Source: an uncultured Clostridia bacterium (GTDB lineage Bacteria > Bacillota > Clostridia > Christensenellales > UBA1242). Taken from it: a DNA stretch of 51,218 nt. The stretch spans positions 1-51,218 of the forward strand of contig CALVNY010000002.1 in the NCBI GenBank assembly GCA_944350085.1, in the 5' to 3' direction. Positions within the stretch are counted from its first letter, which is position 1, and every line of letters begins with the position of its first letter. This document shows positions 1-51,218 of this stretch, one piece after another. The position numbers were made by a program, and so were the translations under genes. The notes under the pieces were generated by a model. That model worked only from the letters and a program-made list of their open reading frames with translations. It was not told where the DNA came from and did not search any database.

Positions 1-261
1 AATCCGTTGATTGGACTTATTCCTTATAAAAACATAGTTAAAACCGACATTAATTATGAATCATTTAATTTATCTATGGCAAACAGAATAATAAATCAAT
101 TTGTAAATAGCGATTTGGAAAATGATAAAAACTCAAATTCTATCAAAGAAGAAAGTAATAACGACAACAATGTAAATGACAAAAATTCTATTAAAGACAA
201 TATTGCAAGTGATAAAGAAAATGAAGTTCAAAATGTTAATGTTGATGATTCGATAATGTAA
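1..261 (+). CDS. C-terminal end of an unidentified protein (5' truncated)
   Basis: The reading frame is open from the first base of the window (frame 1, beginning Asn-Pro-Leu-Ile-Gly) and ends at TAA 259-261, so this is the 3' part of a gene that starts upstream. The first ~35 residues look folded (NPLIGLIPYKNIVKTDINYE, then a helix with MANRIINQF). The last ~45 residues are a low-complexity Asn/Asp/Lys/Glu tail that is probably disordered. The pattern of the folded part is loosely like the end of a MinD/ParA-type ATPase (a G-x-I-P strand followed by a closing helix), but this is a weak guess and no catalytic motif is inside the window. A terminator follows directly. Confidence 0.6.
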   Translation, partial: NPLIGLIPYKNIVKTDINYESFNLSMANRIINQFVNSDLENDKNSNSIKEESNNDNNVNDKNSIKDNIASDKENEVQNVNVDDSIM

Positions 262-284
262 AAACCACTTATTGTGGTTTTTTT
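261..284 (+). terminator. Rho-independent terminator
   Basis: An 8-bp perfect stem (AAAACCAC / GTGGTTTT) with a TTATT loop is followed by a T run, directly after the stop codon of the partial gene. Confidence 0.85.
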
Positions 285-392
285 AATAGATATTTGAAAT
301 TTTAAATAAAATCATATACAAAAATTTATATTTGAAACAGAAGAATAAATTTTTGTTTTATAACATAAATATTTTATTAATTTTATTAACAC

Positions 393-421
393 TTTACAAT
401 GTTTTTACCTTTTGTTATAAT
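393..421 (+). promoter_or_regulatory. Sigma-A promoter with extended -10
   Basis: TTTACA at 393-398, a 17-nt spacer, then TATAAT at 416-421 preceded by TGT, which makes an extended -10 element. It lies about 40 nt upstream of the TTG start at 462. Confidence 0.75.
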
Positions 422-461
422 AATGTATAAAAAAAATAACTAATTTAAGGAGAATTTTATT

Positions 462-1949
462 TTGGAACCTTCCCCCGTGGCACTTATGTGTGTTAAATTT
501 CAAACAGTAGACGCTCTGTTAATTTTAGCGTTAGTTCTTTTAATAATGTGTTCAGCATTTTTTTCTGCAAGTGAAACTGCTTTTTTAACGTCAAATGCAA
601 TTAGAATAAAAAATTATGCTAACGACAAAGTTAAAGGTGCAAGAAAAGCATTGTACATAATTGAAAATTTTGATAAAACTTTATCGACCATATTAGTTGG
701 AAACAACCTTGTAAATATTGCATCAACTACTATTTGTGCATATTTGTTTGGTAAGTTTATATTTAATCCAACACTTGCAAATGTTTTGAATACTGTTATA
801 ATGACAATTGTTATTTTAATTTTTGGCGAAATTATGCCAAAATCGTTTGCAAAAATTAATCCAGAAAAGTTTGCTTTAAGATTTAGTGGATTGCTTTATG
901 TTATTATAAAATTATTTACTCCAATTGTGTTTTTGTTTTATAAAATGCAACAATTGCTTAAAAAGAATGTTAAAATTGAAGAAAATCCAACAGTTACGGA
1001 AGATGAACTTGAAAGCATAATTGATACAATGGAAGATGAAGGTGTAATATCTAGTTACAATGCAGACATTATACAATCAGGAATTGATATTTCTGACACA
1101 GTTGTAACTGATATTATGACGCCAAGAGTTGATATTGTAGCTATTAGTGTTGATGAAGATTTTGCTGAAATTAAAAAAGTAATTACTGAGTGCAACCATT
1201 CAAGAATACCAGTTTATGAAGATAATATTGACCATATTGTTGGTATTTTAAATCAAAAAGATTTGTTTAATTTGTTAATTAAAAACAATTTTAATGAAAG
1301 TAAAGTTGACATAAAAAAAATAATGCGTAAACCACTTTTTGTTAACGAAACTTTGTCTGTTGATGAGTTAATACACGAAATTCAAAAAAACAAAATGCAA
1401 TTAGCAGTTATTCTTGATGAATATGGTGGAACAAGTGGAATTGCAACAATGGAAGACGCTGTTGAGGAAATTGTTGGTGAAATTTATGATGAACATGACT
1501 CAGATGAACTTCCAGAAATTGTAAAATTAGGAAAAGATACTTATGATCTAGACCCAGAAATGTATCTTGAAGATTTATTTGAAGAACTTGAAATTGAACA
1601 TTATCCAGATTCTCAGGCTTCATCACTTGGAAGATTTTTATATGAACTTAGTGATAACTTACCAAAGCAGGGTGATGTTATTGAATACGACACAGTAGAT
1701 GATGTTTTTGATAAAAAGATTAATGACTATGTTATGAAAAACATTACTATGAAATTTACTTTAACCGATGTTGAAGATAATAGAATTAGGCGTGTAAAGT
1801 TGGAAGTTAAAAGAACAGAACAAAACGCAGAAAGAAAACTTGAAAAAAGTAAATTAGAAGATAAAAAAGAAGAAAAGCAAGAAAAATCAGAAAACGAAAT
1901 TAAAGATAATAAAGAAGAAAATGCCGAAAAATTAGATAAAAAAGACTAA
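462..1949 (+). CDS. CNNM/CBS-domain membrane protein (HlyC/CorC family)
   Basis: 495 aa. The order of domains is typical of the HlyC/CorC (TlyC) family. An N-terminal CNNM/DUF21 transmembrane domain spans about residues 15-160 and includes the conserved segment FGEIMPKSFA at 121-130. Two CBS domains follow (about 213-270 with TDIMTPR, and 280-340 with ILDEYGGTSGI). A CorC_HlyC transporter-associated domain covers about 355-448. The last ~47 residues are a Lys/Glu-rich tail not usual for the family. Members are proposed to export Mg2+ or other divalent cations at the cytoplasmic membrane; some are annotated as hemolysins without good support. The TTG start is chosen because AAGGAGA (447-453) lies 8 nt upstream. 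The gene appears monocistronic. Confidence 0.9.
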   Translation: MEPSPVALMCVKFQTVDALLILALVLLIMCSAFFSASETAFLTSNAIRIKNYANDKVKGARKALYIIENFDKTLSTILVGNNLVNIASTTICAYLFGKFIFNPTLANVLNTVIMTIVILIFGEIMPKSFAKINPEKFALRFSGLLYVIIKLFTPIVFLFYKMQQLLKKNVKIEENPTVTEDELESIIDTMEDEGVISSYNADIIQSGIDISDTVVTDIMTPRVDIVAISVDEDFAEIKKVITECNHSRIPVYEDNIDHIVGILNQKDLFNLLIKNNFNESKVDIKKIMRKPLFVNETLSVDELIHEIQKNKMQLAVILDEYGGTSGIATMEDAVEEIVGEIYDEHDSDELPEIVKLGKDTYDLDPEMYLEDLFEELEIEHYPDSQASSLGRFLYELSDNLPKQGDVIEYDTVDDVFDKKINDYVMKNITMKFTLTDVEDNRIRRVKLEVKRTEQNAERKLEKSKLEDKKEEKQEKSENEIKDNKEENAEKLDKKD

Positions 1950-1956
1950 GAAAAAG

Positions 1957-1980
1957 CAACACAATCTGTGTTGTTTTTTT
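1957..1980 (+). terminator. Rho-independent terminator
   Basis: A 7-bp stem CAACACA / TGTGTTG with a 3-nt loop and a run of seven T, just after the CNNM/CBS gene. Confidence 0.85.
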
Positions 1981-2186
1981 ATTTTCTATTATTGCATTTT
2001 TAGAATAACAAAATAATGCAAAACTTAATTGTTTGTTTTATTAAAATGTGGATTAAATTATAGATTATAAGTTTTAATAAACCCTTAAAAAATAAAAACA
2101 TATAATTAAATTTTTTAAAACAACAAAATTATTTTGTGTTTTTTTGTAAAAAATTTTATATAGCACTTTTATTTTTATAATTTGTG

Positions 2187-2195
2187 TGCTATAAT
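2187..2195 (+). promoter_or_regulatory. Extended -10 promoter of typA
   Basis: TGCTATAAT at 2187-2195 is an extended -10. The -35 position (about 2167-2172) is poor. The predicted start of transcription is near 2202, giving a ~20-nt leader that carries AGGAGAA. A TTG start at 2201 would coincide with the transcription start, so ATG 2222 is preferred for typA. Confidence 0.5.
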
Positions 2196-2221
2196 TCTTT
2201 TTGTTATTTTTAGGAGAAATC

Positions 2222-4057
2222 ATGGAAAATTCAAAAATTAGAAACATTGCAATAATTGCCCATGTTGACCATGGCAAAACAAGTTTGGTTAATGAATTAC
2301 TTAAACAAGGTGGAGTTTTTAGAGATAATCAAGAAGTTCAAGATAGGGTTATGGATAGTAATGACATTGAAAGAGAAAGAGGAATTACTATCTTTTCAAA
2401 AAATGCTTCTTTTATGTACAAAGATGTAAAAGTTAATGTTGTTGACACTCCCGGACACGCCGATTTTGGTGGAGAAGTTGAAAGGGTTTTAAAAATGGTT
2501 GATGGCGTTTTGCTTGTTGTTGATGCGTTTGAAGGTCCAATGCCACAAACAAGATTCGTTTTACAAAAAGCATTAGAACTAGATTTAAAAGTTGTTGTTG
2601 TAATTAACAAAATTGACAGAAAAGATGCAAGATTAAACGAAGTTGGCGATGAAGTGCTAGAACTATTTTTGGAACTAGATGCAACAAGTGAACAATTAAA
2701 TAGTCCTTTTATTTATTGTTCTGCAAGAAATGGTGTTGCAAGTTATAGTCCACAAGAAGTAGGGACAGATTTTACACCACTTTTTGAAACTATTATTAAA
2801 CATATTCCTGCACCAAAAGGAGATTTGGACAAACCTTTTCAAATGTTAGTTTCGTCAACTGAACAAAATGATTATTTAGGAAGGCTTGCTGTTGGTAAAA
2901 TTGAGCGTGGACAAGTTAAAATCAATGAAAATGTAACTGTAACAAATTATTTTAAACCAGAAAGAAAACTAACTTTTAAAGTTCAAAATATATTCCAATA
3001 TCAAGGATTAAAGCGAGTTCCTTGCGAAACTGCTGTTGTTGGTGATATTGTTTGTTTGGCAGGTTGTGCAGATGTTACTATTGGTGATACTGTTAGCGAC
3101 AACAACGATGTTGAAACTTTACCATTTGTTAAAATTAGTGAACCTAGTGTTGAAATGACTTTTAGTGTTAATAATAGTCCTTTTGCTGGCAAAGAAGGTA
3201 AATATTGCACAAGTCGTCATTTAAGAGATAGATTATTTAAAGAAGCAGTTAAAGATTTAAGTTTGAAAGTGTTTGAAACTGAAAGTGCTGATAGTTTTAG
3301 AGTTTTGGGCCGTGGAGAAATGCATATTTCAATTTTAATTGAAAATATGCGTAGAGATGGCTATGAATTCCAAGTTTCAATGCCAAAAGTTTTGTACAAG
3401 GAAATTGGTGGGGTAAAGGAAGAACCTATTGATAGATTTGTGGTAGATGTTCCTGAAGATTGCGTTGGAAGTATTATCAATGCGATGGGACCAAGAAAAG
3501 GTGAACTTGTTACTATAAACAATCATGGAACAAGAACAAGGCTTGAATTTTTAATTCCTGCAAGGGGTTTGTTTGGATATAAAAGCCAATTTTTAACAGA
3601 CACTCGTGGTGAAGGTGTTATGAGTAGTATTTTCTATGAATATCAACCATATAAAGGAAACATTGAAAAACGAAGCATGGGTGCTTTAATTGCTTATGAA
3701 ACAGGTGAAGCAATAGTTTATGGATTGTACAATTCACAAGAAAGAGGCAGATTGTTTATTGGACCTGGTGAAAAAGTTTACGGCGGAATGGTTGTTGGAC
3801 AAAATCCAAAAGGCGAAGATATTGTTGTTAATGTTTGCAAAAAGAAGCAATTAACAAATATGCGTAGTGCAGCAGCAGATGAAGCATTAAGGCTAGAACC
3901 TAAAAAAGTTTTAACATTGGAAGAATGTTTGGAATTTTTAAATGATGATGAACTTTTGGAAGTTACTCCACAAAGTTTAAGAATTAGAAAAACAATTCTT
4001 GACCATACACAAAGAGGTCGTGCCGATTTTAGAAGAAAAAATGAAGGTAAAATTTAA
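2222..4057 (+). CDS. typA: Ribosome-associated GTPase TypA/BipA
   Basis: 611 aa, the usual length. This is an EF-G-like translational GTPase that binds the 70S ribosome and helps ribosome assembly and stress adaptation. The P-loop AHVDHGKT (13-20), switch I RERGITI (51-57), DTPGH (75-79) and NKID (129-132) are all intact. The C-terminal half contains the EF-G III/V-like domains and the BipA-specific region (segments such as GPRKGELV and FLIPARGLFGYKS). The ATG at 2222 has AGGAGAA (2212-2218) at good spacing. The gene ends in the hairpin at 4065-4097, which also serves the convergent regulator gene. Nothing in the sequence is unusual. Confidence 0.97.
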   Translation: MENSKIRNIAIIAHVDHGKTSLVNELLKQGGVFRDNQEVQDRVMDSNDIERERGITIFSKNASFMYKDVKVNVVDTPGHADFGGEVERVLKMVDGVLLVVDAFEGPMPQTRFVLQKALELDLKVVVVINKIDRKDARLNEVGDEVLELFLELDATSEQLNSPFIYCSARNGVASYSPQEVGTDFTPLFETIIKHIPAPKGDLDKPFQMLVSSTEQNDYLGRLAVGKIERGQVKINENVTVTNYFKPERKLTFKVQNIFQYQGLKRVPCETAVVGDIVCLAGCADVTIGDTVSDNNDVETLPFVKISEPSVEMTFSVNNSPFAGKEGKYCTSRHLRDRLFKEAVKDLSLKVFETESADSFRVLGRGEMHISILIENMRRDGYEFQVSMPKVLYKEIGGVKEEPIDRFVVDVPEDCVGSIINAMGPRKGELVTINNHGTRTRLEFLIPARGLFGYKSQFLTDTRGEGVMSSIFYEYQPYKGNIEKRSMGALIAYETGEAIVYGLYNSQERGRLFIGPGEKVYGGMVVGQNPKGEDIVVNVCKKKQLTNMRSAAADEALRLEPKKVLTLEECLEFLNDDELLEVTPQSLRIRKTILDHTQRGRADFRRKNEGKI

Positions 4058-4064
4058 TATGAAA

Positions 4065-4097
4065 ATTAAAGGCATTGAAAAACTCAATGCCTTTTAA
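4065..4097. terminator. Bidirectional terminator between typA and the XRE regulator
   Basis: An inverted repeat (ATTAAAGGCATTG / CAATGCCTTTTAAT) lies between the convergent typA and XRE genes. T-rich runs on the 3' side of each strand suggest it works both ways. It overlaps the last codon of the minus-strand gene. Confidence 0.75.
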
Positions 4098-4300
4098 TAT
4101 TCCAAACCAACTAAATAATCAATGCTAACATCAAAAAACTGAGCCAATAATATTAAAGAACACATTGTTGGTTCTCGAAGACCATTTTCCCACAAACTTA
4201 TTAGCCCCTTACTAACTCCAATTTTTTTTGCAAGTTCAACTTGTCCAATATTTCTTTCTATTCTCAATGATTTTAATATATTTTTAAATTTATTTTCCAT
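4094..4300 (-). CDS. Small XRE-family HTH repressor
   Basis: 68 aa, essentially one HTH_3/Cro-C1 domain. It has the typical order: helix 1 with LRIERN, helix 2 with GQVELAKKIGVS, recognition helix KGLISLWENGLREP, and the closing SLILLAQFFDVSIDYLVG motif. It has no sensor or dimerisation domain, so it resembles a compact phage- or cassette-type repressor. It is divergent from the 4383 gene and is separated from it by two CTTAC-N4-GTAAG inverted repeats, which are the obvious operators for auto- and cross-repression. No Shine-Dalgarno sequence precedes its ATG, and a TAATAT box lies just upstream, so its mRNA may be leaderless. The regulator call is firm; the target assignment is inference from position. 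Confidence 0.92.
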   Translation of the reverse strand: MENKFKNILKSLRIERNIGQVELAKKIGVSKGLISLWENGLREPTMCSLILLAQFFDVSIDYLVGLEY

Positions 4301-4311
4301 ACTTATATTAT

Positions 4312-4354
4312 CTTACAATTGTAAGTAATTATATTGACATCTTACAAAAGTAAG
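4312..4354. promoter_or_regulatory. Paired operators CTTAC-N4-GTAAG for the XRE repressor
   Basis: Two inverted repeats share the same half-site: 4312-4325 (CTTACAATTGTAAG, a full palindrome) and 4341-4354 (CTTACAAAAGTAAG). Their centres are 29 bp apart, close to three helical turns, so bound dimers would sit on nearly the same face. The second lies inside the -35/-10 spacer of the rightward promoter; the first covers the likely leftward start region. Binding by the adjacent XRE protein is inferred from position. Confidence 0.8.
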
Positions 4355-4363
4355 ATATATAAT
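4334..4363 (+). promoter_or_regulatory. Sigma-A promoter of the repeat protein/nuclease cassette
   Basis: TTGACA at 4334-4339 and TATAAT at 4358-4363 with an 18-nt spacer that contains the second operator. Transcription would begin near 4370, giving a leader of only ~13 nt that includes GGAGG. Confidence 0.8.
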
Positions 4364-4382
4364 TAATTAGGAGGATAAAAAT

Positions 4383-4610
4383 ATGATAGAAGAAATTTTA
4401 ATAAAATATTTTGGTGGCAGACCTAGTTATTCAGGTGGTAGATTAGATAAAATAGGGGATTTAAGAGTTGAATATAGCGGTGGTCAAATGGTTAAAGTTG
4501 GAGAATATAGGCTAGAATATAGTGCTGGTAGGTTGTATAAAATTGGCGGTAACATAGTTGAATATAGTGGTGGGAAAATTTATAAAATTGGTGGAATTAG
4601 GGTAAATTAA
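4383..4610 (+). CDS. 75-aa protein made of 15-residue YSGG repeats
   Basis: I do not recognise a named family. The protein is almost entirely a tandem repeat with an exact 15-residue period (residues 14-28, 29-43, 44-58, 59-73). The consensus is roughly (V/L)EYSGGR(L/I)YKIGGxR, with Tyr at 16, 31, 46 and 61 and Gly pairs after it. The pattern of short strands and Gly-turns suggests a small beta-repeat fold. AGGAGG (4369-4374) lies 8 nt before the ATG. It is the first gene after the operator-controlled promoter, and the nuclease-like gene begins 30 bp later, so the two are probably co-expressed. It could be a binding partner, inhibitor or decoy for the nuclease, but nothing in the sequence proves this. 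Confidence 0.85.
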   Translation: MIEEILIKYFGGRPSYSGGRLDKIGDLRVEYSGGQMVKVGEYRLEYSAGRLYKIGGNIVEYSGGKIYKIGGIRVN

Positions 4611-4640
4611 CACAATTTAATTATCCTTATAAATTTAATT

Positions 4641-5852
4641 ATGAACATTAATGATAAAGATTTCTATGATTTTAAACTAAAAATTGAGTTAATAAAACAA
4701 TATAAAGAGCAAAAAAATTTATTAAAAAAGAATAAAAATAATATTTTTAAAATATTAAAATTGGAAGATTTTGAAATTAGACATAGTAATTTTTTAAGTT
4801 GGTTATTGGATTTTAATAGAAATATTGATCTTGCAACAATGTTTATTAAAAGATTTTTAAAACGCTTAAAATTTGAAGATAATGATATTGAAAATTTAGT
4901 AAATAATGTAATGTTAAATCCCGAAAAAAATTATGAAGTTACTAGAGAAGAAGAAAATAAAGACTTATTAATAAAATTTTTAGATAAAAAAATCATAATT
5001 GTTATAGAAAATAAAATATATTCAACAGAAGGAATAGATCAATTAAAAAAATATTATAATGATATAAAATATGGTAAATATAAAGATTTTGAAAGTAAGT
5101 TTGTGTATTTAACAATTAATGGAGATTTGCCATTACAAGAATTTGATAGACTACACTGGCAGTCATTTTCTTATAAAGAAATTAAAGATATATTAACAGA
5201 TATCACAAAAGATCATTGCTACAAAAATTTAGATGAAAATGTAAGAATGATTATTGAAGATTATATATATATTTTAGATGAAAAGACGGAAAGCACTATG
5301 GATAGAGTAAAAGAATATTTTAAATTGTACGAGAAAAATAAAGATATTATGGTTGAAATATCTAAATATGTTCCACAAATAGCAGAAAGAGCAGAAATAG
5401 AAAAAACATACTTAAAAAACAACTTCAGTTTTAATTTAGAAAGTGAAAAACAATGCATATATATTGAGTTTAAAATAAAAGAAATTGAAGATGTTATGAT
5501 TAAAAATAATTTGCCAAATGATTTATTTACGGCAGTTATTTCTAATGAGCCATACAACAAATGTATGTTTATAATAGAAATGAGTAAAGATAGCGATTTT
5601 TATAAATCGTTTGTTAAAGATTTTAGAAACAATTTTGGAATTTCAGAATTAAAAGAACGTAATGGGAATTTTGTGCATTTATATTCACATACCTTTGTTG
5701 TGTCAAAAAATGAAAATGGTAGTTATAAAACGGAACAAGAATTTAAGGATAGAATAAGTATGGCGCTAAAAGAATTTTTTGAAAATAAAGATAGTGAATA
5801 CTTTAAAATAATTAACTATATTAAAAATTATGATTTTAATAATATAAAATAG
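4641..5852 (+). CDS. PD-(D/E)XK nuclease-like protein (PDDEXK_4 type)
   Basis: 403 aa. The N-terminal signature EIRHSNFLSWLLD (45-57) followed by a putative active site matches the PDDEXK_4 group: Asp108 in NKDLLI, Glu123-Asn124-Lys125 in IVIENKI, then Gln134 in DQLKKYY. These form the D...ExK core with the conserved downstream Gln. The C-terminal ~200 residues are not recognised. Family members are often encoded in accessory or defence loci, but few have been studied, so the substrate is unknown. No Shine-Dalgarno is visible; TATAAA (4628-4633) lies 7 nt before the ATG, which could allow a leaderless internal transcript as well as read-through from the repeat-protein gene. Its codons look even more A/T-rich than those of the neighbours, which would fit acquisition. 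Confidence 0.8.
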   Translation: MNINDKDFYDFKLKIELIKQYKEQKNLLKKNKNNIFKILKLEDFEIRHSNFLSWLLDFNRNIDLATMFIKRFLKRLKFEDNDIENLVNNVMLNPEKNYEVTREEENKDLLIKFLDKKIIIVIENKIYSTEGIDQLKKYYNDIKYGKYKDFESKFVYLTINGDLPLQEFDRLHWQSFSYKEIKDILTDITKDHCYKNLDENVRMIIEDYIYILDEKTESTMDRVKEYFKLYEKNKDIMVEISKYVPQIAERAEIEKTYLKNNFSFNLESEKQCIYIEFKIKEIEDVMIKNNLPNDLFTAVISNEPYNKCMFIIEMSKDSDFYKSFVKDFRNNFGISELKERNGNFVHLYSHTFVVSKNENGSYKTEQEFKDRISMALKEFFENKDSEYFKIINYIKNYDFNNIK

Positions 5853-5856
5853 TTTT

Positions 5857-5887
5857 AAAAAGGTGTTGAAATTCAATGCCTTTTTTT
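5857..5887 (+). terminator. Rho-independent terminator of the cassette
   Basis: AAAGGTGTTGA / TCAATGCCTTT hairpin (two G-U pairs) with a run of T. It closely resembles the hairpin at 4065-4097 on the other side of the cassette. Confidence 0.8.
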
Positions 5888-5974
5888 ATATAAAGCGTTA
5901 GTAATTAAATTTTTAAAAATAAGTAAATAATTACATAATATAAATAATAAATATATTATATAACTTGCAATAAT

Positions 5975-6018
5975 TTGACTACTTTTAAAATAGTTTATAT
6001 AATTTAATATGGTATAAT
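5975..6018 (+). promoter_or_regulatory. Tandem sigma-A promoters of the TasA-like gene
   Basis: Promoter 1: TTGACT 5975-5980, 17-nt spacer, TATAAT 5998-6003. Promoter 2: an extended -10 TGGTATAAT at 6010-6018. Both lie upstream of the gene at 6066. Confidence 0.65.
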
Positions 6019-6065
6019 GCGTCTAATTATAATCAATTTTTAATTTTGCAAAATTTTAGGAGATT

Positions 6066-7088
6066 ATGGAACAAAATAGTAAGGCATCTATTGCTCAAAT
6101 AGTTACAATTATAATACTTTCCGTACTATTAGTAGTTAGCCTAGTGCTAGGTGCTACTTTTGCTTGGTTTGCCAATCAAAATAGCGCAGATGCAACTATG
6201 ACTATGGGTGGAAAGATTATAATTAGACTTGAAAATTCAGAAGCAAAAAGTGCAACATTTGTTAACAAAACCGCATTATTGCCTGGCACAAAGATTGAAA
6301 GTGATGTAAATGTGTTAATTTCTGAAAGTAACACTCCTTGTTTTTTAAGAGCAAAAATTGATATAACTGTTGAACCTAAAACAGACATAACATTGTCGGA
6401 AGGTTCAAAAAAATTAATTATTGACACTTTTAATAATGGTATTCAACAAATTATTGACGACACAGGAACTTTGTTTTTAGAGTCATCAGACCTTACGGGT
6501 GGCGAACATTATGGAAACATAATTCCAAAAGGTGCTAGATGGATTTTATATGATGGTTGGTTTTATTTGGTTTCGGTTGACCAAGATTTAACGGCAACTG
6601 CTCCAGAAGACATTCAACTGCTTAACATTTACACGGGTAATGCAAGTTTACTTTTGTCGTTTGTTAAAGGAGTATTTTACTTGCCCGGATTGGAATGGGG
6701 CAACGAACTTAAAGATTGTGACTTAACATTTGATATTACTGCACAGGCAATACAAATTTTCCAAACTAAAAAACCGGGTGAAGAAAGGCCAACTTACCAT
6801 AATGAAACATTAGACGAAGCACTGGTTGTATTTGGTGAGGCTTTGGAGCCAGAAATAGTATTTTATGCTAATGGGGGAGATGGCGACTTGCCACTTTCAA
6901 TACTTCCTACTGATGAATTGCCTGTTGGCAGTTTTGTAACACTTCCAACTCCAAATTTAACAAAAGATGGAAAACCATTTAAATGCTGGAACACAAGGGA
7001 AGATGGAAATGGAACAAGTTATAATGGTGGGGATGTTGTAAAACTAACCCCAGCAAAGAAAAAACTTTATGCAATTTACGAAGAATAG
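6066..7088 (+). CDS. TasA/camelysin-like surface protein with C-terminal Listeria-Bacteroides repeat
   Basis: 340 aa. The N-terminus has a long hydrophobic stretch (about 10-33) ending GATFAWF (29-35), the hallmark of signal peptides handled by the dedicated signal peptidase SipW, as in TasA and camelysin. The middle (about 40-255) is a beta-rich exported region with the pattern of the TasA/CamY group (LLPGTKIE, TPCFLRAKIDI, and a late WGNELKD). The last ~80 residues (from EIVFYANGGDG) match a Listeria-Bacteroides repeat (Flg_new): a strand, LPTPNLTKDGKPFKCWNT, NGTSYNGGDVV, then LYAIYEE. It is likely an extracellular fibre or matrix subunit or adhesin. AGGAG is only 3 nt from the ATG, which is short. 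No sipW gene is in the window. Confidence 0.75.
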   Translation: MEQNSKASIAQIVTIIILSVLLVVSLVLGATFAWFANQNSADATMTMGGKIIIRLENSEAKSATFVNKTALLPGTKIESDVNVLISESNTPCFLRAKIDITVEPKTDITLSEGSKKLIIDTFNNGIQQIIDDTGTLFLESSDLTGGEHYGNIIPKGARWILYDGWFYLVSVDQDLTATAPEDIQLLNIYTGNASLLLSFVKGVFYLPGLEWGNELKDCDLTFDITAQAIQIFQTKKPGEERPTYHNETLDEALVVFGEALEPEIVFYANGGDGDLPLSILPTDELPVGSFVTLPTPNLTKDGKPFKCWNTREDGNGTSYNGGDVVKLTPAKKKLYAIYEE

Positions 7089-7124
7089 CAAAAGAATCCA
7101 TTTTTTGCTATTCTTTATTTTTAT
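7081..7124 (+). terminator. Rho-independent terminator
   Basis: A 13-bp stem (AAGAATAGCAAAA / TTTTGCTATTCTT) begins inside the last codons of the TasA-like gene and is followed by a T-rich run. Confidence 0.8.
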
Positions 7125-7130
7125 TCGACA

Positions 7131-7159
7131 TTGACTATATTAAATTATATTGTTATACT
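7131..7159 (+). promoter_or_regulatory. Sigma-A promoter
   Basis: TTGACT 7131-7136, 17-nt spacer, TATACT 7154-7159 with TGT just before it (extended -10). The predicted transcription start (~7166) excludes a TTG start at 7150 for the next gene. Confidence 0.75.
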
Positions 7160-7185
7160 TTTTTGTAATGTTTAAAGGTGTTATT

Positions 7186-8091
7186 ATGCAAAAAAGTTTA
7201 TTTAATCAAATACCAGACAAATTAGATGAAATGGTGTGGGCTTATAGAAAAGTTTTAGATTTGGAAGAAAAGATTAGGGAAGAAGAAAAATATCCAAACA
7301 AATTATTGTTATTAACAGAAGCAAAAAGAAATGTAAGAATTTTAAAACAAGTTAATTTGTGGGCAGACACAAATTTAAAAGACAAACAAAATGCCTTTCA
7401 TAGAAATTATGTTTCAGTAAACTATCAATATAGGGTTTATATGCAAATTATTTTTAAACAAGCAGTTAAAAATAATAATAATCTTTTTGCAAAAGCGATG
7501 TTTCAAGGCATAAACAAATGTATGGATTTTAATGGAAAAGATTTTTTGTCTGTAACACCCATTAATTATTCGATTATATGCAAAAACAAAGATTTTTTTG
7601 ATTATTTAATAAATAAATCAAAACAGCACTTTGGCTTAACGCTAAATTTTGAAAATGACAAGTATGAAGAAAAATCTGCTCTTTTTAATTGTAGAACTCA
7701 ACTTTACAACAATTTTAAATTTCAAACATCTCCACTATTTACTGCATTAAGTTTATTTGATAAAAATAACAATAATTGCAATTTTGCCGATTTTGTTTTG
7801 CCACTAATTGAAAATGGTGGGGTAGATTTGCCAAAAATATTGTATTTAAATGTTCCTAATATGAAAAATGTTATTGATTTTGTGAATGAATATAGGAATT
7901 GTGTTAAAGATGGTTTTGAAAATTCAAAATATAGTGATATTAAAAAAATTTATCCTGCAATTTCAAAACAACCAAATTTAAGCTTTAGTTTGGCTTATGG
8001 AATTAAAATTGAACCATTTTGTCCAAATAATTATGAACCAGAATTTGATTTTAACAATTACAATTCTTGCCAACTAATTGATTGTGAATAG
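7186..8091 (+). CDS. Unrecognised protein with possible ankyrin-like repeats
   Basis: 301 aa from ATG 7186, which is preferred because AAAGGTG (7174-7180) lies 5 nt upstream. An in-frame ATG at 7168 would be almost at the transcription start. There is no signal peptide or membrane segment. The N-terminal ~70 residues are helical and charged. Two central segments have the rhythm of ankyrin repeats: SVTPINYSIICKNKDFFDYL, and later SPLFTALSLFD followed by FVLPLIENGGVD. The protein is rich in Asn, Lys and Phe. It has its own promoter and terminator, so it is a single-gene unit. The ankyrin reading is an inference from pattern; no function can be assigned. Confidence 0.7.
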   Translation: MQKSLFNQIPDKLDEMVWAYRKVLDLEEKIREEEKYPNKLLLLTEAKRNVRILKQVNLWADTNLKDKQNAFHRNYVSVNYQYRVYMQIIFKQAVKNNNNLFAKAMFQGINKCMDFNGKDFLSVTPINYSIICKNKDFFDYLINKSKQHFGLTLNFENDKYEEKSALFNCRTQLYNNFKFQTSPLFTALSLFDKNNNNCNFADFVLPLIENGGVDLPKILYLNVPNMKNVIDFVNEYRNCVKDGFENSKYSDIKKIYPAISKQPNLSFSLAYGIKIEPFCPNNYEPEFDFNNYNSCQLIDCE

Positions 8092-8121
8092 AAGACATAA
8101 CAGTAATGTTGTGTCTTTTTT
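8092..8121 (+). terminator. Rho-independent terminator
   Basis: AAGACATAAC / GTTGTGTCTT hairpin with a run of six T, just after the stop codon at 8089-8091. Confidence 0.8.
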
Positions 8122-8640
8122 GTTATATTAAGGAAATTAGTTGTTTAAATTTTTGTATAATTTATTATTGTAAAAACTTTTAACATAAACAATAAATAAT
8201 TTTTTTTATTATACTGTTTAATTTGATGTGAATAATTATAATGATAATTATTATATAATATATAATTAATATATATATATAACATATAATCAGTCAAATT
8301 AAAATAATATAAAAAGTAAAATATAAATACCAAAATAAATAATATAAAAAAATTTAAATATAAAATAATTTTAATTTCAAATTTAATTTTTAGTTGTTGG
8401 GGTATAAATTTATATATGTTTTTTAAGTTTGAAAGGTAAATATATTTTATAAAAATTATTTTTTTAATGTTTTTAACAATAAAAATTAAAAATTTAAAAG
8501 AATTTTTGAGTAAAATTTTTAATTTTTTTTATACTTTTTGAGTAAATTTTTGTTAAAAAATATGTTTTTTTAGAAACACACGGAAGGGTGGTTTTGAAAA
8601 ATAAAAAAAAGTTAAAAAAAATAAAAAAAATTTTAAAAAA
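8122..8640. other. AT-rich intergenic region before the rRNA promoter
   Basis: About 520 bp with no credible gene: no open frame with a ribosome binding site, no tRNA-like fold that I can see, and no 16S rRNA sequence. It contains a near-direct repeat (TTTTTGAGTAAAATTTTT around 8504-8522 and TTTTTGAGTAAATTTTTG around 8535-8552) and a short GC-richer island at about 8575-8594 (core CACGGAAGGGTGG) that stands out from the A/T background. It probably contributes A/T-rich upstream (UP-element-like) DNA to the rRNA promoter. Confidence 0.6.
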
Positions 8641-8644
8641 AGTG

Positions 8645-8673
8645 TTGACACGGCATATTTATAGTGTTAAACT
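8645..8673 (+). promoter_or_regulatory. Strong sigma-A promoter of the 23S-5S unit
   Basis: A perfect TTGACA (8645-8650), 17-nt spacer, and TAAACT (8668-8673), preceded by a long run of A/T tracts like an UP element. It lies ~237 nt before the 23S rRNA. Confidence 0.8.
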
Positions 8674-8910
8674 AACGTTGCAATCTTAAAAATGAGATTT
8701 GCAAAAAGTACATTGACAACTGCATAATTTAGTAAAGTAGAGTAAATATACCAATGATATATTTAACGATATAAAAGTAATTTTTATAGTTAAGTCTATT
8801 AAAGGTAATACGAATCACATAAACAATTTTGTTAATATGATTCAATCGATAAGTCTAATATAGAGTATCTAAGAGAGAGAATAAAAGTAAAAAGGAATCG
8901 ACGAAAATAC
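8674..8910 (+). promoter_or_regulatory. rRNA leader with hairpins and boxA-like motif
   Basis: The leader holds an imperfect hairpin (TTGCAATCT ... AGATTTGCAA, about 8678-8704). A segment at about 8709-8726 (ACATTGACAACTGCATA) resembles the boxA-region sequence normally found in the 16S-23S spacer of Firmicutes. A second hairpin (GAATC...GATTC) lies at about 8811-8844. The A-rich stretch just before the 23S (about 8879-8900) is partly complementary to the T-rich stretch after it (about 11880-11902), consistent with a 23S processing stalk. The stalk and boxA assignments are inference. Confidence 0.5.
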
Positions 8911-11844
<2,934 letters not shown>

Positions 11845-11956
11845 TCAAATTTTGATGATTATAAATCGTAAATTAAGTTTGATTTCTTTATTTTATTTTG
11901 GTTTACTTATTTTATTAAAATTATGTAGTTGTGAGTGTACTTGAAACATTCAACCA

Positions 11957-12075
11957 TTACTGGTGATTTTAGCAAAGGAGACACACCTGTTCTCATACCG
12001 AACACAGAAGTTAAGACCTTTAGCGCCGAAAATACTTGCTTGGAAACGAGCCGGGAACATAGGTCATTGCCAGTT
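11957..12075 (+). rRNA. 5S ribosomal RNA
   Basis: About 118 nt. The conserved core CATACCGAACACAGAAGTTAAG (11995-12016) continues into TTTAGCGCCGA (12020-12030). The terminal stem pairs ACTGGTGA (11959-11966) with TCATTGCCAGT (12064-12074). It lies 112 bp after the 23S and before a strong terminator, so the unit is 23S-5S. The sequence is divergent from the Bacillus type outside the core. Confidence 0.93.
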
Positions 12076-12083
12076 TTCCAATT

Positions 12084-12112
12084 AAGAGAAGTTGCAAAAC
12101 TTCTCTTTTTTT
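12084..12112 (+). terminator. Terminator of the 23S-5S unit
   Basis: A 10-bp perfect stem AAGAGAAGTT / AACTTCTCTT with a GCAA tetraloop and a T run. Confidence 0.9.
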
Positions 12113-12117
12113 GTTTT

Positions 12118-12790
12118 TAATTATTTGTATTATTAATATTATTATTAATGTAAATCTTATTTATGAATAATAAATTTATAATTTATTAATATTTAATTTG
12201 TAGTTTAATTTATAATTTAATTTATTATTTATTTATTATTTATTATTTATTATTTATTATTTATTATTTATTTGTTATTTGTTATTTATTATTTAATTTA
12301 ATTCAATTTAATTTAATTTATTTGTTATTTATTATTAATTTATTAATTAATTTATTAATTTGTTTATTTGTTTGCATATTTGTTTGTTAGTTTGTTTACA
12401 ATTTAATACTTGCATTTTAGATTTTTGATTTTTTAATAAAATTTTAACAATTTATTAAAAATATAAAATCAAACATTAATATTTTATAATTTTAATTTTT
12501 TAAGATAATTTCAATATAATTAATTATAACCAATTATTGCAACTTAAAATTATTTAATAATTAATTTTAAATTAATAATAAATTACATTAAAAAAGTTTA
12601 TATAATTGTTGCTATATAAAAATTTCAAATTAATATAGAATATTACTTTAAAATATGTTATAATATTATATATGGGGAAAATAACTAAAATTTAGTGTTT
12701 TTTACATATTAAAAATTAATGTATTTTTTTAACAAATAATTATAAAAAACTTTTTAAATTCTTTGATTTTACTTGATTTTTTTAAAATTT
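12118..12790. repeat. Low-complexity A/T intergenic tract with heptamer repeats
   Basis: About 670 bp with no gene that I can support. Around 12224-12300 the top strand is a run of a 7-bp unit (TTTATTA) repeated about six times, with variants. This is followed by AATTTAATT-type repeats (about 12290-12320) and TTTGTTTG-type repeats (about 12360-12400). The tract is strongly strand-biased (T-rich top strand, very few C or G). It separates the rRNA unit from the promoter of the large surface protein. Confidence 0.7.
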
Positions 12791-12796
12791 TCACTA

Positions 12797-12825
12797 TTGA
12801 CATAAACAATCAATTAATATATAAT
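12797..12825 (+). promoter_or_regulatory. Perfect-consensus sigma-A promoter
   Basis: TTGACA (12797-12802), exactly 17 nt, TATAAT (12820-12825). Transcription would start near 12832, which rules out the in-frame TTG at 12830 as the start of the next gene. Confidence 0.9.
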
Positions 12826-12865
12826 ATATTTGTTAAATATATATATTAAAAGGAAGGTAAAAATT

Positions 12866-15800
12866 ATGAAAAAATTCCTTACAATATTATTAGTATTAAT
12901 AGTAACTGTTGCTTTGGGCTTTACAATATTTTATATAGTTAGAGACAATGAAGAGATTTATTTATCTACTTCAACTCTTTATGTTTCCCAAGGTGACACT
13001 TTTGATATTGATATCAACTTTAAAAATAAAAAATCTTACACTAGTTACGAAGTTATAGTTGATAAAAGTTCAATTGTTCAATATAACGAAAGTGAAGAAA
13101 ACTTTACAGCAGTTGGTGGTGGTTATACAAAAGTTCTATTTAGAACTTCAAACGTTAATTATCGTAACTTAGACTGTGTAGTTTATGTTGGTGATGGTTT
13201 GTCAAAATCCACTCCATTTTACATATCAACTGCTGAACAACTAGCACAAATTGGTAAAGTTGATGAAAATGGCGAATGTAAATATCCACTTAATGCTTAT
13301 TATGCACTAAGAGACAACATTGTACTTTCTGATTTGGCAACCACAAATTTAGGTTATTGGGAACCTATTGGTTACAATCCAGAAACAGGTGAAAGCGAGG
13401 AATTTACTGGATACCTTGATGGTAGAGGATATAGCATTATTAACTTAAACTTAGATAAAAATGCATTTAACACAGAAGTTGATAATAACCAATTACAATT
13501 AACAAAACAAACATATGTTGATGCTGGATTATTTGCAAAACTAGGTTTAAATGCTGAAGTTAAAAATATTAAATTCGAAAATGCAAGCATCACTGGTGAA
13601 TATAATACAGCAGGTATAGTTGCTGGTATATCAAATGGTGCTAAAATTGAAAGAATTGAAGTTAAAAATGCAACTCTTGATTTAAATAACACACTTGTTG
13701 CAGGAACAATAGTTGGTAAAATGCAATCACAACTTGTTAATAAACTTTACACAACTGCAACTGTTGATAGAGCAAGTGCTTCTGTTACATTGCTTTCTCC
13801 ATCAAAAGTTTTTGGTGGATTAGTTGGTGAAAATGTAGGTGGTTATGTAATTTATTCTTATGCTGTAGGAAATGCTGAATTATATAACAACTATGCTGAA
13901 AATTTAATTTATGGTGGCATTGTTGGTAAAAACATTGTTGCAGTAAATTCAGTTGATGCATCAGAAGTAAAAATGGGTGCACATGTAAAAGATTGTTACA
14001 CCAGCATTACATTATCATACGCAATTCCTGAAGATGGTGGAAACAATGTTAATAAAATTGTTGCTGGTATGATTATTGGCTTAAACAAAACAGACGAAAC
14101 AACAAAAGATTATGCTGGTGAGCAAACAACTGTTTATTCAAATAAAATTGTTGGTAACTATTATAATAGTGACATAAGTCGTATTATAGTTGGAGATTCA
14201 ACAACAACATATCAAGGTGTTGGTAAATATGTAAATTATGCTGATGGAAATATTTCTTATTCTGACAAAGAATATGAAGTTCAAGGAAAAACTGCAACTG
14301 AGTTAACAAAAGTTGAAACATTCAAAAGCCATATTGATGGCAATAACATAATTTTGTGGAAATTTGGCACAGTTTGGATTGAAACTTATGGTCAAATGCC
14401 AATACTTGATTATTCAGAACAGGCTGTTTCACCTGATTTGTATACTGTAAGTGACGGAATTACTGTAAAAACTGAAGATGAATTTTTGGATAAATTAGAA
14501 AATTATGACCAAACACAACCTATTGTAATTGGCAGTGATTTAGATTTTACAGGTAGAATTTGGAATGTTCTTGGAACAGAAGAAAATCCATTTAATGCAA
14601 AAATTTATGCTGATTACAAAGAAGATGCTTATGGCAATAAAGTTTATTATAGATTAAAAAATATAACAACATCTAATGCGTACAACAATAACCATGTTGA
14701 TTTTGCATCATTATTTGGTTATTTAGGTAAAGATGCAGAATTGCATAATGTAATATTGGAAAATGCTTCATTTGTTAACGGTACTCACTCTGCTGGATTT
14801 GCTTATAAAAATGAAGGTTTAATTGAAGACTGTGTAATTATGAATAGCACCATCAAAGGAAAAGTTAATGCAGCAGGTATTGCAGTTATAAATGATGGAA
14901 CTATTACAAAATATTCAAATAGAGTAATTCATGATTCTAACGAATTAAGCATTATTGGAGCAGGTGTAGTAGTAAACAATACAAACATAAGTGTTTCAAT
15001 TACTGAAAACAATGAAACCGTTTTATCAGGCGATGTTAAAGCAAGTGGTATTGCTTGTGTAAACAATGGTAGCATTAAAGGTGCAGTTGTAATGGGCTCA
15101 ACAAGTGATTATGCTATTAAAGTTGTTTCAACAGGAACAAGTGCAAGTGCAACACTTGCCGGAATTGCTGGTGAAAATAATGGAAGCATTGAAGACTCAA
15201 ATATAAGTTTTGTTAAAGACAGTGATGGTATTAGAGCAGAAGGTAATTTTTATGCTCTTGTAGGTGGAATTTCTGCTGTTAATAGAGGCTCAATTAATAG
15301 TTCTTATGTTAGTGCAAACATTGTTGCTTCAACAACTAATGACAGAGTAATGGTTGCAGGGCTTGTAGTAGATTTACTTGAAAATGGAAATATTAACACT
15401 TCTGGTTACTATGGAAACGGCAAGAGAATTGAAGGCTACACTGCAGGTGGTATTGCTGGAATTTTAAATCAATCAGCAAAAAGGAAAATTGGTTTAAATG
15501 GTTGGGATGCTTTCTGGGGAAGTGCTAAACTTTCAACCACAAAAGAAGAAATGGGAAATGGTGTTTTACAATGCTTTGTTTCTGGAAACACTGTAATTAA
15601 AGGAAATAGAGTTGCGGGGCTTGTTGTTGACATTACAAATGGTGCAGTTTTAGACAGTTATGTTGGAACAGGTGTAACTCTTACAGGAATTAGCAGTTCA
15701 AGTCAAGTTGCAAACTTTGCATTAACTGTTGCTTGCAATGCTAGAAATTCAGAAAATGGAAAATTTGCTACAGGTATTATTGCATATTGTTATTCTGATG

Positions 15801-16177
15801 CTTCATTTAACAATCCTGGCGTAAGTTATGGTGTAAGTGGAGACAACATTTTGGAAACTCCTGCTGGCTCATATGATAAAAAATCATGTGGATTTGGTGT
15901 AAGTTTAATTGTTTCTAAATCAAAAACTTCTGGAACAAAATTCTTTGATGAAGGCTGGCCAATTTATAACTGGTTTAAAGATGGTCAAGGAAACTGCAAA
16001 ACAAGTGATAGTGATATGTACACAACAAATGGTAATGACAACAAGTTTAGAGGTTTTGGTTTTGCAACAGACATTTGGACTTTTGATTACACACAATTAA
16101 ATAGTGCTAAATCAGGTAAGGTTGGCCCAACTTTGGCAAATGCAATTATTGACACAACTTTACTTTTAGTTGACTAA
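12866..16177 (+). CDS. Large surface protein with GLUG-type beta-helix repeats
   Basis: 1103 aa from ATG 12866 (AGGAAGG at 12851-12857). Residues 1-24 form a signal anchor. About 31-110 look like a Big2/Ig-like domain (STSTLYVSQGDTFDIDI). From about 118 two large units begin with the 'ordered region' pattern: YISTAEQLAQIG ... GYLDGRGYSIINLNLD, and near 545 KTEDEFLDKLENYD followed by WNVLGTEENPF. Each continues into many GLUG-like repeats of about 22-30 residues (GGLVGENVGGYV, AGIAGENNGSIED, GGISAVNRGSINSS, AGLVVDITNGA). The fold is expected to be a long right-handed beta-helix displayed outside the cell. No LPXTG or SLH anchor is seen, so the N-terminal segment may be the anchor. It is probably an adhesin; the ligand is unknown. 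A very strong promoter suggests high expression. Confidence 0.85.
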   Translation: MKKFLTILLVLIVTVALGFTIFYIVRDNEEIYLSTSTLYVSQGDTFDIDINFKNKKSYTSYEVIVDKSSIVQYNESEENFTAVGGGYTKVLFRTSNVNYRNLDCVVYVGDGLSKSTPFYISTAEQLAQIGKVDENGECKYPLNAYYALRDNIVLSDLATTNLGYWEPIGYNPETGESEEFTGYLDGRGYSIINLNLDKNAFNTEVDNNQLQLTKQTYVDAGLFAKLGLNAEVKNIKFENASITGEYNTAGIVAGISNGAKIERIEVKNATLDLNNTLVAGTIVGKMQSQLVNKLYTTATVDRASASVTLLSPSKVFGGLVGENVGGYVIYSYAVGNAELYNNYAENLIYGGIVGKNIVAVNSVDASEVKMGAHVKDCYTSITLSYAIPEDGGNNVNKIVAGMIIGLNKTDETTKDYAGEQTTVYSNKIVGNYYNSDISRIIVGDSTTTYQGVGKYVNYADGNISYSDKEYEVQGKTATELTKVETFKSHIDGNNIILWKFGTVWIETYGQMPILDYSEQAVSPDLYTVSDGITVKTEDEFLDKLENYDQTQPIVIGSDLDFTGRIWNVLGTEENPFNAKIYADYKEDAYGNKVYYRLKNITTSNAYNNNHVDFASLFGYLGKDAELHNVILENASFVNGTHSAGFAYKNEGLIEDCVIMNSTIKGKVNAAGIAVINDGTITKYSNRVIHDSNELSIIGAGVVVNNTNISVSITENNETVLSGDVKASGIACVNNGSIKGAVVMGSTSDYAIKVVSTGTSASATLAGIAGENNGSIEDSNISFVKDSDGIRAEGNFYALVGGISAVNRGSINSSYVSANIVASTTNDRVMVAGLVVDLLENGNINTSGYYGNGKRIEGYTAGGIAGILNQSAKRKIGLNGWDAFWGSAKLSTTKEEMGNGVLQCFVSGNTVIKGNRVAGLVVDITNGAVLDSYVGTGVTLTGISSSSQVANFALTVACNARNSENGKFATGIIAYCYSDASFNNPGVSYGVSGDNILETPAGSYDKKSCGFGVSLIVSKSKTSGTKFFDEGWPIYNWFKDGQGNCKTSDSDMYTTNGNDNKFRGFGFATDIWTFDYTQLNSAKSGKVGPTLANAIIDTTLLLVD

Positions 16178-16180
16178 ATA

Positions 16181-16218
16181 AAAAAAGAAACGCTAAGTAA
16201 TTATGCGTTTCTTTTTTT
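16181..16218 (+). terminator. Rho-independent terminator
   Basis: AAAAAAGAAACGC / GCGTTTCTTTTTT hairpin with a long T run, 4 bp after the surface-protein stop codon. Confidence 0.9.
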
Positions 16219-16399
16219 TGTTGTTTTAATTGAAGACAAAAAAAATAATAATAAGAATAACATAACACAATATATTTTACATATGCTGTGTATTCAATAT
16301 ATAAAATATAAAAATATGTTTTTTACATATAATTTAATAAATATTATAAATTTATTTATTTGTTTGTAAAATATGTTATTTCAGTTTGTAAATAAAATA

Positions 16400-16426
16400 A
16401 AAACAAGGTCAGTTCAACCTTGTTTT
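16400..16426 (-). terminator. Terminator of spoVG
   Basis: A 10-bp perfect stem AAAACAAGGT / ACCTTGTTTT 3' of the minus-strand spoVG, followed on that strand by a T-rich run. The A/T flanks would also let it stop transcription from the left. Confidence 0.8.
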
Positions 16427-16465
16427 ATTTATGTTTTATTAAGTTTTTAATTATTTAAGATTTAA

Positions 16466-16735
16466 TTATGCTTCTTTTTTTGTTTCTTCTTCGTAAGCTT
16501 TCAAAACTGCTGCACTAACACTTTCTCTTGTTTCGGTGTTTAGTGGATGAGCAACATCTTTGTATTGACCATCTGGAGTTTTTCTTGAAGGCATAGAAAC
16601 AAATACGCCTTTATCGCCTTCTAAAACTTTAATATCGTGAATAACAAAACATTCATCAATAGTGATAGATGCAACGGCTTTAAGTTTGCTATCTTCTTTT
16701 TTAATTAATCTTACTCTTACATCTGAAATATTCAA
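16466..16735 (-). CDS. spoVG: Regulator SpoVG
   Basis: 89 aa. SpoVG is a small nucleic-acid-binding regulator linked to sporulation septum control and to many post-transcriptional effects in Firmicutes. The family core is clear: NISDVRVRLI at the N-terminus, ASITIDECFVIHDIKVLEG, the basic VSMPSRKTPDGQYKDVAHPL segment, then TETRESVSAAVLKAY. The start codon is TTG (16735-16733), preceded by GAGG 9 nt upstream; no ATG gives a better N-terminus. It has its own promoter and terminator and is divergent from murC. Confidence 0.96.
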   Translation of the reverse strand: MNISDVRVRLIKKEDSKLKAVASITIDECFVIHDIKVLEGDKGVFVSMPSRKTPDGQYKDVAHPLNTETRESVSAAVLKAYEEETKKEA

Positions 16736-16767
16736 TTTAGTATACCTCGCTTAAATTTCTTACTCAC

Positions 16768-16796
16768 ATTTTATCATTATCTAATAAAATATACAA
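16768..16796 (-). promoter_or_regulatory. Promoter of spoVG
   Basis: On the minus strand: TTGTAT (16796-16791), 17-nt spacer, TAAAAT (16773-16768) preceded by TGA, making an extended -10. Confidence 0.65.
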
Positions 16797-16826
16797 CTTT
16801 TTTAAGCAGTTTTCATATAAATTTAT

Positions 16827-18176
16827 ATGGAAAATTACAATTTTTTAAATAAAAAACATATTCATTTTATTGGAATATGTGGCGTGAGCATGAGTTCACT
16901 TGCCATGCTAACAAAAAGTTTTAACATTGAAGTGTCTGGTTCTGACCAAAATTTTGATGTAATTGTACATAAATTAAGAAAAAATAATATAAAAGTTTTT
17001 ATTGGACATAATGCTAATCATATTACAGACGATTGTGATATGGTTGTTTTTTCGGGTGCTATAAAGGAAGATAATGTTGAATATCAAGTTGCAAAAGAAA
17101 AAAATATACCACTAGTTGAGCGTTCTATATTTTTGGGTGAAATGTGTAAATTGTTTAAAAATGTTGTTGCAATAGGTGGAACGCATGGAAAAACCACAAC
17201 AACTGCAATGGTTTGTAATATTTTTGAATTTGCTAAATTAAATCCAACAATGCATTTAGGAGGAATTAGCAACAATTTTAATAGTAATATAAAAGTGGGT
17301 GGTAAAGATTATTTTATTACTGAAGCGTGTGAATATAGGAATAGTTTTAAATATATTTTTAGTGATGCGTGTGTTGTAACTTCTACTGACCCTGACCATT
17401 TAGATAGTTACAAAAGTTCAAATGATTTAAAGGAAGCATATCAAACATTTGCTAAACATTCAAATTTTGTTGTACTAACTCAAAATGCTAAAAACATAAA
17501 CTTAAAAAATAATTATATAGTTGTTGGTAACAATGAAAATTGTGGACTTTGTGCAAAAAATTTAAAATGTGATAGTTATGGGCATTACAGTTTTGATGCG
17601 TGGTTAGATAAAAAATATTTGGCAAATTTTAAGTTAAATGTTGTTGGGGAATTTAATGTTTATAATGCACTTTGTGCAATAGCTATAGCACTTTATTATA
17701 ATATTTCAATCACAACAATTTACGATGCATTAAAAGATTTTAGTGGAGTTAAAAGGAGAAATGAAAAAATAGGCTTAATTAAAGACGTACCAATAATATG
17801 CGACTATGCTCATCATCCTACTGAAATTGAGAAAACTATAATTGCAAATAAAAAAATATATAAAAATATTTTATGCGTTTTTCAACCACACACATATTCT
17901 AGAACTAAAAATTTTATGCCTCATTTTATAAGTGCATTTAAAGGAGTAAATAAATTAATTTTATATAAAACTTATCCTGCCAGAGAAGAAAAAATAAAAG
18001 GTGGAGATGCAAAAGATTTGTTCAAATTGGTTAAAATTAAATCTGACAAAAAATTTTATGCTGAAAATAAGTATCAATTAAAAAATTTAGTTTATAGTAA
18101 TTTGGAAAACATTGATTGCATTTTAGTTTTAGGGGCTGGAAATATTTATAATATTGCAAAAAATGTTTTTAAATAG
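16827..18176 (+). CDS. murC: UDP-N-acetylmuramate--L-alanine ligase MurC
   Basis: 449 aa, normal length. It adds the first amino acid (L-Ala) to UDP-MurNAc in cytoplasmic peptidoglycan synthesis. Visible motifs are the N-terminal Rossmann loop FIGICGVSMSSLA (14-26), the ATP-binding GGTHGKTTTT (117-126), TEACEYRNSF, the central-domain GEFNVYNALCA, and CDYAHHPTEI with FQPHTYSRT in the C-terminal domain. The N-terminal loop reads GICGVSMS where GxGGxxMS is more usual. There is no clear ribosome binding site. A TATAAA box at 16816-16821 is only 5 nt from the ATG, so translation may be leaderless or nearly so. It stands alone, away from other mur genes. Confidence 0.95.
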   Translation: MENYNFLNKKHIHFIGICGVSMSSLAMLTKSFNIEVSGSDQNFDVIVHKLRKNNIKVFIGHNANHITDDCDMVVFSGAIKEDNVEYQVAKEKNIPLVERSIFLGEMCKLFKNVVAIGGTHGKTTTTAMVCNIFEFAKLNPTMHLGGISNNFNSNIKVGGKDYFITEACEYRNSFKYIFSDACVVTSTDPDHLDSYKSSNDLKEAYQTFAKHSNFVVLTQNAKNINLKNNYIVVGNNENCGLCAKNLKCDSYGHYSFDAWLDKKYLANFKLNVVGEFNVYNALCAIAIALYYNISITTIYDALKDFSGVKRRNEKIGLIKDVPIICDYAHHPTEIEKTIIANKKIYKNILCVFQPHTYSRTKNFMPHFISAFKGVNKLILYKTYPAREEKIKGGDAKDLFKLVKIKSDKKFYAENKYQLKNLVYSNLENIDCILVLGAGNIYNIAKNVFK

Positions 18177-18198
18177 TTTTAAAAAATAATAAAAGGTG

Positions 18199-18227
18199 TT
18201 GACTATTGCTTATTAATCTTATATAAT
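18199..18227 (+). promoter_or_regulatory. Sigma-A promoter of rpmE
   Basis: TTGACT (18199-18204), 17-nt spacer, TATAAT (18222-18227), followed by a ~25-nt leader with GAGGTG. Confidence 0.85.
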
Positions 18228-18258
18228 ATTTAAGCATAATATTTTTGAGGTGAAAGCA

Positions 18259-18465
18259 ATGAAGAAAGATACTCATCCTAATTATCATGAAGTTAAAGTT
18301 GTATGTGCTTGTGGCAATGAATTTACAACTCGTTCAACCATTAATGGCGACACAATAAAACTTGATATTTGTAGCAAATGTCACCCTTTATTTACAGGTA
18401 AACAAAAACTTGTAGACACTGCTGGTAGAGTAGAAAAGTTTAAACAAAAATACAACTTAAATTAG
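18259..18465 (+). CDS. rpmE: Ribosomal protein bL31 (zinc-binding form)
   Basis: 68 aa from ATG 18259, chosen over the in-frame GTG at 18250 because that GTG is part of the GAGGTG ribosome binding site. It is a component of the large-subunit central protuberance that bridges to the small subunit. The sequence starts [14 protein letters not shown] as in the family and carries the zinc ligands Cys16, Cys18, Cys38 and Cys41, so it is the C+ form made when zinc is available. It is followed by a terminator. Confidence 0.97.
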
Positions 18466-18482
18466 TATTTTATATCAAAAAT

Positions 18483-18514
18483 ATAGGCAATATTTTAGTT
18501 ATTGCCTATTTTTT
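18483..18514 (+). terminator. Terminator of rpmE
   Basis: A 10-bp stem ATAGGCAATA / TATTGCCTAT with a 7-nt loop and six T. It ends 11 nt before the prmC start, so prmC needs read-through or a nearby promoter. Confidence 0.85.
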
Positions 18515-18525
18515 GTGAGTGGGTT

Positions 18526-19371
18526 ATGAAAGTTATAAATATTAATCAATGTTATTTGTATTTAAACAAAAAATTTAATAAAAAAGGACTAGAATTAAGC
18601 AAACACGATTTTTATACAATGGTTTCACATTTGCTTAATGTGTCTTTTTTAAACGCAAAAATGGTTACATTAATTAATGGAAATGTTTTTAACAAATTAA
18701 AAAAATATTCCAAAAAATTAATTACAGGAATGCCTATTCAATATGTTTTAAATAGTGCAAATTTTTGTGGCTTTGATATGTATGTAGATTCATCTGTTTT
18801 GATTCCAAGGTTTGATAGTGAGGCTTTAATTCCCATTATTGTTAAAGAAGTTTTGGATAATGATAATGTGTTAGATTTATGCTCGGGTTCTGGGGCTCTT
18901 GGGATTGCAACTGTTAAATTGGCAGAAGAACAAAATAAATTTTTAAATTTAACTTGTGCAGATATAAGTGAAAAGGCTCTTAATATTTCAAAGAAAAATT
19001 GTTATAAAAATTATGTTAATGCAAAATTTGTATTAAGTGACTTATTTGACAAAATTGATGAAAAGTTTGATGTAATTATTTGTAATCCACCTTATGTAAA
19101 AAATAGTGAATATGAAGGGCTTGACAAAATGGTTAAGGATTTTGAACCAAAACTTGCGTTAGTTTCGGGAGATAGTGGGCTTGAATTTTACGAAAAAATA
19201 ATCCCACAACTTAAAGACCATTTAACATATAGAGGCAAAATTTATTTTGAATATGGATTGCATCAAGAAAACGACATAAAAAAATTATTGATTAAAGATT
19301 TTAGATGTATTAAAATTATAAAAGATAATAGTGGCAATAATAGATTTATTAGTGCCGTAAAAAGGGATTAA
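18526..19371 (+). CDS. prmC: Release factor glutamine methyltransferase PrmC (HemK)
   Basis: 281 aa from ATG 18526; the longer frame from TTG 18502 lies within the rpmE terminator. It methylates the Gln of the GGQ motif in RF1/RF2 using S-adenosylmethionine. Visible are the N-terminal helical domain (1-85), [11 protein letters not shown] (91-101; most homologues have Pro-Glu-Thr), the SAM loop [13 protein letters not shown] (116-128), and the catalytic NPPY (187-190). The gene is followed by prfA, its substrate, with a 2-nt gap, the standard prmC/prfA pairing (order reversed relative to E. coli). Confidence 0.95.
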
Positions 19372-19373
19372 TT

Positions 19374-20450
19374 ATGATAAGTAAATTAGAAAAAATAAAT
19401 GAAAGATTTAAGGAATTGTCGCAACTTATAGTTTCAAGTGATGTTATTGCTGATAATAAACTTTATACTAAATATGTAAAAGAATATTCTGCAATTCAAC
19501 CTATTGCAGAAAAGTATGAAGAATATGTTAAGGTTAGCAAAGATTTAAAAGAAAGCGAAGACCTTTTGGCTTTAGAAGAAGAACCTGAAATGCGTTCAAT
19601 GATTAATGAAAATATTATGGAATGCAAAAATAAACTATCTAACTTAGATGAAGAAATCAAAATATTGTTGTTGCCAAAAGATGACAATGATGAAAAAAAT
19701 ATTATTATGGAAATTCGTGGTGGAGCAGGTGGCGACGAAGCAACTTTATTTGCAGCAGAACTAATGCGTATGTATATGCGCTATGCTGAAAGGCATCATT
19801 GGAAAGTTGAAATTTTAAGTTTAAACGAAACAGAAGTTGGTGGTGTTAAAGAAACAAGTTTTGTTATAAAAGGCAAGGGCGTTTATAGCAGATTAAAATA
19901 CGAAAGTGGTGTTCATAGAGTTCAAAGAGTTCCAGAAACAGAAGCAAGTGGAAGAATTCACACTAGCACAGCCACTGTTGCAGTACTTCCAGAACACGAA
20001 GAAGTTGATATTGAAATTGACGAAAAAGATTTAAGGATTGATGTTTTTAGATCTAGTGGTGCAGGTGGACAACATGTTAATAAAACAGAAAGTGCTATAA
20101 GAATTACTCATATTCCAACAGGAATTGTTGTTGAGTGCCAAGATGAAAGAAGCCAACTAAAAAACAAAGAAAGAGCATTTAGCATTTTAAAGAGTAAATT
20201 GTATGATTTTTACCAAATGCAAAAAGATGAAGAATATGCTAGAAACAGGCGTAATCAAGTAGGCACAGGCGATAGGAGTGAAAGAATAAGAACTTACAAT
20301 TATCCACAAGGAAGGCTTACTGACCATAGAATAAATTACACAGTTTATAATCTTCTTGCCTTTTTAGATGGCGACTTAGACGATTTGATTGATAATTTAA
20401 AAATTGCTGACCAAAAGGCAAAACTAGAAAATTCGGAAATTGAAGATTAA
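19374..20450 (+). CDS. prfA: Peptide chain release factor 1
   Basis: 358 aa, normal length. It recognises UAA and UAG and triggers peptide release. The GGQ motif is at 231-233 in [15 protein letters not shown], and the codon-reading PxT motif is PET (187-189, usually PAT or PVT). The conserved [15 protein letters not shown] and [18 protein letters not shown] segments are present. RF1 rather than RF2 is supported by the PxT motif and the absence of an SPF tripeptide. It is probably co-transcribed with prmC and ends in a strong terminator. Confidence 0.97.
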
Positions 20451-20452
20451 TT

Positions 20453-20480
20453 AAAAACACTTGATTTCAAGTGTTTTTTT
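20453..20480. terminator. Terminator after prfA (bidirectional)
   Basis: AAAAACACTTG / CAAGTGTTTTT stem with an ATTT loop and a T run. The A run on the other side would let it also serve the convergent small gene at 20493-20675. Confidence 0.85.
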
Positions 20481-20492
20481 GTTTAAGGATAA

Positions 20493-20675
20493 TTAAAATG
20501 TTCTATTGCATCTATTACAAGAACAATTGCAACTAGAATTGTTGGTTTGATTAAATAATTCTAGAACCAACAAAAGTAATATTAAAAAGTTAGTGTTTGT
20601 GTTTAAATTGCTGTCTGTTGCACTTGCAAAAATGGACAAAAGTAAAACAAAAAGAACATCTTGTGAAAAATCCAT
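20493..20675 (-). CDS. Small membrane protein with Cys-rich C-terminus
   Basis: 60 aa, not recognised. The ATG at 20675 is preceded by AAGGGGG at good spacing, which supports a real gene in this otherwise empty 360-bp gap. It has two hydrophobic stretches (about residues 7-18 and 30-41) separated by a short polar NLNTNTN segment. The tail has the pattern C-x-C-x-C-x2-C within SSCNCSCNRCNRTF. Short membrane proteins with Cys-rich ends are common among spore-associated proteins of Firmicutes, but that link is only suggestive. It is convergent with prfA and divergent from the ArsR-type regulator. Confidence 0.6.
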   Translation of the reverse strand: MDFSQDVLFVLLLSIFASATDSNLNTNTNFLILLLLVLELFNQTNNSSCNCSCNRCNRTF

Positions 20676-20813
20676 ATAATTATCCCCCTTATATTACAAA
20701 ATTCTTTTATATAATTTATTATGTTACAAAAATAGAATTTGTGAAAAATTGTTTTAATTACTTTAATTTACTAAAATTAATATGTTTTATTAATTTAAAT
20801 TATAGGAGAATTT

Positions 20814-21155
20814 ATGGGAAACATATTATTGTCAATTGAAAAACAAAATGATTTGTTTGAATTTATGCCAGCAAACGAAACCACTGAAAAGTTGGCAAAC
20901 TTTTTTAGTGCATTTTCGGATTCCACAAGAATAAAAATTATTTCAGCACTTTGTTTAAATGAAATGTGTGTAACAGACATTTCAAAACTTTTAAATATCA
21001 ATCAAACAACAGTAAGCCATCAATTAAAATTTTTAAAGCAATATGGTGCAGTAACAAGTAGGCGAGATGGAAAAGTGATTTTTTACAATATATCTTGCAA
21101 TGATATCAATGAAGTTATGCTAAATGGTGTTAATTATTTGTTGGATAATGCGTAA
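20814..21155 (+). CDS. ArsR/SmtB-family transcriptional regulator
   Basis: 113 aa. A single winged-helix domain: FFSAFSDSTRIKIISAL (helices 1-2), EMCVTDISKLLNINQTTVSHQLKFLKQYGAV (HTH), then the wing SRRDGKVIFYNI. Most ArsR proteins sense As/Sb with a CVC motif in the third helix; here it reads CVTD, leaving one Cys, and the helix-5 metal-site pattern of SmtB/CzrA is not visible. It may therefore sense something else or act by redox. AGGAGA precedes the ATG. No transporter or resistance gene is adjacent; the divergent neighbour is the small Cys-rich membrane protein, which is a possible target. Confidence 0.9.
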   Translation: MGNILLSIEKQNDLFEFMPANETTEKLANFFSAFSDSTRIKIISALCLNEMCVTDISKLLNINQTTVSHQLKFLKQYGAVTSRRDGKVIFYNISCNDINEVMLNGVNYLLDNA

Positions 21156-21303
21156 AAAAAATTAAATTTAATGTAATTTATTTGGTTTATGATTAATATT
21201 TTTTGTTAAATAATTTAATTGAAGTAAAAAATATTTGTTGAAACTTATGAATAATTACATTTAATTCATTTTTTTATTTATGTTGCTTTAATGTATTTTA
21301 CTG

Positions 21304-21312
21304 TGTTAAAAT
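21304..21312 (+). promoter_or_regulatory. Extended -10 promoter of uvrC (near-leaderless)
   Basis: TGTTAAAAT (21304-21312) with TTGCTT (21283-21288) upstream at an 18-nt spacing. The predicted transcription start is about 21319-21321, at or just before the uvrC ATG. Confidence 0.55.
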
Positions 21313-21321
21313 ATATACATA

Positions 21322-23127
21322 ATGGATAGGTTAGTTAGATTAAAAGAAAAAGCAAGCAATCTTCCTAAAACATCTGGTGTTTATATAATGAAAGATGTTG
21401 ATGGAAATATTATTTATATTGGCAAAGCAAAAGTTTTAAAAAACAGAGTTAGCCAATACTTTTTTAATACCGTTAAACAAGAAAAAGTTATGGCAATGGT
21501 TAATAATGTTTGGGATTTTGATTACATTTTAACTAATAGCGAACTAGAAGCCTTAACACTTGAAAGTAATTTGATTAAGGACAACCAACCATTTTATAAT
21601 ATACTTTTAAAAGACGGAAAAAATCACCCATATATAAAAATTGATTTAAAAAAAGATTATCCTGTTATTGAATTAACAAGGGTTTTAAAACACGATGGTG
21701 CAAAATATTTTGGACCATATTTTGGCATAATTAATGGTAGAGAAGTGTTAAATATAATAAACACCACTTTTATGGTTAGAGATTGTAAATATAGTTTTGG
21801 AAAAGGGAAATTTTTAAAAAGACCTTGTCTAAATTACGAAATGGGGCAATGCCTAGCACCATGCGTTAATAAAGTAACAAAGGAAGAATATAGGCGAGAA
21901 TTAGATAAAGTAATTGATTTTTTAAATGGAAACACAAAAGATATTAAAGAATTGCTACTTAAAAAAATGCAAACTTGTGTTGAACTAGAACAATTTGAAA
22001 AGGCCATGGTTTATCGTGATAACATTAAAATGTTAGATTATTTGGACAGCAAAGTTATTACTGAAATTAACAAAAATATTGACATTGATGTTTTTGGTTA
22101 TGCATTTAACGGGTTTGACAGTGTGGTTAGTGTTTTGGTTGTTCGTGGTGGCAAAATATTAGGATTAAACAATTATTCTTTAAGTAATATTAGTGATAAA
22201 TACGAAACATTAATGCAATTTATTCCAAGATACTACAACGAATTTTCAATTCCACCAAAGAATATTTATGTTGAAGAAATTGATAATGATGTTATTTCTG
22301 AATATTTAAGTGGCTTTGTTGATTACAAGGTTAATGTTGTTACTCCAATTAAAGGCACAAACAAACACTTAATTAATATGGCAAACGACAATGCAAAAGA
22401 ATATTTGGAAAAAAGTTTAGACAAAATAAAAACCGAAAAAGATAAAACCGTTGGTGCACTTGAACTGTTAAAGAAAGACTTAAATTTAAAAGAAATTCCT
22501 TACCGCATTGAAGGATATGACATAAGCCATATTAGTGGAACAAACAAAGTTGCTAGCATGGTTGTGTTTGTAAATGGTGTTAAAGCAAGCAAAGAATACA
22601 GAAAGTTTGTTATAAAAACAGTTGAAGGAAACAATGATTTTGCTTGTATGAAAGAGGTTTTAACAAGAAGATTATCCAACACAACCAAAAGTTTTAGTAA
22701 ACTGCCAAATCTTATTTTGATTGATGGCGGGATGGGGCAGTTAGCTTATGCCAACTCCGTTTTGCAAGATTTAGGATTTGACATTGACATCATAAGTTTA
22801 GCAAAACGAGAAGAAGAAGTTTATAAACCAAATAGCAACACACCAATAGTTTTATCTAGAAGCCATTATGGACTAAAATTGCTTCAAAAAGTTAGAGATG
22901 AAAGCCATAGGTTTGCAATAACATTTCATAGACAAAAAAGAACAAAAAGTATGCTAAAAAGTGAATTAAAAAATATTGTTGGTGTTGGAGAATCAACAAT
23001 AAATAAGTTGCTTGAAAAATTTAAAAATATTGACAACATAAAACAAGCAGAAATAAGTGAATTAGTTATAAATGGAATAAACAAAAAAACTGCACAAAAC
23101 ATCTATAATTATTTCCATAAAAATTAA
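21322..23127 (+). CDS. uvrC: Excinuclease ABC subunit C
   Basis: 601 aa. UvrC makes the 3' and 5' incisions around bulky DNA lesions in nucleotide excision repair. The domains in order are: GIY-YIG nuclease (TSGVYIMKDVDGNIIYIGKA, about 17-36), a Cys cluster region (RPCLNYEMGQCLAPC), the UVR domain that binds UvrB (about 205-240), the RNase H-like endonuclease (IEGYDISHISG, LILIDGGMGQL), and a C-terminal HhH pair (VGVGESTINKLLEKF). There is no Shine-Dalgarno; the -10 element lies immediately upstream, suggesting a leaderless mRNA. uvrA and uvrB are not in the window. Confidence 0.96.
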   Translation: MDRLVRLKEKASNLPKTSGVYIMKDVDGNIIYIGKAKVLKNRVSQYFFNTVKQEKVMAMVNNVWDFDYILTNSELEALTLESNLIKDNQPFYNILLKDGKNHPYIKIDLKKDYPVIELTRVLKHDGAKYFGPYFGIINGREVLNIINTTFMVRDCKYSFGKGKFLKRPCLNYEMGQCLAPCVNKVTKEEYRRELDKVIDFLNGNTKDIKELLLKKMQTCVELEQFEKAMVYRDNIKMLDYLDSKVITEINKNIDIDVFGYAFNGFDSVVSVLVVRGGKILGLNNYSLSNISDKYETLMQFIPRYYNEFSIPPKNIYVEEIDNDVISEYLSGFVDYKVNVVTPIKGTNKHLINMANDNAKEYLEKSLDKIKTEKDKTVGALELLKKDLNLKEIPYRIEGYDISHISGTNKVASMVVFVNGVKASKEYRKFVIKTVEGNNDFACMKEVLTRRLSNTTKSFSKLPNLILIDGGMGQLAYANSVLQDLGFDIDIISLAKREEEVYKPNSNTPIVLSRSHYGLKLLQKVRDESHRFAITFHRQKRTKSMLKSELKNIVGVGESTINKLLEKFKNIDNIKQAEISELVINGINKKTAQNIYNYFHKN

Positions 23128-23214
23128 CATATTATTTAGTTTTTGAATAATAATTATTACATGTTATGACTTGATTTTTAATTGTAAAAATTATTGTTTT
23201 AAGGTAAAATAAAT

Positions 23215-24120
23215 ATGTTAAGCAAAAAACAAATCTTAATTTTAAAAAAAATTGTTCATGGAAATTTAGAAACCAATGTTAGTATGAAAAATCACACTTC
23301 ATTTAGAATTGGTGGAAATGCCAGTGTTGTTATTTTTCCTAGCGAAATACCAGATTTAATTGAAGCAATATTATACTTAAATAAAATAAAATGCAAGTAT
23401 TATTGTTTTGGACTTGGTTCTAACTTGCTTGTTAGTGACAACAATATTTGTGATATTGTTTTAATAAAACTTGGCAGAAATTTTAACCATGTAACAGTTG
23501 ATAAAAACAAAATTATTGCTTACAGTGGTGCAAGTTTAAACAGCCTTTGCATGCACGCATTAAATGCTGAACTAACAGGGCTTGAAGATGCTTTTGGAAT
23601 TCCTGGAAGTATTGGTGGTGCAGTTTTAATGAACGCAGGAGCATACAATTTTGAAACAAAAAATGTAGTAAGCCGAGTTGTTGCTTTAATTAATAATAAA
23701 ATACAAATTTTTACTGAATTTAATTTTTCTTATAGACATAGTATTTTTCAAGAACTTAAAAATGTTATAATTTTACAAGTTGAATTAAAATTAAACAAAG
23801 GAATCAAGGCCAATATTAAGTCCAGGATGGACGAAATTATGAATCTTAGAAAAACTACTCAGCCACTAGATTTTCCAAGTGCTGGCAGTGTTTTTAAAAG
23901 AATTAATGGCATAGTTGTAAGTTATGAAATTGACAAAATGGGGTTAAAAGGCAAAAGCATTGGTGGTGCTTTAATCAGCACAAAACATGCAGGCTTTATT
24001 GTTAACACTGGAAATGCAAAATGCCAAGATGTAAAAGATTTAATTAATTTAGTAAAAGAAAAATTTAAAAAAGAAAAAAATATTGAACTAAAAGAAGAAA
24101 TAAAATATTTAGGAGGTTAA
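23215..24120 (+). CDS. murB: UDP-N-acetylenolpyruvoylglucosamine reductase MurB
   Basis: 301 aa, an FAD- and NADPH-dependent enzyme that reduces the enolpyruvyl group to make UDP-MurNAc. Motifs are NHTSFRIGGNA, GLGSNLLVSD, the FAD loop GIPGSIGGAVLMNAGAY, RHSIFQ, then DFPSAGSVFKR (catalytic Ser), and the C-terminal ELKEEIKYLG with the catalytic Glu. It begins the conserved murB-PHP-whiA cluster; the PHP gene starts 2 nt after it, with its AGGAGG inside the murB end. AAGG lies 10 nt before the ATG. Confidence 0.96.
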   Translation: MLSKKQILILKKIVHGNLETNVSMKNHTSFRIGGNASVVIFPSEIPDLIEAILYLNKIKCKYYCFGLGSNLLVSDNNICDIVLIKLGRNFNHVTVDKNKIIAYSGASLNSLCMHALNAELTGLEDAFGIPGSIGGAVLMNAGAYNFETKNVVSRVVALINNKIQIFTEFNFSYRHSIFQELKNVIILQVELKLNKGIKANIKSRMDEIMNLRKTTQPLDFPSAGSVFKRINGIVVSYEIDKMGLKGKSIGGALISTKHAGFIVNTGNAKCQDVKDLINLVKEKFKKEKNIELKEEIKYLGG

Positions 24121-24121
24121 T

Positions 24122-24874
24122 ATGATTTTATTTGGTGACTATCATACTCACACAATATACACACATGGCAAAAGCACAATTGAAGAAAATGTGCTTGTTG
24201 CAATAAAAAAGGGACTAAAAGAAGTTGCAATTACAGAGCATAGTTATAAACATTTTGCTCATCCTGTTAAAAGAAAAAATATAAAAGTAATGCGTGAAGA
24301 AGTTGATAGGTTAAACAAAAAATATCCAGAGATTAAAATTTTGCTTGGATTAGAGTGCAATTTACTTGGAGTAAATGGTGAAATAGATTTAACTGATGAA
24401 GAAGAAAAAATGCTTGATTTAGTTGTTTTAGGATATCATAAAACATTTAAACCAACTTTTAAAAATTTTTTCAAATTTTTAATTCCAAACACATTTAGAA
24501 TTGGACAAGCCAGCAAAAAAAGGATTGAAATTAATACAAACGCCTATATAAATGCAATGAAAAAACATAAAATTGACATACTAGCTCATTTAAAATATGC
24601 CAACTGTACAGTTGATGTTAAAAAAATTGCAGACTTTGCTGGAACACAAAACACCTATATTGAATTAAATGGAAAAAGAATAAATTTTACAGATGAAGAA
24701 ATTTTAGATGTTGTAAATTCTAATGCAAAATTTATTATTGATAGTGATGCTCACATTTGTGACAAAGTTGGAGAAAATAATCACGCACTAAATATTTTAA
24801 CCAGACTAAACATACCACAAGAAAAAGTTGCAAACATTGGCAAAACACCAACATTTAAAAATCATAAAGGATAA
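24122..24874 (+). CDS. PHP-domain phosphoesterase (YcdX-like)
   Basis: 250 aa. A polymerase-and-histidinol-phosphatase domain enzyme: DYHTHTIYTHG (6-16) supplies the first metal-binding histidines, then ITEHS, LLGLECNLLG with the conserved Glu, LGYHKT, a late DILAHLKY, and DSDAH near the C-terminus. These are all features of a trinuclear-metal phosphoesterase. The substrate is unknown. It is translationally coupled to murB (AGGAGG overlapping the murB end) and closely followed by whiA, as in many Clostridia. Confidence 0.9.
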   Translation: MILFGDYHTHTIYTHGKSTIEENVLVAIKKGLKEVAITEHSYKHFAHPVKRKNIKVMREEVDRLNKKYPEIKILLGLECNLLGVNGEIDLTDEEEKMLDLVVLGYHKTFKPTFKNFFKFLIPNTFRIGQASKKRIEINTNAYINAMKKHKIDILAHLKYANCTVDVKKIADFAGTQNTYIELNGKRINFTDEEILDVVNSNAKFIIDSDAHICDKVGENNHALNILTRLNIPQEKVANIGKTPTFKNHKG

Positions 24875-24878
24875 AGAT

Positions 24879-25859
24879 ATGTCATTTGCATACGAAGCAA
24901 AACAAGAAATTTTAAAAAGTAAAATTGAAGGCGATACAGATTGTATTGCTTTTCTTAGTGCAGTTATTAAATGTGCTGGTGTTATTGGGCTTGTTAAAGG
25001 CAAAAAAATTCTTGAAATTTACACAGAAGTTACAAACTTATATGAAAAAATAAATGCAATAATAAAGCAATATTATGGTGTTGAATGTGAATTAGAAGTT
25101 ATTGAAGATAGTTTGTCGGACAAATTCACAAGATATAAAATAACAATTCCAGAAGAAGTTTCAAACGAAATTTTAAATGACACTGGAATTATGAAATATC
25201 AAGACGACATTTTGCAAGTGAATAACGGAATAGATGAGTATGTAATAAACGAAGATTCTGCTAAAATTGCTTACATAAAAGGGGCATTTATTGCTTGTGC
25301 AACTAGTAATATTGTAATAAAAAATTATAACAACAACACAAGGGCAAGTTCGGGGTATCATTTGGAATTTGTGTTTTCTTTTGATAAATTGGCTGAAGAT
25401 TTTGTTAAATTATTATCTTATTTTAATATTAAAGCAAAAATTACTGTTAGGAAAAACAATCCACTTGTTTATATTAAAGAGTATCAATTGATATGCGACA
25501 CTTTGGCATTGGTTGAAGCTGTTTCAAGTGTTTTAAAACTTCAAAATGAAGCAGCCATTAGAGATTTAAGAAACAATGTTAATAGGCAAACAAATTGCAT
25601 TAATGCAAACTTAAACAAAACTGTTAACGCAAGCGTTAAACAACTAAATGCAATTAAAATTATTCAGGACACAGTTGGAATTGAAAGTTTAGAAGATAAT
25701 TTGCAGGAACTTTGTTTGCTTAGGTTGGCTAATCCAGATGAATCTTTGGATAGTTTGAAAAATTTATATAGTTGTAAAATTTCCAAAAGTGGAATTAATC
25801 ACAGGCTAAATAAAATAATTTCTATTGCAGAAAATATTAAAGGAAGTAAAATCGAATAA
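24879..25859 (+). CDS. whiA: DNA-binding protein WhiA
   Basis: 326 aa from ATG 24879 (AAAGG 8 nt upstream, starting MSFAYEAKQEI as in the family). WhiA combines an N-terminal degenerate LAGLIDADG homing-endonuclease-like fold (AYIKGAFIACATSN with SGYHLEFVFSF) and a C-terminal HTH (LRLANPDESLDSLKN followed by KISKSGINHRLNKI). In Firmicutes it affects division and chromosome segregation; in actinobacteria it controls sporulation. In most Firmicutes rapZ and yvcK sit directly before whiA; here they are absent and the PHP gene is adjacent. Confidence 0.95.
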   Translation: MSFAYEAKQEILKSKIEGDTDCIAFLSAVIKCAGVIGLVKGKKILEIYTEVTNLYEKINAIIKQYYGVECELEVIEDSLSDKFTRYKITIPEEVSNEILNDTGIMKYQDDILQVNNGIDEYVINEDSAKIAYIKGAFIACATSNIVIKNYNNNTRASSGYHLEFVFSFDKLAEDFVKLLSYFNIKAKITVRKNNPLVYIKEYQLICDTLALVEAVSSVLKLQNEAAIRDLRNNVNRQTNCINANLNKTVNASVKQLNAIKIIQDTVGIESLEDNLQELCLLRLANPDESLDSLKNLYSCKISKSGINHRLNKIISIAENIKGSKIE

Positions 25860-25862
25860 ATT

Positions 25863-25891
25863 AAAATGGCTTTAAATAGCCATTTTTTATT
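25863..25891 (+). terminator. Terminator after whiA
   Basis: AAAATGGCT / AGCCATTTT perfect stem with a 6-nt loop and T-rich tail. Confidence 0.85.
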
Positions 25892-25954
25892 TTGTCAAAT
25901 AATTTTATAAGTCTTTTTTGTTTATATTTAACAATTAAATTAAGTATTAATCCT

Positions 25955-25983
25955 TTACCAAAGTTTTTTCAATATGTTATACT
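25955..25983 (+). promoter_or_regulatory. Sigma-A promoter of dnaE-pfkA
   Basis: TTACCA (25955-25960), 17-nt spacer, TATACT (25978-25983) with TGT before it. The transcription start would be near 25990, so the in-frame TTG at 25974 cannot be the start codon of dnaE. Confidence 0.65.
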
Positions 25984-26006
25984 ATATGTTGACTAAGGAG
26001 TGTTTT

Positions 26007-29000
26007 ATGGGGAATTTTGTTCATTTGCATTTACACACAGAATATAGTTTGCTTGATGGCGCTGCAAGAATTGATAAAGTTGTTAAAGTTGCAAAAGAAT
26101 ATGGCATGCCAGCACTTGCAATTACTGACCATGGAAATATGTATGGTGCAGTTGCTTTTTTTGATGCCTGTGAAGCACAAGGCATAAAAGCAATTTTTGG
26201 GTGTGAGTTTTATGTTTGTGATGATTTACATCAAAAACAAGGTAAAACAAAATTAAATCACTTGATTTTACTTGCAAAAAATGAAATTGGATATCACAAT
26301 TTATGCAAATTAAACACTATTGCTTTTGAATATGGTTATTATTATAAACCAAGAATAGATTTAAAAACACTAAAAGAACATAGTGAAGGTTTGGTTTGTT
26401 TAAGTGCTTGTTTGGCAGGGGAAATTCCACAAGCAATTTTAAATAGACAATATGATGAGGCTGAAAGGTTAGTTTGCTGGTTTAAAGACTTATTTAAAGA
26501 TGATTTTTATTTAGAACTTCAAAATCATGGGCTTGAAGAACAGTTTGAAGTTAATCAAAAATTAAAAGAATTTTCTAACAAATTTAACATAAAAACTGTT
26601 GCCACAAATGATGTGCATTATATTTATAAAGAAGATGCTGAAACGCAAGATGTTTTGCTTTGTGTTCAAATGGGAAAAACTTTGGACGACCCTGACCGAA
26701 TGAAATTTCCTAATAATGAATTTTATTTAAAAAATTATGATGAAATGGCAAAAGCATTTCCTAATGATTTAGATGCACTAGAAACAACTATGGAAATTGC
26801 AGACAAATGTAATTTTAAACTAACTTATGGGCATTATATGTATCCTAAATATGTTCCACCAACAGGGCAGGAACCAATAGATTATTTTAAAGATTTGATT
26901 GAAAATGGTTTAAAGAAAAAATACAAAGAAGTAACTCAAGAAATTAGAGACAGAATTGATTATGAAGTTGGTGTTATTTCAAAATTAGGATATGTAGAAT
27001 ATTATCTTATTGTGTGGGATTATATTAATGCTGCTAGAAATAAAGGCATTTCAGTTGGTCCCGGGAGAGGAAGTGGTGTTGGAAGTATTGTTGCATATTT
27101 AATGGGGATTACTGATGTTGACCCAATAAAATACGGACTATTCTTTGAAAGATTTTTAAATCCAGAAAGAGTAAGTGCACCAGACTTTGATATAGACTTT
27201 GAAGATAGCAGAAGAAGTGAAGTTTTTGATTATGTTAAAGAAAAATATGGTGAAGATAGAGTTGTTAAAATTATAACTTTTGGAACAATGGCGGCAAAAA
27301 ACGCCATTAAAGACGTTGCAAGAGTTATGCGTGTTCCTTATGCCGAGGTTGACAAAATAACTAAAGCAATTCCAAATAGTGTAAAAAGGCCAAGCATTAT
27401 TGGAAAAGTTTTTGGAATAAACAGAAAGCCAGACGCTCCTGACGAAACTGTTCCTGAACTTGTTGAAATGTACAACAACAATGAAGAAATAAAAAAGGTT
27501 ATAGATATTGCATACAAATTGGAAGATAGCCCAAGGCAAACAGGAATTCATGCTTGTGGAGTAATTATTGGTGGCGACATTTTGGATAAGCATATTCCAC
27601 TTGCCAAAAATGGTGACATTTTAACTAGTCAATATGTTGGTGGCGAACTTGAACATTTGGGACTATTAAAAATGGACTTTTTAGGGCTTAGAAACTTAAC
27701 TGATATTAAACAAGCAATTGAATTGGTTGAAAGGAACAGGGGAATTAAAGTAAACTTTGATGAAATGGAATTTAACGACCCAGAAGTTTATAAACTTATT
27801 TCAACGGGCAACACAAAAGCAATTTTCCAACTTGAATCAGGTGGATTTCAAAAGTTTATGAAGGAACTTCAACCAACTTGCCTTGAAGATATCATAGCCG
27901 GTGTTTCATTGTACAGACCGGGTCCAATGGATAGTATTCCAACATTTGTAAAAAACAAACACAATCCAGAAGGCATAACATATGTTAGTCCTTTGCTTGA
28001 ACCAATTCTTAATGTAACTTACGGCTGTATTGTTTATCAGGAACAAGTTATGAAAATTGTTCAAGTTTTGGCAGGTTACACTCTTGGCCGTGCTGATAGT
28101 GTTAGAAAAATGATGGGTAAAAAGAAACTTAAAGATCTTATGGCTGAAAGGGAAATTTTCTTAAATGGTTGCCCAGAACAAAACGGAAAGCCAGCAGTTG
28201 ATGGTGCAATTAAAAGAGGCTTAGATAAAGATGTTGCAAACAAACTATGGGACGAAATGGAAAAGTTTGGTTCTTATGCGTTTAACAAATCACATGCAGC
28301 AGCCTATGCTCATGTAACTTACCAAACAGCATATTTAAAAACATATTATGAGCCTGAATTTTTAACTAGTGTTTTAAATAATAGAATTACAAATATTGAT
28401 GAAGTTAAAAATTATGTAACTTACGCAAAAGAGGAAAAAATTCCTGTTTTGCCTCCTGATATTAATGAAAGTTCAACTTATTTTGATGTAAGAGATGGCA
28501 AAATTAGATTTGGTTTGGCTGCTTTAAAAAATGTTGGTGTTGCAGTTGTTGAAAGCATTATTGAAGAAAGAGAAAGAAATGGCAAATTTAAGTCATTACC
28601 TGATTTTATAAATAGAATGGATAGTGCAGCATTAAACAAAAGATGTATTGAAAGTATGATTTTAAGTGGGGCTTTTGATTGTTTTGGAAAGCATAGAAGC
28701 CAATTAATGCGTGTTTATCCAAGCATAATTGAAAAAACTGCATCAGACAAAAAGTATCAAGCAACAGGGCAATTTAGTTTGTTTGACACAATACTAAAAG
28801 ATGATGTTGTAAATGAAGTTGAATATCCAAATATTAAAGAATACGATATGGACACAAAACTTAAACTTGAAAAGGAAGTTGTTGGTGTTTATATTTCAGG
28901 TCATCCACTTGACAATTACTTAGATAAATACAAGGACTTTAATTTAACAAGTGACCAACTTGCTCCTGATGTTGAGGAATTTGAATCTACCGAAATTAAT

Positions 29001-29546
29001 GAAGAAGAAAAGGAATATAGCAACATAAATGATGGAATGAGTGTTACTTGTGGTGGAATTATAACAGAAGTTAAAAAGCTATTAACAAAAAAAGGCAACA
29101 AGGAAATGGCATTTTTAAAAATTGAAGATTTGTATGGAACTATTGATGTTATGCTTTTCCCACAAGTTTACGCAAAATACAAAGAATTGTTAATGGCCGA
29201 CACAATGATTACAATAAAAGGTAAAATAAGCATAAGAGTTGGTGAAGCACCTTCTGTTTTGGCTGATGAAATAGTAAGTTGGAAAGATGATAATCAATTA
29301 AATTTGGAAACCAAAACTGAGGTTAGAGAAAAGAAGTTATATTTAAAATATGACACAACTGATGAATTGCTACATAAGCAAATAGGCGAATGTTTGTTAA
29401 ATTATCAAGGAAATGTTAAAGTTATTGTAAAATGTAGCAAAACAAATCATGTTTATGAGTGGCCAAAATTAATGGTTAATCCAAATAGTTTTTTACTTAA
29501 TGAATTGCATGCATATATTCCTGACGAATTTATTAAGTATGTTTAA
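26007..29546 (+). CDS. dnaE: DNA polymerase III alpha subunit DnaE
   Basis: 1179 aa from ATG 26007 (AAGGAG 6 nt upstream). It is a C-family replicative polymerase. Domains in order are: PHP (VHLHLHTEYSLLDGAARI, AITDHGNMYGA, TNDVHY), the polymerase catalytic palm with PDFDIDFEDSRR and VGPGRGSGVGS, the finger region with YQEQVMKI and ADSVRKMMGKK, the HhH region, and a C-terminal OB-fold (VTCGGIITEVKKLLTKKGNKE). The PHP metal ligands look intact. In Firmicutes PolC is usually the main replicase and DnaE extends primers; PolC is not in this window. It is followed by pfkA after 21 bp, probably as one operon. Confidence 0.97.
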   Translation: MGNFVHLHLHTEYSLLDGAARIDKVVKVAKEYGMPALAITDHGNMYGAVAFFDACEAQGIKAIFGCEFYVCDDLHQKQGKTKLNHLILLAKNEIGYHNLCKLNTIAFEYGYYYKPRIDLKTLKEHSEGLVCLSACLAGEIPQAILNRQYDEAERLVCWFKDLFKDDFYLELQNHGLEEQFEVNQKLKEFSNKFNIKTVATNDVHYIYKEDAETQDVLLCVQMGKTLDDPDRMKFPNNEFYLKNYDEMAKAFPNDLDALETTMEIADKCNFKLTYGHYMYPKYVPPTGQEPIDYFKDLIENGLKKKYKEVTQEIRDRIDYEVGVISKLGYVEYYLIVWDYINAARNKGISVGPGRGSGVGSIVAYLMGITDVDPIKYGLFFERFLNPERVSAPDFDIDFEDSRRSEVFDYVKEKYGEDRVVKIITFGTMAAKNAIKDVARVMRVPYAEVDKITKAIPNSVKRPSIIGKVFGINRKPDAPDETVPELVEMYNNNEEIKKVIDIAYKLEDSPRQTGIHACGVIIGGDILDKHIPLAKNGDILTSQYVGGELEHLGLLKMDFLGLRNLTDIKQAIELVERNRGIKVNFDEMEFNDPEVYKLISTGNTKAIFQLESGGFQKFMKELQPTCLEDIIAGVSLYRPGPMDSIPTFVKNKHNPEGITYVSPLLEPILNVTYGCIVYQEQVMKIVQVLAGYTLGRADSVRKMMGKKKLKDLMAEREIFLNGCPEQNGKPAVDGAIKRGLDKDVANKLWDEMEKFGSYAFNKSHAAAYAHVTYQTAYLKTYYEPEFLTSVLNNRITNIDEVKNYVTYAKEEKIPVLPPDINESSTYFDVRDGKIRFGLAALKNVGVAVVESIIEERERNGKFKSLPDFINRMDSAALNKRCIESMILSGAFDCFGKHRSQLMRVYPSIIEKTASDKKYQATGQFSLFDTILKDDVVNEVEYPNIKEYDMDTKLKLEKEVVGVYISGHPLDNYLDKYKDFNLTSDQLAPDVEEFESTEINEEEKEYSNINDGMSVTCGGIITEVKKLLTKKGNKEMAFLKIEDLYGTIDVMLFPQVYAKYKELLMADTMITIKGKISIRVGEAPSVLADEIVSWKDDNQLNLETKTEVREKKLYLKYDTTDELLHKQIGECLLNYQGNVKVIVKCSKTNHVYEWPKLMVNPNSFLLNELHAYIPDEFIKYV

Positions 29547-29567
29547 AATAAAAAACTAGGAGTTTGT

Positions 29568-30563
29568 ATGAATAAAATTAAAAGAATTGCTGTTATTTGT
29601 AGTGGTGGCGACAGCCAAGGTATGAACACTTGCATAAAGACTATTGTTAATGTTTGCACTGTTCACAATATTGAAGTTTATGCTTTTAATAGGGGCTATC
29701 AAGGGTTAATTGAAAACGACATAATTAAACTAAACAACGAAATGGTTGAAAACATAGGTCACTTAGGTGGTTGTTTTATAAAAGTTGCAAGAAGCAAAGA
29801 ATTTTTGGAACAAGAAGGAAAACAAAAAGCATTTAACAATATCTATAAAAATGAAATAGATGGTGTTATTTTAATTGGTGGAAATGGCTCTTTTCATGGG
29901 GCTTTGGAATTTGTTAAAGCAGGCATTCCAATTATTGGAATTCCGGGGACTATTGACAACGACTTATATTACACTGATAGAACACTTGGTTTTGACACGG
30001 CAGTAAACAATGCTGTTAAAGCTATTGACAACATAAAACAAACAATGCTTGCAAATTCTAGGGGAATAGTAATTCGTGTTATGGGAAGAGATTGTGGGGC
30101 TATTGCACTTAATGTTGCAGTGGCATGCAATGCTCATGCATTAAGTGTTAAGGAAGTTCCAAAAACTATTGACCAAATAATTGATGACTTAAAAGTTTGT
30201 ATGAACAATGGTGTGGAAAGTCCACTTGTTATTTTAAATGACTATATAGAATATTCTGTTGAAGATGTTCAAAAAGCAATGGAAAAAAATTTAAGGATAG
30301 AAACAAGGGGAAGCACGCTTGGATATATTCAAAGAGGAGGAAGTCCAAGTGTTGAAGATAGGCTTCTTGCTACTCAGTTTGGGCTAACAGCAGTTGAACT
30401 ACTAATAAATGGAAAAACTGATTTGGCAGTTGGAGTTAGAAATAGAAATATAATTAGCATTAGTTTAATGCAAGCACTTCAAATAAAAGAAGAATTTGAT
30501 TATAGTTTATATAATCAATTAAGAGATTTGCACGGACTAAAAAAAGACAACAATAATTATTAA
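29568..30563 (+). CDS. pfkA: 6-phosphofructokinase-like enzyme with altered site residues
   Basis: 331 aa, clearly in the PfkA family. It phosphorylates fructose 6-phosphate in glycolysis. Conserved are the catalytic PGTIDND (126-132, Asp130), VMGRDCG, and IQRGGSPS. Several normally invariant residues differ. The nucleotide loop GGDAPGMN reads GGDSQGMN (13-20). The Mg-ATP motif GGDGS reads GGNGS (104-108; Asp to Asn), and the substrate-binding His in LGHIQRGG is Tyr (LGYIQRGG). The Gly after Asn106 still points to ATP rather than pyrophosphate as donor. It could have reduced or shifted activity; the family assignment is firm, the exact activity less so. AGGAG precedes the ATG; it is downstream of dnaE as in Clostridia. 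Confidence 0.88.
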   Translation: MNKIKRIAVICSGGDSQGMNTCIKTIVNVCTVHNIEVYAFNRGYQGLIENDIIKLNNEMVENIGHLGGCFIKVARSKEFLEQEGKQKAFNNIYKNEIDGVILIGGNGSFHGALEFVKAGIPIIGIPGTIDNDLYYTDRTLGFDTAVNNAVKAIDNIKQTMLANSRGIVIRVMGRDCGAIALNVAVACNAHALSVKEVPKTIDQIIDDLKVCMNNGVESPLVILNDYIEYSVEDVQKAMEKNLRIETRGSTLGYIQRGGSPSVEDRLLATQFGLTAVELLINGKTDLAVGVRNRNIISISLMQALQIKEEFDYSLYNQLRDLHGLKKDNNNY

Positions 30564-30564
30564 T

Positions 30565-30600
30565 AAAAAACCTTGGATAAAACCAAGGTTTTTTGTTTTT
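30565..30600 (+). terminator. Terminator after pfkA
   Basis: AAAAAACCTTGG / CCAAGGTTTTTT stem with a 6-nt loop and T-rich tail. Confidence 0.9.
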
Positions 30601-30686
30601 AATTGATTTTTAGTTGTTTAATAAAATTAATTTAGATAATTTAATATGATTTAAACAATATAACTAGATTAAAATATTTGAAATAA

Positions 30687-31223
30687 TTAATTGTATTTGT
30701 TATTATTTTTGTTTTGAATTGAATAATCTTTTGCACTTTCAGTGTGAAATGTTTTTCCGCTTAATTTGTTTTTGTCATTAATTCGATTTGCTCTTTGTTG
30801 AATATTTAAGTTTGAAGATTGTTTTGATGTGTCATAAGATGCCTCAACTGTGTGGTCGTCACTTTCCCTTTTTAAATTGGCATCGTAAGCACTTTCGCTT
30901 TTATTATCATTGTTGTTCATATTGTTTTCGCTATTGGAATTTGGTGTGGAATCGTTTCCACTTTCAGCATTAACTTTGGCTTTTTTTCCAAAATTAAAAA
31001 GTTCTTTGTCGCTTTTGTTTTTAAATATTAGTTTGCCTTTGTTTCTAATAACTGAGTAAGCTAAAAATATGCCAGCAATTCCTACAAGTACATAAATTAG
31101 CCTTGAAAATATATTTGCTTGCGAACCAAAAAGTCCAGCAATAAAGTCATATTGAAATGCTCCAATGGAAAACCAATTTGCAACTCCTATTGCCACCACT
31201 ATTAAAGAAATTAAAGTAAACAT
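30687..31223 (-). CDS. DUF378-family membrane protein with disordered tail
   Basis: 178 aa from ATG 31223; GGAGG lies 5 nt upstream, and the in-frame TTG at 31235 is itself part of that site. Residues 1-65 match DUF378: two hydrophobic helices with ANWFSIGAFQYDFIAGLFG and FSRLIYVLVGIAGIFLAYSV. The remaining ~110 residues are a low-complexity Asn/Ser/Lys/Asp tail predicted to be disordered and cytoplasmic. DUF378 proteins have no established function. The tail is much longer than usual for the family (most are ~60-80 aa). It follows greA on the same strand but is separated by a terminator. Confidence 0.85.
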   Translation of the reverse strand: MFTLISLIVVAIGVANWFSIGAFQYDFIAGLFGSQANIFSRLIYVLVGIAGIFLAYSVIRNKGKLIFKNKSDKELFNFGKKAKVNAESGNDSTPNSNSENNMNNNDNKSESAYDANLKRESDDHTVEASYDTSKQSSNLNIQQRANRINDKNKLSGKTFHTESAKDYSIQNKNNNKYN

Positions 31224-31300
31224 TTTTACCTCCAAATATTATGTTATTTTTAGTATTTGGAGTTTATTTAAAATTATTCAATTTCTAATATTTTTAAACA

Positions 31301-31327
31301 AAAAAACACCAATAAAATGGTGTTTTA
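31301..31327 (-). terminator. Terminator of greA
   Basis: On the minus strand TAAAACACCA / TGGTGTTTTTT with a U tract. It overlaps the last codon of greA. Confidence 0.85.
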
Positions 31328-31789
31328 TTTAATATTTTTAATTTTGTAAGTTATAACTTTTTTGTTAGGAAGAGTTATTGAAACTTCATCACCTTTCTTT
31401 TTGCCAAGTAGGGCACTTCCAATAGGGCTTTGGTTGCTAATTAATCCTTTTAATGGGTCAGAACCGTATGAACCTGTTATTGTGTAAGTTTCTTCTTCAT
31501 CATCTTCATCAACAACTACAACTGTGCTTCCAACATTAACTATGCCAGCATCTTTTTTTGCAATAATTTTTGCAGTTCTTAAAGTGTTGTCAATTTCCAT
31601 AATTTCTTGTTCAACTTGTGCTTCTTCTTCTCTTGCTGCATCATATTCTGCATTTTCACTAATATCTCCAAAACTACGAGCAACTTCAATTTTGTTTGCA
31701 ACTTCAATTCTAGCAACAGTTTTAAGGTAGTTTAATCTTTCTTCTTTTGCTTTATATTCTTCTTTAGTTAAGTATTCTATATCTGCCAT
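31325..31789 (-). CDS. greA: Transcription elongation factor GreA
   Basis: 154 aa, normal length. GreA enters the RNA polymerase secondary channel and stimulates cleavage of backtracked transcripts. The N-terminal coiled coil runs from YLTKEEYKAKEERL, with the tip GDISENAEYDAAREEE carrying the acidic pair that acts at the active site. The C-terminal FKBP-like domain ends with SPIGSALLGKKKGDEVSI. AGGTGAT precedes the ATG. A perfect 10-bp inverted repeat (31846-31869) lies ~57 bp upstream of the start and may be in its promoter or leader. Confidence 0.97.
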   Translation of the reverse strand: MADIEYLTKEEYKAKEERLNYLKTVARIEVANKIEVARSFGDISENAEYDAAREEEAQVEQEIMEIDNTLRTAKIIAKKDAGIVNVGSTVVVVDEDDEEETYTITGSYGSDPLKGLISNQSPIGSALLGKKKGDEVSITLPNKKVITYKIKNIK

Positions 31790-31845
31790 AATATCACCTC
31801 AATTATTTATTTAAAAATTCAAAATAATAAATTAAAAAAATTTAG

Positions 31846-31869
31846 AACAAATGTATATTTACATTTGTT
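31846..31869. promoter_or_regulatory. Perfect 10-bp inverted repeat upstream of greA
   Basis: AACAAATGTA-TATT-TACATTTGTT is an exact palindrome with a 4-bp centre, containing TGTA-N4-TACA. On the greA strand it follows TGTTATAAC (31876-31868), a possible extended -10, so it would overlap the transcription start. It could be an operator or a leader hairpin. Confidence 0.55.
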
Positions 31870-31963
31870 ATAACATTTATACATAATATTCGTTTATTAT
31901 ATGTAATATGTTTAATTTTATTTTCACACAATTATATAGATATTTATAATTTTTGTCAATAAG

Positions 31964-31992
31964 TTGAGATATATTTTTTAATTTGTTAAAAT
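31964..31992 (+). promoter_or_regulatory. Sigma-A promoter
   Basis: TTGAGA (31964-31969), 17-nt spacer, TAAAAT (31987-31992), ~30 nt before the 84-aa gene. Confidence 0.7.
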
Positions 31993-32021
31993 ATTTGTAG
32001 ATTTATTTTATAGGAGATACC

Positions 32022-32276
32022 ATGGCAAAAATTTGGGCAAAATTAATTAATAATGACAAAATAATTAAAGATTGTGTAATTGAAACTGAAAAAAGATATG
32101 GCATTGATGAATTTATAAGTTATTTGCAAAATATCTGTTATATTTTAGATATTCCAAACCCAATAGTTTTATCTACTCATTTTGAAAAGTTTAGTGAATT
32201 TAATCATGTTAAATTTACTCGTGAAGATTTTATTGAAGAATTGCGTGCCGAAAAACTTGTTTTAGAAAAAGCATAA
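32022..32276 (+). CDS. 84-aa protein of unknown function
   Basis: I do not recognise a family. The gene is credible: it has its own promoter, TAGGAGA before the ATG, and a protein-like composition. The sequence begins with a strand MAKIWAKLINNDKIIKD, continues with a helix (RYGIDEFISYLQNICYILD), then a segment IPNPIVLSTHFEKFSEFNHV, and ends with a charged helix. No signal peptide or membrane helix. It looks like a compact alpha/beta protein acting in the cytoplasm. The MFS transporter gene follows 67 bp later but has its own promoter. Confidence 0.75.
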   Translation: MAKIWAKLINNDKIIKDCVIETEKRYGIDEFISYLQNICYILDIPNPIVLSTHFEKFSEFNHVKFTREDFIEELRAEKLVLEKA

Positions 32277-32285
32277 TTGTATTAA

Positions 32286-32314
32286 TTGACTATTTTGTTT
32301 AATTATTTTAAGAT
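32286..32314 (+). promoter_or_regulatory. Sigma-A promoter of the transporter gene
   Basis: TTGACT (32286-32291), 17-nt spacer, TAAGAT (32309-32314). Confidence 0.65.
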
Positions 32315-32343
32315 ATAAATAGAACATTTTAAAGGAAATTTTT

Positions 32344-33732
32344 ATGGAATTAAAACTTAACACAAAAAGAACTTTATTTATTGGTTTTTCTTTTTTTACT
32401 ATTTTAATGCTTTGGCAGGTTTACAATTATTACTGTCCGTTGTTTTTAAAGGAATTGTTCTTAAATAATTATGGGAACGAAAACAACTATTTAATTGGTC
32501 TTATAATGGCAATGGACAATATTTTGGCATTAATTATGCTTCCTATTTTTGGCTCGTTGTCGGACAAAACTAACACAAAACTTGGCAAAAGAATGCCTTA
32601 CATAATTATTGGCACAATAATTAGTTTGTTGGCATTTCCATTTATTGTTTTGTTGTTTATTGAAAATAGTGTTGTTGGCGTAATTTTAATGATGGCTTTA
32701 ATTTTAATTGCTATGAATATTTATCGTGCACCAAGCGTTGCATTAATGCCAGATGTTACTCCAAAACCATTAAGGGCTAAGGCTAATGCTATTATAAACT
32801 TTGTGGGATACATTGGGGCAATTATTGGAAGTATACTTACCATGATTTTCACCAAAAAAGTTGAAGGCGGCGATAGAATTTTAGTTGGCAACTACTTATA
32901 TTTTCCATTTATTATAACTAGTATTTTTATGGTTGTGGCACTAGTTGTTTTAGTTTTAAAAATTAAAGAAAACAAACTAGTAGAAGAAATGAAAGAACAA
33001 ATGGAACTAGGTGAAAAACTAAGCGAAACTAATGAAAAGATTGTAGATGACGCACCACTAGGCAAAACAGATAAATTTAATTTGTGGATTTTAATTTTTA
33101 GTGTGTTTTTATGGTATTTTGCTTTTAATGCAGTTGAAACTTTTGGAAGTACTTATGCATTAAGCGTTTTAAATACAAAAAATTGGGGAATAGCCACTTC
33201 AATTTTGGCAATTTCAAGTTTGATAACATTTTTACCTTCAACCTATTTAACAAAAAAAGTTGGAAGGAAAATAAGCATTGTTATTGGCTTAGCACTTATG
33301 ATTTTAAGTTTAGGAATTGCAATTTTTGTAACAAAATTTGGCGTTGTTTTAATATTGCTAATGATTGTGGCAGGTATGGGCTGGGCAATTATTAATGTTA
33401 ATTCATATCCAATGTTTGTTGAACTTTCTAGTAGCAAAAATGTAGGTAAATTTACAGGATATTATTATGCTTCAAGCCAGATTGCACAAAGCATAACACC
33501 TGTTGTAATTGGCTTTGTGTTTGATTTAATTGGATATAGGGCATACTTTCCATACGCATGCATTTTTATGGCTGTTGCTTTACTTGTATTTTCATTTGTT
33601 AAAGTGCCAAAGAAAGCAAAAGCAGTTGAATTAAATGAGACTAACAAAACAAATGAAAGTGCTGAAAATTTGGACAATAATAAAACAAATTTAAGCGATA
33701 ATAATAAAGAAAATAGCAATAAAAATAAGTAA
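32344..33732 (+). CDS. MFS transporter (GPH/SLC45-like)
   Basis: 462 aa with about 12 hydrophobic helices, the last ending near residue 420. The loop after helix 2, GSLSDKTNTKLGKRMPYII, is typical of the sugar:cation symporter branch (GPH/SLC45-like) of the major facilitator superfamily. Another mark is ALMPDVTPKPLRAKANAIINF, close to the ALxxDxxP...R..A.g pattern of that branch. The substrate is likely a sugar or glycoside, but no catabolic genes are adjacent to name it. A cytoplasmic loop in the middle (EEMKEQMELGEKLSETNEK) separates the two halves. The last ~40 residues are an Asn/Lys/Glu-rich tail. AAAGGAAA precedes the ATG. Confidence 0.88.
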   Translation: MELKLNTKRTLFIGFSFFTILMLWQVYNYYCPLFLKELFLNNYGNENNYLIGLIMAMDNILALIMLPIFGSLSDKTNTKLGKRMPYIIIGTIISLLAFPFIVLLFIENSVVGVILMMALILIAMNIYRAPSVALMPDVTPKPLRAKANAIINFVGYIGAIIGSILTMIFTKKVEGGDRILVGNYLYFPFIITSIFMVVALVVLVLKIKENKLVEEMKEQMELGEKLSETNEKIVDDAPLGKTDKFNLWILIFSVFLWYFAFNAVETFGSTYALSVLNTKNWGIATSILAISSLITFLPSTYLTKKVGRKISIVIGLALMILSLGIAIFVTKFGVVLILLMIVAGMGWAIINVNSYPMFVELSSSKNVGKFTGYYYASSQIAQSITPVVIGFVFDLIGYRAYFPYACIFMAVALLVFSFVKVPKKAKAVELNETNKTNESAENLDNNKTNLSDNNKENSNKNK

Positions 33733-33749
33733 AAATAATTATTTTATAT

Positions 33750-33787
33750 AAATAAAACTGCAATTTTTTTGTAGTTTTATTTTTTTA
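33750..33787 (+). terminator. Terminator after the transporter
   Basis: ATAAAACTGCA / TGTAGTTTTAT hairpin (with a G-U pair) and a run of T. Confidence 0.75.
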
Positions 33788-33822
33788 TTGTGTTAACAAT
33801 ATTTTGTTAAATAACTAAATTG

Positions 33823-33831
33823 TGGTAAAAT
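33823..33831 (+). promoter_or_regulatory. Extended -10 promoter of the holB operon (leaderless)
   Basis: TGGTAAAAT at 33823-33831 is 7 nt from the holB ATG at 33839, so transcription should start at or next to the ATG. There is no Shine-Dalgarno. Confidence 0.55.
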
Positions 33832-33838
33832 ACTAAGT

Positions 33839-34804
33839 ATGGATATATTAGATGTTTATAAAAATAGTAATGTTTATGATTTAATAAAAAAAGACATTTC
33901 AAATAATATGGTTAGCCATGCTTATTTGCTAGTATCAGATGATTTAGACCTATTGAAAGAATATAGTTTTTGCATTGCAAAACAATTACTTTGCAATAAT
34001 GATATTTGCAATGTGTGTGCAGATTGTTTAAAAGTAGAACATGGCACGCATACTGATGTTGTGGTTTATCCAAAAAATGACTCAAAGCAAATACTAACAA
34101 ATGATATTTTGGAAATCATTTCATCAAGCGTTGTGTCTAGTTCAACAAAATATAAAATTTATATTTTAAATAATTTTGAAAAAACTTTGCCACAGGCTCA
34201 AAATAAATTTTTAAAAACATTGGAAGAGCCAACGGAAAATGTGGTTTTTTTGTTGCTTACAACAGATGAAAAATCTGTTTTAAAAACTATTGTTTCTAGA
34301 TGTAAAAAAGTAAATGTTCACAATTTAACTATTGATGAATTAACTGAAATTGCAAATAACAAAAAAACAAGCATTGCATTATCTAGCAAAAATTTGGCAC
34401 AAACATCTGGAAATTTAACAACACTTAATAAAATAATAGAATTTCCATACTATGTTACTCTTAAAGCAGAAACAGTTAATGTGTTTACTAAAATGAAGCA
34501 TAGTAAAAATATGTTAAATTATGTTTATGCGTTGTCAAAATATAAAGATATTTTAGAAGTGTTAAACGAATTAAACACTGTTGTTTTAGATTTGCTTTTT
34601 ATAAAAAATGAAAATTTTAATATATCTAATTCTTTATATTTAAGCGACTTGCAAAATGTTGCACAAGATTACAGCATAAATGCTTTAAATAAAATTGCTT
34701 TAAAGATAAAAGAAAGTATTAAAAAAATTCAAGCAAATTGTAATGCCAACTTTGTGCTTGATGGGTTACTAATGTATATTTTGGAGGTTAAAACAAAATG
34801 TTAA
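33839..34804 (+). CDS. holB: DNA polymerase III delta' subunit
   Basis: 321 aa, a clamp-loader AAA+ subunit. Visible are SHAYLLVSDD, the zinc-site-like CNNDICNVCADCLKVEHGTHTD, YKIYILNNFEKTLPQAQNKFLKTLEEP (Walker-B/sensor region) and TIVSRCKKVNV (SRC motif). There is no functional Walker A (delta' normally lacks ATPase activity). It overlaps ricT by 7 bp, starting a holB-ricT-trmN6-rsmI run that matches the Bacillus order. Because a -10 box abuts the ATG and no ribosome binding site exists, translation is probably leaderless. Confidence 0.93.
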   Translation: MDILDVYKNSNVYDLIKKDISNNMVSHAYLLVSDDLDLLKEYSFCIAKQLLCNNDICNVCADCLKVEHGTHTDVVVYPKNDSKQILTNDILEIISSSVVSSSTKYKIYILNNFEKTLPQAQNKFLKTLEEPTENVVFLLLTTDEKSVLKTIVSRCKKVNVHNLTIDELTEIANNKKTSIALSSKNLAQTSGNLTTLNKIIEFPYYVTLKAETVNVFTKMKHSKNMLNYVYALSKYKDILEVLNELNTVVLDLLFIKNENFNISNSLYLSDLQNVAQDYSINALNKIALKIKESIKKIQANCNANFVLDGLLMYILEVKTKC

Positions 34805-35649
34805 AAGTTGTTGGTGTTAAGTTTAGAAAAGCAGGTAAAATTTATTATTTTAACCCTAATGATTTAGAATTAAATTTAGGTGATGCTGTTGTGGTTGAAA
34901 ATTCTAGGGGGCTAGAGTTAGGATACATAGGCGAAACTTTAAAAGAAATTGATGAAAGTGAATTGAGTGAAGAACTAATGCCGGTTGTTAGAATTGCAAC
35001 AAAAAAAGATTTAGAAAATCTTGAAAAAAATAAAGAAAAAGAAAGCCAAGCATTATTAAAAGCAAAGGAACTTGTAAATAAATATAATTTAGATATGAAA
35101 TTTGTTGATGCTGAATACACTTTAGATTCTTCAAAAGTTATAATTAATTTTACTTGTGAAGACAGGGTTGATTTTAGAGAATTAGTAAAAGAGTTGGCAT
35201 CTATTTTAAAAACAAGAATAGAACTTAGACAAATTGGTATTCGTGACCAAGCAAAAATAATTGGTGCAATAGGAAATTGTGGTAAAGAATGCTGTTGCAA
35301 AATGTATTTAAGCGATTTTGACAAGGTTAGCATCAAAATGGCAAAAACACAAAATCTATCTTTAAACCCAACAAAAATTAGTGGTGTTTGCGGAAGATTA
35401 ATGTGTTGTTTGGCGTATGAAAACGAATTTTATGCTGAAATTATGTCAAAAATGCCAAAACTAAATAGTAAAGTAAAAACAAAAGATGGCATAGGACAAG
35501 TTGTTTATAATGATGTGTTAAAAGAAAGAGTTGTGGTTAAGTTTGTTACAGAAGACAGCACAAAAATTGAAAGTTATGCTATTGATGAAATTAAGCCTGT
35601 GCCAAACGAAAACAAAGAAAATCAAGAAAACAAAAACAACAAAAAATAA
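34798..35649 (+). CDS. ricT: RicT (YaaT/PSP1 domain) RNA-maturation factor
   Basis: 283 aa. RicT is part of the RicA-RicF-RicT (Y-complex) that guides RNase Y and affects competence, biofilm and sporulation in Bacillus. The PSP1 domain is clear: VVGVKFRKAGKIYYFNP, GDAVVVENSRGLELG, DFRELVKELASILKTRIELR, IGIRDQAKIIG. The Cys-rich stretch GNCGKECCCKMYL and GVCGRLMCCLAYE supplies Fe-S cluster ligands. The C-terminus is a short Asn/Lys/Glu-rich tail. It starts inside holB (ATGTTAA overlap), with GGAGG nearby, so the two are translationally coupled. ricA and ricF are not in the window. Confidence 0.95.
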   Translation: MLKVVGVKFRKAGKIYYFNPNDLELNLGDAVVVENSRGLELGYIGETLKEIDESELSEELMPVVRIATKKDLENLEKNKEKESQALLKAKELVNKYNLDMKFVDAEYTLDSSKVIINFTCEDRVDFRELVKELASILKTRIELRQIGIRDQAKIIGAIGNCGKECCCKMYLSDFDKVSIKMAKTQNLSLNPTKISGVCGRLMCCLAYENEFYAEIMSKMPKLNSKVKTKDGIGQVVYNDVLKERVVVKFVTEDSTKIESYAIDEIKPVPNENKENQENKNNKK

Positions 35650-35673
35650 AAATAATTAAATAGAGAGTAAGTT

Positions 35674-36348
35674 GTGGATATTTTAAAAGAAAACGAAAGA
35701 CTTGATGATTTAATGTGTAATGATTATCATATTATTCAAGACAAAACTGAATATTGTTTTACAAGCGACGCAACAAAACTAGGAAATTTTGTTAATGCAA
35801 AAAAGAATGATATGATTGTTGACTTGTGCTCTGGCAGTGGAATAGTTGGGATTATTGTGTATTTAAACCACAATCCAAAAAGCATAACATTTGTTGAATT
35901 GCAAAAACATTTGGCAGATATGTGTGAGCGAACAATTGCTTTAAACAATTTTAAAAATATGAAAGTTATAAACTCTAAATTGCAAGGTATAAACAAAGAA
36001 ATTGGTTGTGGAGTTTATGATATTGTTGTGTGCAATCCACCTTACAAAAAAGAAAAAACAAGCATTTTAAATGAAAAGGAAAGCATTGCTATTTGCAAGC
36101 ATCAATTAACCGTTACTATTGAAGAAATAGTAAAAGAAGCAAGTTTGCTATTAAAATATGGTGGTTCGTTTTATTTGGTTAATAAGGAAGCAGAATTAGT
36201 TGATTTGGTTTGTTTGTGCAGAAAATACAATTTAGAACCAAAAGAAATTGTGGTTAACACAAACAACAACAAAGGCAATGGAACAATTTTTATAAAAGCA
36301 ACAAAAGGAGGGAAAAGTGGCGTTAAAATTAAATTTAACGCACTATAA
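35674..36348 (+). CDS. trmN6: tRNA1(Val) (adenine-N6) methyltransferase TrmN6 (YabB-like)
   Basis: 224 aa. A Rossmann-fold SAM methyltransferase: YCFTSDATKLGNF, the SAM loop VDLCSGSGIVGI, the acidic FVELQ, and the catalytic NPPYKKEK, all typical of the TrmN6/YabB group that modifies A37 of tRNA-Val. The start is GTG 35674; the upstream site is weak (GAGAG). It sits between ricT and rsmI as yabB does in Bacillus, which supports the name, though yabA and the GIY-YIG gene yazA of that cluster are absent. rsmI starts 5 nt after its stop. Confidence 0.9.
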   Translation: MDILKENERLDDLMCNDYHIIQDKTEYCFTSDATKLGNFVNAKKNDMIVDLCSGSGIVGIIVYLNHNPKSITFVELQKHLADMCERTIALNNFKNMKVINSKLQGINKEIGCGVYDIVVCNPPYKKEKTSILNEKESIAICKHQLTVTIEEIVKEASLLLKYGGSFYLVNKEAELVDLVCLCRKYNLEPKEIVVNTNNNKGNGTIFIKATKGGKSGVKIKFNAL

Positions 36349-36353
36349 AATTT

Positions 36354-37154
36354 ATGTTATATGTAGTTGCAACTCCTATTGGAAATTTAGATGAAATAAC
36401 TTTTAGGGCAGTTGATGTTTTAAGCAAAGTTGATTATATTTTATGTGAAGACACTAGAACAAGCAAAGTACTTTTAAATAAATACAACATTAAAACCAAA
36501 TGTGTTTCATATCATAAATTTAATGAAAATTTTAAAATTGAAAGTGTTGTTTCAGATTTAAAAACCGGCAAAGACATTGCATTAATTTCTGATGCTGGTA
36601 TGCCTTGTGTTTCAGACCCTGGCAATTTGCTTATAAACGCATTAATTAAAGAAGGTTTAAAATACACAGTGGTGTCAGGGGCATGTGCCACTATAAATGC
36701 TTTTGTGTTGTCGGGTTTTGATGCGCCATTTACTTTTGTTGGATTTTTGCCCGAAAAGAACACTTTAAAAAATAATTTACTTAAAGAAGTTTCATCTTAT
36801 AAAAGTACGATTATATTTTATGTTTCGCCACATAATTTGACAGATACATTTGAGTTATTGTCAAAAACTTTGGGTGACAGGCCATGTGCAATAGTTAGAG
36901 AAATTAGTAAAATGTTTGAAGAAGTTACATTTTCCACACTAAATCAAGGATATTTGGGCACACTAAAAGGAGAGTTTGTTTTAGTGGTAAAAGGAAATGA
37001 AAACAAAAAAAATCCAATGTGTGAGTTATCTATTGAAGAACATTTAAAGCATTATATTAATCAAGGATTAACTAAAAACGAAGCAATAAAAAAAGTTTGT
37101 GAAGATAGAAAGTTAAAGAAAAATGAAGTTTATAAAATTGCAATAAATTTATAA
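36354..37154 (+). CDS. rsmI: 16S rRNA 2'-O-methyltransferase RsmI
   Basis: 266 aa. A tetrapyrrole-methylase-fold enzyme that 2'-O-methylates C1402 in the decoding site. The family signatures are LYVVATPIGNLDEIT at the N-terminus, CEDTRTSKVLL, YHKFNE, ALISDAGMPCVSDPG, and PFTFVGFLPEK. The C-terminus carries an HTH-like tail (GLTKNEAIKKVCEDRKLKK) as usual. It closes the holB operon; no clear Shine-Dalgarno, suggesting coupling to trmN6 5 nt upstream. Its substrate position on 16S complements RsmA encoded further downstream. Confidence 0.96.
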   Translation: MLYVVATPIGNLDEITFRAVDVLSKVDYILCEDTRTSKVLLNKYNIKTKCVSYHKFNENFKIESVVSDLKTGKDIALISDAGMPCVSDPGNLLINALIKEGLKYTVVSGACATINAFVLSGFDAPFTFVGFLPEKNTLKNNLLKEVSSYKSTIIFYVSPHNLTDTFELLSKTLGDRPCAIVREISKMFEEVTFSTLNQGYLGTLKGEFVLVVKGNENKKNPMCELSIEEHLKHYINQGLTKNEAIKKVCEDRKLKKNEVYKIAINL

Positions 37155-37246
37155 ACTAAAAATTTAAAAATAAAAATATAAAAATTAAAATGCAATAAAT
37201 TAAAAAATCAATATTATGTGGCAATTAAATTTAATATCTATGAAAT

Positions 37247-37275
37247 AAAAAACAACTTTTAAAGTTGTTTTTTTT
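37247..37275. terminator. Terminator of spmAB (and of the convergent rsmI operon)
   Basis: AAAAAACAACTTT / AAAGTTGTTTTTT inverted repeat with A and T runs on both sides, so it can act in both directions. It lies at the stop codon of spmB and 93 bp after rsmI. Confidence 0.8.
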
Positions 37276-37780
37276 AAATAATTTTGCAAATAGCACAAGC
37301 AACTATTGCACTAATTAGATTTGCAAAAAGTGCTATTGGAATTGCTAATCCAAATTTTGTTACTTTTGTTTTTGAAAAGTAAACTGCACTAACATAAAAT
37401 ATTGCTTCACTGCTTCCAGCAATTACAGAACCAGCACGGGCAAGGTAACTATCTGCACCATAATTTATAAAAATGTTTTCTAGCACAGCCAAACTTCCAC
37501 AGCCACTAAATGGTTTTATTAAAACCATAGGAATAAGTTCGCTTGGTATTCCAACAAGGTTTAATGCTGGTTTTAATAATGACGCAAGATAATCACTTAG
37601 TCCACTTGCTTCGAAAACTTCAATTGCAATGAAAATTGCTACAATATAAGGAAAACTAATTAATATTAAATCAAAACTTGTTTTTGCACCAAAAACAAAA
37701 TCGTTGTAAGCGTTTTTCTTTTTAACAAATGAATAAACTACTAGGGCAATAATTAAGGATGGAATTATGTAACTACTCAT
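37274..37780 (-). CDS. spmB: Spore maturation protein SpmB
   Basis: 168 aa from ATG 37780 (AAGGGTG upstream). A nucleoside-recognition (Gate) domain membrane protein needed with SpmA for normal spore core dehydration. Marks are KTSFDLILISFPYIVAIFIAIEVFEASGLSDYL, GIPSELIPMVLIKPFSGCGSLAVLE, then AGSVIAGSSEAIFYVSAVYF. About four to five hydrophobic segments. The start overlaps the end of spmA by 8 bp, so the two are coupled. Confidence 0.95.
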   Translation of the reverse strand: MSSYIIPSLIIALVVYSFVKKKNAYNDFVFGAKTSFDLILISFPYIVAIFIAIEVFEASGLSDYLASLLKPALNLVGIPSELIPMVLIKPFSGCGSLAVLENIFINYGADSYLARAGSVIAGSSEAIFYVSAVYFSKTKVTKFGLAIPIALFANLISAIVACAICKII

Positions 37781-38348
37781 TTTTGTCACCCTTTTTAAAC
37801 ATTTTTTTGCATAGTTTAACAAGTATAATGCCAGTTAAGGTGCTAGAAATTGATGCAATAAGAGTTGGCAAAATTATGTCGTTGGCGTTAGTACTTCCGT
37901 GCATTGCCCTTAGGCTTATTACAGTTGTTGGAATTAGTTGCAAGTTTGTTACATTTAATATAAAAAACATTGCCATTGCTGTTGTTATGTATTTACTGCC
38001 TTTGTCTAATCCTGCCATTCCATCAATGCCACTAGGGGTTGCTGCATTTCCCATGCCAAGCAAATTACTTGTCATGTTTATTGCTATAAAATTTTTAGTT
38101 TTATCATCAGTTTTTCCTATTAAAAAATTTATAATAGGGCTTAAACATTTTGCTATTTTTTTGTCTAGCCCTGTTTCTTCAACAATTTTTAAAAGTCCCA
38201 ACCAAATGGCGTAGATTGACCACAATTTTAAACTTAATGCAATTGCTTTTTCACTGCCACTCAAAATGGTGGCGAATGCAGCACTTGCGTTAGTAAATAA
38301 CATTATTCCTAAACCAACTATCATTATTGCAATCCAAATTAAATTCAT
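37773..38348 (-). CDS. spmA: Spore maturation protein SpmA
   Basis: 191 aa from ATG 38348 (AAGGTG upstream); the longer frame from 38381 has no such site. A membrane protein with the Gate domain: MNLIWIAIMIVGLGIM, ALSLKLWSIYAIWLGLLKIVEETGL, NMTSNLLGMGNAATPSGIDGM and NLQLIPTTVISLR. It works with SpmB in spore dehydration. The pair lies on the minus strand between rsmI and metG, splitting what is a continuous block in Bacillus. Confidence 0.95.
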   Translation of the reverse strand: MNLIWIAIMIVGLGIMLFTNASAAFATILSGSEKAIALSLKLWSIYAIWLGLLKIVEETGLDKKIAKCLSPIINFLIGKTDDKTKNFIAINMTSNLLGMGNAATPSGIDGMAGLDKGSKYITTAMAMFFILNVTNLQLIPTTVISLRAMHGSTNANDIILPTLIASISSTLTGIILVKLCKKMFKKGDKNE

Positions 38349-38669
38349 ATAACACCTTGTCCAATTATTATTTTTTAACACAAAATATAATTAATTTTTT
38401 GTGTTGATTTTATTTAAAAATTACTTAACCAAAATCAAAATTTTTTATATTATATTTTTTTTAACTAAATAAAATGACATTATAAAATATTTATTTTAAA
38501 AGTTTTGTTTATCTTTTTAATTAAAAACTAAAAAAAATTATTACTTAACTAAATATTATTTTAAATTTAATTTACTTTTTAATTTTATATAAATTAATAA
38601 ATACTTTACTATATAAAGCCAATTTGGTATAATGTGTAATGTTAAAAATAATAAGGAAGGTTAAATAAA
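38349..38669 (+). promoter_or_regulatory. Divergent spmA/metG intergenic region with metG promoter
   Basis: 320 bp without a gene. The metG promoter is TTTACT (38605-38610), 17-nt spacer, TATAAT (38628-38633) with TGG before it (extended -10). The rest is A/T-rich DNA in which I see no T-box antiterminator or SAM riboswitch core. I found no clear sigma-E-type promoter for spmA. Confidence 0.6.
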
Positions 38670-40637
38670 ATGAACGAAAAGAAATATTATGTTACAACTC
38701 CAATTTATTATGCTAGTGGCACATTAACACTAGGGCATTGCTACACAACGGTTATTGCCGATGCTTGTGCAAGGTTTAAACGAATGCAGGGTTATGATGT
38801 AATGTTTTTAACAGGTTCAGATGAACACGGCTTAAAAATTGCTAGAAATGCCGAAAAAGAAAATTTAACTCCAATTGAATTTACAAATAAAGTTGTTTTG
38901 GAATTTAAAGATTTATGGAAAACTTTAAACATTAGTTACGACAAATTTATTAGAACAACTGATGAAGAACACATAAAAGCAGCACAATATGCTTTTAACA
39001 AGTTATATGAAAAAGGTTTAATTTATAAATCATCATACGAAGGGTTATATTGTGTGCCTTGCGAAACTTTTTTTACTGAATCACAACTTGTAGATGGTAA
39101 TTGCCCTGATTGTGGAAGACCTGTTGAAAAAGCAAGTGAAGAAAGTTATTTTTTGAAAATGAGCGCATTTACTGATTATATTAAAGATTTTTATGCAAAA
39201 CATCCTAACTTTTTAGTTCCTGAAAGCAGAAAAAATGAAATTTATAAAAACTTTATTGAAAATGGTTTAAACGATTTATGTGTATCTCGTACAACATTTG
39301 ATTGGGGAATTCCTGTTCCGTTTGATAAAAAGCATGTTATGTATGTTTGGATTGATGCACTTATAAACTACATTAGCGCCATTGGTTATCCAGACACAAA
39401 TTGTGAAATGTTTAAAAAATATTGGCCTGCTGATGTTCAATTTGTTGGTAGGGATATTTCAAGATTCCATTGCACAATTTGGCCAGTACTATTGCACGCA
39501 TTAGATTTGCCACTTCCAAAAACAATTCACTCACACGGATTTTTAACCCAAAAAGGTGACAAAATCAGTAAAAGCAAAGGAAACGGCTTTAATCCAAAAG
39601 TGTTAAGCGACAGATATACTGCTGATGCTGTTAGGTACTATTTATTAAAAGAAGGCCCAATTTATAATGATTGCCCATACACAACTGAGTTGTTTTTAAA
39701 TACTTATAATAGTGAACTTGTTAATGGGCTTGGTAACTTAGTTTCAAGAACTACTGCAATGATTTTGCAAAACTTTAATGGGGAACTTAAAGCACCAGAT
39801 GTTTTAAATGATGATGATAAAGAACTAATTAACACAATAAACGCATTAAGGAAAAAAGTTGAAGTAAGCATGGAAACTTGCCGTGTTGATATTGCTTTAA
39901 AAGATATTTATGAAGTTATTAAGGCTTGCAATAAATATATCGACATCACAACTCCTTGGATACTTGCAAAAACAGACAAAGTAAGACTTGCAACTGTTTT
40001 GTACAACCTTTTTGAAGGAATAAGAGTTTGCGCAACATTGCTTCAAGCATTTATTCCAGACACAGCAAATAAAGTATTTGACAAATTAGGAGTTACAAAC
40101 GAAAGTTTAAAATCTTATGATAATGCTTTGTATATGGATAGCAATGCAAAAGTTGTTGTAAACAAAGGTGAAGCATTGTTTAATAGAATTGATGTTAAAA
40201 AAGAAATGGAATTGATTGATGGCGGATTGGTTGAAAATAACAATGAAAAACAACAACCAAAACAAGAAAAAGAAGTTAAACAAAATGTTGAAGTTAAAAA
40301 CGAATCGAAGCCTTTAATTTCTATTGACGAATTTGATAAGGCAGAATTAAAGATTGGTTTGGTGCTTGAAAGTGTTGAAGTTGAAGGTAGTGACAAATTA
40401 CTTAAAAACACAATAAAAATTGGCGACGAAGTAAGAACAATTGTAAGTGGCATTAAAAAATTCTATAAACCAGGCGAACTTGTAGGAAAGAAAGTGCTAG
40501 TTGTTACAAACTTAAAACCAATTAAATTAAAAGGAATTTTAAGTTCAGGTATGGTGCTTTGTGCTGTTGAAGGGGACTCAAAACTTAGCGTTTTAACGCT
40601 TGATAAAGATGTTGAATGTGGGAGCGAAGTTTGCTAA
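38670..40637 (+). CDS. metG: Methionyl-tRNA synthetase with fused C-terminal tRNA-binding domain
   Basis: 655 aa. It charges tRNA-Met. Features are TPIYYASG, LTGSDEHGLKI, the zinc knuckle CVPC (about 128-131) and CPDC, FVGRDISRFHC, the KMSKS loop as KISKSKGN, the anticodon-binding helical domain, a low-complexity linker (NNEKQQPKQEKEVKQ), and an EMAP/Trbp111 domain (ISIDEFDKAELKIGLV, IVSGIKKFY, LVVTNLKPIKLKG) at about 545-655. The class I HIGH motif reads TLGH (20-23), with the first His replaced by Thr. tatD starts on the last base of its stop codon. Confidence 0.95.
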   Translation: MNEKKYYVTTPIYYASGTLTLGHCYTTVIADACARFKRMQGYDVMFLTGSDEHGLKIARNAEKENLTPIEFTNKVVLEFKDLWKTLNISYDKFIRTTDEEHIKAAQYAFNKLYEKGLIYKSSYEGLYCVPCETFFTESQLVDGNCPDCGRPVEKASEESYFLKMSAFTDYIKDFYAKHPNFLVPESRKNEIYKNFIENGLNDLCVSRTTFDWGIPVPFDKKHVMYVWIDALINYISAIGYPDTNCEMFKKYWPADVQFVGRDISRFHCTIWPVLLHALDLPLPKTIHSHGFLTQKGDKISKSKGNGFNPKVLSDRYTADAVRYYLLKEGPIYNDCPYTTELFLNTYNSELVNGLGNLVSRTTAMILQNFNGELKAPDVLNDDDKELINTINALRKKVEVSMETCRVDIALKDIYEVIKACNKYIDITTPWILAKTDKVRLATVLYNLFEGIRVCATLLQAFIPDTANKVFDKLGVTNESLKSYDNALYMDSNAKVVVNKGEALFNRIDVKKEMELIDGGLVENNNEKQQPKQEKEVKQNVEVKNESKPLISIDEFDKAELKIGLVLESVEVEGSDKLLKNTIKIGDEVRTIVSGIKKFYKPGELVGKKVLVVTNLKPIKLKGILSSGMVLCAVEGDSKLSVLTLDKDVECGSEVC

Positions 40638-41407
40638 TGATTGACACTCATGCACATATTCAAAAAAGTGAATATGAAGATTACGACAAAGTTGTTTTAG
40701 ATGCCATAAATCAAGGTGTGGAAAAAATTATTTGTGTAGGGTTTGATATTGCTTCAAGCATTGAAGCAGTTGAAGTTGCAAATAAATACGAATCGGTTTA
40801 TGCAGTAATTGGTATTCATCCAAGCGAAGTTGAAAATGTTGATGAAAATTACATTGAAACTTTAAAAAATCTTGCCAAAAACAAAAAAGTTGTAGCCATT
40901 GGTGAAATTGGGTTTGACTACCATTTTGAGCCTTACAATAAGGAACTACAAAAGAAAATTTTTGTTGAGCAAATAAAGTGTGCACATAGTTTAAATTTGC
41001 CTATTTGTATTCATAGTAGAGATGCAACAAAAGACTTGTTGGACACATTAAATGAAAACAAAGAGTATTTAACAAATGGTGGAGTTTTGCACTGTTTTGG
41101 GGAAAGTGTTGAAACTTTTAACATAATAAAAAAATACAATTTTAAAATTTCCATTGGTGGTGTTTTAACATATAAAAATGCAAGAAATGTTCAAAATGCA
41201 ATTTTAAATATTCCGCTAGAATATATTATGCTTGAAACAGATTCACCATGGCTAACTCCTGAGCCTTATAGGGGCAAATGCAAAAATGAACCAAAGCATG
41301 TTAAATATGTGTTGGAAAAATTGGCAGAAATAAAAAACTTGCCAATTAAAGAAGTTGAAGAAATAACAACCAAAAACGCATACGAATTATTTAAATTTAA
41401 GGATTAA
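40637..41407 (+). CDS. tatD: TatD-family metal-dependent DNase
   Basis: 256 aa from ATG 40637, overlapping the metG stop by one base (TAATG). A TIM-barrel hydrolase linked to 3'-5' DNA exonuclease activity and DNA quality control. Metal ligands are seen in MIDTHAHIQ, GEIGFDYH, CIHSRDA, LHCFGES and LETDSPWLTPEPYRG. The metG-tatD-rsmA order follows Bacillus metS-yabD-...-ksgA, but rnmV (RNase M5) that normally lies between tatD and rsmA is missing here. Confidence 0.95.
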   Translation: MIDTHAHIQKSEYEDYDKVVLDAINQGVEKIICVGFDIASSIEAVEVANKYESVYAVIGIHPSEVENVDENYIETLKNLAKNKKVVAIGEIGFDYHFEPYNKELQKKIFVEQIKCAHSLNLPICIHSRDATKDLLDTLNENKEYLTNGGVLHCFGESVETFNIIKKYNFKISIGGVLTYKNARNVQNAILNIPLEYIMLETDSPWLTPEPYRGKCKNEPKHVKYVLEKLAEIKNLPIKEVEEITTKNAYELFKFKD

Positions 41408-41408
41408 A

Positions 41409-42239
41409 ATGTTAGACGCATTAAAAGAAAATAATTTTCAGTTTAATAAAAAGTTTGGTCAAAATTTTATTTTTGATAGTAATTTGCTTAGTGCCATAGT
41501 AAATGATGCTGGTGTTGATTCAACAACCAATGTTTTAGAAATAGGAACAGGTGCTGGAACATTAACAAAAAAACTATCCGAAAAAGCAAAAAAAGTGGTC
41601 ACTTATGAAATTGACAAAAATTTGGAACCAATTTTATTGGAAAATTTAAGTGGTCAAAAAAATGTTGAAATTGTTTTTAAGGATATTTTAAAAGAAAATA
41701 TTAAAGTGATTGAAGAAAAGTTTGGCAATGAAAAATATGTTATAGTTGCAAACTTGCCATACTACATTACAACGCCTATTATATTTAAGTTTTTAGATGA
41801 AGCAACAAACTTGTTAAGCATAACAATTATGGTACAAAAAGAAGTTGCTGAAAGAATTTGTGCAAAACACAACACTTCAAATTATGGAGCAATAACTGTT
41901 TCAATAAATGCAGTTGCACAAACAAAGATTACAAGAATTGTAAAACGAAATATGTTTAAACCAATGCCTAATGTGGATAGTGCAGTAGTAAATATTAAAT
42001 TTTGTAATTTGTATGATATTAAAAATTTAGAATTGTTTAAAAAAGTTGTGTCAAAATCGTTTGCTATGCGTAGAAAAACATTGTTAAACAATTTAAAAAA
42101 TGGATTTAGTTTAAGCACAAATGATGCTGAAAATTTACTTAATAGTTTAAACTTTAAACTAGATGTAAGAGGGGAAGCATTAAGTGTTCAAGATTTTGTA
42201 AATTTAAGTAATAAATTATATGAAAAAGGACATAAGTGA
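41409..42239 (+). CDS. rsmA: 16S rRNA (adenine1518/1519-N6)-dimethyltransferase RsmA (KsgA)
   Basis: 276 aa. It dimethylates two adenines near the 3' end of 16S rRNA during late 30S assembly. Motifs: FGQNFIFDSNLL, the SAM loop LEIGTGAGTLTKKL, the acidic YEIDKNL, the catalytic NLPYYITTPI, MVQKEVAERI, and PMPNVDSAVV near the C-terminal domain. The gene starts 1 nt after tatD and ends with a hairpin that overlaps its own stop codon. Downstream in Bacillus come yabG and veg; here veg lies 3.2 kb further on. Confidence 0.97.
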   Translation: MLDALKENNFQFNKKFGQNFIFDSNLLSAIVNDAGVDSTTNVLEIGTGAGTLTKKLSEKAKKVVTYEIDKNLEPILLENLSGQKNVEIVFKDILKENIKVIEEKFGNEKYVIVANLPYYITTPIIFKFLDEATNLLSITIMVQKEVAERICAKHNTSNYGAITVSINAVAQTKITRIVKRNMFKPMPNVDSAVVNIKFCNLYDIKNLELFKKVVSKSFAMRRKTLLNNLKNGFSLSTNDAENLLNSLNFKLDVRGEALSVQDFVNLSNKLYEKGHK

Positions 42240-42253
42240 TTATGTCCTTTTTT
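42224..42253 (+). terminator. Terminator overlapping the rsmA stop
   Basis: AAAAGGACATAA / TTATGTCCTTTT perfect stem with a 4-nt GTGA loop followed by T. The loop carries the TGA stop codon. Confidence 0.85.
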
Positions 42254-42362
42254 CAACAAAATAAAATAAATATCAACAAAGTTTTTAAAATAAAATAAAC
42301 ACTTTTTTAGATTTTGTAATATACAATATATAAATAAAATATTTAGCATAAGGAGATTTGAT

Positions 42363-43361
42363 TTGCAAAAATTAAAACAAACAATAATTCTTAGTGGGGA
42401 AGGCAATGAAGTTGCAACATTGTCGTTAGAAAAAAACGGAAATGGCATAATTGGCAATTTAAAACTTTTTAATGCAAACTTTAAAGATGATTTAATGCTT
42501 GGATTAAGTAGTAATGGAAACGAAATTTTTAAACAAAATGTTTCTTTTTTAAATGGTAATACATACACCTTTAAGATTAACAATTTTAATAGTTTAGAAA
42601 ATTTAGGTTGCGTTTTGGTTCAAAAAAAAGATAACAAATATGTTCCACTTTTGTGGGGCAAAAAGCATGATTATAAAGATAAAATATTAGCCGAATTTAA
42701 TGATAGTTATTTAAGTGGAATAAACAACAATTTGCCTAAAAGTGAAGATGGTTCAAATTTAAAAAATAATGAAAATCTTTATTCTAGCAGTGATGAAGAA
42801 ATTGAAAATTTAATTAATGAAGAATTAAAAGACATAAAAGATTTAAATTTAGATAGTGTTTTGGCTTCTAACTATAACGGAAACATAGAACGCTCGCAAG
42901 TTGAAAATCTTAATGAAATAAATAATGTAGAAATAAGTAATCAATCAGATTTTGAAGATGAACTTAAAACAAAAATTTCTAATGGCAAAGATATATTTTT
43001 TGAAGAAAACAAAAAATTGGGCGATTTTAATGGAAATGAATTTTTTGATTTAATATCGGAACAAATTGATGATTTATTTGACAATTATCCAAGATTAGAT
43101 GAACTTGAAGAATTAATTCCAAATTCAAAATGGGTTAAAATTGACTTTGAAAACAATGGAAATGAATATGTGCTTGGTTTAATTTATGATGGTTTTGATT
43201 TAAAATATATATGTTATGGGGTTCCGGGGACATTTAACAGTGAGCCACCAAAACAATTAGGCGAGTGTCAATGGTTGCCACTTAATCCAAAATCGCCAAG
43301 TGATGGATATTGGGTAATTTATCAAGACGCAAACACGGGTGAAAAAGTAGATGTTATTTAA
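42363..43361 (+). CDS. Unrecognised two-domain protein
   Basis: 332 aa. The start is TTG 42363, with AAGGAGA (42350-42356) 6 nt upstream. Not a family I can name. Residues 1-105 look like a beta-sandwich (LSGEGNEVATLSLEKNGNG, GNTYTFKINNFN, VLVQKKDNKYVPLLWGKK). Residues ~110-225 are an acidic Asn/Ser/Glu-rich linker, probably disordered. The last ~95 residues form a second domain starting LFDNYPRLDELEELIPNSKW and ending with VIYQDANTGEKVDVI, the latter resembling the last strand of PepSY-like domains. No signal peptide, so probably cytoplasmic. It follows rsmA, next to sporulation genes, where Bacillus has yabG; it is not YabG by sequence. Confidence 0.75.
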   Translation: MQKLKQTIILSGEGNEVATLSLEKNGNGIIGNLKLFNANFKDDLMLGLSSNGNEIFKQNVSFLNGNTYTFKINNFNSLENLGCVLVQKKDNKYVPLLWGKKHDYKDKILAEFNDSYLSGINNNLPKSEDGSNLKNNENLYSSSDEEIENLINEELKDIKDLNLDSVLASNYNGNIERSQVENLNEINNVEISNQSDFEDELKTKISNGKDIFFEENKKLGDFNGNEFFDLISEQIDDLFDNYPRLDELEELIPNSKWVKIDFENNGNEYVLGLIYDGFDLKYICYGVPGTFNSEPPKQLGECQWLPLNPKSPSDGYWVIYQDANTGEKVDVI

Positions 43362-43370
43362 TAAAAAAAC

Positions 43371-43403
43371 AAAAACTTAAAGTTGATTGCTTTAAGTTTT
43401 TTT
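43371..43403 (+). terminator. Rho-independent terminator
   Basis: AAAAACTTAAAG / CTTTAAGTTTTTTT 12-bp stem with a T run. Confidence 0.85.
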
Positions 43404-43493
43404 AACTTTAAAAAATGTATGTGTATAATAAAGTAAAAATATGTAATAATTAAATTAAGTTTAATTTTATATTATTTAATAATTATTAAATAA

Positions 43494-43522
43494 TTGACTA
43501 TATAAAATAAATTTGCTATTAT
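43494..43522 (+). promoter_or_regulatory. Sigma-A promoter of the lipoprotein gene
   Basis: TTGACT (43494-43499), 17-nt spacer, TATTAT (43517-43522) with TGC before it (extended -10). This leaves a ~110-nt A/T-rich leader. Confidence 0.65.
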
Positions 43523-43638
43523 TATAAAGTTAAATTAATAAGTATAAAGTATCAATTTTTATATTAATTAAGTTGTTAAAAATTAAAATTATTTTAAGTT
43601 AAAATTAATTAATTATTTTTTTGGAGAAAGTTTAGTTG

Positions 43639-45081
43639 ATGAAAAAATTTTTGAAAAATATTACTTTAATATTGTTGCTTGTTATTAGTTTTAGTTTTGT
43701 GTTTGCAGGCTGTAAAAAAGAAAACGAAACAAATGACATACCAAATGCAACAGATAGGGTTTATGGCAATGGTGGATTGGCTGTAACTAAAGGTGATTAT
43801 TTGTACTTTTTAAATGGCTACAAATCTTATTTGGATGTAACAAGTGCAGATAAAAACAAAAATGTTGTTAGGGGTGCAATTTACAAAACAAAACTAACTG
43901 CGTCGGGTGCTCTTGATATGAATGTTGTTTTAGATGAAAATGGCGATATTGAAAGTAGTTCAGTTAAAAAAGTTGAAAAAGTTGTTGATAGAATTGTTTG
44001 TTTTGAAAATGGTGGATTGTATATTGTTGGCAACTATTTGTATTACACAACTCCAAACACACAAGACAATTCAACAGGTGAAATTTTAAACAATTATGTT
44101 GACTATTGCAGAGTAAGTTTGGACAACCCAGGCAAGGAAGAAGTTTTGTACACCTCAGAAGGCGAAGTTACTGATGGTGATTGGGCTGTGTATGAAATGG
44201 ACGGTGGAGTTTATTTAGTTATAAACACAGGAAGTAAAATAGTTTGCATTAAAAACAACGAAAAGAAAAATGCAATTACAATGGCAGACAACATTACAAG
44301 TGCAAAACTTTGGACTAATGAAGACAATCATGCATTAAATGACAATGAAAAGTATATTTTTTACACAAGAGATGTTAAAGAAAGTGATTCAGTTTCAAGT
44401 GGAAATATTCTAGCAAAAGTTAAGATTGGCACAAGTAATGAAGAAATTGTTAGAGCAGACAACAGCACAAGTTATACAATTTTTGATGTTAAAAACAACA
44501 ACATTTACTACACAAAATCTAGTAATTCGAATTATTTGTGGGTTGCAAAAGCAAGCAATTTTACAGGCGAAACTAAATTAACATACAAAAGTTATGATAA
44601 TAAATATATAGTTGAAAATGATGATGTTAATTCAACTTTAAACCGTGTTATAGTTTACACTGCAAGCAGTAGTGATGCAACTGATGGAGTTTTGGCGTAT
44701 TTTGATAATGGAAGCATTGAAGCAAACATTGTTTTAAATAATGTTAATATAACAATTTTGGCAGTTGAAGGAAACTATGTTTACTATTATGATTCAAGCA
44801 CAATTTATCGTGTTGATATTTTAAGCAAAGAAACAACTAAATTAATAAATGGCGACAATCAATTTAATTTTAGTGCAACACAAGATATGTGTTTTGATGT
44901 TGATGGAAATTATATGTATTTCTTAAATGGTTACACATATGGTGAAAGCACATTGTATTATTTGGAAAGAGTTGATTTAGGAAACCCTAACACTCACACT
45001 TTTGTTGGTGAGTTTGCAGATGGGGAAGAACCAACTGAAAGCGATGAAGATTCAACAAATGAAATTGAAGATAAAGAATAA
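43639..45081 (+). CDS. Lipoprotein with beta-propeller-like repeats
   Basis: 480 aa. The signal peptide ends in a lipobox FVFAGC with Cys25 as the lipid-attached residue, so it is anchored on the outer face of the membrane. The mature part contains repeated Tyr-rich strands (GDYLYFLNGYKSY, GNYLYYTTP, KYIFYTRDV, NNIYYTKSS, GNYVYYYDSSTIYRVD, GNYMYFLNGYTYG), the spacing of a beta-propeller as in DUF5050-type proteins. The C-terminus is acidic (Glu/Asp/Ser/Thr-rich). No enzyme motif is visible; it may bind a cell-wall or substrate ligand. ATG 43639 is preferred; TTG 43636 is also possible, since GGAGA (43623-43627) fits both. Confidence 0.8.
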   Translation: MKKFLKNITLILLLVISFSFVFAGCKKENETNDIPNATDRVYGNGGLAVTKGDYLYFLNGYKSYLDVTSADKNKNVVRGAIYKTKLTASGALDMNVVLDENGDIESSSVKKVEKVVDRIVCFENGGLYIVGNYLYYTTPNTQDNSTGEILNNYVDYCRVSLDNPGKEEVLYTSEGEVTDGDWAVYEMDGGVYLVINTGSKIVCIKNNEKKNAITMADNITSAKLWTNEDNHALNDNEKYIFYTRDVKESDSVSSGNILAKVKIGTSNEEIVRADNSTSYTIFDVKNNNIYYTKSSNSNYLWVAKASNFTGETKLTYKSYDNKYIVENDDVNSTLNRVIVYTASSSDATDGVLAYFDNGSIEANIVLNNVNITILAVEGNYVYYYDSSTIYRVDILSKETTKLINGDNQFNFSATQDMCFDVDGNYMYFLNGYTYGESTLYYLERVDLGNPNTHTFVGEFADGEEPTESDEDSTNEIEDKE

Positions 45082-45116
45082 GTATAAAATAATTGATTAT
45101 TATTTTAAATATTAGC

Positions 45117-45148
45117 AAAAAAATAAGGAACATTGTTCCTTATTTTTT
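45117..45148 (+). terminator. Rho-independent terminator
   Basis: AAAATAAGGAAC / GTTCCTTATTTT perfect stem with a short ATT loop and T-rich tail. Confidence 0.9.
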
Positions 45149-45419
45149 ATTAAAATATTTAACATTTATTATTTAATTTGAATTTAAAAGGTATTAAAAA
45201 CATAAATATTTTTTAACATATTAATCTTATTGCATATTAAAACTATTAAATATGAATTTATTACTATATTTTAAAATAAATTTAAAAAACTTAATATATA
45301 AATTAAATTTTAACATATATAAACATATATAAAAATTTTAATATATTAATAAATATATTCATAAATATTAATATCTTAATATAAAAGTAAATAAATCACA
45401 TAATAAATAAGCAAATAAT

Positions 45420-45653
45420 TTACTTAAATTTTATATTGCCACACAAAACTTCGGAGTAGGAGTAACTGGTTTTATCTAAATCGCATGGGCCATTTGCTTT
45501 AATTTCAAACATACTAGGATAAACCTTGTCTATTTTTGCACTAAGTTTAACTATTTTATTTCTGCCTTTGTTAACTTCCATATTAATATTTTTACCTTGC
45601 AAAAGTTTTATTTGTTCTTTTACATCTTCAATAGTTGTTAAATTATTCTTCAT
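45420..45653 (-). CDS. veg: Veg-family protein
   Basis: 77 aa from ATG 45653 (AAGGTGG upstream); the longer frame from 45746 has no such site. The sequence follows Bacillus Veg: a helix TTIEDVKEQIKLLQGKNINM, basic NKGRNKIVKLSAKIDKVYPS, then SYSYSEVLCGNIKF. Veg is a small DUF1021 protein that stimulates biofilm gene expression in B. subtilis. In Bacillus veg is just downstream of ksgA/yabG; here it is in the same neighbourhood but inverted. It is divergent from the SipL-like gene. Confidence 0.88.
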   Translation of the reverse strand: MKNNLTTIEDVKEQIKLLQGKNINMEVNKGRNKIVKLSAKIDKVYPSMFEIKANGPCDLDKTSYSYSEVLCGNIKFK

Positions 45654-45805
45654 TTTTACCACCTTAATTTTAAATATATACAATATTGTTATTACCAAAA
45701 TATGTAAAAATATTCTTATTTTACATTTTTCAATATTTTTTTGCATATTTTGAGTGAATTTATTATGTACATCTTAAAAAGAATTTTTTGATAACAAAAA
45801 TATTT

Positions 45806-45835
45806 GTCATATTTATTTGCACTCCTAAATAAAAT
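45806..45835 (+). promoter_or_regulatory. Possible sigma-E promoter of the SipL-like gene
   Basis: GTCATATT (45806-45813) matches a sigma-E -35 (consensus about GKMATATT). After 14 nt comes AATAAAAT (45828-45835), 6 of 8 positions like CATACAAT. sipL in C. difficile belongs to the mother-cell programme, so this fits, but the match is by eye. Confidence 0.4.
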
Positions 45836-45867
45836 ATTACTAGAAATTTATTTGGAGGATTTTAAAA

Positions 45868-47406
45868 ATGGCATTTGAACCAAATTATGAAAAGTTGGTT
45901 ACAAGTTACCGAAAAACATTAACCACGGCACAAGCACAAGTTGATGTTAAGCTTTCTACTGTTGATGCAAGCGAAATTAAAACAATTCTTTGTTCTAGTG
46001 CAAAATCGCACATAACAAAAGCCGAAGTTAATGGTAATGTTGTAAATTACAACGGATTAGTTAACTTTCAAGTAATATATGAAAGTGTAACAGGGGAAAT
46101 TTATGGGCTAGATTACACTGCAGAATTTATGGATAAATACACAGACGAAAGTGGGGCAAATATTTTTATGCCTATTGTAATGAGTGAAGTGGTTGATGTT
46201 GATGTTAATGTTGTTAACTCAACAACTATTTCTGCAACTGCAATAGTTGAAAACAGAATTGATGCAATTATTAATGAAAATGTGTCGGTTTTAACAAGTG
46301 TTGCTGGCGAAAATGTTTTTACTAATATGGAAACTAATACATATTACAATTTTTTAGGCGTTTTAAATGAAAAATATGACCTAACAAATGACATTGAAAT
46401 TAATGATGATGTTAGCAAAGTTTTGTCAATAACCCCATCAATTAGTTTAGAAAGTGTAACGCCTTTTACTGATTATGTTAAAGTTGTTGGTAATGTTTTT
46501 GTTGATATTTGTTATTTAACACAAGAAGAACAACCAAAGCCTAGAAGTTACACAACAACACTTGATTTTAATATGGAAGTGGCATTAAATGGCATTGTGG
46601 ACACAACTAAAGTTCAAAGTGATATATTTATTAACACATCTGACATTAAAGTAATAAGCACACTTGATTTAAATAAAGCAATTATTAACTTGGTTCTTCC
46701 AATAACTTACAATGGCTATGCGTTTAATAGTGTTGTGGTTGACAATGTTGCAGATTTATATAGCACAACCAACGAATTAAACATAACAACAAATAGTGTA
46801 AATAGTTTAACACCTTCTGCCACACTTACAGCAATGGAAAAAATTGATGGCAGTGTTATGGTTAATGATTCCTTTGTTGATGAAATTTTAGGTAATTGTT
46901 GCAACTATGTGACAGTTACATCAAGTTTTGTAGATGACGATTGTGTTGTTGTTGAAGGAGTTGCAAACACAACAGTTATATATTATAGCAAAGAAGATGA
47001 TGTTAAAAACAGCATAATTGTTGAAATGCCTTTTAGTGTTAGAGTTAAAGGAGAAAATTTAGATGAAAACTTTATGACAACTGTTAATGCTGTTGTTAGT
47101 GATATGTCAACAAAAAGTAAGCGTGGTCAAGAAATTGAAGTTTTTGCTAAATTATACTTGTATGTAGATGTTTACGGAACAAGCACAAATGCAGTAATTA
47201 GTGAAGTGAGTGTAGGGGAAGAAATTGCACCAAATAACTGTGCACTTAAAATTTATATTGTTAAGGATAATGAAACATTGTGGGATGTGGCAAAAGAGTT
47301 GGGAACAAGTGTTGATGAAATTATGGCTCAAAATCCAGACCTTGAACTTCCACTAAAAGCAGGAGATAGAGTTTATATTTACTATCAAAAAGTTATGGAA
47401 TTTTAA
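45868..47406 (+). CDS. SipL-like spore protein (SPOCS/DUF3794 repeats plus LysM)
   Basis: 512 aa. Several SPOCS (DUF3794) domains form most of the protein: the first at about 30-150 (STVDASEIKTILCSSAKSH, NGLVNFQVIYES), a second centred near 190-290, and a third near 330-450 (VTSSFVDDDCVVVEGVANT). The C-terminal ~50 residues are a LysM domain (IYIVKDNETLWDVAKELGTS ... NPDLELPLKAGDRVYIYY). This is the architecture of SipL, which links the coat protein SpoIVA to the forespore surface in Clostridioides difficile. GGAGG (45853-45857) precedes the ATG. The gene neighbours veg, consistent with the sporulation block. Confidence 0.88.
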   Translation: MAFEPNYEKLVTSYRKTLTTAQAQVDVKLSTVDASEIKTILCSSAKSHITKAEVNGNVVNYNGLVNFQVIYESVTGEIYGLDYTAEFMDKYTDESGANIFMPIVMSEVVDVDVNVVNSTTISATAIVENRIDAIINENVSVLTSVAGENVFTNMETNTYYNFLGVLNEKYDLTNDIEINDDVSKVLSITPSISLESVTPFTDYVKVVGNVFVDICYLTQEEQPKPRSYTTTLDFNMEVALNGIVDTTKVQSDIFINTSDIKVISTLDLNKAIINLVLPITYNGYAFNSVVVDNVADLYSTTNELNITTNSVNSLTPSATLTAMEKIDGSVMVNDSFVDEILGNCCNYVTVTSSFVDDDCVVVEGVANTTVIYYSKEDDVKNSIIVEMPFSVRVKGENLDENFMTTVNAVVSDMSTKSKRGQEIEVFAKLYLYVDVYGTSTNAVISEVSVGEEIAPNNCALKIYIVKDNETLWDVAKELGTSVDEIMAQNPDLELPLKAGDRVYIYYQKVMEF

Positions 47407-47430
47407 AATTAGTAATGCCATTTTTAAAAT

Positions 47431-47465
47431 AAAAAAGTGTTTATTAATAAACACTTTTTTTTGTT
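47431..47465 (+). terminator. Terminator after the SipL-like gene
   Basis: AAAAAAGTGTTTATT / AATAAACACTTTTTT near-perfect hairpin and T run. Confidence 0.9.
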
Positions 47466-47563
47466 TTTAATTTTATAACCTTTATTATTGTGATTAATTA
47501 AAATAAAAAAATATTATTTGTTTTTAATAATTATAAATTTCAAAATGAAAAATAAATTGGTGT

Positions 47564-47593
47564 GTATAAAAACAAAAAAACAAGTTAATAATT
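47564..47593 (+). promoter_or_regulatory. Possible sigma-F promoter of spoIIR
   Basis: GTATA (47564-47568) fits the sigma-F -35 (GYATA). After 15 nt comes GTTAATAATT (47584-47593), which fits 8 of 10 positions of GGNRANAHTR. spoIIR is a sigma-F gene in Bacillus. The match is by eye. Confidence 0.4.
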
Positions 47594-47620
47594 TAGAAAA
47601 CTTTAATAGGTGGGTTAATT

Positions 47621-48163
47621 ATGAAAAAATTAATTTGTTGTTTGGTGCTTTTAGTGTCAATTTTTAGTTTAGTTGGGTGTGCTTTAAATAATAACCAAAA
47701 TGAAACCCTTGCATCAAGTGATTATTTAAGAATACATATTAGAGCAAATAGCAATAGTATGGACGACCAAAATGTTAAATATATGGTTAAGGACAAAGTA
47801 GTTGAATTTTTAACCCCAATAATAGCATTGTGCAAAAGCAAAGAAGAAATGCAAAATGCAGTAAATAGCAATTTAAGGAATATTGAATCAGTTGCAAATG
47901 AAGTATTAAATGGCAATGGTTTTAATTATACTTCAAAAGCATACTTAAATTTTGAATATTTTCCAACTAAAACCTATGGGGACACAACGCTAGAAGCCGA
48001 TTTTTATGATGCAATTATAGTGGAACTAGGAAATGCTGATGGTAATAATTGGTGGTGCGTGGTATACCCACCATTGTGCTTTTTAAATGCAGAAGAAACA
48101 AGCACAGAAGGGTTTAGATATAAAAGTTTAATAAAAGAATTAATAGACAAATTTTTTAATTAA
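47621..48163 (+). CDS. spoIIR: Stage II sporulation protein R
   Basis: 180 aa. SpoIIR is secreted from the forespore and signals SpoIIGA to process pro-sigma-E in the mother cell. Family marks are YLRIHIRANSNSMDDQNVKY (with the RxHxxANS core), KDKVVEFLTP, LNFEYFPTKTYGD, and the late NNWWCVVYPPLCFLN. The N-terminus has a hydrophobic segment ending LVGC, so it could be a lipoprotein (Cys20). AGGTGGG precedes the ATG. sleB starts 10 bp after it, making a spoIIR-sleB-ypeB run. Confidence 0.94.
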   Translation: MKKLICCLVLLVSIFSLVGCALNNNQNETLASSDYLRIHIRANSNSMDDQNVKYMVKDKVVEFLTPIIALCKSKEEMQNAVNSNLRNIESVANEVLNGNGFNYTSKAYLNFEYFPTKTYGDTTLEADFYDAIIVELGNADGNNWWCVVYPPLCFLNAEETSTEGFRYKSLIKELIDKFFN

Positions 48164-48173
48164 AGGAGTTGAA

Positions 48174-48842
48174 ATGAAAAAGAAAAAAATTTTAATTTAT
48201 TTGTTTGTTCCAATATTATGTGTTATTTATTTTTTTGCAATTTTATGTGCTTTTAATGTGGTTACTTTTAATACTAAAAGCAATGTAGTTTATGCGTTAG
48301 GAGTTGATGCAAAAGCAGTGCAACAAAAACTAACAGAATATGGCTATTATAGTGGCGAAATAAATGGTTTGTTTGATGATGCAACAGTTGGTGCAATTAA
48401 AAGATTTCAAGAGGCAAATGGGCTTGAAGTTACAGGGGCTGTAAATGGAGCCACTGCAAATGCTCTTGGAATTTATATGAGCGAGCAAGACAACTATAAT
48501 TTATATTTACTTGCAAAATGTATTCATGCTGAAGCAAGGGGAGAACCCTATATTGGTAAAGTGGCAGTTGGTGCTGTTATTTTAAATAGAGTTGCTAGCC
48601 CAGATTTTCCTAACACCATTTATGGCGTAATTTATCAACCATGGGCGTTTACTTGCACACACGACGGACAAATTAACCTTGAGCCCGATAGAGCCTCTTA
48701 TCAAGCCGCTCAGGACGCTTTAAATGGCTGGGACCCTAGTTATGGAAGTTTGTATTACTATAATCCAGCAACGGCAACAAGTTCGTGGATTTTTAGCAAG
48801 CAAACCATAACAGTTATTGGTGACCATGTGTTTGCAATATAA
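48174..48842 (+). CDS. sleB: Spore cortex-lytic enzyme SleB
   Basis: 222 aa. SleB degrades cortex peptidoglycan (a lytic transglycosylase) during germination. It has an N-terminal signal/anchor (about 6-30), a PG_binding_1 domain (about 46-100; AVQQKLTEYGYYSGEINGLF), and a Hydrolase_2 catalytic domain (about 112-222) with the catalytic Glu120 in CIHAEARGEPYIGK, then AVILNRV, FPNTIYGVIY and YYYNPATATSSW. AAAGGAG precedes the ATG. ypeB follows 13 bp later, the standard sleB-ypeB pair. Confidence 0.97.
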   Translation: MKKKKILIYLFVPILCVIYFFAILCAFNVVTFNTKSNVVYALGVDAKAVQQKLTEYGYYSGEINGLFDDATVGAIKRFQEANGLEVTGAVNGATANALGIYMSEQDNYNLYLLAKCIHAEARGEPYIGKVAVGAVILNRVASPDFPNTIYGVIYQPWAFTCTHDGQINLEPDRASYQAAQDALNGWDPSYGSLYYYNPATATSSWIFSKQTITVIGDHVFAI

Positions 48843-48855
48843 TAAAGGAGAAAAT

Positions 48856-50181
48856 ATGAAATCTTATAAAAATGCATTAATTTCAGTTTCAATAGTGTGT
48901 AGTGTAACAATTTTGGCATTACTTTCTGTGTTATTTTATTATCTAAACAATTTTGGAACATATTCTAGCGTATTAGAAAATGTTTACAAAAAAAATTTAT
49001 ATGAGTTAGTTAATAATGTAAATAGTGTTGAAGTTGATATAAGTAAAATTGTAGCAACAACATCTTTTGACACGCAACAAAAACTTTTAAATTCCATTTA
49101 TGTTTCGTGTAATGACATAGAAAAAAATCTAAATAATTTGCCGATTAGTGCAACAAAAACCCAAAAAGTAACTAACTTATACAATGTTTTAAGTGGTTAC
49201 ACATATAGTTTAATTAGAAACAACAGTGTTTTGTCGGAAGAAAATTTAGATAGTTTGGAAGATTTACACACAAGTTGTTTAATAGTTATGTACGATTTAA
49301 ACACATATTTGAGCGATGTTACATTTAATTATAGTATACTTGGCGATGTTAACTTTGATGATGAATTAGATAGTAGTTTTAATGGTGGATTTACTGAAAG
49401 CAATATAAACGATAGCAGTGTTCCTAGTTTAATTTACGATGGACCATTTAGTGATTCTGTAACCAATAAAGAAATTAAAGGGCTAGGGGATATTGAAATT
49501 ACACAAGAACAGGCAATGGACATTGTAAAACAACATATGTTGGGTTATGAATATACTAGCGTTAGTTATGTTGGAGAAACAAATGGAAAATTTGCCACTT
49601 ACAATTATAATGTTGAAGGTAAAAATATAAAATTGTTTGTTCAAGTAACTAAATTGGGAGGAAAAATAATTAGCATAAATTCAAATGCCGAAAGTGGAAA
49701 CTATAATTATTCCTTAACACTAAGTAAAGAGTTGGCTCAAAGTTTTGCATTGAGCATAGGATATGAGGATATATATCCTGTTTGGGCACAAGAAGATGGA
49801 AATATTATTTATGTTAACTTAGCACCATTAGTTGATGGGGTTATTTACTATCCTGATTTAGTAAAGGTTAAAGTTGACAAAAGTAGGGCACAAGTTGTTG
49901 GATTGGACGGAACAAATTATTGTTACAACCATGTAAAAAGAAAAACACAAGCACCTACAATTTCAAAAGAAACTGCACTAAAAAAAGTAGGATCAAGGCT
50001 ACAAGTTGTAGACACAAATTTGGCAATAATACCAAACGAATTTGTTGGTGAAACATTTGTGTACGAATTTGTTTGCACATGGAAAGATTACGAATATTAT
50101 GTTTATGTTGATGCAAACACAGGTGAAGAAGTTGATATTTTAAGAGTTTGTAAAACCACTTATGGAAATCTTGTTGTATAA
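48856..50181 (+). CDS. ypeB: Germination protein YpeB
   Basis: 441 aa from ATG 48856 (AAAGGAG upstream). YpeB stabilises and localises SleB in the spore. It has one N-terminal membrane helix (about 5-30) followed by a helical region (about 35-160; YELVNNVNSVEVDISKI). The C-terminal half contains three PepSY-like repeats (ITQEQAMDIVKQHM, LTLSKELAQSFALSI, ISKETALKKVGSR), ending YVDANTGEEVDILRV. The order with sleB supports the name. A strong terminator follows. Confidence 0.95.
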   Translation: MKSYKNALISVSIVCSVTILALLSVLFYYLNNFGTYSSVLENVYKKNLYELVNNVNSVEVDISKIVATTSFDTQQKLLNSIYVSCNDIEKNLNNLPISATKTQKVTNLYNVLSGYTYSLIRNNSVLSEENLDSLEDLHTSCLIVMYDLNTYLSDVTFNYSILGDVNFDDELDSSFNGGFTESNINDSSVPSLIYDGPFSDSVTNKEIKGLGDIEITQEQAMDIVKQHMLGYEYTSVSYVGETNGKFATYNYNVEGKNIKLFVQVTKLGGKIISINSNAESGNYNYSLTLSKELAQSFALSIGYEDIYPVWAQEDGNIIYVNLAPLVDGVIYYPDLVKVKVDKSRAQVVGLDGTNYCYNHVKRKTQAPTISKETALKKVGSRLQVVDTNLAIIPNEFVGETFVYEFVCTWKDYEYYVYVDANTGEEVDILRVCKTTYGNLVV

Positions 50182-50228
50182 AATTTAAAATGAGATTTAA
50201 GGAAATAATTGGAAATTATTTATAAAAT

Positions 50229-50266
50229 AAATATGGTAAATGTGTTTTGCATTTACCATATTTTAA
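50229..50266 (+). terminator. Terminator after ypeB
   Basis: AAATATGGTAAATG / CATTTACCATATTT 14-bp perfect stem with a 7-nt loop and a short T run. Confidence 0.9.
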
Positions 50267-50336
50267 TGTAAAATATTATAGCTTAGATGATTTTGTAAAA
50301 AAATGTAGAAAAATGTTAAATTTTGACACCCTATAA

Positions 50337-50365
50337 TTTACAAAAATTATTTAATATAGTAAAAT
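50337..50365 (+). promoter_or_regulatory. Sigma-A promoter of the Rho-like gene
   Basis: TTTACA (50337-50342), 17-nt spacer, TAAAAT (50360-50365). A TTGACA also occurs at 50323-50328 but has no -10 at good spacing. Confidence 0.65.
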
Positions 50366-50383
50366 ATAGTACGGAGTGTTTTT

Positions 50384-51218
50384 ATGATAAATATTGAAAA
50401 ATCAACATTAGATAAATTAAGTATTCACGAACTTAGAGATTTAGCAAGGCAAGTTGGAGTGCATTTGCCAACAACTTTTAAAAGAGAAGATTTGTGTAAT
50501 GAAATTATGGCGATTGTTTTAGGCGAAAAAGAGCCTTACACTAGGAAAACAAAACAGGGTAGGCCACCTAAAATTTCTAGGAAATTAAATGATGTTGCTG
50601 AACTTCTTTTGCCAAACGAATTAGATAAGGAATATGTTTCTTCAGTATTTTCTTCGCCAGAGTTTGTTTTTAATGCAAACAGAGTTATTTATCAAAATGA
50701 TGAAGAAATTCCATTTAGTGGTCATTTTGTTGGATACGATAGTTACGGAATTGTTGTAAACAATAAAATGCAAAAAATTTATATTACAATAACTTTAATT
50801 AATAAATATAATTTAGTAAGTGGAGATTTTTTGGAAGGAACTTACAGAACTATTAGTGAAGACAGAAAGTTGGTTCAAACACTAAATACAATTAACAAAA
50901 TTGATGCTGATTCATATAAAAATGTTATGCCAAATAAAATTATGGCAAATAATTGCCTAAAAATTTTAGGTAATGAAATTTTGATTGGTGGAACAAATTT
51001 AATTTGGAATAGTAAATTTGATTTAAACAAATTGGCACAAAGTTTTTCAAAAGATTATTTGGTGGTTGTGTTAAATATTAATGTTAAGGACGAAAATTTT
51101 CAAACTATTAATGATAATATTTACACATTTAACATAAACTATAAATTACAAGATAAAGATATTTATGAATTAAGTGTAGCTGGAATTAATGATGCAAAAC
51201 GAAAAGCAGAAATGTCAA
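50384..51218 (+). CDS. Rho-like protein lacking the P-loop (3' truncated)
   Basis: At least 278 aa; the frame is open to the end of the window. GGAG (50373-50376) lies 7 nt before the ATG. Residues 9-46 match the Rho N-terminal domain (LDKLSIHELRDLARQVGVHL, then FKREDLCNEIM). A basic GRPPK AT-hook-like element is at 59-63. Residues ~107-172 match the Rho cold-shock/RNA-binding domain: FSGHFVGYDSYGIVV, KIYITITLINKYNLVSGDFL, DRKLVQTLNTINKID, in the order and spacing of Rho's DIYVSPSQIRRFNLRTGD. The stretch where Rho has its P-loop (APPKAGKT) reads GGTNLIWNSKFDLNKLAQSF (202-221) with no GK(S/T), and the DERPEE motif is also lost in VVVLNINVKDENF. It is therefore a Rho paralogue probably without ATPase activity; it may act as an RNA binder. 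The remainder is outside the window. Confidence 0.7.
   Translation, partial: MINIEKSTLDKLSIHELRDLARQVGVHLPTTFKREDLCNEIMAIVLGEKEPYTRKTKQGRPPKISRKLNDVAELLLPNELDKEYVSSVFSSPEFVFNANRVIYQNDEEIPFSGHFVGYDSYGIVVNNKMQKIYITITLINKYNLVSGDFLEGTYRTISEDRKLVQTLNTINKIDADSYKNVMPNKIMANNCLKILGNEILIGGTNLIWNSKFDLNKLAQSFSKDYLVVVLNINVKDENFQTINDNIYTFNINYKLQDKDIYELSVAGINDAKRKAEMS

What the first reader, a model, noticed from the sequence alone, without database searches (positions are those of the whole stretch)
4094..5887. Compact repressor / repeat-protein / nuclease cassette inserted after typA
A divergent XRE repressor with paired operators controls a two-gene unit: a 75-aa protein of 15-residue repeats and a PDDEXK_4 nuclease-like protein. 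The layout (tight repression, small partner, potentially toxic nuclease) resembles defence or toxin-antitoxin modules, but I know of no described system with this composition. The cassette sits among core genes and is bounded by two similar terminators.
Basis: partly seen in the sequence, partly recalled or inferred. Interest (0 to 1): 0.65.

Follow-up and report, generated by a model that had tools for sequence, protein, structure and literature searches.

The report
Repressor-controlled candidate anti-phage nuclease
A small-genome bacterium carries a nuclease gene of a family suspected of fighting phages, held off by its own repressor and preceded by a gene for a tiny repeat protein; the nuclease is a known, mobile kind and only this particular three-gene packaging, seen in one genome, is unusual.

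Summary
At 4094-5852 there is a 68-aa HTH_3 repressor gene on the minus strand. Divergent from it are a 75-aa protein of four 15-residue repeats and a 403-aa PD-(D/E)XK nuclease (PF14281, E 9e-24) with all catalytic residues. Two dyads, CTTACAATTGTAAG and CTTACAAAAGTAAG, are the only such sites in the 1.14 Mb genome; the second fills the spacer of a perfect TTGACA-18-TATAAT promoter.

The claim of 'no described system' is partly wrong. The nuclease matches PADLOC's candidate defence family PDC-S26 (E 4e-46), as do all 18 relatives tested.

The three-gene association is not conserved. The nuclease occurs patchily (24 of 309 genomes of its taxonomic family, 11 of 42 genera), often beside integrases or replication proteins. 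None of 44 related loci has the repeat protein, and at most one has a similar repressor. Four have a WYL regulator directly upstream instead. The repeat protein's few relatives elsewhere were not found beside this nuclease.

Most likely it is a horizontally mobile PDC-S26-type defence nuclease kept silent by a local repressor. The repeat protein is a probable modulator made in excess of a nuclease that lacks a Shine-Dalgarno. Insertion 'after typA' could not be tested.

The parts
4094..4300 (-). XRE/HTH_3 repressor gene, 68 aa, single HTH domain with no sensor or protease domain
   Evidence: PHROG_8 transcriptional regulator E 4e-21; NCBIfam RstR-type repressor E 8e-14, below its cut-off
4312..4325 (.). 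Operator 1, perfect dyad CTTACAATTGTAAG, just upstream of the repressor start codon
   Evidence: only dyad of its kind besides operator 2 in the 1.14 Mb genome
4341..4354 (.). Operator 2, dyad CTTACAAAAGTAAG, inside the promoter spacer
4334..4363 (+). Promoter of the two-gene unit: TTGACA, 18 nt, TATAAT (12 of 12 consensus)
4383..4610 (+). 75-aa repeat protein: short N-terminal helix, then four 15-residue beta-hairpin repeats (YSGGRLxKIGxxRVE); strong Shine-Dalgarno AGGAGG
   Evidence: no family match; model of helix plus 8 strands, mean pLDDT 82; weak YD/RHS-like match, Z 5.0
4641..5852 (+). PD-(D/E)XK nuclease of PF14281 / PADLOC PDC-S26, 403 aa, no Shine-Dalgarno, 20.5% GC
4068..4094 (.). 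Hairpin terminator shared by the convergent typA and repressor genes
   Evidence: RNA fold -14.0 kcal/mol
5857..5885 (+). Terminator after the nuclease, with the same stem arm TCAATGCCTTTT as the typA-side hairpin

Best explanation
This is a horizontally acquired, self-regulated defence cassette whose effector is a PDC-S26-type PD-(D/E)XK nuclease. SHOWN FROM SEQUENCE: the XRE gene and the nuclease unit diverge from a spacer with two private operators, one of which would block the unit's only strong promoter; the nuclease has a complete active site; the repeat protein is translated first and from a strong ribosome site, the nuclease from none. INFERRED: in a resting cell the repressor dimer binds both operators, silencing the nuclease and limiting its own synthesis. 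On phage or foreign-DNA entry, or when the element arrives in a naive cell with no repressor, the repressor is titrated or removed and the unit is expressed. The nuclease then cuts invading (or all) DNA. The repeat protein, made in excess over the nuclease, binds it as inhibitor, scaffold or target adaptor.
For: The nuclease matches 6 PDC-S26 models (best E 4e-46), and all 19 members of its alignment do. The catalytic residues are invariant. Distribution is patchy: 24 of 309 genomes in 11 of 42 genera; 9 of 398 genomes sampled across the phylum. Homologues lie next to phage integrases (L005, L044), a rolling-circle Rep-like protein (L003 and three others), a DDE transposase (L046) and a phage tail gene (L043), and on plasmids beside MazEF or HipA loci. 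GC is 20.5% against 33% for typA. Local regulators recur: a WYL regulator immediately upstream in 4 loci, an HTH regulator on a Leptospira plasmid. Operators are unique and one is placed in the promoter. Among 33 long ORFs of the window, only this gene and one other scored no Shine-Dalgarno.
Against: PDC-S26 is itself only a candidate family; I found no paper in the library that names it. No other defence genes were identified beside this copy. The XRE-repeat-nuclease trio is seen once, so the repeat protein's partnership rests on operon layout alone. A 68-aa repressor without a sensor domain has no evident induction mechanism. The nuclease model has low confidence (pLDDT 55), so the fold rests on sequence, not on the model.
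Confidence: 0.55

Rival explanations
1. Toxin-antitoxin module: the nuclease is a toxin, the repeat protein its direct antitoxin, and the XRE protein an autorepressor that keeps both low. Loss of the labile antitoxin frees the nuclease.
For: Small gene first with a strong ribosome site, larger nuclease second without one; private autoregulatory operators; HTH relatives include HipB-like and PezA-like antitoxin regulators, all well below their cut-offs.
Against: The nuclease occurs without the repeat protein in all 44 related loci, so if it is toxic most relatives need no such antitoxin. The repeat protein's relatives (L011, L037) have no nuclease beside them.
Confidence: 0.2
2. Chance neighbourhood: a stand-alone nuclease happens to lie behind an unrelated repressor/repeat-protein pair, perhaps a remnant of a phage regulatory region, and the repeat protein has nothing to do with the nuclease.
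For: No recurrence of the trio; the repressor resembles phage repressors (PHROG_8); the repeat family appears elsewhere without the nuclease.
Against: Only 30 nt separate the two genes, they share one promoter and one terminator, and the nuclease has no promoter of its own with a good match (best 9 of 12 in a region where such matches are expected by chance).
Confidence: 0.2
3. A solitary restriction-like or repair nuclease with a host function unrelated to phages, under ordinary control.
For: PF14281 function is not established experimentally in anything I could find.
Against: Patchy distribution, mobile neighbours and AT-rich composition are not those of a housekeeping gene.
Confidence: 0.05

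Closest known systems
PADLOC PDC-S26 (single-gene phage defence candidate; PF14281 PDDEXK_4)
   Same: Nuclease matches 6 PDC-S26 models, best E 4e-46 over residues 16-382, with the full active site
   Different: The S in PDC-S marks single-gene candidates (my reading of the name, not tested); here the gene is second in a repressed two-gene unit. It is about 30% identical (22-37%) to the relatives found in its own family of bacteria
WYL regulator + defence locus (BrxR-type control, PMC9122601)
   Same: A local repressor gene with inverted-repeat operators controls a defence gene; WYL-like regulators sit directly upstream of four related nucleases
   Different: Here the regulator is a 68-aa XRE protein without a WYL ligand domain, and it is divergent
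YD/RHS-type beta-hairpin repeats
   Same: Repeat motif Y-S-x-G-R-[IL]-x-[KR]-I-G recalls YD repeats; best structural matches are teneurin and Rhs shells, Z 5.0 and lower
   Different: Only four repeats, no shell or toxin cargo; no Pfam match to the RHS repeat; Z under 8 may reflect only a common arrangement
Type II toxin-antitoxin operons
   Same: Small first gene, larger potentially toxic second gene, autoregulated
   Different: Regulator is a third, divergent gene; the small protein has no recognised DNA-binding domain; nuclease relatives lack it

Membership tests
PDC-S26 / PF14281 nuclease | Full-length match to the family models | tested here: met
   PF14281 84.9 bits against a cut-off of 22.3; PDC-S26 156 bits over 16-382
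PDC-S26 / PF14281 nuclease | PD-(D/E)XK catalytic residues | tested here: met
   E45, D108, E123, K125, Q134 present and invariant in 19 sequences
PDC-S26 / PF14281 nuclease | Location among defence or mobile genes | tested here: inconclusive
   Met for several relatives; not evident around this copy
PDC-S26 / PF14281 nuclease | Protects against phage | not testable with these tools
   candidate family; needs plating assays
Conserved three-gene defence system (repressor + repeat protein + nuclease) | Recurrent co-occurrence in other genomes | tested here: not met
   0 of 44 related nuclease loci hold the repeat protein; one holds a weak XRE match at E 0.006; repeat protein in 2 of 309 family genomes, the other without nuclease beside it
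Type II toxin-antitoxin module | Toxin neutralised by the adjacent small protein | not testable with these tools
   needs expression and binding assays
Type II toxin-antitoxin module | Toxin and antitoxin inherited together | tested here: not met
   nuclease relatives lack the repeat protein
YD/RHS repeat proteins | Match to the RHS/YD repeat models | tested here: not met
   no Pfam RHS/YD hit even at E up to 1
YD/RHS repeat proteins | YD-shell fold | tested here: inconclusive
   Z 5.0 to teneurin-4, rmsd 4.0 over 64 residues, from a single-sequence model

The most novel reading that the evidence does not exclude
The 75-aa YD-like repeat protein is a dedicated partner of the nuclease, a miniature beta-sheet inhibitor or target-recognition adaptor. 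That would make this a new two-protein defence architecture in which a formerly single-gene nuclease has gained a beta-repeat partner under XRE control.
Probability: 0.15. Interest if true: 0.6.

Novelty: new member of a known kind. Interest (0 to 1): 0.32.

Why it matters
If the cassette works as proposed, it shows how an autonomous candidate-defence nuclease is kept silent, and that different lineages of the same nuclease family have taken on unrelated local repressors (WYL in some, XRE here). It also gives a compact, testable member of PDC-S26, a family with no published test that I could find. The small repeat protein is a possible natural inhibitor or adaptor, but that rests on one genome.

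Tried and rejected
Scans of genome contigs and viral contigs with the nuclease alone returned no relatives; a viral-contig scan with the nuclease alignment gave two. My two-repeat DNA pattern was too narrow: it does not match this protein's own sequence, and its one hit (Saprospiraceae, L042) is simple-sequence DNA, so the absence of repeat relatives in genome contigs is not established. Repeat protein against phages and plasmids: none. Nuclease against PDB by sequence: nothing meaningful. Its predicted model is poor (pLDDT 55) and its Foldseek matches are not interpretable; they say nothing for or against the fold. Empty-site comparison after typA failed because gene order there is not kept between genera. 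The similar end hairpins may be a duplicated terminator, but without an empty site this stays a guess. The idea that the Leptospira plasmid locus has the same trio was checked and rejected: its small middle protein looks like an HTH protein (by eye), not repeats.

Full report
WHAT IS THERE. The three genes are real and placed as stated. The minus-strand gene 4094-4300 encodes a 68-aa single-domain HTH_3 protein (E 1.1e-14) closest to phage-type repressors. It has no sensor, protease or WYL domain. The plus-strand gene 4383-4610 encodes 75 residues, of which 60 are four in-register 15-residue repeats. It has no significant match in Pfam, PADLOC, PHROGs or NCBIfam. The plus-strand gene 4641-5852 encodes a 403-aa PDDEXK_4 nuclease (E 9e-24).

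CONTROL REGION. The 82-nt spacer holds CTTACAATTGTAAG at 4312-4325 and CTTACAAAAGTAAG at 4341-4354. No other exact site of the form CTTACAANNGTAAG exists in the 1.14 Mb assembly. Two such dyads sharing an arm appear in 5 of 20,000 shuffles of the spacer. The second dyad occupies the spacer of a promoter that matches TTGACA-18-TATAAT at all 12 positions, so a bound repressor would exclude RNA polymerase; the first lies just before the repressor's own start codon. Autorepression plus repression of the unit is therefore a strong inference, though not shown.

TRANSLATION. The repeat gene has AGGAGG shortly before its ATG. The nuclease has no Shine-Dalgarno; only one other long ORF of the 33 in the window scores none. 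The repeat protein should thus be made in excess. This is an inference from sequence.

THE NUCLEASE FAMILY. Six PDC-S26 models of PADLOC match, best E 4e-46 over residues 16-382. All 19 members of its alignment match PDC-S26 models. E45, D108, E123, K125 and Q134 are invariant. PDC stands for 'phage defence candidate': putative systems still to be characterised (PMC10855318, PMC11514479). I found no paper naming PDC-S26 or PF14281 in the library. In the window's taxonomic family, 24 of 309 genomes in 11 of 42 genera carry a relative, at about 30% identity. The window's gene is the only copy in its genome, has 20.5% GC against 33% for typA, and is best explained as acquired. Relatives lie beside phage integrases, a rolling-circle Rep-like protein, a transposase or a phage tail gene, and on plasmids.

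IS THE TRIO A SYSTEM? Of 44 related nuclease loci (most with about 1.5 kb of flank where the contig allows), none has the repeat protein, by single-sequence or profile search at E up to 1. Only the Leptospira plasmid locus has a weak XRE match, E 0.006. That locus has a divergent HTH gene and a small HTH-like gene before the nuclease, with no repeats. Four loci have a WYL regulator immediately upstream (L002, L018, L033 and gut phage contig L089; Pfam WYL E 8e-9 to 8e-11 for the first three, the fourth by similarity to them). WYL regulators of the BrxR family repress phage-defence loci through inverted repeats, and about half of them are co-located with such systems (PMC9122601). So the recurring theme is 'this nuclease under a local regulator', with different regulators. 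The trio itself is not conserved in what I could search.

THE REPEAT PROTEIN. Relatives in the family: one of 308 other genomes (L011, 84 aa, between ordinary genes, no nuclease). In an order-wide sample: a 203-aa protein with the same motif at 16-residue spacing and no nuclease nearby (L037); a fragment at a contig end (L038); and a doubtful match inside a large surface protein (L039). None in 337 other genomes sampled across the phylum. The predicted model is a short helix followed by eight strands (pLDDT 82, single sequence). Its best solved-structure matches are YD/RHS shells (teneurin-4, Z 5.0, rmsd 4.0 over 64 residues). This is too weak to assign membership, and no RHS-repeat Pfam model hits. 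Binding of a partner by an exposed beta sheet is plausible but unshown.

INSERTION AFTER TYPA. The end hairpins share an 11-bp stem and the 12-mer TCAATGCCTTTT, whose other two genomic copies are not hairpins. This fits a duplicated terminator, but the genes after typA differ in all other loci read and no second genome of the genus was available. An empty site could not be shown.

VERDICT. The effector belongs to a listed candidate defence family, and the composite is so far a single instance. I rate it a new member of a known kind, with modest interest, and leave open a 15% chance that the repeat protein is a true new partner.

Noticed in passing
window 8911-12075: 23S and 5S rRNA genes without a 16S gene upstream; about 800 nt of very AT-rich DNA with a promoter-like TTGACA before them. 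No 16S was found in the assembly, so the rRNA genes may be unlinked, or the 16S may simply be missing from the assembly.
   Followed up: partly
L002, L018, L033, L089: A WYL-domain regulator gene lies directly upstream of a PDC-S26-type nuclease in four loci (three genomes of the same taxonomic family and a faecal phage contig): a recurrent two-gene unit that looks more conserved than the window's trio.
   Followed up: partly
window 6066-7088: Gene after the cassette encodes a protein with a weak camelysin-like N-terminal region and a C-terminal Listeria-Bacteroides repeat (Flg_new), probably an exported surface protein.
   Followed up: no
L005, L006, L007, L025, L026, L027: Nearly identical PDC-S26 nucleases in several genera, five of the six with a tyrosine recombinase or its relative upstream: signs of recent transfer between genera.
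   Followed up: no
L037:1255-1866: 203-aa protein made largely of 16-residue YYSxGRIMKIG repeats in another family of the same order, a longer relative of the repeat protein with no nuclease nearby.
   Followed up: partly
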